From the IMG/VR virus record IMGVR_UViG_3300037245_002080, positions 1-39,746 of that record: 39,746 nucleotides of DNA. One strand, written 5' to 3'. The position numbers and the translations under genes are program-made. Positions 1 to 39,746 of this stretch are shown piece after piece. The notes under the pieces were generated by a model. The model worked only from the letters and a program-made list of their open reading frames with translations. It did no database searches and had not been told where the DNA came from. Each line of letters opens with the position of its first letter. Positions within the stretch are counted from its first letter, which is position 1. Source of the DNA: a virus.

Positions 1-3
1 TTC

Positions 4-498
4 ATGACTACCGGTCAAGCTTCCTTTGATGACGCTTCTGATGATGTAACGTTTAACGACGTCGATTCTGGAGACGACAGTCCTGATGATCAAGATTGGG
101 TTGATCCTGATGATCAAGATTGGGTTGATCCTGATGATACACCTGAAGATACACCTGATGATGCACCTAATGGATTTGCTGAAACCAGTAAGAACCTTAC
201 TGGGAAGAGCAAGAAATTGGATACTGGAATCAGCCATTTATCGTTTAATGGAATGATCAGTAATGGTCCCAATGTTTCCAATATCACTGTTACTATTTCT
301 TCCGGTAGTATGTCCAATAATTATCCCGTGGTCGGGAAGAGCATTTATGAGGTAGAGAAAATGCTGGGTCAGGTTCTCAACGTGAATCCTTACGCTCGTA
401 TCGTTCTTGTCAACGGTGAGGAAGTTACCAACGATTATATCATCATTGAGGGTGATGTCATCGAGTTCGTTAATGAAGCCTATGATAAGGGCTGCTAA
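4..498 (+). CDS. Ubiquitin-like beta-grasp protein with acidic repeat N-terminus
   Basis: Probable ubiquitin-like modifier (ThiS/MoaD/Ub superfamily). The visible 164 residues have two parts. Residues 1-60 are extremely acidic and repetitive, with DDQDWVDP repeated twice followed by DTPED/DTPDD. Residues about 92-164 have a beta-grasp pattern: ITVTISSG, a helix (SIYEVEKMLGQVL), then VLVNGEEV and EGDVIEFV, as in ThiS and MoaD. The protein ends in KGC rather than the usual GG. The next two genes look like E1 and E2 partners, which is the strongest argument for a conjugation role. The frame is open to the left edge of the window, so the true start may lie upstream. A hairpin follows the stop. 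The fold is called by eye from the C-terminal pattern; a free-standing sulfur carrier is the main alternative. Confidence 0.6.
   Translation: MTTGQASFDDASDDVTFNDVDSGDDSPDDQDWVDPDDQDWVDPDDTPEDTPDDAPNGFAETSKNLTGKSKKLDTGISHLSFNGMISNGPNVSNITVTISSGSMSNNYPVVGKSIYEVEKMLGQVLNVNPYARIVLVNGEEVTNDYIIIEGDVIEFVNEAYDKGC
81..138 (+). repeat. 24-bp tandem repeat inside the Ubl gene
   Basis: A 24-nt unit beginning TCCTGATGATCAAGATTGGG occurs twice perfectly (81-104 and 105-128), followed by 10 bases of a third copy. It encodes the in-frame acidic repeat DDQDWVDP, so copy-number change would lengthen or shorten the acidic tail without breaking the gene. Confidence 0.9.
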
Positions 499-523
499 TC
501 GTTAACGGCTAATGTCAATTGTT

Positions 524-545
524 GTGGGGGGCTCCGGTCCCCCAC
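524..545 (+). terminator. Hairpin between Ubl and E1 genes, weak terminator or attenuator
   Basis: GTGGGGG (524-530) pairs perfectly with CCCCCAC (539-545) around an 8-nt loop. The downstream bases CTAACTTTAAAATTT are AT-rich but hold no long T run, so this looks like a leaky terminator or an mRNA 3'-end stabiliser. It would let the Ubl be made in excess over the E1 and E2 enzymes. Confidence 0.5.
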
Positions 546-564
546 CTAACTTTAAAATTTATCG

Positions 565-585
565 AAAGGAGAATTCATGTAAATG
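565..585 (+). promoter_or_regulatory. Ribosome binding site with in-frame start-stop ahead of E1
   Basis: AAAGGAG (565-571) is followed by ATG TAA (577-582) and then at once by the E1 start ATG (583). The first ATG has the better spacing (5 nt) but is followed by an in-frame TAA, making a one-codon ORF. Ribosomes would have to reinitiate at 583 or bind with an 11-nt spacing. Confidence 0.45.
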
Positions 586-1395
586 ATAAAAAAAATTGGA
601 CTCGTTGGGGTCGGTTCACTCGGTAGTCACATAGCGAAGGAGTTACAAAACTATGTTGACACCATTTACGCAGTTGACCCAGATATAGTAGAAAAGAAAA
701 ATCTTATAAATTCAATCTACACTAACGCAGATATAAATAAACCAAAGGTTATTGCATTAAAAGATAATATTTCGCAGTGTCGATTAATTCCAATAAATGC
801 AGACATTAAAAATGTAGAACTCCCATCTGTCGATCAAACAATAGACTGTAGAGATGTTGTAAATCGAAATATTGATACAGATGTGAAATTTATGGTGGTT
901 GGTAAGAATCTTCGTGTTGATTGTGAAGAGCCAGTTTTCACCGAAGATGAAAACGGTAAATATGTGATAGATCTTGATAAACTCGAAGTTTGTCAAGCGG
1001 GGCATCTGGCAAATGAAGTTTTGCAGTCAGATGGTATATTAACTCTTCAAGAGAAAAAATCGTCTATCCATATTCCCATATCAGCTCAATCTGTCGATGA
1101 TGAAATCAAATTTCTCATTCGCCAGAAAAATAAACCACTACTCAAAAGAGATATCAGTAAACACATTTTTAATGAAATTAAAGGAATAAGTGATGCATAT
1201 GGTCGCGTCAAAACCAAGTTATGTAAGATAGATGACCAAATGAATATAAAAATTCGTGGTCCATATATGATGAAGTACCCACAAGTTATTCAAACTTTAA
1301 ATGATATCGTCCTGAGACAAAATGGTACTTATATCATAAATACTCAAGAAAACTGTCTCGAGATATGTGATCCCTTTTTAGTTGGGGGTGCTTAA
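583..1395 (+). CDS. E1/ThiF-like adenylating enzyme
   Basis: ThiF/MoeB/E1-superfamily protein of 270 residues, expected to adenylate the C-terminus of a ubiquitin-like protein with ATP. The Rossmann glycine loop GVGSLG is at residues 9-14. The acidic nucleotide-site strand is AVDPDIVEKKNL (30-41), followed by the family's NKPK lysine region (52-55). A second family feature is TIDCRDVVNRN (86-96). The arginine usually found in the NLxRQ motif is absent (NLINS). Candidate thioester cysteines are C89 and C137; I cannot choose between them. No CxxC zinc pairs are visible. The last ~120 residues are not recognised. The stop overlaps the E2-like start as TAATG, so the two are translationally coupled. 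The enzyme class is fairly certain; the identity of its partner is inferred from neighbours. Confidence 0.8.
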   Translation: MIKKIGLVGVGSLGSHIAKELQNYVDTIYAVDPDIVEKKNLINSIYTNADINKPKVIALKDNISQCRLIPINADIKNVELPSVDQTIDCRDVVNRNIDTDVKFMVVGKNLRVDCEEPVFTEDENGKYVIDLDKLEVCQAGHLANEVLQSDGILTLQEKKSSIHIPISAQSVDDEIKFLIRQKNKPLLKRDISKHIFNEIKGISDAYGRVKTKLCKIDDQMNIKIRGPYMMKYPQVIQTLNDIVLRQNGTYIINTQENCLEICDPFLVGGA

Positions 1396-1820
1396 TGTCA
1401 AATAGGTTGAATAATGTTGATCTGATCACTGAAAGTGGTTGGGTTAAATTTGACAAATCTTGGAGTGGTAAATTTATTCATTATATATTTAAATGTTCAC
1501 TTAAACCAATAATCTGTATATCAAAGGGAAATCTTCAGCCTATTGAATTGGGTGAAGAACACCGATTAACGCATTTTGAATTAATAACGAATATGCGTGG
1601 CGATAAACTTAACTCCGTTTTCCTCGGAAGAGGACAGAAGCATCCTCATAAAGATCCTCAAACACATGAGTTATGTTTGGGTAAATTGAGAGGAGTCGAA
1701 ATAAGTACACAATTAGTTTCAATGATTGTCGACAGTCTTCAGAAATATGACGCGGATGATTGTTTTTGCCTTCCAGATTCATGTAATCTGAGAAAATTTG
1801 AAGAAAGACACGGAGGATAA
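1395..1820 (+). CDS. E2-like (UBC-fold) conjugating protein
   Basis: 141-residue protein with the hallmark HPHKDPQTHELCLGKL at residues 83-98. It matches the HP(N/H)...G.(I/L)CLG active-site signature of E2 ubiquitin-conjugating enzymes and of bacterial E2-like families, which puts the catalytic cysteine at C94. Upstream residues GKFIHYIFKC and EEHRLTHFELI fit the strands of a small UBC-like sheet. It would receive the Ubl from the E1 and pass it to a target; no E3 or deubiquitinase is seen nearby. The start overlaps the E1 stop by one base, and the stop lies three bases before the beta' start. The terminal GG is encoded by the GGAGGA SD of the next gene, so it need not be functional. The call rests on the active-site motif plus gene order. 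Confidence 0.65.
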   Translation: MSNRLNNVDLITESGWVKFDKSWSGKFIHYIFKCSLKPIICISKGNLQPIELGEEHRLTHFELITNMRGDKLNSVFLGRGQKHPHKDPQTHELCLGKLRGVEISTQLVSMIVDSLQKYDADDCFCLPDSCNLRKFEERHGG

Positions 1821-1823
1821 TCG

Positions 1824-4490
1824 ATGCCAAACATTCTGGATTATAATAAATTTTGTGAAAATCTAGAGCCAGTAACTTCAGTGAAAATGTTCAAGAAGCG
1901 TTTCTTTCATGCGGAAGGGCTCTTTTCAGAACAGATATTTGGTCCCCTGAAAAACTACACATGTCAATGTGGAACATATTACGGGAAATCAAAGTCTGGT
2001 GGTAGATGTAAAGTTTGTAATGTTGAGATTGCTAACAGTAATGAACGAAGAAAACGATTTGCAAAGATCATACTTCCAATACCTGTCGTTAATCCGCTTA
2101 TGTATGATCTTATTGTATCATTAGGTGGAAAGGCAATAAAAGCACCTCTAGACAATCTCATGAAAAATGAAAAGAGTATTTTATACGTAATAGGTGATGA
2201 AACGTTTGTCGTTCATGATGATGAGAAGATTCCAAGGACAGCAACTCGTTATGAAAAGGCTGATGCGATCCACGTTCTAGTAAAATCTTTTAGTGAAATG
2301 ATGTATGAAGATATGGAAGATGAAAACTGGAAAAAGTTAGTTCTGAATATTGATAACTTTTTAATTCGTGAGATTATAGTCTTACCACCCGATCTACGTC
2401 CATCAACTCGAAGTGGTTCTCAGCAATTAATGGATAAGATCAATCGCTATTACATACAGATATTAACAAAGAAGGAAGTTATGCAAGCATCATTTCTTAC
2501 AGCTATTCAGGACAAAAGCATATACTATACCTTCTTCAGAAATTTACAAAAAGATGTCAAAGAGTTACACGAAAAAATATTAGAGAAACTTGCCAAGAAG
2601 GAGGGTTTGATCAGAGGAAATATTCTTGGTAAAAGAATTGATTTTTCAGGAAGGGCCGTTATAGTTCCAGAACCATCTTTATCACTCGACGAATGTGTAT
2701 TGCCATACAAAATGGTTTTAGAGATATTCAAGCTACAGGTGGCCAAAAGAATTATTGGTTTAGGTCGTTTCAAAAAATTACCAACAGCTCTCAATTATAT
2801 AAACAAATGTATTAAATTCAATCATTTAGGCTTGTTGGATATTTGTGAAGAAACAATAAAAGGTAAGGTATGTATACTCAACAGACAACCATCGTTGCAT
2901 CGTTTGGGAATGTTGGGTTTTAATATAAAGGTATCCCAGGATTCGGTCATCAAAGTACACCCATTGATTTGTAGTCCGTTCAATGCAGACTTTGACGGGG
3001 ATCAAATGGCTGTGTATATACCACTTTCCGAGGAAACCATTCAAGAAGTTAAAGATAAAATGTTTGTCACAAAAAATTTAATCAGTCCTGCAAATGAAGA
3101 GTTAACCACTCTACCAAGTCAGGATATTGTATTAGGTATTTATTACCTAACATCTGGAAGATTTGATGATGATGATTTTAATGGTCTTGAACATTTCAAT
3201 TCATTGTTGCCAGATGAATTTAAAACTGTAACGTATACCGTTGATGAGAAAAAACTTATAAGCATATTAGATCAAGTGAGAATAGATTTTCCAGATAAAA
3301 TTGTTGGATTATTGGATGACATAAAGAAAACTGGTTTCTACTATTCAACTCTGTCTGGTTGTACGCTTTCTCTTGACGACTTTTTGATAGAAGATGTTCA
3401 GAAGGTCAAGGATTATATCTATGATACTGGTGGTGATATATACGAATCATTGAAAAGGTCCGGTTCAAATGATGTTATAGAATTTCTAAAAAATAATTTT
3501 AGGTATGCAGATTTGATTGAATCTGGTGCTCGTGGAAGTTGGGATCAGGCTAGACAGTTGTGTCTATCTCGTGGATTTGTTTCAAACTTTAGCGGGGAGA
3601 TTCATGATAAACCTATAGTTAACAATTTAACAGATGGTTTAACACAAAGTGAATTTTTCGATTCGACCTATGGTTGTCGCAAAGGATTACTCGATACTGC
3701 TCTAAATACCGGAACATCTGGATACTTATCGAGAAAGCTTATATTTACTTGCGCTAACTTACAGTTATCAGATTCAGTGGCAGATTGTGGAACGAAAGAC
3801 TTTCTTGAGGTTAAAGTAACAGATAAAAAGAAAGCATCATGTTTTGTTAATAGATCCATAAAAGATGAAAACCAGTTAAAGATTATCACACGCGAGAACT
3901 ATGGTGATATAATTGGGAAAACAATCAAAGTCAGAAGTCCGATCTATTGCAAGAATGATAAGATCTGTCAAACATGTTACGGGGAGTCTTATAAAACTTT
4001 AAACAGCACTTTTATAGGTATCATTGCTGCACAGACCCTCGGTGAGAAATCCACTCAACTTGTTCTACGAACATTCCATACGTCTGGTTCAGCGATCATC
4101 AAAGAAGGCGCAGACAAAAAAGATATGAAACAAGAAGATATTATTGGAGATTTATCTGCGGTGTCTTCAATGCTTCATAAATTTAAAGATAGAAAGTGCG
4201 AAGACTTGGTACATGATCTGTTTGCAGTATATGACAGAAATGTATATCATGTCCATTATGAATGCGTTGTGGCTCAGTTAATGTGGGTCGGTATGAAAAA
4301 GTGGAGATTGTGTTCAGATAGAAATAAGTATAAACCAAAATTCCATAGCATTCAGTCAGTTCCAGATCAAGAGAGCTGGATGTTGGCAATGTCTTTTTCT
4401 AACCCAAGAAAAAGCATTCTGCACGGAATCATAAATTCTGGTAATTATTCAGGAATTATGGACAAGATACTTAGGGGTGAAAAAGTCTAA
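1824..4490 (+). CDS. DNA-directed RNA polymerase beta'-like subunit
   Basis: Phage-encoded beta' subunit, 888 residues against about 1400 in E. coli, but with all core regions in order. It has an N-terminal zinc finger (C47, C49, C62, C65), the lid/rudder region GNILGKRIDFSGRAVIV, and RQPSLHRLGMLG. The Mg-binding loop NADFDGDQM is at residues 387-395. Then come a funnel and bridge-helix region (GARGSWDQARQLCLSRG), TYGCRKGLLDTALNTGTSGYLSR, and a second zinc site with CKNDKICQTCYG. The trigger loop is AAQTLGEKSTQLVLRTFHTSG-like, and the C-terminal clamp follows. Every catalytic acid is present, so it should be active with the beta subunit next door. It starts after GGAGGA and is tightly linked to the E1/E2 genes. 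The short length reflects loss of lineage-specific insertions rather than truncation. Confidence 0.95.
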   Translation: MPNILDYNKFCENLEPVTSVKMFKKRFFHAEGLFSEQIFGPLKNYTCQCGTYYGKSKSGGRCKVCNVEIANSNERRKRFAKIILPIPVVNPLMYDLIVSLGGKAIKAPLDNLMKNEKSILYVIGDETFVVHDDEKIPRTATRYEKADAIHVLVKSFSEMMYEDMEDENWKKLVLNIDNFLIREIIVLPPDLRPSTRSGSQQLMDKINRYYIQILTKKEVMQASFLTAIQDKSIYYTFFRNLQKDVKELHEKILEKLAKKEGLIRGNILGKRIDFSGRAVIVPEPSLSLDECVLPYKMVLEIFKLQVAKRIIGLGRFKKLPTALNYINKCIKFNHLGLLDICEETIKGKVCILNRQPSLHRLGMLGFNIKVSQDSVIKVHPLICSPFNADFDGDQMAVYIPLSEETIQEVKDKMFVTKNLISPANEELTTLPSQDIVLGIYYLTSGRFDDDDFNGLEHFNSLLPDEFKTVTYTVDEKKLISILDQVRIDFPDKIVGLLDDIKKTGFYYSTLSGCTLSLDDFLIEDVQKVKDYIYDTGGDIYESLKRSGSNDVIEFLKNNFRYADLIESGARGSWDQARQLCLSRGFVSNFSGEIHDKPIVNNLTDGLTQSEFFDSTYGCRKGLLDTALNTGTSGYLSRKLIFTCANLQLSDSVADCGTKDFLEVKVTDKKKASCFVNRSIKDENQLKIITRENYGDIIGKTIKVRSPIYCKNDKICQTCYGESYKTLNSTFIGIIAAQTLGEKSTQLVLRTFHTSGSAIIKEGADKKDMKQEDIIGDLSAVSSMLHKFKDRKCEDLVHDLFAVYDRNVYHVHYECVVAQLMWVGMKKWRLCSDRNKYKPKFHSIQSVPDQESWMLAMSFSNPRKSILHGIINSGNYSGIMDKILRGEKV

Positions 4491-4512
4491 CTTTATCAAG
4501 GAGGGATTTAAT

Positions 4513-7500
4513 TTGAAAATAGTAAACCCACACTACAAGATTAGGGATGAAGATAACAACATTTTTATGTTGAGAAGAAAAGATTATGAGCGCATTCTGC
4601 CTGTTGTACAGGAAATAGTTCAGCCTGTCGAAGAGATAGGGTTTTCAATTGATAAAGTTGAGATGAAAAGCTCTCGAAACATAAAGGGTGAGCTCTCGAA
4701 AACTTTATATTCGATACTTCAAATGAAGTTTTCGAAGGGCTCATCATTAATTGAATTGAAACTTTATATTCCTAAGCTGATAGATAATAATTATATGTTC
4801 ATCAATGGAAGGAAGAAGATTCCATTATTTCAACTTTTTGACGTACCGATTGTTATGCGCGGCGAAAAATTGAAAATGCGAACTAATGTTGGAACGCTTT
4901 TAGTGTATTCGAAAAAAGATTCGCCATATGTGGTTTGTGGATATTTGGGAAAACGGGTTCCATTTGCATTGATCCTGATGGCATTTTATGGTCCAGAGAC
5001 TCTTAAGAGCATGTTTCAGGAAGAACTCACACGTATCACCAAACAAAATGAACCAGAGGATAACATTTATGATAGATTGTTATTCGATATAAAAATGTAT
5101 TTTAATGAATCTATTGGTTATACTCAAGATGATTTTATTAAAGAATTAGGGAAGCTATACACAAAATACAATACAATCACAAAAGGAAATGATATTATAT
5201 ATTCACTCGACCTTATTCCAAAGGTTGACATTTTTACCAGAGAGTTTTTAGAAACTGGTTCTATTCTTGAGGATATTATATTGGGTTTGAAGAGGGGAGA
5301 AGTTGATGATACCATACTTCAGAATAAAAGAATCAGATGCTTCGAGTATGTTATATATAGCAGCGTCTGCAAAATAATTTTCGATATGTGTTTAAGTAAC
5401 AGAGACATTCGAAAGCCCAAGTTTAATACAAACACCAAACAGTTGATCACAGCCAGTAATGTTTCTGAAATTGTGCAATTTGATTTCAGTATTAATCCTA
5501 TAGATAAGTTAACAAAATTAAGTCGTGCAAGTCTACTTGGTCCCGGGGGTTTTAGAAGAGAAAATATTCCTAGACATCTTCGTGATATCTATCCTACAAT
5601 GTTTGGTAGAATGTGCCCTGTGGATACTCCTGATAGGGAGAATTGTGGAGTTCTTCAGAATCTAATACCTAACGTACCACTAGATAATAACATGCGATTT
5701 ACGGACTCTTACTGCGAAAAGCAACCTATATCTATACCAGTATCATTTATACCATTTTGTGAGCATGACGATCAGACTCGCCTTCAAATGGCATCATCCC
5801 AAATGAGACAGGCTATTCTTCTTAAAGAGTTCGACAAACCAATAATTCAATCTGGTTGCGAACACCTTTACACAAAATATACCGATTTTATTAAAATGGC
5901 CCCAAAAAATGGAGAGGTTTTATATCTGAATGAACAATATATGGTTGTCCTGTATGAAGACAAAACCGGAGAGGTTTTCGATATTTCCAGTAGAAAAATA
6001 TACGTACATAACGTAGACATCATGAGGACATATTTTAAAGAAGGTGAACACTTTAAAGCTGGTGATATTTTAGCTGAGAGTGATTATTGTAAAGATGGTG
6101 ATATTATCTTTGGTAAAAACTTTCTAACAGGAATCATGATCCATTATGGATATAACTATGAAGATGGGATCGTAATATCAGATAAACTATCTAAAAGTGG
6201 AGCATTGACATCTGTACATTTCATTGATTTATCATTCACAATGAAACCAGATAGAGTTTTATTAGATCGCCTTGGTCGTCATGGAGTATATGAACCACTA
6301 CCGACACCTAATACACTATTGGAACCTGGGGATGTTTATGCGAGAATGCAGAAATTAACAACGGAAGATCATTTCTCAGAATTCCACGAGTCGACTGTTT
6401 TAGAAACTCCCAAGCGAGTTCTTATAACTGATGTCAAAATATACGCAAACACATGGAATAACGATGTGCCAATTTATAGAGAATGGATTGAGAACTTTAT
6501 GCAAAAGCAAATTGATGATCAAGAAAGTCTTAGAAATGTTGTCATGAAAAAACTTCCAGAAGACATATCAACCGATTTTGTAAGAGATCATCTTCATTTT
6601 GATAATGTCGGGAAATATAAAATAAAGAAAGAAAAGATCGATGGAATCCATATAGAAATGTACGGAATTCAAATGAAGACAATCAAGGTTGGTGATAAAA
6701 TTGGAAATCGTCATGGGAATAAAGGCGTTATTTCAACCATCATGCCAGAGAATAAAATGCCACAGTTAGAGGATGGCCGTCATTTGGATATATGCATGAA
6801 TCCATTGGGTATACTTTCTCGAATGAATATTGGTCAGCTTTACGAATTGCATTTGGGAATGGCTGTTAACGATCTAAAAACTCAAGCATTACACATGTTA
6901 GAGGCTGGTGATAAGGCTGCTATAAGAGACTATCTAATTGATTTTATAAAAATTATCGACAAAACAGAGGGATGGTATCTGGATCAGTTTGTTGAAAAAC
7001 TGCCAGACGAGATAGATGAAAAATTTCTAGAAGACTTCTCAGTTATTCAGCCACCATTTCAAAGTATTAAAGTCGAAGATCTAAAGGCAGCAATGGAATA
7101 TACAAACACCAAGTTTAAATATAAGGTCTTTGATCCACCATCACAAAAAATGGTTATGAGTCCGATTTCTGTTGGATATGTTTATTTCTTTCGCATGACC
7201 CATATTGCTGATGATAAATTAGCGGCTCGAGGAATTGGGTCTTATGCAAAACGGACCCTACAACCTCTTGGTGGAAGAAAGAATAAAGGTGGACAGCGTT
7301 GTGGTGAAATGGAGACTGCATGTTTCATTGGTCATGACGCAATGAAGAATTTACATGAAATGTTCACATTGAAATCTGATTGTTTTGACACAAAAAACAA
7401 TTATATTAAAAATCTAATAGATCCACAAAACATTATCGAAACAGATATAAAAGATCCTATACCAGAATCTGTTCGTTTGTTAAATTCATATCTCACCGTC

Positions 7501-7545
7501 CTTGGTGTTGATCATAGAGGAAAAGATTATGAAAGAACTACCTGA
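4513..7545 (+). CDS. DNA-directed RNA polymerase beta-like subunit
   Basis: Phage beta subunit of about 1010 residues (E. coli has 1342), encoded as one uninterrupted gene. Conserved blocks are in order: SRASLLGPGGFRRENIPR with MFGRMCPVDTPDRENCG (rifampicin-pocket region), GYNYEDGIVISDK, GDKIGNRHGNKGVIS, NPLGILSRMNIGQLYELHLG, and near the C-terminus QPLGGRKNKGGQRCGEMET. I choose TTG at 4513 because AAGGAGGG (4498-4505) sits 7 nt upstream. A GTG at 4477, inside the beta' end, would add 12 residues but lacks such a site. Together with beta' it forms the catalytic core. No alpha, omega or sigma-like gene is seen in the window. The end overlaps the FolE2 start by 17 bases. Confidence 0.95.
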   Translation: MKIVNPHYKIRDEDNNIFMLRRKDYERILPVVQEIVQPVEEIGFSIDKVEMKSSRNIKGELSKTLYSILQMKFSKGSSLIELKLYIPKLIDNNYMFINGRKKIPLFQLFDVPIVMRGEKLKMRTNVGTLLVYSKKDSPYVVCGYLGKRVPFALILMAFYGPETLKSMFQEELTRITKQNEPEDNIYDRLLFDIKMYFNESIGYTQDDFIKELGKLYTKYNTITKGNDIIYSLDLIPKVDIFTREFLETGSILEDIILGLKRGEVDDTILQNKRIRCFEYVIYSSVCKIIFDMCLSNRDIRKPKFNTNTKQLITASNVSEIVQFDFSINPIDKLTKLSRASLLGPGGFRRENIPRHLRDIYPTMFGRMCPVDTPDRENCGVLQNLIPNVPLDNNMRFTDSYCEKQPISIPVSFIPFCEHDDQTRLQMASSQMRQAILLKEFDKPIIQSGCEHLYTKYTDFIKMAPKNGEVLYLNEQYMVVLYEDKTGEVFDISSRKIYVHNVDIMRTYFKEGEHFKAGDILAESDYCKDGDIIFGKNFLTGIMIHYGYNYEDGIVISDKLSKSGALTSVHFIDLSFTMKPDRVLLDRLGRHGVYEPLPTPNTLLEPGDVYARMQKLTTEDHFSEFHESTVLETPKRVLITDVKIYANTWNNDVPIYREWIENFMQKQIDDQESLRNVVMKKLPEDISTDFVRDHLHFDNVGKYKIKKEKIDGIHIEMYGIQMKTIKVGDKIGNRHGNKGVISTIMPENKMPQLEDGRHLDICMNPLGILSRMNIGQLYELHLGMAVNDLKTQALHMLEAGDKAAIRDYLIDFIKIIDKTEGWYLDQFVEKLPDEIDEKFLEDFSVIQPPFQSIKVEDLKAAMEYTNTKFKYKVFDPPSQKMVMSPISVGYVYFFRMTHIADDKLAARGIGSYAKRTLQPLGGRKNKGGQRCGEMETACFIGHDAMKNLHEMFTLKSDCFDTKNNYIKNLIDPQNIIETDIKDPIPESVRLLNSYLTVLGVDHRGKDYERTT

Positions 7546-8368
7546 CATTCAAAATACTACACCAAAAATACGTGAAAAGATATGTAAAGTTGGTGTAGAA
7601 AATGTCGAACTCCCGTTCCTCTTAATTCTGAGGGACGGGGGGACTCCCAGCTATATTCAGGTGAACGCCAAAACTGAAATGGTTTGTGAGCTCGATGAAT
7701 CAACTAGAGGGGTTTCAATGTCAAGATTCACAAGAATTTTACAACCATATTTAAGACAACCCCTCAAACGAACAATATTAGAATCAATATTAAGAGATTT
7801 CACAAAATCACTTGAAACAAAAACTGCATCTATAAAATTTAAATTTAAAATACCAGTGATAAAAAAATCACCTATTTCAAACAATGAATTTCCACAGTAT
7901 TACTCGTGTAGTTTTAAAAGTGTTTTCTCAGAAAATAAATTTAAATTTTATGAAAGTGTTCGAATTCAGTATTCAGCATATTGTCCCTGCTCTGCTGCTT
8001 TATGTCAAGAAGGTAAGTTTGGGTTTCCACATAATCAGAGAGCGTTTGCTGATATCCTGATACAAACAAACCCAAGAGCATATATATGGTTAGAAAACAT
8101 TATCGATTGTGTTGAAACGTCCGTTCATACAATTCCCTTCCCTATTGTTAAAAGGAGTGATGAAAAATGGATCGCAGGTGTCGCAAAAACACATCCTCAG
8201 TTTGTTGAGGATTCGATAAGAGGGATATCTCACAGGTTGAATTATATGAAAAACGTAGTAGATTGGTTCGTGAAATGCACACATGAGGAATCAATTCATA
8301 CATCAAATGCTATTGCAATGAATTGGAAAGGAAAAGAAGGTGGTTTCAATGAAACTACCTGTATTTAA
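7529..8368 (+). CDS. folE2: GTP cyclohydrolase FolE2-like (GCYH-IB)
   Basis: 279-residue homologue of the type IB GTP cyclohydrolase family (FolE2/MptA), which converts GTP to dihydroneopterin triphosphate, the entry step to folate and to 7-deazaguanine (preQ0, queuosine) compounds. Family features: an N-terminal PDIQN...KVGV motif (residues 5-23), MSRF (64-67), CPCS with C152 and C154 as candidate metal ligands, HNQR (168-171), and VKRSDEKWI followed by HPQFVEDSIR. The start is ATG 7529, with AGAGG 8 nt upstream and the protein beginning MKELPDIQN; an ORF start at 7502 lacks this support. It is coupled to the RNAP beta gene. Phages are known to use this pathway for DNA hypermodification, but no other pathway gene is in this window, so the end product is unknown. 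Confidence 0.85.
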   Translation: MKELPDIQNTTPKIREKICKVGVENVELPFLLILRDGGTPSYIQVNAKTEMVCELDESTRGVSMSRFTRILQPYLRQPLKRTILESILRDFTKSLETKTASIKFKFKIPVIKKSPISNNEFPQYYSCSFKSVFSENKFKFYESVRIQYSAYCPCSAALCQEGKFGFPHNQRAFADILIQTNPRAYIWLENIIDCVETSVHTIPFPIVKRSDEKWIAGVAKTHPQFVEDSIRGISHRLNYMKNVVDWFVKCTHEESIHTSNAIAMNWKGKEGGFNETTCI

Positions 8369-8380
8369 GGAGGATATTTT

Positions 8381-9178
8381 ATGCAAGGCCGCAATGACTT
8401 TCGAAATATTTTTGATAATTTCACCCCCGAAGGCGCAGCTGATATAGATGGCTTGGATTTAATAAGTAGAAATTCAACTCCCAGAGCGGCTGAATGTGCA
8501 CCAGAAAATCTAGAAGAAGCGATCCAGTTAGAAAAGACGCCTCATCATTTCAGAACTATTACTTTTGCAGATTGGTTTACCAAATATCAAACTAGAGTTA
8601 CTTCGGTGAGAGCAGTTCGAATAAATATGAATGGTGTAGATCCAGATGAATCAGTTGTTGTGTCTGTTCCAGACGATCAGGGAAAGCGCTATAAAGATCG
8701 TGATAAACGCCACCTAAAAATTATAGAGAATGCTAACATTATTCCAGTTATAGACGCTGATCCGATTGATATGTTTGTGTATAATAATGGTTATCAAATA
8801 TTGTATGCCATCGGGGGTGATACATATTTAAAGGGGTACAGCGTCAGGAAAAAGTTTGTTGTTAATATCTGCAAGGATGTTTTAGATTATTTAATACCAA
8901 TTGGTGGGTTCATAATAAATCGTAACGATCTAGAATGTAAATTTATAAGTTACGATTTAGGAAATGTAATCGAGGAGAGAATACGTAATAATATGTTAGA
9001 TATGGAGAAGTTGGCAATACTCTATCATCAAAGCAAGAAATTTGATTTTTCTGATTTTAATGGTTTGCTTAAATGTTTAACAGCCCGACAGGGCGGAATT
9101 AAAGACGTACAACATCAACTTGAAATTGATACAGCGATAGAAAAATTGTGCTTAGATGGTGTTGAATATGAAACTTAA
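8381..9178 (+). CDS. Protein of unknown function in RNAP/FolE2 operon
   Basis: 265-residue soluble protein with a strong SD (AAGGAGG) 7 nt before ATG. I do not recognise the family. The N-terminal ~50 residues look flexible and acidic. The middle holds several hydrophobic beta-like stretches (YQILYAIGGDTYLKG, KKFVVNICKDVLDYLIPIGGFII), and the C-terminal third is helical and charged. No signal peptide, membrane segment or catalytic motif is apparent. It is co-directional with RNAP beta and FolE2 upstream and overlaps the next gene by 11 bases. This suggests the pair is expressed together as part of the early/middle operon. Confidence 0.8.
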   Translation: MQGRNDFRNIFDNFTPEGAADIDGLDLISRNSTPRAAECAPENLEEAIQLEKTPHHFRTITFADWFTKYQTRVTSVRAVRINMNGVDPDESVVVSVPDDQGKRYKDRDKRHLKIIENANIIPVIDADPIDMFVYNNGYQILYAIGGDTYLKGYSVRKKFVVNICKDVLDYLIPIGGFIINRNDLECKFISYDLGNVIEERIRNNMLDMEKLAILYHQSKKFDFSDFNGLLKCLTARQGGIKDVQHQLEIDTAIEKLCLDGVEYET

Positions 9179-9902
9179 ATCAGAACGCTTAATTCTCAGA
9201 GATGTCTTTTCATATGATATAGAAGCTTGCCATTATAATCTTTTGAAAACATTTGGTTATGATGTGTCATCGATAAATAAAGCAAATAAGAAAGAACGCA
9301 ATATTCAAATTGGGAAAATCATGAGAGATAATGAAACAATTAAATCTCGATTACGTGAAACAACCGCTAGGATTATTGATGATTATATAGCTTTTAATGA
9401 ATTGAAAGAAAGTGATATTATAATAAGACAGTATGATGGACTCATCACCACAAAGAGATTAGTGGAAATTAAAAAGAGCGTCCTTCCAATTGTCTTGCAG
9501 AACAGATATGACATTGTTCTGATTTCTATTGAACGCAGTATGTATATTGCCTTTGATAACCTCAAGAACAAAATAAAAGTTAAGGGTGTCCCAAGTCTTT
9601 ATGAAGGGATCGAAACATACTATAGAAAACTCATCCGAATTGTTGATATAGAAAATAAAACCAGAGTGTTAGATAATCTAGAAACGCTTAAAAGATCATT
9701 TTATAAGGAAACGGACCTTGAAATTTTTGCTATTCCTATTAATGAGGATGAGGTAGAAATGATCTTTAAATCGTTTGGTCAATTAACGATTAAAAGAAAC
9801 ACACTTTATTATATGGATGATGAAGAAATTGATAAGAACTTCTACTATGATTTTTATCTCCATTCATTTATCCAATCAGTTGTATTAGAAATTTTATCGT
9901 AG
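9168..9902 (+). CDS. Unknown protein with two acid-centred motifs
   Basis: About 244 residues, starting at ATG 9168 (MKLKSERLILRDVFSYDIEA) inside the end of the preceding gene; ATG 9156 is an alternative adding four residues. Two striking conserved-looking motifs are FSYDIEACHYNLL near residue 15 and IIRQYDGLITTKR near residue 80. An acid in a strand followed by a second acid-glycine strand recalls polymerase palm motifs A and C, but the spacing is short and no further polymerase motif is visible, so I make no functional call. The rest is lysine-rich and helical. The next gene starts 10 bases after the stop behind AGGAGG. Confidence 0.78.
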   Translation: MKLKSERLILRDVFSYDIEACHYNLLKTFGYDVSSINKANKKERNIQIGKIMRDNETIKSRLRETTARIIDDYIAFNELKESDIIIRQYDGLITTKRLVEIKKSVLPIVLQNRYDIVLISIERSMYIAFDNLKNKIKVKGVPSLYEGIETYYRKLIRIVDIENKTRVLDNLETLKRSFYKETDLEIFAIPINEDEVEMIFKSFGQLTIKRNTLYYMDDEEIDKNFYYDFYLHSFIQSVVLEILS

Positions 9903-9911
9903 GAGGAACCT

Positions 9912-10898
9912 ATGACGCAAACAAAATTTGAAGAGAACGCAGTGGAAATGGGACTTGATTCCTCCCATGCTAATCAGGGACTTTATTCATATGGAGATCG
10001 CTTCTGTGAAGTTGTTTATAGGACTTTAATTACACCATCTGCTCCTACACATGAATTAAGCTGTAGTTTAGAAACCCTGGCAGAATTGGATGAAGAAGAG
10101 ATTGTTAATTCAGGGCATGAAACTGATGGGTTCACAGCACCACATATAGCAATATTCACGAGGGCGGCTGATAGTGCTAAGTTTCGATACTGTAGATGTA
10201 TCAGTCACGTCTATAAGTTTCAAGGACATGATGTTGTAACTGAGCGGGTTAAATCAAGTCTAAGGAGTTTATCTGAGGGTGTTGAGGACAGTGTACTATA
10301 TGATGAAGATGTACATTTGTCATCAGATTTGTGTGTTTTCCGCAACTACATCACTATTATGAATCGTGAACACCCATGTGCAGCTGGAAACGTACATCCA
10401 ACTCTCATTGTTGGAAATAGTTATGATGGTTCTAGAGCTGCAACAGTGCAATTCGGTCTTAGTATTCGCGGTGATGGCTACCGTTCAAATTGTGCATTTG
10501 AATTGGGTACGATGAGAATGGTTCATTCCCAGTATTCTTTGTCAACAATAACCTATGGAATCGCTGATTATATTCAGGTGTTTAACGGAGGAATCGAAGA
10601 GCTCATAACAGAAAACATGGCAGTTGAATTGAATGAAGATAATATTTTTGCTGTTCTGGAAGGTATAGAAAGGTTGTCAGAAAAGAATAGAAATGCACTC
10701 CAGAAGTTTTTAGATGAGGTTAGGAATAGTGGAACTTTAACAAATTGGCAATTCTTTTTAGCCATTATTCGTTATTCTTGTTTTCAGTCAAATATAAACC
10801 TGAAGAAATTGCTGGAAAATGTTGCTGAGAGCGTAATCGTTTTACCGCAAAGAATGAGTGAAATGCTCGAAAATCAAAACCATCAACCGACAGCATAA
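9912..10898 (+). CDS. Possible DUF932-like phage/plasmid protein
   Basis: 328-residue protein behind TAGGAGGAACCT-ATG. The segment HPTLIVGNSYDGSRAATVQFGLSIRG with a following cysteine (RSNCAFE) resembles the VTNSHDGS...CxN core of DUF932-type phage and plasmid proteins. The full family pattern is not clear and the match is by eye. A second cysteine pair occurs in FRYCRCIS, and the C-terminal 90 residues are helical and charged. There is no membrane segment. It is the last gene before a strong terminator and so closes the RNAP-containing unit. DUF932 proteins are often found in plasmid and phage early regions, but their molecular role is not settled. Confidence 0.7.
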   Translation: MTQTKFEENAVEMGLDSSHANQGLYSYGDRFCEVVYRTLITPSAPTHELSCSLETLAELDEEEIVNSGHETDGFTAPHIAIFTRAADSAKFRYCRCISHVYKFQGHDVVTERVKSSLRSLSEGVEDSVLYDEDVHLSSDLCVFRNYITIMNREHPCAAGNVHPTLIVGNSYDGSRAATVQFGLSIRGDGYRSNCAFELGTMRMVHSQYSLSTITYGIADYIQVFNGGIEELITENMAVELNEDNIFAVLEGIERLSEKNRNALQKFLDEVRNSGTLTNWQFFLAIIRYSCFQSNINLKKLLENVAESVIVLPQRMSEMLENQNHQPTA

Positions 10899-10916
10899 GG
10901 CATAGACGAGAGGATT

Positions 10917-10945
10917 GGGAGCTCACGCTCCCTTCTTCTTTTTTT
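10917..10945 (+). terminator. Rho-independent terminator
   Basis: GGGAGC (10917-10922) and GCTCCC (10927-10932) form a perfect 6-bp stem with a 4-nt loop, followed by TTCTTCTTTTTTT. It separates the RNAP/metabolic unit from the structural unit that starts at 10984. Confidence 0.85.
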
Positions 10946-10983
10946 GGGAACAAAATATAAAGAAATATGAGGAGTACGCTAAT

Positions 10984-12264
10984 ATGTCTGGAACCGAAAA
11001 CAGATCAAACTATTGGAACCCTTCAAGGAACTATGAACTATCTTGTAAGATTGGAAAGATGGACCTTACTAATGATTTAGTTCAAATGAATATTATATCC
11101 TCTGTGGAAACGCCATATCGAACTTATGTTATGGACTTTTTTCTTGATCCTGATGATATGATTCTAGAGAAGATATACGGACAAACACCCATTCAACTTA
11201 AAATAAAAGTTTATGGAACCTCGGAGAATATTCCTCATGAAATCATTGAAACTAATTTAATGGCTTTGGGATCGAAATATGATTTATTAATGAAAGATGC
11301 ACAACCCCAAATACCAGATAAGACTCGTTCATCCGTTAGAATCCGAGCCGTCCCAATTGAGGCCTATGGGGCAATGACAACATTTGTGAATGGTGTATAT
11401 TTAGAAACAACTCTAAGATCTATTGTTACTGATTTAGTTTCTCAGTCTGGTGCAGAACTTATATATGATCAGAGAGGTGAAAATTCTTTAACATATGATC
11501 AGATAATTGTTCCTCCAGCACCATTATATAAAGCACTAAAATATTTAGATAGAACCTTTGGACTCTTTAACGGTCTTTCTGGGATATTCTCAACAGCCAC
11601 CAAATTCAAAAGAAAATCTAATAGTGCAATTCTAGCAAAGATTAAACCAAAGATTCACATAAAGAATTTATCAGCCAGCAAAGATTTCGGAAAAATAAGT
11701 ATCACACAGCTATCAGCAAACAGCAAACAAGATGATTTATTGAATGTTTTTGATGGTAAAACGTTCTACACATACAACCCAGTTGAAACCGAATATACTG
11801 GTAATACAACATTTTCTTTATATGGCCATAAAATGAAACACGTTGTTAAGCCTAGAGATGAACTCTCCAGAACTATAGAAATTGATACATCAGAATTTGC
11901 AAATGATTATGGAATCGTAACAAAAAAAGATCAAATATTCTTTGATGCTCAAGGGCAAGAAAAACGAATAAGTTTTTTCAAGGATCATACTGGTTATGAC
12001 ACTGACGAGACTTTCATAAGAGCCATTCACTCAAAATATTTTGCTCAAATGTCCATTTTAAAAATTCATCTTGAAAAATGGTTGATGTTAGAAAACCTTC
12101 TTAATGTTGGTTGTGGTGCTATATTTAAATCAAATATACAGGATGTCAGGGATTTAACTGGAAATTATGTTTCAAAATTTTCTTTGACACATTTTATAAG
12201 AGCGAAAAGGGATTGGGAATGTGGGGTGACGTTGCATCTGATCAGGACAAACCGAGTTACGTAG
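10984..12264 (+). CDS. Candidate gp27-like baseplate hub protein
   Basis: 426 residues, from ATG 10984 with GAGGAG (10969-10974) 9 nt upstream. An in-frame ORF start at 10915 would run through the terminator and is rejected. The length, beta-rich composition and segments such as LETTLRSIVTDLVSQSGAEL, LYKALKYLDRTFGLF and a C-terminal block ending in RDWECGVTLHLIRTN resemble the hub ring protein of contractile tails (T4 gp27/gpD-like). There the final domain holds an oligonucleotide-binding-type barrel. The position supports this: T4 has the order 27-28-29-48, and here the tape-measure and gp48-like genes follow. The match is structural intuition, not a clear motif hit. The 3' end overlaps the terminase ORF. 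Confidence 0.5.
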   Translation: MSGTENRSNYWNPSRNYELSCKIGKMDLTNDLVQMNIISSVETPYRTYVMDFFLDPDDMILEKIYGQTPIQLKIKVYGTSENIPHEIIETNLMALGSKYDLLMKDAQPQIPDKTRSSVRIRAVPIEAYGAMTTFVNGVYLETTLRSIVTDLVSQSGAELIYDQRGENSLTYDQIIVPPAPLYKALKYLDRTFGLFNGLSGIFSTATKFKRKSNSAILAKIKPKIHIKNLSASKDFGKISITQLSANSKQDDLLNVFDGKTFYTYNPVETEYTGNTTFSLYGHKMKHVVKPRDELSRTIEIDTSEFANDYGIVTKKDQIFFDAQGQEKRISFFKDHTGYDTDETFIRAIHSKYFAQMSILKIHLEKWLMLENLLNVGCGAIFKSNIQDVRDLTGNYVSKFSLTHFIRAKRDWECGVTLHLIRTNRVT

Positions 12265-14054
12265 AACAAATTAATATAGGGAGACTAGAATACATGGATA
12301 CTTTGATTGATGCTGTTGAATATAAAATTCATAAGAAAAAACAGTTAATTGAAAAGCGTTTAGAGAAAGACCGTCCACAGCATCTCAAACATTCTGCGAA
12401 AAAATATGTAATGGAATATCTAAGATGTAAAAAGAGTTTTGAATATTTTGCCACACATTATATCTTATTAGAACTTCCAGGTGGCGACGTATTAATGGAT
12501 CCTTATCAAAAGCAACTCGAGTTCATTGATTTAGTTGAACATAAAAAGCATGTTCTTTTACTCAAGAGTCGTCAAACAGGTTTCTCAACAATAGTACAGG
12601 CTTATACAGCTTGGTTATGTAATTTTCATGATAATGTTGTAGTTGGTATCATATCAAAAGATGGAAACGAAGCAACCGACTTCGCCAGATTCATCAGAGG
12701 AATGATCGAAAAGTTACCAAACTTTCTAAAACCAAAGAGGGGTGCTCTAGGGAGAGGATTTGCAAAGAAAACAGAGCGTTCTTTTATTATGACTAATGGA
12801 AGCAAAGTTTATGTGGCAACTGTCAATCCAAAAGCTCCAAATAAGACACTTCGTGGTAAGGCTATTACATTTTTGATTGTAGACGAGGCCGCATTTATTG
12901 ATTATGTTGATGACGCATGGACCAGTATCGTACCAGCTCTCTCAACCAATCAGATGCATGCAAAAAAGAGGGGGGTTCCATTTGGAACTGTTGTAATTTC
13001 GACACCCAATAAAACTGTTGGTCCAGGAAAATGGTACTTCAATAGATACCTTAGAGCGATATCTGGAGAAGGTCTATTTATTCCATTTGTGGTTCACTGG
13101 AAGATGGTAGACGAGCTTGCAGATGATCCTGATTGGTATCGGACCCAGTGTGAGCTGTTTGATAATGATCCTAAAAAGATTGCCCAGGAATTAGAGCTTA
13201 AATTTTTACCAGCTGCGGGTGCATTCTTTGAATCAGAAACACTGGAAAAAGTCCAAGACAGTGTCCAAAAACCATTAGAAAAACTCAAACTTTTCAAGGG
13301 AGAAGCTTGGTCTTTTCAGAAACCAATACTGAATACACATTATATAATGGGGGTAGACACAGCCCCAGAACATGGTAAGGATAAATCAGCAATTACAATT
13401 TGGGATTATGAATCAATGGATCAGGTATGGGAATATAGAGGAAAACTGAGAGTCATGGATTTTATAGAGGTGGTTAAAGCCGCCGCTTCTTTATATGATG
13501 GAACGATTGTCATAGAATCAAATTCATATGGAAACCAAGTTATTGAACATATGAATAATTCGAGCTATTCATCCAGGCTATACAAAGAGAAAAGGGGTGA
13601 GAATACACTTGTACCTGGGTTATCAACCACGGCAAAAACACGTCCATTGATGATAGATGCATTATATTCTTATGTAACACAATATCCAGAAACAGTTAAG
13701 TCTGAAAGATTGGCTTTAGAATTAACATCTCTCGTAAGTAAAACAAATGGGCGAATTGAAGCGGATTCTGGGTGTCACGATGATGTTGCCATATCTGCTG
13801 CACTCTGTTATTATGTTAGAAAATATGATCCACCATTATTAATTGGTGTTGGTTCTTCAGATTCGATACAAGATTTGGAGGACGTGTTAAATATGAATTT
13901 AGGTGGCTCACCCCTAACAAGTAGAACAATAGAAGAAGAATCGAGTATGGATCACATTAATGCTGTACTACTTAAAAAGCTAAAAGAAAATATAGGTTCA
14001 AATGAAAATAAAGAAGCCTATTATAATCTATTTGATATGTTGGATCGAGGATAA
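12219..14054 (+). CDS. Terminase large subunit (T4 gp17-like)
   Basis: DNA-packaging motor and headful nuclease, about 611 residues. The ATPase domain carries Walker A-like LLLKSRQTGFST (near residue 115), Walker B FLIVDEAAF and the coupling motif VISTPN. The RNase H-like nuclease domain shows three acidic motifs: MGVDTAPEHGKDKSA, IVIESNSYG and CHDDVAISA. All catalytic acids look intact. The start is uncertain. ATG 12219 overlaps the preceding gene by 46 bases. ATG 12294, with AGGGAG 10 nt upstream, would avoid the overlap and lose 25 residues. No small terminase gene is recognised beside it. Confidence 0.93.
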   Translation: MWGDVASDQDKPSYVEQINIGRLEYMDTLIDAVEYKIHKKKQLIEKRLEKDRPQHLKHSAKKYVMEYLRCKKSFEYFATHYILLELPGGDVLMDPYQKQLEFIDLVEHKKHVLLLKSRQTGFSTIVQAYTAWLCNFHDNVVVGIISKDGNEATDFARFIRGMIEKLPNFLKPKRGALGRGFAKKTERSFIMTNGSKVYVATVNPKAPNKTLRGKAITFLIVDEAAFIDYVDDAWTSIVPALSTNQMHAKKRGVPFGTVVISTPNKTVGPGKWYFNRYLRAISGEGLFIPFVVHWKMVDELADDPDWYRTQCELFDNDPKKIAQELELKFLPAAGAFFESETLEKVQDSVQKPLEKLKLFKGEAWSFQKPILNTHYIMGVDTAPEHGKDKSAITIWDYESMDQVWEYRGKLRVMDFIEVVKAAASLYDGTIVIESNSYGNQVIEHMNNSSYSSRLYKEKRGENTLVPGLSTTAKTRPLMIDALYSYVTQYPETVKSERLALELTSLVSKTNGRIEADSGCHDDVAISAALCYYVRKYDPPLLIGVGSSDSIQDLEDVLNMNLGGSPLTSRTIEEESSMDHINAVLLKKLKENIGSNENKEAYYNLFDMLDRG

Positions 14055-14056
14055 AA

Positions 14057-14935
14057 ATGAAAGAACAAACATTACAAGAATTATGGGCATTACCAACGAA
14101 GATGAAACCGTTGCCATATGATTTTTATGGTCACAAATTATATTCTTCAGATAAATTAAAATTGAAATTTTTTGAATCAGTTCTTTCTACACCTTGGGGA
14201 AAGTATCACGCAAAAAATTTCAAAAGACTTCTCGAAACTAATAATATTGTGCCAGCTTTGATGAATAAGGGGATATTAAGTTTTTTATCTAAAAAATTTT
14301 TATCAACGGACTGGACCAAGAATATACAAGGACTCTATTCAAAGGAACTACAAAAAGTCATTATATTTATTGATAATAATTCTAATTGGCTAGGTCTATC
14401 ATCGAATAAAACATTGGTTAAAACAACTCTTCATGAGTGTATGCATTTATCAGCTTCAGATAATATAAAAGGTTTTCTCAAGATTATGCAACCAACGCTC
14501 CAACAATATTATGGTTCATATTTCAGTGGTATTTTTTCTTGTAAAAATTTGAAGATGGATAAGATTTTGAAAACATTAACGCCAATGGAGGGAAGATTTT
14601 CTCCACAATTACAAAAAAATTATATGAACGCATTATATAATGAGACTAAACCAAAAACATCTTTAGACGGTCAAGAATATGAGGATATCTTCAGAGACAT
14701 ATACACGATTACAAGAAGTTTCCCAACGTCTCCGAATTTATTGATGAGATATTATTCAAAATTTTATCATATTTTTAACCCGTTCAATACAGCATATATG
14801 AAAACATTTAAAGAGAGGAATAGCTATACATCGCCAGCACAGGAACTGTGGTCTTTATCAGAAGTCGCAGCTGTCATGGTTGAATTATTACCCGTTGATA
14901 AGCGGGTTAGCCAAGTTTTATCAAATATAAAATGA
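14057..14935 (+). CDS. Putative HEXXH zinc metallopeptidase
   Basis: 292-residue protein with HECMH at residues 126-130 within KTTLHECMHLSAS, a zincin-type HEXXH signature at the end of a predicted helix. A strand-like VIIFIDNNSN precedes it, as in edge-strand metalloproteases. A possible third ligand is the glutamate in ELWSLSEVAAV near residue 270. It starts 3 bases after the terminase stop and lies before the candidate tape measure, the position of gene 28 in T4 (27-28-29-48). It may process a head, tail or tape-measure protein, or be a virion-associated enzyme. No signal peptide is visible. The peptidase call rests on one motif, so activity is unproved. Confidence 0.6.
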   Translation: MKEQTLQELWALPTKMKPLPYDFYGHKLYSSDKLKLKFFESVLSTPWGKYHAKNFKRLLETNNIVPALMNKGILSFLSKKFLSTDWTKNIQGLYSKELQKVIIFIDNNSNWLGLSSNKTLVKTTLHECMHLSASDNIKGFLKIMQPTLQQYYGSYFSGIFSCKNLKMDKILKTLTPMEGRFSPQLQKNYMNALYNETKPKTSLDGQEYEDIFRDIYTITRSFPTSPNLLMRYYSKFYHIFNPFNTAYMKTFKERNSYTSPAQELWSLSEVAAVMVELLPVDKRVSQVLSNIK

Positions 14936-14945
14936 GGATTAGAAA

Positions 14946-17876
14946 ATGCCAAAAAATTCAGGAAAGGATAGGGGAAGTATATCTCAAACAGCTAATGATC
15001 AACAAGTTAGAATATCTCAAGTAAGTAATGTGAGCAAAGCTGTTACAGAAATGGGTAAAAAAACCACCAATGAAATGAAGGAAACTGAAAGAAAAATTGC
15101 TGCTGGTGGTGACATTAACAGTGTATCTGGCTCAATGAATTCTGTGTTAGGTAGTCTAAAAAGAACTGTTGATTCTCTACAAAATGGTGTTGAAGCAGCT
15201 ACGTTTGGGACTGCCAAGGCTGCACAGGAAGCTATTAAACAATATGGTCAGGCCATCTCCGAAGATTTTAAAATCAATAAGCAGAATATGGTAGCTTCAG
15301 CGCTTGCATCCGCCACTCCAATATTTGGTTATTTCGCCTCTAAATTTATGGAAACTGGTATGTTTAAAACAGCTAAAGATAAGATGGCTGCTGGAATGAC
15401 TGCTATATTTAGAAGAAAATCACAAGGTGGATCTATCCCAGATGATATAGATATGAGTGGGGGGTATGGTGTCGCTAAATCAGCGACGAAAGCAAAAACT
15501 GAGGCCAACAATAAAAAGAAAGATACGATTGATACGTTTAAAATTATAGATAAAAATAGACATAAAGAATATGGACGACCAGAAAACGAGAAAATGATAA
15601 TGTCATTATCAGCAATACAATCAGCACTTGGTGGTCAAATTGGAAAATTCTCACAATGGTATAGCAAATTTTTGCTGCAACATCCATATTTCAGAACAAC
15701 GATGACAGCGATGAAAGCCTTATCGGCTGGTTTTGGTGCTGCATGGAAAGCGGTTTATTTCTTTTGGAAACCTCGCGGTGGTTATGGACGCCAGTTATCT
15801 AAATCAAAGCAACCATTAGTAGCCATCAATCAGAATATAGCTACTCTATTCGTACAATCTATGCCACGTCTTGACGCAATTATGATATATACCAAGGCAA
15901 CAGCTATGGCAATCCGAGACTTATCATCACATGTTACAGGGATAAAGTATCCAATGATGGACCCATCTAAGCTTGGTGGCACCTGGAGTATAGCTGGCAG
16001 TACTATGAAAGCTTTGAGAAAAGTTGGAGCAGGTATGATGAAAGCTGGCACATGGGGTGTTGGAAAGCTTACCACAAAAGGTAGTCAAACAGAAATCATC
16101 ATAAGTGAAATTCTAAACTCTCTTGGTTTGACAGCTCAAGGTATAGATTATGCATTAACTGGTCCTGGAAGATTGAGAGCAATGATTAAGAAAAAATCAG
16201 CAGGAGCAATAGAAGGAAAAAGGTTATTTGGGGGTTTAGAAGCAACTGGTGGACCAATGGAAATTCTTGAGGCAGCAATGGGTGGTCGGACACCAATAAC
16301 AGATTCATCAAGATTGTTGCCAGCACCAAAGAAGGAAAGTCTTTGGAAAAGGATGTTTTCTAAAATTCGGATGCCCAAATTTTTTAGGGGGATGGGTAGG
16401 AAACAAAAACCCCAACTAATAGTTCAAGGTGTTTATGATGAGTGGTATGCTAATCGAAATTTAAAGAAAGATAAGCATTTCAAGAAGCTCTTAGGGTATA
16501 CAGCCAACACATCCAAATATTTGAAACAACATGATAAGAGAGAGAAAAGACGAACCACAATGGGAATTATTGGAAGTATATTTGGTGGAGCGAAAAATAT
16601 ATTGAGTGGAGCTTTGGGTCTTATATTACCCTTGCTTGCAACGTTTAAAGGTGGTGTGTCCACATTTATCAAAGGCTTTTTTGGTAAAGGTGGTATCATT
16701 CGTACTGGAATTGGGGCTCTTTTCGCTGTTGGCGGACCGATTTTAGCAGCTCTTTCATCTGCATGGTTTTGGGGCCCAATTGGTGCGGCAATCGGTGGTT
16801 ATGGAATTGGTAAATGGACTAACGACAAAATAATCAAACCATATATAATGGACCCATTTTTCAAAAACCAACAGACAAAACAACAAGAAGGGGGAAGTGT
16901 ATTAGGTCAAGTGCGTAAAACGTTACAGAAAGAAGCAAAAACTGGTACGGGAGTCTCAGCATACGAAGCAAGAATAGGATTAAAAGTTCAGACAATGTTT
17001 AAGAATCAACAAACTTTGATAGGTGATTCGTTGGCTCCAAATGCAGTTAAGGCTGGACAACTAAAATACGTCCAAGCAAATAAATCCATATATGCAAAAT
17101 ACAGTGTGGATGAAATCCAAAAAGCAAGAGAGCGTTGGAGACACTCAGGTGGATATACTTTGTTCTATAGATGGATGTCTCAAGGCAGAGATCCAATGAC
17201 ATTTGGTCGAGAAAAGGAAGAGCATTTCTTGAATTATTTGCAAAAGGTTGGAACACCGCTGCAAAAAGGGGTATATGCCGCTAAGATAATCGATTACGAC
17301 GAGCGCAAAATTGCTATGAAAGGCGGGAAAAAATGGTTGGGGCTGGTGTCAGCAAAACAAGCTCGTGAATTGGTTGCTACATATGGTGGAGAAGCAAAAG
17401 ATTACATAAACAAAAAATATACAGAGGCAGTTACATATGGTAAAAGGGTAACAGAAAAAACAAAAGAATTATCTGATAAATACGGTGGAGCAGCTATTCA
17501 AAAAACAGGTGAGTTTATCGAATTGGGTAAAGGAACTTTCTTAGAAATATATAGACAAGGTGACACAAAACTTAAAGAGTTTTGGGAAACATCATCTCCA
17601 GAGAAAAAAGCCATTATTAAAAGACAAGCAGAACAACTGTTGGCCAGCGGTGAAGTAACGGCAGCAGAACTGAAAAGAATGGGAATAACACTAAAAGATT
17701 CTGCCGCTGAAAACGCTGAAAAAGTTGGTAAAGCCGTCGTGTCATCAGCAATTCATACAACTAATAATATTTCTAATGCTGTTAACAATATATCAGGTGG
17801 TGGGTCAGGTGGATCAAACAAATTTATACAGGAACAAACTATGGACGATATAGCAAGGGGAGAGATGATTTTCTAA
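14946..17876 (+). CDS. Candidate tail tape measure protein
   Basis: 976-residue protein. The N-terminal ~110 residues are polar and helical with heptad-like patterning. Residues about 539-630 are a glycine-rich hydrophobic stretch (GALGLILPLLATF, GALFAVGGPILAALSSAWFWGPIGAAIGGYGIG) typical of the membrane-inserting region of tape measures. The C-terminus is alanine/lysine-rich and helical. It precedes the gp48-like tube-cap gene, as gene 29 precedes 48 in T4. If it is the ruler at about 1.5 angstrom per residue, the tail tube would be near 145 nm. A virion-internal or injected protein is the alternative. SD GAGGA lies just ahead of the start. Confidence 0.62.
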   Translation: MPKNSGKDRGSISQTANDQQVRISQVSNVSKAVTEMGKKTTNEMKETERKIAAGGDINSVSGSMNSVLGSLKRTVDSLQNGVEAATFGTAKAAQEAIKQYGQAISEDFKINKQNMVASALASATPIFGYFASKFMETGMFKTAKDKMAAGMTAIFRRKSQGGSIPDDIDMSGGYGVAKSATKAKTEANNKKKDTIDTFKIIDKNRHKEYGRPENEKMIMSLSAIQSALGGQIGKFSQWYSKFLLQHPYFRTTMTAMKALSAGFGAAWKAVYFFWKPRGGYGRQLSKSKQPLVAINQNIATLFVQSMPRLDAIMIYTKATAMAIRDLSSHVTGIKYPMMDPSKLGGTWSIAGSTMKALRKVGAGMMKAGTWGVGKLTTKGSQTEIIISEILNSLGLTAQGIDYALTGPGRLRAMIKKKSAGAIEGKRLFGGLEATGGPMEILEAAMGGRTPITDSSRLLPAPKKESLWKRMFSKIRMPKFFRGMGRKQKPQLIVQGVYDEWYANRNLKKDKHFKKLLGYTANTSKYLKQHDKREKRRTTMGIIGSIFGGAKNILSGALGLILPLLATFKGGVSTFIKGFFGKGGIIRTGIGALFAVGGPILAALSSAWFWGPIGAAIGGYGIGKWTNDKIIKPYIMDPFFKNQQTKQQEGGSVLGQVRKTLQKEAKTGTGVSAYEARIGLKVQTMFKNQQTLIGDSLAPNAVKAGQLKYVQANKSIYAKYSVDEIQKARERWRHSGGYTLFYRWMSQGRDPMTFGREKEEHFLNYLQKVGTPLQKGVYAAKIIDYDERKIAMKGGKKWLGLVSAKQARELVATYGGEAKDYINKKYTEAVTYGKRVTEKTKELSDKYGGAAIQKTGEFIELGKGTFLEIYRQGDTKLKEFWETSSPEKKAIIKRQAEQLLASGEVTAAELKRMGITLKDSAAENAEKVGKAVVSSAIHTTNNISNAVNNISGGGSGGSNKFIQEQTMDDIARGEMIF

Positions 17877-17888
17877 GGAGGAATCAAA

Positions 17889-19292
17889 ATGGCATCAGGA
17901 CAACCAGTACTTTCAAGTAATTCATCAATATTCAATCAAACAATAGATTTCATCATCGGTGCGCCACCAGTTAGTTCAAGAGATTCGGATAGTAGCGCTG
18001 GAACCATTCGTCCAGGACCATCTCGACAAAGTGTAATACATAATGCTATGCCAATAGTGCATATTCAACCTGGAATACCAAATTTTACAAGAGGATTGGA
18101 TTTGATGGGAAGAAGTCCAGCATTTTCATCTGGGTCAGATGAATATACCGCAGGTGATCTGGGTAGAACTGGAAAACGAAATAGCTACGTTCAACAACTT
18201 AGAAATTTAGGCTTTTCACTCAAACAACCATCACCATCAATATCAGGATTTTTAACATGTGCTTTTCTTGCAGATAGTTTTCCAACTGATACTTTTACAA
18301 ATGAATATGGAGAAAACTTTCTTCAGAAAATAACAAATGTTGCATCAGAGGGTATGGCGAGTTTAACACAAATGTTAGGTGGGCGATCAATAACACAAAC
18401 TGCTGAGAATATAATTGCATCCGCTAAACAAGCTGGTGGGTGGGCAAAAAGTGGTGCTGATCTAGCTGCAAGTGGGATGCAGCAAATAAAAAATATGGCT
18501 TCTAATTTACCATCTAATGCTATGCTTGGTAGAATAGCCAATAATGTAGATGTATTAGCCGCTGGTGGTCGTATAGATTTTCCAATGCTTTGGAAAAATA
18601 GTACATACTCACCATCTTATACGATGACAATAAGATTGTATAACCCCGACCCTGGTAGTAAGGAAGCAACAGCAAAATTTATAATTGGACCAATTGCCGC
18701 ACTTCTTCTACTCGGTCTCCCACAATCGGTTGGTGAAGGTGCATATTCATGGCCGTTTATTCATAGATTTTATGCACCAGGAATTTACAATCTTGACCCT
18801 GGATATATAGCTAATATTACAGTTGTGAAAGGCGGAGACCAACAACAGATATCTTGGAAACAAACAATGGGTGTCGTCGACGTCAGAATAGACTTCGGTA
18901 GTGTGTTCAATAGTATTCTATCAAATGCGTCATCATCAAGAAATCGCCCAACCTTAAAGGGTTATCTCGAGGCAATGTCTAGTCAAAAAGAAGGTGTTGT
19001 GGGATTAACAGATTTTAATCAGGTTAACAATGAAACTAATCAAAGTCCCGCAACAATTGAAAGATCTAAAAATATTGGCTCTAATACACAGGGTCTCACA
19101 AATGCAGAAGTGCGTAATTATAGTTCTAATAGAGCAGGGCAAAGAGCCGATGTCTCACCAACACAAGAGAAAACACAACTTGATATAACCGAACCTGGAG
19201 AAACAATATCCGCAAGGACCCCACAGTCAATTAAAACAATTGCCGACCATTTAATTGAATTGATTCCAGTTGGTGTGAAAATAGAATTCTAA
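17889..19292 (+). CDS. gp48-like baseplate tube-cap protein
   Basis: 467 residues behind AAGGAGGAATCAAA-ATG. The central and C-terminal part has the signature of the T4 gp48/gp54 tube-initiation family: LWKNSTYSPSYTMTIRLYNP, then IIGPIAALLLLGLPQ, then YSWPFIHRFYAPGIYNLDPGY and a final beta strand pair (VVDVRIDFGSVF). These proteins cap the hub and nucleate tail-tube polymerisation. The N-terminal 120 residues are serine/proline-rich and probably extended, and the last 100 residues are polar and low in complexity. It is the final gene of the plus-strand block; its end overlaps the convergent minus-strand gene by 4 bases. Confidence 0.65.
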   Translation: MASGQPVLSSNSSIFNQTIDFIIGAPPVSSRDSDSSAGTIRPGPSRQSVIHNAMPIVHIQPGIPNFTRGLDLMGRSPAFSSGSDEYTAGDLGRTGKRNSYVQQLRNLGFSLKQPSPSISGFLTCAFLADSFPTDTFTNEYGENFLQKITNVASEGMASLTQMLGGRSITQTAENIIASAKQAGGWAKSGADLAASGMQQIKNMASNLPSNAMLGRIANNVDVLAAGGRIDFPMLWKNSTYSPSYTMTIRLYNPDPGSKEATAKFIIGPIAALLLLGLPQSVGEGAYSWPFIHRFYAPGIYNLDPGYIANITVVKGGDQQQISWKQTMGVVDVRIDFGSVFNSILSNASSSRNRPTLKGYLEAMSSQKEGVVGLTDFNQVNNETNQSPATIERSKNIGSNTQGLTNAEVRNYSSNRAGQRADVSPTQEKTQLDITEPGETISARTPQSIKTIADHLIELIPVGVKIEF

Positions 19293-20431
19293 CAGAAGAG
19301 GTTTCGAAATCTTAATGTTATATAGAAAGCAACAAAGAGTTCTAGAGGTTTCTGATCTCTAGAAGAGACGGGACTTATTATTGATCTATCTGAAGAATCT
19401 AACATTGAATTAGTAAACCCAATTACGAGATTTTTAAATACATAGGGGTCCCTTTTAAGATCTCTCTTCAACATACGACTCTTTACTATCTTAAAAAAAT
19501 CTGGGCCACATAAACTCTTAGAATCTAATATATTTTTTAGAAAACTAGTCAAAATTATTTTTACATTTTCTTCTGATGATCTATCATGAATCATAGTGAT
19601 TATCATTTCTGCTAAGTTTGGTTTTACTCGACTGGCTCTTTTGGCTTCATCGATGGATTTCTTATCATAGTTTTTATAAACGAACATACTCTTTAGGAAT
19701 TTTTCAATAGCGGCACCACCACCAGTTGATGTTGTTGTTTGAAACATATTTCTATTTTCATCATCTTCGCCAGCTTCTTTTTGTGCTGATGTTCCTATAC
19801 CTAATTCACTATTTCTATAATATGCTTGCATAAAACTTCTGGTGCTCTGAGCAACTCTATGACGAGCTTCTTTCATATAATCAACCATTAATTCAGCATT
19901 CCAATCCCCCTTTTTTATTCTTGTATAAAATCTCTTATTGAGAGCTTTTGATAAAAATAGAAGAGCATTGGGGATTGTTTTCTCACGGTAAAATAAATGT
20001 ACTTTAACAATATTATCAATAGTATATCTAAATACATTCTCTTGGCATCCCACTGGGAGATGCTTTTCAAATACACTACCATAATGTTTTACCAAAGTAT
20101 ATAATATAATATCCTCTGCCATTTTTTGTTTATTAATTTTTACAAATCTATAATATATATAAGATAAAATAAAAGTAAGTGGAACTCTCACAACATTACT
20201 TTTTTGACCCTTTGGTCCTGATTCTTTTGCATTTTCCTTAGCAATATCTCTAACAAATTTTTGTGTCACGCCAAGTTCCCTATAAAGCTGTGCTTCAAAT
20301 ACCTTAGTATGAACCTTAGCACATGGCTCACTCAAATTATTAAGATCGCGTCCAGCTTGACGTGCTATAATTTGATAAACACGTTGTGGATTAAATTTAA
20401 CTTTTTTGTTGAGTGTATTAAGTATATCCAT
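19289..20431 (-). CDS. Unknown protein downstream of gp6
   Basis: 380-residue basic, mostly helical protein. The start overlaps the gp6-like stop as TAATG, so it is translationally coupled to a baseplate protein and is likely a structural or assembly factor. A Gly/Thr/Ser-rich linker (TTTSTGGGAA) around residue 235 separates two helical halves. Several cysteines are scattered with no zinc pattern. I recognise no family. It ends tail-to-tail with the gp48-like gene, with no room for a separate terminator between the convergent genes. Confidence 0.78.
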   Translation of the reverse strand: MDILNTLNKKVKFNPQRVYQIIARQAGRDLNNLSEPCAKVHTKVFEAQLYRELGVTQKFVRDIAKENAKESGPKGQKSNVVRVPLTFILSYIYYRFVKINKQKMAEDIILYTLVKHYGSVFEKHLPVGCQENVFRYTIDNIVKVHLFYREKTIPNALLFLSKALNKRFYTRIKKGDWNAELMVDYMKEARHRVAQSTRSFMQAYYRNSELGIGTSAQKEAGEDDENRNMFQTTTSTGGGAAIEKFLKSMFVYKNYDKKSIDEAKRASRVKPNLAEMIITMIHDRSSEENVKIILTSFLKNILDSKSLCGPDFFKIVKSRMLKRDLKRDPYVFKNLVIGFTNSMLDSSDRSIISPVSSRDQKPLELFVAFYITLRFRNLFC

Positions 20432-22893
20432 TATGAAAATATCCTTACGACCATATTATCTTCATCGAAATAAATGTATTCAGGTCCATACTGCAAAAGA
20501 GTTTCTTGAGTAAAATTATTGATATCAAAATTGAAGAATATACTGGATTCTGGGCGTCTCAGAACACAATGATCGACACCAACAACTTCTTGAATAACAT
20601 CAATAATTTCAGAGCGATATATATTTTGATTAATACCAAACCTAGATGTGAATTCGGTTATTACCGCAGATTGAACTTCATCTCTTAAATTACCATTTGT
20701 CCCTGAATATGTTGTCTCTTTAAAAATATCTATCTCAAGAACTATAGGTATAGTGTAGTTCGGAACAACCCAACCAAATACAGAAAATATATATTTATTT
20801 GCTTTATTTGTAACGTAAACCATTTGATCTGACTTTGGTGTGATAAATGTAAATGTCATAGCGGTAGTATCATTGAGTATAGCGATATTATTATCTTGAT
20901 TTGCAAAGACCCCCTGCCCATTTAAAACTATGTATCGATCACTCAAGTTTCCAGATGTAGGAGGGTCAGAAAGAATATCAATAACTGGGAGCATATCCAC
21001 AGCGTTTAATTGCATGTTCTTCATCTCACCTGTTGTGTTTGCAAGTTTAAAATTAACAAAGTCAGTCAACATCTTATAATCTTTGAATGTAACTTCTGTA
21101 ATAAGCTTTTGAAGAACAGTGGTTTCAAAAAGAACCGAATTAATTGAATCATACCATTCTTTCTTTATTACGGGGATGTCATAGACAATAAATGATGTAG
21201 AATCCACTACTACATTAGATGTTGAAAAATCTGATAGATCTTTTCGAAATGTGAATGTGGCTTGATATTGACCCACCAATCCTTCAGAGGGGTGACTGAT
21301 CGTAAAATAATATGTATTTTCATTTACTGGAAGAACCGTATAATCAGGAAAGACAAGTATAAATTGATTAGCAGTAGCGTCATTAATCATATCGTAATCT
21401 TGGCCAGTCTCTAGAATCTCAATCTCACATGAAGCTAGATCAAAATCAGCTTCAGTTGATGCGTAGTTTAGAGTAAATATTGCTGTCTGTCCACTTTGTT
21501 CAACATTAAGTTGTGATGCTCGAATATCATAAGCAGAGCCATAACTTGTGACAAGTGTTGGCAATTGTTGGATTTCTGTTACGATGTAATTATATGTTGC
21601 TACAGTATTTAATGATTCGATGTACATATCAAAAATTGTATAGTACTCCGCGCCACCCTGAGTGATAATTGTTTGTTTTGGAATATATGTCTCTTCAAAA
21701 GTTTGATAGACATTTCTAGATGGTACAATATAACCATCGAAATTAAGCGTTGTGAAAAGTGAAATTTCATTCACCTTAATATCTGATCTCTTAAGAACTG
21801 GCAAAGAATTTGGGTTTAATGGAGAATCATCGATAATGACATTGGCATTAACATAATCATTTTCTGAAACTAAACGTTCTAATGCAGTTAGGTTAGTGAT
21901 CGAGTTTCTTCGAATTTCATCTAATGATTCTTCGTCTACACCATTTACAGCTGCTGATGTATTAGTGACCTCATAATTGACAACTTGATTAAGGCCAGCC
22001 ATGGTTGTAGAATAAATTCTTTCACCCTGAGTTATTGTGGCTTCAACAACATTTCCATCTTCTCCATCTGTCAATTGTGTTGTGACGCGCACCTGTGAAC
22101 CACCTCTGGGTTGATAACCAATAAGTCCATTGCCAAACTGTAACGTAAATCCGTCATCACTTCTTCGGATAACATAACCTTTAGTTGTTGATTCCATCAA
22201 AAAAAGACTCGCAACTTCTGTGTATGTTGCCCAGCCAGCTTGTCCTGGTTCTTTGACCTCTACCACTATTTCTGAAATCTTGCCATTAACTTCGACATCT
22301 AATGTAATAAATTGGTATACTTGGAGATCTTCACTAATCTGAAACTCTTGTTCATCTATTCTGTATTGTCTGAAAGGCAAAACAAAATAGGCTGTTCGGT
22401 TATCAATTGTCACTGGCATATTGAAAACTTTTGTTCCCTCTGTTAATAGAACTGTTGCGCTCCCATTATCTGTGATGGTAACCACAGTCTCCCAATACGA
22501 ACTAAACACAATGTCATCTGTACCATGAACTTTGAATTCTTCGGGAATGGTAAATGTCGCAACGGCATCTTCAAACGTTAGAGGAACAGCAAATAGAATA
22601 TCTAAATTGGCTGGTGTGGCCATCTCAGCACTATACCCAAGATAAGCCGCTAAATTATATATAGATTCTGGTAATTGAGCTTTGGTTAGAAAGAATTCTT
22701 TGTAGGTTGATATTTGGTAAAATAAGACGTTGGAAGTTATTGTAGAGAGAATCTCAACCATAAAAGATAGGAAAGAGGATTTTGTTAAATCAACATTCTC
22801 CAACTCTAAATAAGTTTGAAGAAATTCTATGATCTGAGATCTGATTTGATCTCTACTTTTATAAACTTCTTGTGAGGTTGTTAGTTCAGTCAT
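20431..22893 (-). CDS. Baseplate wedge protein, T4 gp6-like
   Basis: 820 residues, close to the size of T4 gp6 (660) plus an insert. Baseplate J/gp6 family features are visible. An N-terminal helical part begins with IIEFLQTYLELENVDLT and SFLSFMVEILSTITSNVLFYQ. A beta-rich middle includes LQFGNGLIGYQPRGGSQVRVT, followed by SLDEIRRNSITNLTALERLVSENDY, the typical gpJ-like segment. The C-terminal part contains EVQSAVITEFTSRFGINQNIYRSEIIDVIQEVVGV. In contractile tails this protein forms the inner wedge heterotrimer with gp7 and the iris around the hub. It lies downstream of gp25, its known structural neighbour, separated by one unknown gene. Confidence 0.88.
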   Translation of the reverse strand: MTELTTSQEVYKSRDQIRSQIIEFLQTYLELENVDLTKSSFLSFMVEILSTITSNVLFYQISTYKEFFLTKAQLPESIYNLAAYLGYSAEMATPANLDILFAVPLTFEDAVATFTIPEEFKVHGTDDIVFSSYWETVVTITDNGSATVLLTEGTKVFNMPVTIDNRTAYFVLPFRQYRIDEQEFQISEDLQVYQFITLDVEVNGKISEIVVEVKEPGQAGWATYTEVASLFLMESTTKGYVIRRSDDGFTLQFGNGLIGYQPRGGSQVRVTTQLTDGEDGNVVEATITQGERIYSTTMAGLNQVVNYEVTNTSAAVNGVDEESLDEIRRNSITNLTALERLVSENDYVNANVIIDDSPLNPNSLPVLKRSDIKVNEISLFTTLNFDGYIVPSRNVYQTFEETYIPKQTIITQGGAEYYTIFDMYIESLNTVATYNYIVTEIQQLPTLVTSYGSAYDIRASQLNVEQSGQTAIFTLNYASTEADFDLASCEIEILETGQDYDMINDATANQFILVFPDYTVLPVNENTYYFTISHPSEGLVGQYQATFTFRKDLSDFSTSNVVVDSTSFIVYDIPVIKKEWYDSINSVLFETTVLQKLITEVTFKDYKMLTDFVNFKLANTTGEMKNMQLNAVDMLPVIDILSDPPTSGNLSDRYIVLNGQGVFANQDNNIAILNDTTAMTFTFITPKSDQMVYVTNKANKYIFSVFGWVVPNYTIPIVLEIDIFKETTYSGTNGNLRDEVQSAVITEFTSRFGINQNIYRSEIIDVIQEVVGVDHCVLRRPESSIFFNFDINNFTQETLLQYGPEYIYFDEDNMVVRIFS

Positions 22894-22911
22894 TTCTAAT
22901 CTCCAATCTCC

Positions 22912-23571
22912 TTAGACAAAATAGAATCCACTATTTTTATCATAGAATGTATTTTTTAATCTATCTCTTAAGACATCGTTCTTAACCAATAATCTTGTTA
23001 AAAATGTTGAATCTGGAACGGTGTGAATCTTCTTGTCGTAATCAAAGAAAACATATGTATCCTGAACCTGTTCATCTAATTGTGTTTCAGTGATACTTTG
23101 TTCGACTTTGGCATGAATTTTCCAAAATGTGAAATCAGTATTAACTGATTTTTCTATTCCAGTAATATTAAAAATTGGGTATATATTGTTGGTTGGTCTG
23201 AGAAAACTTTGTTCGAATTTTATCTTATCATTTACTAGAGGTGTTATACCATAAATACTTGGAATGACAAAGGTTGTATCATTCTCTTTAATTAGGCCTG
23301 TTTCAGAACCATCGAATGCTGTTGTAATATCTTCTGTAAAATAGAGTGGGAGCAATAATATTTTATTCCATTTGACACCACTGTATTCACCAACACGGTC
23401 GTATGATCCAGCAAAAACATCTTCATCTTCCCATATCGTCTCTGGACCATCTATATGATAATAAGTGCATAAAAACGAGACAACATCATCCGCATATATC
23501 TCATAAATCATCCGTTGATATTCATGGATGTAAGAATAAATATTATTAAACTTTTGAGTAACTGTCGTCAT
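22912..23571 (-). CDS. Probable baseplate/tail structural protein between gp25 and gp6
   Basis: 219 residues, behind GAGGATAAT-ATG. An aromatic, acidic, beta-rich protein with an N-terminal helix (YSYIHEYQRMIYEIYADDVVSFL) and motifs such as WEDEDVFAGSYDRVGEYSGVKW and a central strand-rich part. The position between gp25- and gp6-like genes argues for a wedge component analogous to T4 gp53, but no sequence resemblance to gp53 can be claimed. No membrane segment or enzymatic motif is seen. Confidence 0.72.
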   Translation of the reverse strand: MTTVTQKFNNIYSYIHEYQRMIYEIYADDVVSFLCTYYHIDGPETIWEDEDVFAGSYDRVGEYSGVKWNKILLLPLYFTEDITTAFDGSETGLIKENDTTFVIPSIYGITPLVNDKIKFEQSFLRPTNNIYPIFNITGIEKSVNTDFTFWKIHAKVEQSITETQLDEQVQDTYVFFDYDKKIHTVPDSTFLTRLLVKNDVLRDRLKNTFYDKNSGFYFV

Positions 23572-23579
23572 ATTATCCT

Positions 23580-24017
23580 CTATGTTGTTTTTTGTTGTTC
23601 GATTGGTACGGTCGAGTCGTCAAATTTAATAGATATCTCAGAACGCTCTCCTTTAAAACCACATTCTAAATTAACGTTGAATCCCTTTTTGTTTGGAAGT
23701 AAAACAACTGTAATATGCAAAATCTCTCCTCTAGTATCATAATTTTCAATCCGTGTCTTCACCTCAGTTTTTATGGATTCAACCGTTCCTGCATCCGCTG
23801 GTTCAAAAATTAACCTATACAGATTACTACCAAAGTTGGGGTCAGCGATGTATGACCCCAATGGTGTTAGCAAAATATTATTCCACGAATTTAAAATAAC
23901 ATCTATATTGCGAATCCTTTTAAAATCACCGATAGAAGAAATATAAGGAATAAAGTCATGAGGTTGAACATCTGTACCTCGGGACGACTTAACAAATCTA
24001 TCTAATAAATTAGCCAT
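23580..24017 (-). CDS. Baseplate wedge protein, gp25-like
   Basis: 145 residues, matching the size and pattern of the gp25/IraD-like baseplate family, which bridges the sheath and the wedge. Visible features are the N-terminal DVILNSWNNILLTPLGSYIADPNFGSNL, the helix-turn LIFEPADAG, and SIKTEVKTRIENYD leading to two closing strands. Members of this family occur in T4-like phages, P2-like phages and contractile injection systems. It starts 8 bases inside the end of the preceding small gene and is followed after 8 bases by the next one. Confidence 0.88.
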   Translation of the reverse strand: MANLLDRFVKSSRGTDVQPHDFIPYISSIGDFKRIRNIDVILNSWNNILLTPLGSYIADPNFGSNLYRLIFEPADAGTVESIKTEVKTRIENYDTRGEILHITVVLLPNKKGFNVNLECGFKGERSEISIKFDDSTVPIEQQKTT

Positions 24018-24243
24018 TTTTCATCTCCTCAATAAGACTCCTTTGATCTTCATCCAGTTTATTTTTCCATTGAAGTATGGACTTCAACTTCTGAACTGGC
24101 ATATTCATAACAGAATTATACGGTTGTTTTAATAATTCGATAGCAGAAAAAACTTCTTCATTCCAGTTTTTCTTAAATTTTTCGATGTCATCATCACTAG
24201 TCGAGTGTGTGTACCATGCGAAAAAAGTTATCGACCAGATCAA
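24010..24243 (-). CDS. Small overlapping tail gene, possible frameshift extension of the upstream gene
   Basis: 77-codon ORF overlapping the upstream gp26-like gene by 47 bases in the +1 frame. It could be translated alone from TTG at 24243, since AGGAGG (complement of 24253-24258) lies 9 nt upstream. Alternatively it could be a frameshifted extension through the TTTTTTC run at 24220-24226. The peptide is charged and helical (DDDIEKFKKNWNEEVFSAIELL, then LQWKNKLDEDQRSLIEEM). Overlapping pairs of this kind are typical of tail assembly chaperones. It ends 8 bases inside gp25. The function is not recognised from sequence. Confidence 0.6.
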   Translation of the reverse strand: MIWSITFFAWYTHSTSDDDIEKFKKNWNEEVFSAIELLKQPYNSVMNMPVQKLKSILQWKNKLDEDQRSLIEEMKNG

Positions 24244-24985
24244 GGTCTAAAACCTCCTCATCACCGCAATGAACACAAGTTGTTCGCATTTTTAACTCGA
24301 TTCCGTAGCTGCCTAATTGTTTCTTATACTCCTTAAAGATAGCTCTCTTGTCGTTGGGTGTTAATGATCTATAAGCATCTACAATATCCTCTCTCGAGGA
24401 GTAAACCGTTGAATCATTTCCATCTACACTTTCAATAAAGTTATCAATTATTAATGTTTCTGTCAATAAATCAAGCAATTTATCATTAGAACCAGCAAGC
24501 TTCATTGCATCAGCTTCATCTTTCAACGTTGGTTGTCTTATTGTAGCTGTGACAGAGTCCATAACAGGTAAAGGTACTTGGAAACTTACTTCCAAAATAT
24601 TCTGTTCTTCTGGGTATGAATTCATGGAAAATGTTGAGGATGCTTTAATTGTAATCGAATGTGATTTACCACAGCTGCCACAAGAAACATCGTAGTTTCT
24701 AATTTCTTCGTAGGTTATGTGATATAGCCCATATAATAAAGCATCTCGATCTTTTAGTGTGCAATAGGTAAGATAGTCATCAAAATTTTTGATGATTTCT
24801 GGCTTAACTACTATACACTCATAAATACAGCGATTTAAATGATCGGTTAAAACTGAAGGAGAAAGAAGGCTACCTTTGAGCCGTTCTTCCTCCTGAACTG
24901 ACATTGATCTAAGACGAAATGATCTATTTGTATGGGGTGTTATGACCTCATACTCTGGAAATTTATGTGCAAATCCTGTAAACAT
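24197..24985 (-). CDS. gp26-like baseplate hub/assembly protein with zinc-ribbon cysteines
   Basis: 262 residues. The layout resembles T4-like gp26-type baseplate assembly proteins, and the gene lies directly upstream of the gp25-like gene. Two cysteine pairs, VSCGSCGK near residue 100 and TTCVHCGDE near residue 240, form a probable zinc ribbon formed by distant halves. The centre contains IRQPTLKDEADAMKLAGS and a helical part typical of adaptors that bind a tape measure. It begins with ATG after GGAGAATATAACC. The 3' end overlaps a small ORF in the +1 frame. The exact T4 equivalent is uncertain; a tape-measure chaperone role is the main alternative. Confidence 0.6.
   Translation of the reverse strand: MFTGFAHKFPEYEVITPHTNRSFRLRSMSVQEEERLKGSLLSPSVLTDHLNRCIYECIVVKPEIIKNFDDYLTYCTLKDRDALLYGLYHITYEEIRNYDVSCGSCGKSHSITIKASSTFSMNSYPEEQNILEVSFQVPLPVMDSVTATIRQPTLKDEADAMKLAGSNDKLLDLLTETLIIDNFIESVDGNDSTVYSSREDIVDAYRSLTPNDKRAIFKEYKKQLGSYGIELKMRTTCVHCGDEEVLDLDLVDNFFRMVHTLD
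24220..24226 (-). other. Candidate +1 frameshift site (TTTTTTC)
   Basis: On the minus strand the gp26-like frame reads AAC TTT TTT CGC. A +1 slip of phenylalanyl-tRNA from TTT to TTC would continue into the frame of the 24010-24243 ORF. The stop of the upstream frame lies 24 bases after the run. The internal SD at 24253-24258 could stimulate the shift or simply start the second gene. Confidence 0.4.
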
Positions 24986-25039
24986 GGTTATATTCTCCTT
25001 TCCGTTCTCTTTTTATTAGCTATTCAAGCTGCGTTCTTA

Positions 25040-25759
25040 TTAGGTACCAGCGCTTATTCTGTCACCATAATTCTCAATATTCTGCTTGGCTGCATACACG
25101 TCATCAGACAATGATTGACACTTGGTCTTGACCCAATTTTCGTGCCATATGTAGTCTACGTTAAATTCGATCTCAACGTCTAGACGTCCAACAGTTTCCA
25201 CATCACTCGTGAAAAGATCTTGTGGATCTTTAGTTGGAAAAACACCATCATAACAAGCAAAGTATTCAACCTGTTTTCCATCTGGTGCTGTGGTCCAATA
25301 ATACATTATAGCAGCATAGGTTGCTTTGGTGTATCCAGAAAGCGAGTCTGTTTCCTGTAGATTAGAAACACCAGTCCTATAATCTCGAATCATCTTTACC
25401 CATCCGTGCATAATGTTAGATGTTGGTGTTCCATTGAATTCTAAGAACTTCACAGACACAGAATTTCCATAGTCAACATTTCCAGGAACGGCCCATTTGA
25501 TCCCACCCAATCCAGTATATTCAACCTTATTAAGTGTTCCGCCTGGAGGCGTTACTGAAAGACAAGCACCCGCTAAATAATAACCCAAATTTCGAACATC
25601 ATCAAAACCTGTATATGCTGGAAGACCGGTTGGTATTGCAGCCATATAAATGTAATGATATCCAGTTAAATAAGGATCTGCCACACCAGTTAATGTTCCA
25701 CCAAAGTTTCGAGATAGTCGATTATTTGGAACTTTTGCAAATGAATTCTTAAGAGCCAT
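25040..25759 (-). CDS. Tail tube protein (gp19-like)
   Basis: 239 residues from ATG 25759, with GGAGGA 7 nt upstream; a longer ORF from 25825 runs into the preceding gene and lacks an SD. The protein begins MALKNSFAKVPNNRLSRNF and is beta-rich and glycine/tyrosine-rich with few lysines. It includes a VSVKFLEFNG strand, a MHGWVKMIRDYR segment and an acidic VGRLDVEIEFNVDY strand. This pattern matches the inner tube proteins of contractile tails, which form hexameric rings. It lies upstream of the assembly and baseplate genes in the same transcription unit. Confidence 0.72.
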   Translation of the reverse strand: MALKNSFAKVPNNRLSRNFGGTLTGVADPYLTGYHYIYMAAIPTGLPAYTGFDDVRNLGYYLAGACLSVTPPGGTLNKVEYTGLGGIKWAVPGNVDYGNSVSVKFLEFNGTPTSNIMHGWVKMIRDYRTGVSNLQETDSLSGYTKATYAAIMYYWTTAPDGKQVEYFACYDGVFPTKDPQDLFTSDVETVGRLDVEIEFNVDYIWHENWVKTKCQSLSDDVYAAKQNIENYGDRISAGT

Positions 25760-25776
25760 CTTTATATCCTCCGTTA

Positions 25777-26322
25777 TTATAAACTCTTTTCTCGTTTTTT
25801 GAATTGAGAAATTACATCTTTCCAATTTCCATCTTTTATATGAATGACTTTGTCATCAATATAGAAATCGGCAGCGAGTTTCTCGCCAGTTATACGATCA
25901 AAATATATTCCATTATTTGTTAGATAATTTTTTAAATTTTGTATTTCGTCTTCTAGATTATAAGCATGTGTTTTTGCATTTTCTTGGCTAGCTCTTGTTG
26001 TAAAAATAACAATTTCGTATCCTTTATCTTTTAAAAAATCGATGGATTCTTTAGACCCATCAAAAGGATCATCATTCAACTTTCCATCATTCCAGCCAGA
26101 CTTAGCCGAATAGATAGTTTTGTCAAAATCAATCATGACCCTGTGAAAATGCACCTCTTCTTCGAGAGGTTTTGTTTCGTCCTCGTCCTCGTCCTTGTCA
26201 CTATTTCTGAGAATTGGTGGTGTCATTGAATCGATTGCAAAACCACCAACCGCTTCATTCGCTAATCGATTTAAATCATCAAAGAATTCAGATAGTTGTT
26301 TAGCGAAATCATTTAGATTCAT
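25777..26322 (-). CDS. HAD-superfamily hydrolase
   Basis: 181 residues with an intact HAD core. Motif I is MIDFDKT, with nucleophile D65 and acid D67. Motif II is IFTTRA (T108/T109). The motif III/IV region is EKLAADFYIDDKVIHIKDG, with K148 and D156/D157. Proteins of this size with DFDKT...TTRA...DDK resemble phage nucleotidase or polynucleotide-phosphatase-like HADs with a small or absent cap. The first 55 residues are an acidic extension (DKDEDEDETK) not needed for the fold. It sits first in the tube/baseplate unit, downstream of a shared divergent promoter region. The substrate is unknown. Confidence 0.8.
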   Translation of the reverse strand: MNLNDFAKQLSEFFDDLNRLANEAVGGFAIDSMTPPILRNSDKDEDEDETKPLEEEVHFHRVMIDFDKTIYSAKSGWNDGKLNDDPFDGSKESIDFLKDKGYEIVIFTTRASQENAKTHAYNLEDEIQNLKNYLTNNGIYFDRITGEKLAADFYIDDKVIHIKDGNWKDVISQFKKREKSL

Positions 26323-26354
26323 GCATAAATCTCCATAGAGTCTATACCTTTTAA

Positions 26355-26403
26355 TTTTGTTCTATCTTTTTGTCGAAGTCACGCAACTATATATATTAAT
26401 AAA
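26355..26403. promoter_or_regulatory. Candidate bidirectional phage promoter A
   Basis: The 17-nt motif CTATATATATTAATAAA (26387-26403) and the upstream decamer TTTTGTTCTA (26355-26364) both recur, in the same order, at 29624-29677. Both copies lie between divergent genes, here the HAD gene (minus) and the small membrane protein gene (plus). The core TATTAATA is its own reverse complement, so it could serve both directions. No standard -35/-10 pair is obvious. Confidence 0.5.
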
Positions 26404-26458
26404 TGAGCAAACGTATTATCTGTTTAAATTTAAATTTTTATAAGGAGGTGAATTCAAT

Positions 26459-26737
26459 TTGTTGAAATTTAAGTGGCCTGAAGAATCACAAAATCGCGTT
26501 GTCAAAATCGCAAACCTGATTAAAAAGGGATTTGCACGATGGGAAAAATTACCCAAAATCAAAAGGAATATAGCAATTGGTGTTTCTTTTGCTATATCCA
26601 GTATCATTCTTCCAAAGTTGTTGTTGACACTTATAATATCTTCAGTCTGTGCTGGTAGGCATTTGTACCTGACTGGTGAAGTTGAAGAAGCAGCGAAATT
26701 AATCTTTACCGATAAAGACGATGTTTTTCATCCCTAA
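26459..26737 (+). CDS. Small basic membrane protein, monocistronic
   Basis: 92 codons starting with TTG at 26459, preceded at 10 nt by GGAGG in an SD of AAGGAGGTGA; a second TTG follows directly. The N-terminal 40 residues are basic and amphipathic (NLIKKGFARWEKLPKIKRN). One hydrophobic helix, about residues 42-65, then precedes an acidic tail. No family is recognised. It is alone on the plus strand among minus-strand tail genes, with its own candidate promoter and terminator, so it may be expressed at a different time from its neighbours. A membrane-acting protein such as a superinfection or lysis factor would fit, but that is speculation. Confidence 0.72.
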   Translation: MLKFKWPEESQNRVVKIANLIKKGFARWEKLPKIKRNIAIGVSFAISSIILPKLLLTLIISSVCAGRHLYLTGEVEEAAKLIFTDKDDVFHP

Positions 26738-26746
26738 TCACTGTTG

Positions 26747-26790
26747 TTGGGGTCACTGTTATAGTGACCCCAAACATCATTACCTTTTTT
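26747..26790 (+). terminator. Hairpin terminator after small membrane gene
   Basis: TTGGGGTCACT (26747-26757) pairs perfectly with AGTGACCCCAA (26763-26773) around GTTAT, an 11-bp stem. A T run (26784-26790) follows after about 10 bases. It may also block transcription arriving from the convergent sheath gene. Confidence 0.8.
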
Positions 26791-26794
26791 TGCC

Positions 26795-28744
26795 TTACTT
26801 AATGAAGAAGTTCAATTCAATTCTTTCAACTGTTCTGGTTGGTGTAAGGGTAACATTAACATGAAAGGTTTTTGTTTTTCTTTCATAATCTGTTGCGCCA
26901 ACTTCAACCTGATAGTCGTCCAAACCTCTTCGATTCTTTATGATCTCCAAAAAGTCAGTTACTTGGCTAGAAACCTGACCCCAAGTAACTTGATCATTCT
27001 GTTCAAATATGAAGAAGCGACAGAACTGTTCCAGAGCTCTCTTGCAAAACAGAACCAATCGAACTATATTTAGGTCTTGTAATGCACCCGGTTTAGCTTG
27101 AGAAGTCAACTGACCCCAAACAACATAACCCTGTGCAAACTTAACGATTGGGTTAAGCTGTTTCAGATACAACTGATCTCTCTGACCAAGACGAGGATTA
27201 TATCTCAAATCCTTAATTGTATCAATTGCAGCTCTATTAAAACCAGCAGCTGCAAACCAGATTTCTGCAACTGTGTCATTCCTTGGAATGATATAGGACA
27301 TATGATAAACTGGTGAAAACCAGATGTCCGAACCAGTAAACGGATCAGAAACCTTATTGAAGGATTCGTACATAGCAATATAGAAATTGTTGAAAGTATT
27401 AGTGATATTTCTAGTTGACAATGCAGTATCAGACGTGGCGTTGTCACCATTGTCTATAATACCAACACAGTCTTTTCTGGTCTGGCAAAGGAAACTGATA
27501 GCACTCTTAACATCCGCTGGATAACCAGCATCATATACCAGTGAGAAATAGATTAGTTCTGGGTCAAGAATATTATCATCTATGATTCCAGTGTACGCTT
27601 GTTCTAATAGATTTTCGGCTACTGCTGTATCAAGAGCACCACTAGCAGTTCTTAGTTCTCCTTCAGAACCCTTACGTAGTGGGACAGGAATAGCTGATGT
27701 AAAAGCTTCTCCAACACTTACATTAGATTCACGAATCTTATATGAGATAATATCACCGACTTCGAAACTTCCCGTATCTCCAAGCCATCCAGGAGTTGCG
27801 GCTGTTAAGACTCTTGTTGGATAAGCGGTGATTGTCTCATTGTCAACACCACTCGATGCACCCAACCAACCCCATACTGTATTACCGCGAGCGTCCTTGG
27901 CGATAACAACATAGTTTGAATTTCCTGTGGTTGATTCGTTTTGCCAGTCTGAGAAATCCTGTTTATCATCTGTGATTGTCATTGTGGTAAGATCAACCTC
28001 AACATTACCAATGTCATTATCATAATTTTTAGCGACTAGTTTATAACCATCTGTATACTCACCGCTTGCAAGCGTCATTTCAGCTCTCAATACACTAGAA
28101 TATGTTTCTAGAACACTTCCAATAAATAGAGAATCACCTGCATTGTCTAGAGCATTGGGATCAAATGATACCGAGAAAGATTCGATGATAACGTCATCAC
28201 CATCACTTTGCCTTTCATAGATATCCAATTTATAAACACCATCAACTGTTGGATTTGAGAACTCAGTAAGACGGATACCGATTCCATTGTAGTAATCCCC
28301 TCTTCCAATTGGATAGATGAAAACTAGCGGTTTGGTATCACCATCAGTTATTAAGTTAGTTTGAAGCTCAGCAGCTGTGGTCATCTCCGCTATATAGGTT
28401 ATGGATATGGATGCAGTTGCATCAGCTGTAGCCAACTGAGTGTCGATTCGTATATTTGAGAATGCTGCGTCATCAGGCAACACTCGCATCCAATACAAAG
28501 ATCCCGACTCTCCTAAATGGTTATAGGCAATATACGGTCCTTGTCCATAGTTTTTTGTGTAATCATTTATATTTGGTTCTCCCCATTCAGAAACGAATTC
28601 CGCACGGGACCCTACAAAGATCAATTTATTCTCTCGACCTTTCCTCGCGTAACCACAGACCATACCTATAGAAGCTGGTACAACCTGCACAAAGGTTGAA
28701 AGATCGACAATTTTGGTGAAAACACCAGGACTTACGTTAGACAT
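26795..28744 (-). CDS. Tail sheath protein (gp18-like)
   Basis: 649 residues from ATG 28744, with GGAGGG 7 nt upstream; an ORF start at 28765 adds seven residues with no SD. The N-terminus MSNVSPGVFTKIVDLSTFV and the C-terminal block are characteristic of contractile sheath proteins. The C-terminal block contains NRAAIDTIKDLRYNPRLGQRD, LNPIVKFAQGYVVWGQLT, NIVRLVLFCKRALEQFCRFFIFEQND and a final VERIELNF strand. The C-terminal domain makes the contacts that link subunits into the contractile helix. It lies downstream of another structural gene and ends just before the terminator of the convergent small gene. Confidence 0.9.
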   Translation of the reverse strand: MSNVSPGVFTKIVDLSTFVQVVPASIGMVCGYARKGRENKLIFVGSRAEFVSEWGEPNINDYTKNYGQGPYIAYNHLGESGSLYWMRVLPDDAAFSNIRIDTQLATADATASISITYIAEMTTAAELQTNLITDGDTKPLVFIYPIGRGDYYNGIGIRLTEFSNPTVDGVYKLDIYERQSDGDDVIIESFSVSFDPNALDNAGDSLFIGSVLETYSSVLRAEMTLASGEYTDGYKLVAKNYDNDIGNVEVDLTTMTITDDKQDFSDWQNESTTGNSNYVVIAKDARGNTVWGWLGASSGVDNETITAYPTRVLTAATPGWLGDTGSFEVGDIISYKIRESNVSVGEAFTSAIPVPLRKGSEGELRTASGALDTAVAENLLEQAYTGIIDDNILDPELIYFSLVYDAGYPADVKSAISFLCQTRKDCVGIIDNGDNATSDTALSTRNITNTFNNFYIAMYESFNKVSDPFTGSDIWFSPVYHMSYIIPRNDTVAEIWFAAAGFNRAAIDTIKDLRYNPRLGQRDQLYLKQLNPIVKFAQGYVVWGQLTSQAKPGALQDLNIVRLVLFCKRALEQFCRFFIFEQNDQVTWGQVSSQVTDFLEIIKNRRGLDDYQVEVGATDYERKTKTFHVNVTLTPTRTVERIELNFFIK

Positions 28745-28830
28745 GTTTATACCCTCCGTTATCAAGTAAATATATTTTTTCTTCGATATTTAATTTTTTC
28801 TTGACTCTATAGGTAATCTTCCTTGATAAC

Positions 28831-28838
28831 TATTTATA
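28831..28838 (-). promoter_or_regulatory. T4 late-promoter-like TATAAATA upstream of sheath
   Basis: The minus strand reads TATAAATA 87 bases before the sheath start, inside the 135-bp gap between the sheath and the preceding gene. It is identical to the T4 late promoter core, but such octamers are common in AT-rich DNA. A 9-bp inverted repeat (GTTATCAAG at 28758-28766 and CTTGATAAC at 28822-28830) lies between it and the SD and could fold in the leader mRNA. Confidence 0.3.
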
Positions 28839-28879
28839 TAATATAAGTATGGTATTAGAATACTTTAAATATCTTTTTC

Positions 28880-29575
28880 TTAAGTGTAAATGTACCAAAT
28901 AAAAACTATTCGTCTGTCGACAGTTTTTATGAGGGTTGGGAATGTCACTCGAGCGAACAAACTAAATTGTCCACCGTATCCTCCAGTTCGAGACTCCGCT
29001 GTATAAAGTCCAGCCTCGCTCAATTGTTTTCCATTTGCTAAACTTGTTCCTAAAGTTGTTGTGATTTTTCCTATTAACCATTGTTCTTCATTATTGTAAT
29101 CTCGTTCAAAAACAACACTATCAAATGGGTATTTATAATTTCCAGTTTCTGGATAAACCCCACCCGCCACATGATAATCAGCGGCATTAGCATCCGACGC
29201 ACTTATCATGGCTAATGTATTAAGGTCAGTATCCGTCAGAGTTGGTGGAGTGGATATCAAAGGATCGGCTGGTCTAACTCCACCAGTGCCAAAACCCATC
29301 CAATATAGAAACTCATCTTTTGTAGGTGTTGCGCTTATATTGTCCTCGTCGAAAAGCCTCTGAACAAGCATCTCTCGTCCAAGATAGACAATCAAGTTGC
29401 TTTTATTCAATAGCTTTTTCGATCCATCTACTGGATCAACTTCCCAAATTTCAACCCAACCTTTTGGTCTACGGTTATTAGTTCGATTTTGGAAGGTTGC
29501 ATCACCTAAGCAGTTATCTCCATAATGTTCCGCTGCTATGACTTCAATATCCTTAAGTTTTGAATGTTTTGTCAT
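28880..29575 (-). CDS. Virion structural protein upstream of sheath
   Basis: 231 residues, with AAGGAAATC before ATG. It contains GWVEIWEVDPVDGSKKLLNKSNLIVYLGREMLVQRLF and DEFLYWMGFGTGG, then a beta-rich part ending in LFARVTFPTLIK and a hydrophobic strand. This arrangement recurs in myovirus tail or appendage proteins whose SNLIVYxGRE segment precedes a beta domain, but I cannot name the protein. The position directly upstream of the sheath supports a tail location. It is first in its unit, transcribed away from the divergent promoter region at 29624-29677. Confidence 0.75.
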   Translation of the reverse strand: MTKHSKLKDIEVIAAEHYGDNCLGDATFQNRTNNRRPKGWVEIWEVDPVDGSKKLLNKSNLIVYLGREMLVQRLFDEDNISATPTKDEFLYWMGFGTGGVRPADPLISTPPTLTDTDLNTLAMISASDANAADYHVAGGVYPETGNYKYPFDSVVFERDYNNEEQWLIGKITTTLGTSLANGKQLSEAGLYTAESRTGGYGGQFSLFARVTFPTLIKTVDRRIVFIWYIYT

Positions 29576-29623
29576 GATTTCCTTATCCCTTATAAAATTT
29601 TTATCTTTCTAAATCCATTTATT

Positions 29624-29677
29624 TTTTGTTCTACTTTTTTTCAGAATAAGCGATTTGGATCTATATATATTAATAAA
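29624..29677. promoter_or_regulatory. Candidate bidirectional phage promoter B
   Basis: Second copy of the two-part element: TTTTGTTCTA (29624-29633) and CTATATATATTAATAAA (29661-29677), identical to promoter A but with 27 rather than 22 bases between the parts. It lies between the minus-strand structural gene at 29575 and the plus-strand small gene at 29736. Confidence 0.5.
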
Positions 29678-29735
29678 CGATGATAACAATCCATAAAAGA
29701 TGTTTTTACGAAACATTAAAAGGAGATTATATAAA

Positions 29736-29909
29736 ATGGCTGATAAAAATCGCGCTGGCACAAAAGTATTTAATTCCAAAAAACAGGAAGACCGGATGAT
29801 TAGTGACATTGACTATCGCGAAAAAACTGGCAAGAATAAGGAAAATGTTGATGATTCATACAACACTTTCACAGTCATAGAGGATGGTTCAAAAGTGTGG
29901 TCATTTTAA
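29736..29909 (+). CDS. Small charged protein, monocistronic
   Basis: 57 residues from ATG 29736 with AAAGGAG upstream; a start at 29700 would precede the SD. The sequence is hydrophilic and rich in Lys, Asp and Asn (MADKNRAGTKVFNSKKQEDR), with no membrane segment and no recognised motif. It is framed by the shared AT-rich element upstream and a strong terminator downstream, so it is a stand-alone transcription unit like the gene at 26459. A small regulatory, host-takeover or packaged protein would fit, but nothing in the sequence decides. Confidence 0.7.
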   Translation: MADKNRAGTKVFNSKKQEDRMISDIDYREKTGKNKENVDDSYNTFTVIEDGSKVWSF

Positions 29910-29927
29910 AACGAGGTAGAAAGTTGT

Positions 29928-29966
29928 GAGGGTGATCCAGAGCTGATCACCCTCGCTTCTTTTTTT
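29928..29966 (+). terminator. Strong rho-independent terminator
   Basis: GAGGGTGATC (29928-29937) pairs perfectly with GATCACCCTC (29945-29954), a 10-bp stem with a 7-nt loop, followed by GCTTCTTTTTTT. It ends the small plus-strand gene just before the convergent end of the phosphoesterase gene. Confidence 0.9.
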
Positions 29967-29968
29967 GC

Positions 29969-31213
29969 CTATATGTGTTTCGGTCTCATACTCGGAACCT
30001 TCTCAAAAGATTTAATATGATAAGCTTCGAGCTCTTTTTCAATCTTATAGCCAGTAATACCAGAAGTATCTTGTAAGTCAATTTTCATAGCATTTATTGA
30101 ATCTTTTCTGACCACGTATACATTCTGAGATGCTCTTGTTGATAGCTGGAGTCCATGATCAGAATAATCATTTCCTCCACATAGACTTCCAGAACGTGCA
30201 TGAAGATCCGTAATCTGAGCTGCGTGATAATGACCCCAAATTACAAAATCTATTTTTTCACCAATGTGATCAGTCCATTTTGTTTTGATCTTTTGAATCT
30301 GAGTTGATACGTTACCATTCTTGATTGTATGGCCATGAATGATTAGTATGTTTTTATTTAGCACTTTTACTACATGCTCCTGTATCGGATTATCAAAGAA
30401 TACCATGCCTTTTGATTTTCTAAACATTAAACGCAACATCTCAAAAATCATCGTGTCATAATTATCTGATACACTGATATCACTATGACCAATCTCTTGA
30501 TTGAGACGACTTTCATTACCGCTGACATACGTCACTTCCACGTCAAAGGACCTATTAAGATCCATCAGAAACTGCTCTAATATGATGCTGGTTAAAGCGG
30601 TTGCTCTTGCCCTATTGGTAGCCATGTTAAGCAATTCATCCAAACGTCTGTCAGAATTAATTAGATCACCGGTAAATGCAACGAGGACTTTCTTGATGTT
30701 ATATGCCCCAAAAATTCTCTTAGACTCCAAGGCAAATTTTTTGAGACGCTGAGAACCAATAGTGAAATCATATTGATTGTGTTGCATAGATATAAGCTCA
30801 TTGAAATGTGTATCACTAACCTGAATGATACCTTGAGCATTTGGATTGTATGCTTTATGCATGGTGGGATTATATAAACCTCTACCCTCTAAAGCGATAG
30901 CAAGTTCTGAGGCATACTCACCCAGAGCTGATGCATAACGAAATTCACCTCTCACTTTTCGTTCTACTCTTTGCTGATCTCTGAGTCTCTGGTTTCTCAT
31001 TTCCAAAGACAGTGCTTGTTGTGTCATTACATCAGTTGTAACATCATCTAATAAATGACCGTAAGTTTTGATCGTTTGTCGAACGTATCTTGTACTGCAA
31101 TCTAATTCTCTTGATATGGCAATATGAGACGTGCCTTGAGCTTTGAGTTCAAGGATTTCTATTCGTAGTTCAGATAGATCGATTCCTTCGGGTGGTGTAA
31201 AGAAACTTTGCAT
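29969..31213 (-). CDS. HTH domain fused to calcineurin-like metallophosphoesterase
   Basis: 414 residues. Residues about 18-52 form a helix-turn-helix (AQGTSHIAISRELDCSTRYVRQTIKTYG) like those of resolvases and transposases. A helical linker (60-110) leads to a complete metallophosphoesterase domain. Its motifs are SDTHF (D134, H136), TGDLIN (D183), SGNESR (N233, in place of GNHE), IHGH (H293, H295) and WGHYH (H328, H330). The two-metal site therefore looks intact. The HTH suggests it is guided to DNA, so a nuclease or phosphodiesterase acting on DNA is more likely than a protein phosphatase. The C-terminus is charged. It follows the sulfotransferase gene after 189 bases that contain an inverted repeat. 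Confidence 0.85.
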   Translation of the reverse strand: MQSFFTPPEGIDLSELRIEILELKAQGTSHIAISRELDCSTRYVRQTIKTYGHLLDDVTTDVMTQQALSLEMRNQRLRDQQRVERKVRGEFRYASALGEYASELAIALEGRGLYNPTMHKAYNPNAQGIIQVSDTHFNELISMQHNQYDFTIGSQRLKKFALESKRIFGAYNIKKVLVAFTGDLINSDRRLDELLNMATNRARATALTSIILEQFLMDLNRSFDVEVTYVSGNESRLNQEIGHSDISVSDNYDTMIFEMLRLMFRKSKGMVFFDNPIQEHVVKVLNKNILIIHGHTIKNGNVSTQIQKIKTKWTDHIGEKIDFVIWGHYHAAQITDLHARSGSLCGGNDYSDHGLQLSTRASQNVYVVRKDSINAMKIDLQDTSGITGYKIEKELEAYHIKSFEKVPSMRPKHI

Positions 31214-31311
31214 AGTTTTCTCCTATTGAAATGTGGATTTTATTTTAATTCATTACTCGCATTAGAAACTTTTTTTCCATCATGCGATTCAACTCTCTTT
31301 CACATTTATTA

Positions 31312-31361
31312 TTTGTTATAACTTTTCGAAAAATGTTCTCGTTTTAATCAGTTATAACAAA
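31312..31361. repeat. Inverted repeat TTTGTTATAAC, possible operator pair
   Basis: TTTGTTATAAC (31312-31322) and its exact reverse complement GTTATAACAAA (31351-31361) lie 28 bases apart in the 189-bp gap upstream of the HTH-phosphoesterase gene. Each arm contains the palindrome GTTATAAC, with centres 36 bp apart. Two dimer-binding sites for a regulator are plausible. The rest of this gap (31214-31402) holds no visible gene. Confidence 0.45.
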
Positions 31362-31402
31362 TATCCACCTCCGTAATTTGTCCATCACCGTTAAGATTCA
31401 AA

Positions 31403-32443
31403 TTATTTTCTTTTTCCCATTAGCATTTGTTGCCAACAATTAAAACACTGTTCCCTTGTAACTTCTTCTTCTTTGTCATTACATTTTATTTTTGTCCTAG
31501 TTATAGGTCCAAGCTGTTCCACTCTTTTCACTGTATACTCTTCACCAGTTGGATCGTAGTAGTTGCATTCAGTTGGTAGAGATCTTGTACTGGCACTTTT
31601 TAATAAATTGTCTCTAACATTGTTGTTGTTAATGGCCAAAGATTTATGGAGAGACCACCCTGCCAACGTCCAAGTTTCATATTCTGTATCATCCAACCAT
31701 ATAGTACGGCTAATTCTTTTTTGGTCTATATATTCTTTTATTGGTTCTAAAACATTAGAAAACTTCTTAGTTTTGACGGATTTGTATATATTGTCGGTTA
31801 AATTGTTAAACTCTGGCACTTTAACTGATCTATAAAGATCTTTTCTTATTAGATTTTTGGTTTTTGAATTATAGGGAACTTCGAGAAAATTTGAAATTCT
31901 TTTAATTTGTCTCCATCCTCCATTAATAAGATCTTCATAGTCTACAACTAATGTTTTATCCCACAAATCTGTATTAGCTGATCTTAATATATATCCACCA
32001 ACTGATAATATATATCGTCCGAGATCCACTTTCGTATTTTCAGGAGAAAATTCCCACCCGTCTTCTTTTGCTACTTCTATTCCTGATACTAATTTCTTTT
32101 GACTCTGAGCAATCTCTCTCGGATTTCTTAAACAAAATATAATTTTATCAATTTTATCAATTGCTGGTTTTACGGTGTTGGATAAACCGCCAGTAACAAT
32201 TTTTATTGCTTTATCTTTATATTCTTCTACTTGTTCTTCTGTTCTAATTCCCCTTGATACAACTCCAGGAACTTCCCAGAAACCTTCTGGATTTAAATAC
32301 TCTGCACGTTCCTGTCTTTTTCTGTTTTTTTCTGGTTTCTCTGCTTGAGGATTTTGAGCTCCCGATATTTCAACACCAAGAGAATCAACAATCCTCATCA
32401 TTAGAGAGGTTCCACTTCTTGGTTCGCCTGTTATTACTATCAT
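31403..32443 (-). CDS. Sulfotransferase-like enzyme
   Basis: 346 residues. The N-terminal TGEPRSGTSLMMRIVDSLGV (from residue 5) matches the 5'-phosphosulfate-binding loop of PAPS-dependent sulfotransferases. IIFCLRNPREIAQSQKKL contains the R106-x7-S114 pair expected for the 3'-phosphate site. LVVDYEDLINGGWRQIKRISNFLEVP is the usual following helix. These enzymes transfer sulfate from PAPS to sugars, tyrosines or small molecules. The C-terminal ~80 residues add a cysteine-containing extension (KCNDKEEE, QCFNCW). AGGAGAAAACAA precedes ATG. It is immediately downstream of the polyserine appendage genes, which suggests modification of an appendage or of a receptor-like glycan. A related P-loop kinase is the main alternative. 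Confidence 0.78.
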   Translation of the reverse strand: MIVITGEPRSGTSLMMRIVDSLGVEISGAQNPQAEKPEKNRKRQERAEYLNPEGFWEVPGVVSRGIRTEEQVEEYKDKAIKIVTGGLSNTVKPAIDKIDKIIFCLRNPREIAQSQKKLVSGIEVAKEDGWEFSPENTKVDLGRYILSVGGYILRSANTDLWDKTLVVDYEDLINGGWRQIKRISNFLEVPYNSKTKNLIRKDLYRSVKVPEFNNLTDNIYKSVKTKKFSNVLEPIKEYIDQKRISRTIWLDDTEYETWTLAGWSLHKSLAINNNNVRDNLLKSASTRSLPTECNYYDPTGEEYTVKRVEQLGPITRTKIKCNDKEEEVTREQCFNCWQQMLMGKRK

Positions 32444-32463
32444 TTGTTTTCTCCTTTTCTTTT

Positions 32464-33321
32464 TTATCCACTAATGAATGTCATTGATTTGAACACTCCA
32501 GATTTCCAATATATGGCTGGACTGAAGTAGGACGTTGTGCTAACATCAAAAAATGAGAGTACTGCGTACCTGCTCCAAGTAATATCATTGTTGAAAAAAT
32601 CTTTAAAATTATATGGATAGTAGTTTCTAAACGTTTCCATTGCATCGCTAGCATAAACATGTAATTGCATACCAACGTATGTTCCACCACCTCCAGTTAT
32701 CGCCATCCTTAACCTATTAGTCAGACTCCAGCTAAGAGTGCCATCTTCGGTATAATTTATTCTTACACCACCATCAGTATCAGGTGCTCTTCGCATTGAT
32801 ATTACATCATCTTCTGCAAAAGGACAACCCCCGTCATTCCATTCAGTACCAATTACCACCTGAAATGTATCAGGTGGATATGGCCATCCAGTTCCCATAA
32901 ATGGCATTTCACTAACAGATGAACTCGAAGAGCTTGAGCTTAGGCTGGACAATGAACTCGAAGAGCTTGAGCTTGAACTGGTTGACGAACTCGAAGAGCT
33001 TGAGCTTGTTGATGAACTCGAAGAGCTTGAGCTGGAGCTCGTTGACGAACTCGAAGAGCTTGAGCTTACACTTGAGCTGCTTGAGCTTGTGCTGCTTGAG
33101 CTGCTTGAGGATGAGCTGCTTGAGCTTGTGCTGCTTGAGCTTGAGCTTGAGCTTCCCCTATAAAGAACAGTAGCAGTTGTTTTACCTGTTGGTGCATTTG
33201 GTTTAAAATCTATTGTTCTTAGTTCCCATCCATCTGTACCTTCAGCATTTAAAGCAGCTTCGGTAGCCGCATCATCGTCAAAATTCTCAATTGTTTCAAT
33301 TTTATATACGAAAGCCTCCAT
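32464..33321 (-). CDS. Polyserine-stalk appendage protein 1
   Basis: 285 residues in three parts. Residues 1-54 are a small domain (AFVYKIETIENFDDDAATEA, then EGTDGWELRTI) resembling DUF4177-type domains. Residues 55-134 are almost pure serine with scattered Thr, Val and Leu. Residues 140-285 are a beta-rich C-terminal domain (GTGWPYPPDTFQVVIG, then YTEDGTLSWSLTNRLRM, ending SMTFISG). The same layout recurs at 33667-34491. A rigid or glycosylated serine stalk with a binding head suits a tail fibre or capsid decoration. The start overlaps the stop of the preceding 58-residue gene as TAATG. The C-terminal head has no family I can name. Confidence 0.78.
   Translation of the reverse strand: MEAFVYKIETIENFDDDAATEAALNAEGTDGWELRTIDFKPNAPTGKTTATVLYRGSSSSSSSSTSSSSSSSSSSSSTSSSSSSVSSSSSSSSTSSSSSSSSSSTSSSSSSSSTSSSSSSSSSLSSLSSSSSSSSVSEMPFMGTGWPYPPDTFQVVIGTEWNDGGCPFAEDDVISMRRAPDTDGGVRINYTEDGTLSWSLTNRLRMAITGGGGTYVGMQLHVYASDAMETFRNYYPYNFKDFFNNDITWSRYAVLSFFDVSTTSYFSPAIYWKSGVFKSMTFISG
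32919..33155 (-). repeat. Polyserine-encoding repeat tract 1
   Basis: About 240 bases encode the serine stalk with a roughly 21-24 nt unit (minus strand AAGCTCAAGCTCTTCGAGTTC) that mixes AGC, AGT, TCA, TCT and TCG codons. The unit recurs at 34141-34330 and 35239-35425. Reverse-strand ORFs rich in LEU/GLU or SER/LEU over these tracts are shadows. Confidence 0.9.
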
Positions 33322-33497
33322 TATATTGTCCTCATATAGATCACTGTAGCAGTTGTTTTACCTGTTGATGCGTTTGGTTTATGAGTTATTGACATCAAAT
33401 CCCACCCATTTGCACCTTCAGCATTTAAGACAGCTTGAGTAGCCGCATCATCATCATAATTCTCAATTGTTTCAATTTTATATACGAAAGCTGCCAT
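33321..33497 (-). CDS. Stand-alone copy of the appendage N-terminal domain
   Basis: 58-residue ORF from ATG 33497 after GGATATAAAA, running MAAFVYKIETIENYDDDAAT through ANGWDLMSITHKPNAST and ending MRTI. It is nearly the same as the first 54 residues of both polyserine proteins but stops where their serine stalk begins. The stop overlaps the next start (TAATG), so it is coupled to polyserine protein 1. It may be a functional free domain, for example a stoichiometric partner of the fused ones, or a remnant of duplication. The intact frame and SD favour a real gene. Confidence 0.7.
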   Translation of the reverse strand: MAAFVYKIETIENYDDDAATQAVLNAEGANGWDLMSITHKPNASTGKTTATVIYMRTI

Positions 33498-33543
33498 TTT
33501 TATATCCTCTTTTTATGTATGAACTCATTTATATTTTGTTCTT

Positions 33544-33657
33544 TTATTTTTGAGAAATAATTATTCTTAAGTCCCCATCGTCAACTATTCTAACATTAAA
33601 GGCATCAGTTATTCTAAAAGAAGTTTCACTTCTTGGTTCGCCTGTTATTACTATCAT
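33544..33657 (-). pseudogene. Recombinant 37-codon ORF starting with sulfotransferase 5' end
   Basis: ATG 33657 opens MIVITGEPRSETS, matching the sulfotransferase N-terminus, then changes to an unrelated tail (FRITDAFNVRIVDDGDLRII) and stops at 33544. 33627-33659 is identical to 32413-32445 for 33 bases, spanning that start codon. The SD is poor. It is best read as a recombination scar between gene copies. The rest of 33498-33666 holds no other gene. Confidence 0.55.
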
Positions 33658-33666
33658 TTTGCATCT

Positions 33667-34491
33667 TTAATTATCAATAAATGTAATTGATTTAAATATT
33701 TCGTCTTGATAATATAGATATGGGGTAAAACCTGATGTTGTAGTAACATCAAAATAACTTGGGATTACATGTTCACTAAAGTATGGATCAGTGTCCCAAA
33801 ACGCTTTAAAGTCATATGGGTTAATAGGAACACCTGCATATATAGCAGATTCATACCAAGAGGCACCTGTACCATCCTCTTTCGCTGGAGTCAAATACCA
33901 CCATATACTGGTAGGATTTTTATCACCGATTCTCATTTTTAATCTATTGGTTGTATTATTTGCAACAAGAGTTCCATCTTCTGTATAAGATATCTCGCTA
34001 GTATCTTCACCTGCCCTTTTGAGTCTAATAACATCATTTTCAACGAAATAAATATTACTTTCATTCCATCTATTACCAATCACAACTTCAATTTCATCAG
34101 GTAAATATGGCCAACCTGCTCCCATCCATGGAGCATCACTAACAGATGAACTTGATGAACTTGATGAGGCTACTGATATGCTTGATGAACTCGAAGAGTT
34201 CGAAGAGCTTGAGCTGGAGCTTGTTGATGAACTCGAAGAGCTTGAACTGGTTGATGAACTCGAAGAGCTTGAACTGGTTGATGAACTCGAAGAGCTTGAA
34301 CTCACACTTGAGGAGCTTGAGCTTCCCCTATAAAGAACAGTAGCAGTTGTTTTACCTGTTGATGCGTTTGGTTTATGAGTTATTGATATCACATCCCATC
34401 CATCTGCACCTTCAGCATTTAAAGCAGCTTCGGTAGCCGCATCATCGTCATAATTTTCAATCGTTTCGGTTTTATATACAAACGCTTCCAT
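33667..34491 (-). CDS. Polyserine-stalk appendage protein 2
   Basis: 274 residues, a paralogue of the protein at 32464-33321. It has the same N-terminal domain (AFVYKTETIENYDDDAATEA, EGADGWDVISITHKP), a serine stalk at residues 54-117, and a homologous C-terminal head (GAGWPYLPDEIEVVIG, YTEDGTLVANNTTNRLKM, ending SITFIDN). N-terminal and stalk DNA are nearly identical between paralogues, while the heads have diverged clearly. This is the pattern of receptor-binding proteins under selection for new specificity. It lies directly downstream of the large baseplate/appendage gene that carries a similar stalk. Confidence 0.78.
   Translation of the reverse strand: MEAFVYKTETIENYDDDAATEAALNAEGADGWDVISITHKPNASTGKTTATVLYRGSSSSSSVSSSSSSSSTSSSSSSSSTSSSSSSSSTSSSSSSSNSSSSSSISVASSSSSSSSVSDAPWMGAGWPYLPDEIEVVIGNRWNESNIYFVENDVIRLKRAGEDTSEISYTEDGTLVANNTTNRLKMRIGDKNPTSIWWYLTPAKEDGTGASWYESAIYAGVPINPYDFKAFWDTDPYFSEHVIPSYFDVTTTSGFTPYLYYQDEIFKSITFIDN
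34141..34330 (-). repeat. Polyserine-encoding repeat tract 2
   Basis: About 190 bases of the same mixed-codon serine unit as tract 1, in the appendage protein 2 gene. Near-exact repeats of GAACTCGAAGAGCTTGA (plus strand) are visible at several places. Homology to tract 1 continues into the flanking N-terminal coding sequence. Confidence 0.9.
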
Positions 34492-34528
34492 TTTTTATAT
34501 CCTCTATATTTTTGATAATCAAGTATTC

Positions 34529-37222
34529 TTAAGTAACATGCTTTAAAACAATTCCACCTGCAATAGCTCCTGATGTTCCAGCAATCCAATTAAAAGTTTT
34601 ATTATCTGTGTCTGCATCTGGTAAGTATGTTTTTGACCGAAGAGTACTAGAAAAGATTCGACCAGTGACCGGACCTTGATCATAATAACCGTAATCTTGA
34701 CCCTCTAAATCACCATAAGTATACTCGGGGGCATCTTCACTTAGTACCCCCCGCCTTGCTTCAACGAGAAAAATTATAGGTTGATCACCAATATCATAAC
34801 TAAAGCTATTAGTTGGAATACTTAATGTGTCGAAATTGGTGTTAGAGGTGGAGTCGAAGATTGGATTATCTTGATCTACATTTTCATAACCTGCGTATGC
34901 TATTATAGTTCCTTCATCAGGTTGAATTGACCAACCAGCATTAAAAGAATCACCAACCATTAAAGCTATGTCAGATTCTAACATATAACCAATCCATGTA
35001 TGCATAGTATTAAATGTTCTATCATCAACATTTATACTAAGGATTGATGTCATATCTACGCCGCCTAATGTAGGATTTGCAAATGCATTACTTCCGGTTA
35101 AATTTGACTTCGCTACAATATATGCAACTACACATCTATTAGTTCCGTCAGGCACAGTAAATGTGGCGGTAACAGGATCAGAATCATCGTAACCATCATG
35201 TTCCCAACCAGTGCCTATTAAGTTTACTTCCAGAGGGGCTACTGTTGAAGTTGAGCTTGAGCTCGAACTGGTTGATGAACTAGAAGAGCTTGAGCTTAGA
35301 CTAGACGATGAACTAGAACTCGAAATTGACTCAAATGAAAAACTCGATGAAGAACTAGAACTTGAGAGTGAACTCGAACTCGATGAACTGGAAGAGCTAC
35401 TGGATACAGAACTAGATGAACTAGATTGGTATATCTCTATAACACAAACGTCCATACCTGTCAGACAATCGAATGTTCCACCACCATCAAATTCTGCCAT
35501 CCCACCAGTTTGAATGTGTACGTATGTTGCTCCATTATCAATTGCAGCCGTTGAATCAGCAAAGTATGCTCCATCTCCTTCTACATCTATATTTTCAACA
35601 ATAAGATCTGCATTCGTAGCATCATACGGAACACATATCAATGATTCGTGATGCTCATCATCAAGTTGTGTTTGTAAACCCAATGGACTATCTGTTGCTG
35701 CACCAATATCATAATTCGAATTACAATCATAAGTATCTCTTTGATAATACAGATCATCTGAACCAGTCGAATCTATACAGACAGTTAGTTCGTCTGTTGA
35801 ATCTATCGAGATCGCACAGCATGGTATTCCATCAGCTGTGGCAAAATCATTAATATTGTGTTCCATCTCTATAGTGCCAAGGGAATCTTCAACGACGATA
35901 GTATTAAAAAGTCTATTCTTGAACTGGAGAGCTTCAAGAAGAATATATCGTGCTCGATAGGGTTTGAAGAAATTAACAACTGGTTTCAGATCCTCAAAGA
36001 ATGAAGACAGCCCGTCGATCATATAAGCGAAATTTATAAAACCAAAACCAATATTGTTTCTAACCCATATAGCCAAGTCATTGATAAGACTACTTAAAAC
36101 CTCTTTTGGTGGATCGGTGTAAAGAAGATCATCAATGTCAGATTTTAGAGTTGGATCTATTGCTGTCAATAGAGTTTGTGCATCAGAAGAATTTTGTAAA
36201 AAGTTTGATGGTTGTATTCTATTAAACTTTTCATAATATTCATTTAGCTGAATTAATATTTGCTCTCTCGTTTTTGGCTGACCAGTAACAACTTCATAAT
36301 CTGTTATTATTTGAAGGTACTCAGAATCAGTACCATCATAACAAATGAATAAATCGCCATCTACTCCTGTTGGATAGTTTGTATTAAAAACATATAAAAC
36401 AGACAGGTATAATGCTAACAAAGATGATGTAGAATTGGTTGTTCTTATCTCAGCATTTTGTGGTAAAGTTCCGCCATTGGCGTATATTCCATATTGATCC
36501 TGAATTATTCTACTGAGGATTGCTGTTTCTGGCCCTTCTGCATCAATAACCGGACGAATACCAATATATGGAGTTTTCGACGGTAGATTAATTGAACTAC
36601 GATTATGCAGGGCTAGAATCTGATCAGATGTATATAGCCAATGTGGGTCGGATGATGTAAACTCTTCATATTGAACATCTAATAGTCCCGGGTTGGTTGT
36701 TGTTCCAGCAATCGCTTGACCACGAAAGATTAGCTCATCAACAGTCTCCAATCTTAAGAAAAATTCAAAGATATCAACTTCTGCTAAACCATAGTATTGT
36801 AATACATCAACCAAGGCTTGCGGCGTTCCCTTCACTTTATAAAGATTAACTAAATCCAACATAAGGGCTGTTTTATTTGGTAGGGGATTTTCATCGATAT
36901 TACCAAGTGTAACAGAATGGTCATATCCAAAACTTCTGAATAATTCATCTAAATCTGAATTGGACATTGAATATGGATCAGATAAGTTTGCTGTAGTTTT
37001 GACAACTGATTTATGTGCTGAGTATAAATCAATTAGGAATTTTCTTAGCCTTTTATAGTCAGCAGTATTATAGGATAACTGGTCAATAACATTGCCAAAA
37101 TAGTTGTCGGAACGAGCATCTTGATCTTTAGTTAGAGCATTCATTGTATCGGTCAGGGTGCTTGGATTTTCACCTGATGCCGATCTTAGAATGTCCCAAA
37201 AGAGATCTATATTTAGAGCCAA
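34529..37222 (-). CDS. Large baseplate/appendage protein with polyserine linker
   Basis: 897 residues. The N-terminal ~560 residues look like a baseplate or tail-fibre-attachment protein. The segment ALMLDLVNLYKVKGTPQALVDVLQYYGL resembles the RYKGTP...L motif of gpI-like and related wedge proteins, and helices precede it. Residues 599-661 are a serine stalk with Phe, Glu, Leu and Thr interruptions. Residues 665-897 are a beta-sandwich-like domain (GTGWEHDGYDDSDPVTATFTV, later GAIAGGIVLKHV) typical of carbohydrate- or surface-binding modules. It thus joins a virion anchor to a serine-linked head, and the two downstream genes carry separate stalked heads. The function is inferred from architecture. 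The start ATG follows GGAGGAATAAA. Confidence 0.75.
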   Translation of the reverse strand: MALNIDLFWDILRSASGENPSTLTDTMNALTKDQDARSDNYFGNVIDQLSYNTADYKRLRKFLIDLYSAHKSVVKTTANLSDPYSMSNSDLDELFRSFGYDHSVTLGNIDENPLPNKTALMLDLVNLYKVKGTPQALVDVLQYYGLAEVDIFEFFLRLETVDELIFRGQAIAGTTTNPGLLDVQYEEFTSSDPHWLYTSDQILALHNRSSINLPSKTPYIGIRPVIDAEGPETAILSRIIQDQYGIYANGGTLPQNAEIRTTNSTSSLLALYLSVLYVFNTNYPTGVDGDLFICYDGTDSEYLQIITDYEVVTGQPKTREQILIQLNEYYEKFNRIQPSNFLQNSSDAQTLLTAIDPTLKSDIDDLLYTDPPKEVLSSLINDLAIWVRNNIGFGFINFAYMIDGLSSFFEDLKPVVNFFKPYRARYILLEALQFKNRLFNTIVVEDSLGTIEMEHNINDFATADGIPCCAISIDSTDELTVCIDSTGSDDLYYQRDTYDCNSNYDIGAATDSPLGLQTQLDDEHHESLICVPYDATNADLIVENIDVEGDGAYFADSTAAIDNGATYVHIQTGGMAEFDGGGTFDCLTGMDVCVIEIYQSSSSSSVSSSSSSSSSSSSLSSSSSSSSFSFESISSSSSSSSLSSSSSSSSTSSSSSSTSTVAPLEVNLIGTGWEHDGYDDSDPVTATFTVPDGTNRCVVAYIVAKSNLTGSNAFANPTLGGVDMTSILSINVDDRTFNTMHTWIGYMLESDIALMVGDSFNAGWSIQPDEGTIIAYAGYENVDQDNPIFDSTSNTNFDTLSIPTNSFSYDIGDQPIIFLVEARRGVLSEDAPEYTYGDLEGQDYGYYDQGPVTGRIFSSTLRSKTYLPDADTDNKTFNWIAGTSGAIAGGIVLKHVT
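35239..35425 (-). repeat. Polyserine-encoding repeat tract 3
   Basis: About 190 bases inside the large appendage gene encoding the serine linker. Units are more degenerate than in tracts 1 and 2, with TTC, GAG and TTG codons interspersed (residues FSFESIS), which suggests an older or less recently homogenised tract. Confidence 0.85.
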
Positions 37223-37238
37223 ATTTTATTCCTCCTAT

Positions 37239-37907
37239 TTATGTGCAACCACCAACATTCCGTACATATATATTAGTTACAGTCTTAAAATACTCATCAA
37301 TAAGTAACAACTCGAACATATTATCTAAAATTGAAGTGGTTCCAGAAACAATATTTAAATTGTTGTATCTAGAATAATCTCCGTAGATTCTTAATTTTAA
37401 ATATAAATAAATCAGTTTAGAAAGTTCAGTTTGTAATCCATTATAATATACCATCAGGACTCCCGTAGTTGAATCGAATACCGTATCCGCTGTAGAGTCG
37501 ATAATTGTGACCCCTGTTGAGTCCTGTCTATAAGCTAATAATGCATCAAGTAATGTGAAGTCGTGCTGCTCCAATGAAAAGATGTTATCTCCAGCGTCAT
37601 CTAGATGATAATATTTAGCCGCCGCGCCATAAATCATTATTCTAGTTCTAACATTTGATGGCCAATTGGCGTTAGAAGAGTCGCCATCATATTTATAACG
37701 GTAATAATTGTCAGGATAATTTTCATTAAATAACATTGAGATAAAAGAAGCGTGTGGCATCCATATTTCAGCTATGTCCACGGGCGCAGGAACCTCATAT
37801 TTATTAACACTTGAATTCACTACGAATTCATAAAACCAATGTTGAAGTTCTGGCACCACATAGGGGGACACAACTTCAACTTGTGTAAATCCAGTACATT
37901 CTGACAA
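37239..37907 (-). CDS. Probable virion structural protein
   Basis: 222 residues, aromatic and acidic, mixed helix and strand (PELQHWFYEFVVNSSVNKYE, MIYGAAAKYYHLDD, LSKLIYLYLKLRIYGDYSRYNN). It ends with VRNVGGCT. No family, signal or membrane segment is recognised. It lies 16 bases upstream of the large appendage/baseplate gene and shares its direction. A baseplate or fibre-connecting role is therefore the natural guess, but it rests only on position and composition. Confidence 0.7.
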   Translation of the reverse strand: MSECTGFTQVEVVSPYVVPELQHWFYEFVVNSSVNKYEVPAPVDIAEIWMPHASFISMLFNENYPDNYYRYKYDGDSSNANWPSNVRTRIMIYGAAAKYYHLDDAGDNIFSLEQHDFTLLDALLAYRQDSTGVTIIDSTADTVFDSTTGVLMVYYNGLQTELSKLIYLYLKLRIYGDYSRYNNLNIVSGTTSILDNMFELLLIDEYFKTVTNIYVRNVGGCT

Positions 37908-37917
37908 TTATTTATCC

Positions 37918-38484
37918 TCACTTTTCATCCATATCAGTTTTTAGGCAGTCCGCTGTACTCAACATGTCGAGCATATGAATGAATAAAACATATTGTGGGT
38001 ATTGATTAAAATCAATTTCATCTGTGTTGATGTGATTGGTGCTCCATCTTCCACTGTGAAAACGGATCATCAATTCTAAGATTTTGATTTGTTCGTCGCT
38101 AAAAATCTCTTTTAAAGAATCTTCGTTTTCAGCTATAACATCACCCATGATCTTATCATGTTTATAATCCGTGTGTTTCATCGTCCCATGTTGACCATAT
38201 TTGAATGCATCATGCCAGACAACACCCAATAAAACCATATCGCATTCAATTGTTTTTTTGGTGATATTGAACATTTTAATAATACTGAAAGCTGTATATA
38301 ACATCTCATAGACATGTTCAGCACACGTTGGAACTCGTCCGTCTTTCTTTTGATGATATTTTCCAGTAGATGAGGTTGGTAAATCCCAAATATTAGGAAA
38401 CAATCCATTCAGCTGTTTCCACAGACTGAATGACCTCGTAGTCAGATTTTTTTCTAGCAGTTCACTAATAGCTTTTTGATACAC
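37918..38484 (-). CDS. HD-domain phosphohydrolase
   Basis: 188 residues with the HD-superfamily metal ligands: H57 (CAEHVYEML), H91-D92 (VVWHDAFKYG), H109, H143 (RFHSGRW) and a C-terminal D179 (MLSTAD). The pattern resembles small nucleotidase/phosphohydrolase HD proteins rather than HD-GYP, whose extra motif is missing. Phage HD proteins can dephosphorylate nucleotides or cleave signalling nucleotides; the substrate is not visible here. It lies between the membrane-protein genes upstream and structural genes downstream in one minus-strand run, so it is probably a late or middle accessory enzyme. Confidence 0.8.
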   Translation of the reverse strand: MYQKAISELLEKNLTTRSFSLWKQLNGLFPNIWDLPTSSTGKYHQKKDGRVPTCAEHVYEMLYTAFSIIKMFNITKKTIECDMVLLGVVWHDAFKYGQHGTMKHTDYKHDKIMGDVIAENEDSLKEIFSDEQIKILELMIRFHSGRWSTNHINTDEIDFNQYPQYVLFIHMLDMLSTADCLKTDMDEK

Positions 38485-38519
38485 TTTTCTCAGTTCCTTT
38501 CTTTATTATTTGTTCTCTT

Positions 38520-39170
38520 TTATATTTGGATTTTGTCGTCAATCTTTGTTCGGTCTGCTCCATGAAGTTCCATGATCGTTTTTCCAATACGACGATCTCC
38601 AAACCACCAGCACACCGAACTCACGGTTAAATAGGTTATAATCGATGTAACATCATTAAATATTGCAATGGCCTGTGCAGCAGATATGACCAAATCCCGC
38701 GATTTCATAATTTCCCATGCCATCATTGTTACCCATGTTGTTGCTCCACATAAATAAACTGTGAGGGCTGGTCTCAAAATACCACGAAGGAAATCAGTGA
38801 ATCCAAATGAAACTGCTATAAGCATAGCTAATGGAAGTGAAATTATTTGCCATCTTCCCTTCACACTAAACAGCTTTTCAATCCACTTATTATCGAACAA
38901 GGCTTTATTGCCTTCCTTTTGTGATTGAATGAATGCTTGAGCATCAGTTAGTTCGATTGCACCCTCTACCTCAGCTCTGGTTATAGCAATGTTAGCCTTG
39001 GACTCCATAATCATCGCTTCTGTTTCGGCTTTAACCATTAGTAGTTCATGAGAGTTTTGCTCCTTTTTTAGTTCGATCTGAGCTTTCATGGTTTTATATT
39101 TGAAAATTCCACCAACAACAGATCCTATCAAACCTGTTACACCACCAAAAATTACATCTAATCCTAACAT
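38520..39170 (-). CDS. Holin-like or other multi-pass membrane protein
   Basis: 216 residues from ATG 39170, directly after the stop of the upstream gene and preceded by GGGGGG as SD; a start at 39185 would overlap that gene. An N-terminal hydrophobic segment (DVIFGGVTGLIGSVVGGIF) is followed by a long charged helix (residues 30-95, coiled-coil-like). Three more hydrophobic helices follow: WQIISLPLAMLIAVSFGF, ALTVYLCGATTWVTMMAW and DVTSIITYLTVSSVCWWFG. This topology occurs in phage membrane proteins annotated as holins, but there is no diagnostic motif. The neighbouring DUF5675-like and MscS-like genes suggest an envelope or lysis module. Confidence 0.62.
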   Translation of the reverse strand: MLGLDVIFGGVTGLIGSVVGGIFKYKTMKAQIELKKEQNSHELLMVKAETEAMIMESKANIAITRAEVEGAIELTDAQAFIQSQKEGNKALFDNKWIEKLFSVKGRWQIISLPLAMLIAVSFGFTDFLRGILRPALTVYLCGATTWVTMMAWEIMKSRDLVISAAQAIAIFNDVTSIITYLTVSSVCWWFGDRRIGKTIMELHGADRTKIDDKIQI

Positions 39171-39171
39171 G

Positions 39172-39498
39172 TTATTTCCCCCCATTTCCGTTTCTTATTA
39201 ATTCCCATGATAATTGACCTACTTTTATTATTGGGATCAGAACTTCGTTTCCGTTTTTTAATTGTAGTGTGAGCCGTCTCATATTAATGTCGATAACCGT
39301 GGCAATCTGTCCATCGTACATAACCTTGATGTTTTTTCCGAATTCTTTATCAAATCTTAGAACGATATACGCAGCAACGTTTTTTAAAAGTTGATAAACA
39401 ACCAATGTACAAACAACTGTCATAATCATTCGCATGAATAACATCCAAAGCTCTGGTGTGATTGCTGTTACCATGTCTTGAATTACTTTCTGTTCCAT
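39172..39498 (-). CDS. Small membrane protein with MscS-like beta domain
   Basis: 108 residues. One hydrophobic helix (MLFMRMIMTVVCTLVVYQLL, residues 19-38) is followed by a basic segment and a small beta domain. In that domain VMYDGQIATVIDINMRRLTL and KNGNEVLIPI resemble the Sm-like middle domain of MscS channels (G.V..I..R...L...NG..V.IPN). It may be a minimal MscS-type channel or a membrane-anchored adaptor. It overlaps the upstream DUF5675-like gene by TAATG and ends one base before the holin-like start, so the three genes are translationally coupled. The MscS resemblance is by motif only. Confidence 0.68.
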   Translation of the reverse strand: MEQKVIQDMVTAITPELWMLFMRMIMTVVCTLVVYQLLKNVAAYIVLRFDKEFGKNIKVMYDGQIATVIDINMRRLTLQLKNGNEVLIPIIKVGQLSWELIRNGNGGK

Positions 39499-39746
39499 TA
39501 GAAGGGACCTCCGACTACTGTTAATTTAAACTCTTCATTCTTCATGTTATTCATAAACTTTCTCACCGTTATTCTTGAGTTTAGAATGGCTCGTTGTCCC
39601 CCAAGATAACCATATTTTTTACCTAATAAAATACAACCTTCGACATGTGTTTTAAATCCTTTTGTTTTATCTCCAGCGTAATTACCTGAGTGGGTGAGTA
39701 TATAAGATCTGTTGGGGACATCTGTTATCCAATATGTTTTTCCGAA
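39498..39746 (-). CDS. Partial DUF5675-like protein
   Basis: The last 82 codons of a gene entering from the right edge (complement of 39498-39746). The visible part begins FGKTYWITDVPNRS and continues YILTHSGNYAGDKTKGFKTH, VEGCILLG and KYGYLGGQRAILNS, ending VVGGPF. The pattern VP.RS...H.GN......GCILLG is the core of the DUF5675 family, which is common in phages and next to tail or lysis genes. H and C of the H.GN...GCI motif are intact. DUF5675 proteins are thought to relate to cell-wall enzymes, but the activity is not established. The start lies outside the window. Confidence 0.75.
   Translation of the reverse strand, partial: FGKTYWITDVPNRSYILTHSGNYAGDKTKGFKTHVEGCILLGKKYGYLGGQRAILNSRITVRKFMNNMKNEEFKLTVVGGPF

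Follow-up and report, generated by a model that had tools for sequence, protein, structure and literature searches.

Genes upstream of the phage RNA polymerase genes

We analysed an entire IMG/VR record of 39,746 bases (the window), which carries contractile-tail genes (sheath, baseplate) and is probably a fragment of a genome. Three proteins encoded at 32464-37222 contain long serine runs (SSSSSS); two of the three are similar to each other, and they are probably tail-associated. The window begins, on the + strand, with the gene for a putative ubiquitin-like protein (Ubl; 1..498), whose 5′ end is lost at the contig edge and whose product has an acidic linker, a C-terminal beta-grasp-like domain and the end ..NEAYDKGC. 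A preliminary description had taken 4-498 as a whole gene. This is not so: the protein of the relatives described below is ~50 residues longer at the N-terminus, the ATG at position 4 is internal, and the FMTTGQASFDDA of the window aligns with the internal ..NYFMSTGQASFEDA of the relatives, which places the start of the contig inside the Ubl gene.

Directly 3′ of the Ubl stop codon lies a G+C-rich hairpin (524..545, +; z -3.1), and directly 5′ of the next gene lies AGGAGAATTCATGTAAATG (567..585, +), a Shine-Dalgarno-like sequence and then a start-stop (ATG TAA). The next gene (583..1395, +) encodes E1b, a second E1/ThiF-like protein of 270 aa that was characterised by Pfam ThiF, Foldseek and a 7-member alignment. 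It is followed by the gene for E2b (1395..1820, +), a small E2-like candidate of 141 aa containing HPHKDPQTHELCLG with the conserved Cys94. Both open reading frames are real and overlap at TAATG as first described, and the rpoC-like gene for the beta′ subunit of a phage RNA polymerase (RNAP; 1824..4490, +) indeed starts 3 bases past position 1820. The rpoB-like gene for the beta subunit (4477..7545, +) comes next and, directly 3′ of it, a gene for a FolE2-type GTP cyclohydrolase (7502-8368; NF010200, 5.6e-62, just under the cut-off, which the FolE2-like protein of the relative L026 exceeds). The presence of FolE2 beside rpoB hints at a modified-nucleotide or pterin pathway. The arrangement ATG-TAA-ATG after a Shine-Dalgarno, directly before E1b, is shared by the window, L002, L003 and L005 and may control translation. 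We also considered whether ATGTAAATG is a promoter element used repeatedly and rejected this, since the window has a single copy of the full pattern and two copies of ATGTAAATG by itself, where 1.15 are expected.

Gene order is conserved in six relatives

Direct searches of IMG/VR and of GenBank phages with E1b and E2b gave some Rossmann-level matches and no true relatives, and we therefore reached the relatives through rpoC. They comprise the close IMG/VR contigs L002-L005 (rpoC identity 81-85%), L026, which is further removed (58%), and L027 (58%) and L028 (48%), both of which come from archaeal MAG bins. L003 and L004 are nearly one and the same phage and were counted once, giving six distinct relatives, with rpoC identities of 48-85%, in addition to the window. 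L028 is a 211-kb contig with a terminase-like gene aboard and no exact overlap between its ends; a separate RNAP gene of the same bin sits on another contig. The placement of L028 in a Woesearchaeota MAG and of L027 in a Thermoplasmatales MAG is probably mis-binning. The loci contain no tRNA genes and thus offer no clue to the host. Among the better rpoC matches we found no cassette genes in the GenBank Rhizobium phage RHph_TM30.

As far as each contig extends, the gene order is the same in 6/6 relatives: a radical SAM protein, a protein of only ~100-130 aa, a first E2-like protein (E2a), a JAMM protease (PRTRC_A-like), a first E1 (E1a), the Ubl, E1b, E2b, rpoC and rpoB (5′ to 3′), with a FolE2-like gene after rpoB in most of them. 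In L026 two additional genes separate Ubl from E1b, and another separates E2b from rpoC. The coordinates of the radical SAM gene are 408-1421 in L004, 437-1471 in L026 and 2314-3246 in L028; the best NCBIfam match of its product is prokaryotic viperin in L004 and L026 (9.7e-11 and 2.9e-12, far under the cut-off of that model) and a tungsten-cofactor maturase model in L028.

The proteins first described as the E1 and E2 of the window are therefore a second, lineage-specific pair that lies 3′ of a full PRTRC-like cascade. The JAMM protein, the first E1 and the first E2-like protein had been missed because in the window they fall off the contig. The original proposal of a phage Ubl-E1-E2 cassette beside RNAP genes is thus better supported than a first reading of the window could know, since the order is conserved in six relatives, which also have a JAMM protease and a further E1/E2 set.

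The upstream cascade is related to PRTRC cassettes

The JAMM protein of the relatives is clearly homologous to PRTRC_A (1.1e-11 in L026 and 6.9e-10 in L028, below the curated cut-off of 101.8 bits), and its catalytic residues E84, H134, H136, S144 and D147 are invariant in the six aligned sequences. Its best PDB sequence match is RPN11, at a non-significant E of 0.12. E1a matches PRTRC_ThiF (TIGR03736) over nearly its full length (1.7e-7 and 2.4e-10, under the cut-off), is scored higher by generic ThiF models, and has GxGGxG, D47, N55, R58, Q59, K67, D121 and C188 as invariants. E2a, which retains a Cys conserved among the relatives, is fused into proteins of 841-1220 aa in the relatives and stands alone, at 233 aa, in L028; there it has a weak match to Prok-E2_D (PF14460; 6.4e-4) and one to TIGR03737 (0.027), both under the cut-off. 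Prok-E2_B was not found in the relatives, and no cassette member reached a curated E2 cut-off. Profiles built from the cassette matched loci that had been left out of them, both for JAB (1.2e-23 in L023 and 2.4e-15 in L025) and for E2a (3.1e-10 and 6.5e-5, respectively). Because no cassette member exceeds a curated PRTRC cut-off, we call the cassette PRTRC-related and not PRTRC. The comparison with PRTRC made in the preliminary description thus pointed in the right direction (PRTRC_A 1.1e-11, PRTRC_ThiF 2.4e-10), with both matches under the curated cut-offs.

The Ubl carries an N-terminal Rho_N domain

In the full-length relatives the Ubl has a Rho_N (SAP-like) domain at its N-terminus, over the Pfam cut-off (2.0e-6 in L028, 3.1e-6 in L026). 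The C-terminal domain has a VNG...GD...EF pattern, as in ThiS-like proteins with a beta-grasp fold, and weak Pfam matches to ThiS and SAMP2, so that the beta-grasp assignment made earlier is supported at the level of sequence pattern. TIGR03738 (PRTRC_C) did not match the Ubl of L004, L028 or the window, and searches of PDB sequences with the Ubl and E2b profiles gave no matches. The tail is KG in L004, L005 and L026-L028 and KGC in the window and L002; the C-terminal GG expected of ThiS/MoaD sulphur carriers is absent from all members. In L026-L028 the tail reads AGTKG/AGSKG and, by eye, resembles the G-x-KG with which phage Ubls of PRTRC type end.

A stable hairpin follows the Ubl stop codon in every locus compared (z -2.7 to -5.7). 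Moreover, ATA makes up 4/72 of the Ile codons of Ubl; for the cassette and RNAP genes around it the figure is 558/1523 (Fisher p 3e-9, with genes as non-independent samples). In the window Ubl none of the 10 Ile codons is ATA. The hairpin and the avoidance of ATA suggest that the Ubl may be expressed more strongly than its enzymes.

E1b and E2b are a second E1-like/E2-like pair

The assignment of 583-1395 as ThiF/E1-like was confirmed by Pfam ThiF (3.4e-8) and by Foldseek, in which the predicted model, with a pLDDT of just 62, matched E1 structures with a best E of 3.5e-6. In the 7-member alignment G9, G11, G14, D32, N40, K55, D88, R90 and D91 are invariant. Although GxGxxG, D32, K55 and D88 are thus kept, the Arg of the RQ motif is replaced, and the alignment contains no invariant (catalytic) Cys, C89 and C114 being replaced in L028. 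The C-terminal part is predicted as beta-beta-alpha-beta-beta, which is the order in the ubiquitin-fold domains of E1s; we regard such a domain in E1b as a lead from the model, in which Foldseek did not single that part out. E1b ends in GGA or GAA in 6/7 members, and this end is lost in L028. We considered the GGA as a hidden Ubl tail and rejected it, as it is conserved mostly because it holds the Shine-Dalgarno of the overlapping E2b gene (GGGGGTGCTTAATG).

The HPH...C noted earlier in the third open reading frame is real. The preliminary description had made conservation of C94 in homologues a check on the E2 assignment, and the Cys is kept in 7/7 aligned members; the full HP[NH]-x8-C[LIM] is present in 6/7, and the most divergent one, L028, reads YPTKLNPIEVC, with HPN changed to YPT. 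We also looked for HP[NH]x6-9C[LIVM] in the long six-frame ORFs of six loci (57,398 residues in all), and it was confined to the E2b genes. An alignment of E2b with UBC by hhalign placed the HPN/Cys stretch in register at P 0.014, close to the 0.037 of an unrelated control and equal to the P of the Prok-E2_D set; a set of UBC sequences entered by hand served as the yardstick. E2b had no Pfam or NCBIfam E2 match. Its predicted model (pLDDT 77, from 4 sequences) gave no match with E<=0.001 in the PDB and no E2/UBC among the matches listed there. Among the best 50 viral structures listed, the only E2, that of Bodo saltans virus, ranked 18th (E 1.0) and had the best TM (0.44). On balance we lean slightly towards E2b being an E2.

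Comparison with known conjugation systems

Bacterial JAB-E1-E2-Ubl operons, including a type 6d whose E2 is without the HPN His, were described by Iyer et al. 2006 (PMC1779556), together with the Ubl/JAB pair of lambda-type phage tails. We equate the PRTRC cassette (TIGR03735 onward; A = JAB, B = E2-like, C = Ubl, ThiF = E1) with this type 6d. The phage cassette has the same types of parts on separate genes: a JAB, a standalone ThiF-type E1, a Prok-E2_D-type E2 without the HPN His and a Ubl with a C-terminal Gly. It differs from PRTRC in scoring under every curated cut-off, in the fusion of most E2a into 841-1220 aa proteins, in the Rho_N domain of its Ubl, in the added E1b/E2b pair and in its fixed place before rpoC-rpoB. 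The PRTRC ParB-related gene and proteins D, E and F were not found among the subset of flanking genes scanned.

Homologous JAB, E1a and E2a are present in Bacillus phage vB_BauM_KLEB27-3, Vibrio phage D69, Salmonella phage Arash, the gut contig MT835919 and the plasmid pN497-ZHONG. Where the Ubl end was read (KLEB27-3, D69, Arash and pN497-ZHONG) it is G-x-KG, like the KG here. In contrast to the phage cassette, KLEB27-3, D69 and pN497-ZHONG have tandem Ubl repeats, and in D69 and Arash the RNAP lies tens of kilobases away from the PRTRC-like cassette, whereas here it is adjacent. The Ubl of KLEB27-3 (L022, 718-1425) consists of four tandem PRTRC_C repeats (8.8e-17, over the cut-off); it may be a poly-Ubl that the JAB of this phage could cut.

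Two defence systems share parts with the cassette. Bil (BilABCD) likewise has a Ubl, an E1, an E2 and JAB-type enzymes. It is a bacterial defence operon, whereas we describe a phage operon with a single beta-grasp domain joined to Rho_N. The earlier comparison with Bil is not supported; PADLOC and NCBIfam, which may lack Bil models, gave no Bil-specific match. CBASS Cap2/Cap3 (an E1-E2 fusion and a JAB) resembles the cassette in its E1 domain (PADLOC E1-E2, 6e-10) and its JAMM partner; unlike in CBASS, E1 and E2 are separate genes here, there is a dedicated Ubl gene, and no CD-NTase was seen.

Interpretation of the cassette

Taken together, we think it probable that the window starts partway through a phage PRTRC-related Ubl-conjugation operon and contains its 3′ half, with E1b and E2b as a second, lineage-specific pair. 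The cassette is most likely, judging from its genes and their conserved residues, a reversible Ubl-conjugation system. Where the Ubl ends in KGC, the JAMM protein would cut its C-terminus back to the Gly (KG). E1a would adenylate the Ubl and bind it, by a thioester, to the conserved Cys of the enzyme. By way of the E2a (Prok-E2_D) domain the Ubl would pass to a lysine of target proteins, from which the JAMM protein could also remove it. E1b may bind or adenylate the Ubl or serve as a partner subunit of E1a, and E2b may act through its Cys as a further conjugating or adaptor enzyme and determine which targets are chosen. Since the Ubl has a Rho_N domain, the tag would give its target a putative nucleic-acid-binding head. 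One may imagine, with gene order as the basis, that this tag is placed through the second E1/E2 pair on RNAP or other transcription proteins of phage or host as a reversible viral control of transcription; we consider this improbable.

Several bacterial Ubl cascades of known function serve in antiphage defence. We found no function for PRTRC-type cassettes in the literature, and no description of this phage cassette in the open-licence papers searched, which is weak evidence of absence. The relatives look like a lineage of large uncultured phages with an apparent full Ubl-tagging kit in the RNAP gene block and with a second enzyme pair that was found nowhere else searched. A lineage that keeps the full cassette beside RNAP, with duplicated E1/E2-like enzymes, is a bounded system in which to ask whether phages tag proteins and which ones. 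If real, the system would give the prokaryotic world a ubiquitin-like pathway encoded by a virus.

There is a substantial minority chance that E1a, E2a and the JAMM protein conjugate alone, that E1b is a dead relative of E1s and E2b a small Cys/His protein other than an E2, and that the pair is an RNAP-linked adaptor, inhibitor or counter-factor. The absence of RQ and of an invariant Cys from E1b and the unrecognised fold of E2b in structure searches agree with this, as does the fast evolution of both proteins. With pN/pS <1 in all pairs for these two and for Ubl, dN was 0.30-0.48 for E1b and 0.42-0.74 for E2b versus 0.10-0.13 for rpoC, a protein change about 3-6x faster at similar dS (dS near saturation). 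In addition, E2b was not found in the other PRTRC-like phage and plasmid records, which were searched whole, and the E1b profile matched only their ordinary E1s. However, the Cys of E2b in 7/7 members, with HP[NH]-x8-C in 6/7, and the retained GxGxxG, D32, K55 and D88 of E1b argue for enzymes, and chance poorly explains an E1-like and an E2-like gene as neighbours.

A conjugating operon is also to be weighed against a sulphur-carrier (ThiS/MoaD-like) pathway, which we regard as unlikely; here a Ubl thiocarboxylate would serve tRNA, nucleotide or cofactor modification, with the FolE2 and radical SAM neighbours included. ThiF/MoeB-type models do give the best scores for E1a and E1b, the FolE2 and radical SAM genes lie on either side of the block, and some sulphur operons include a JAB protein (PMC1779556). 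Yet the Ubl ends in KG/KGC and not GG and is fused to Rho_N, the same operon encodes an E2-family protein, no rhodanese was found among the scanned proteins, and neither QueE nor MoaA is a clear identity for the radical SAM protein, whose matches are all far under the cut-offs. A third alternative, which we think very improbable, makes E1b an MccB-like adenylase that modifies peptides or C-termini, with E2b as its partner and the pair unrelated to the Ubl. In its favour are MccB, which is among the best structural matches of the E1b model, and the GGA/GAA end; against it, the E1s of Ubl systems are equally good structural matches and the GGA is largely the Shine-Dalgarno of E2b.
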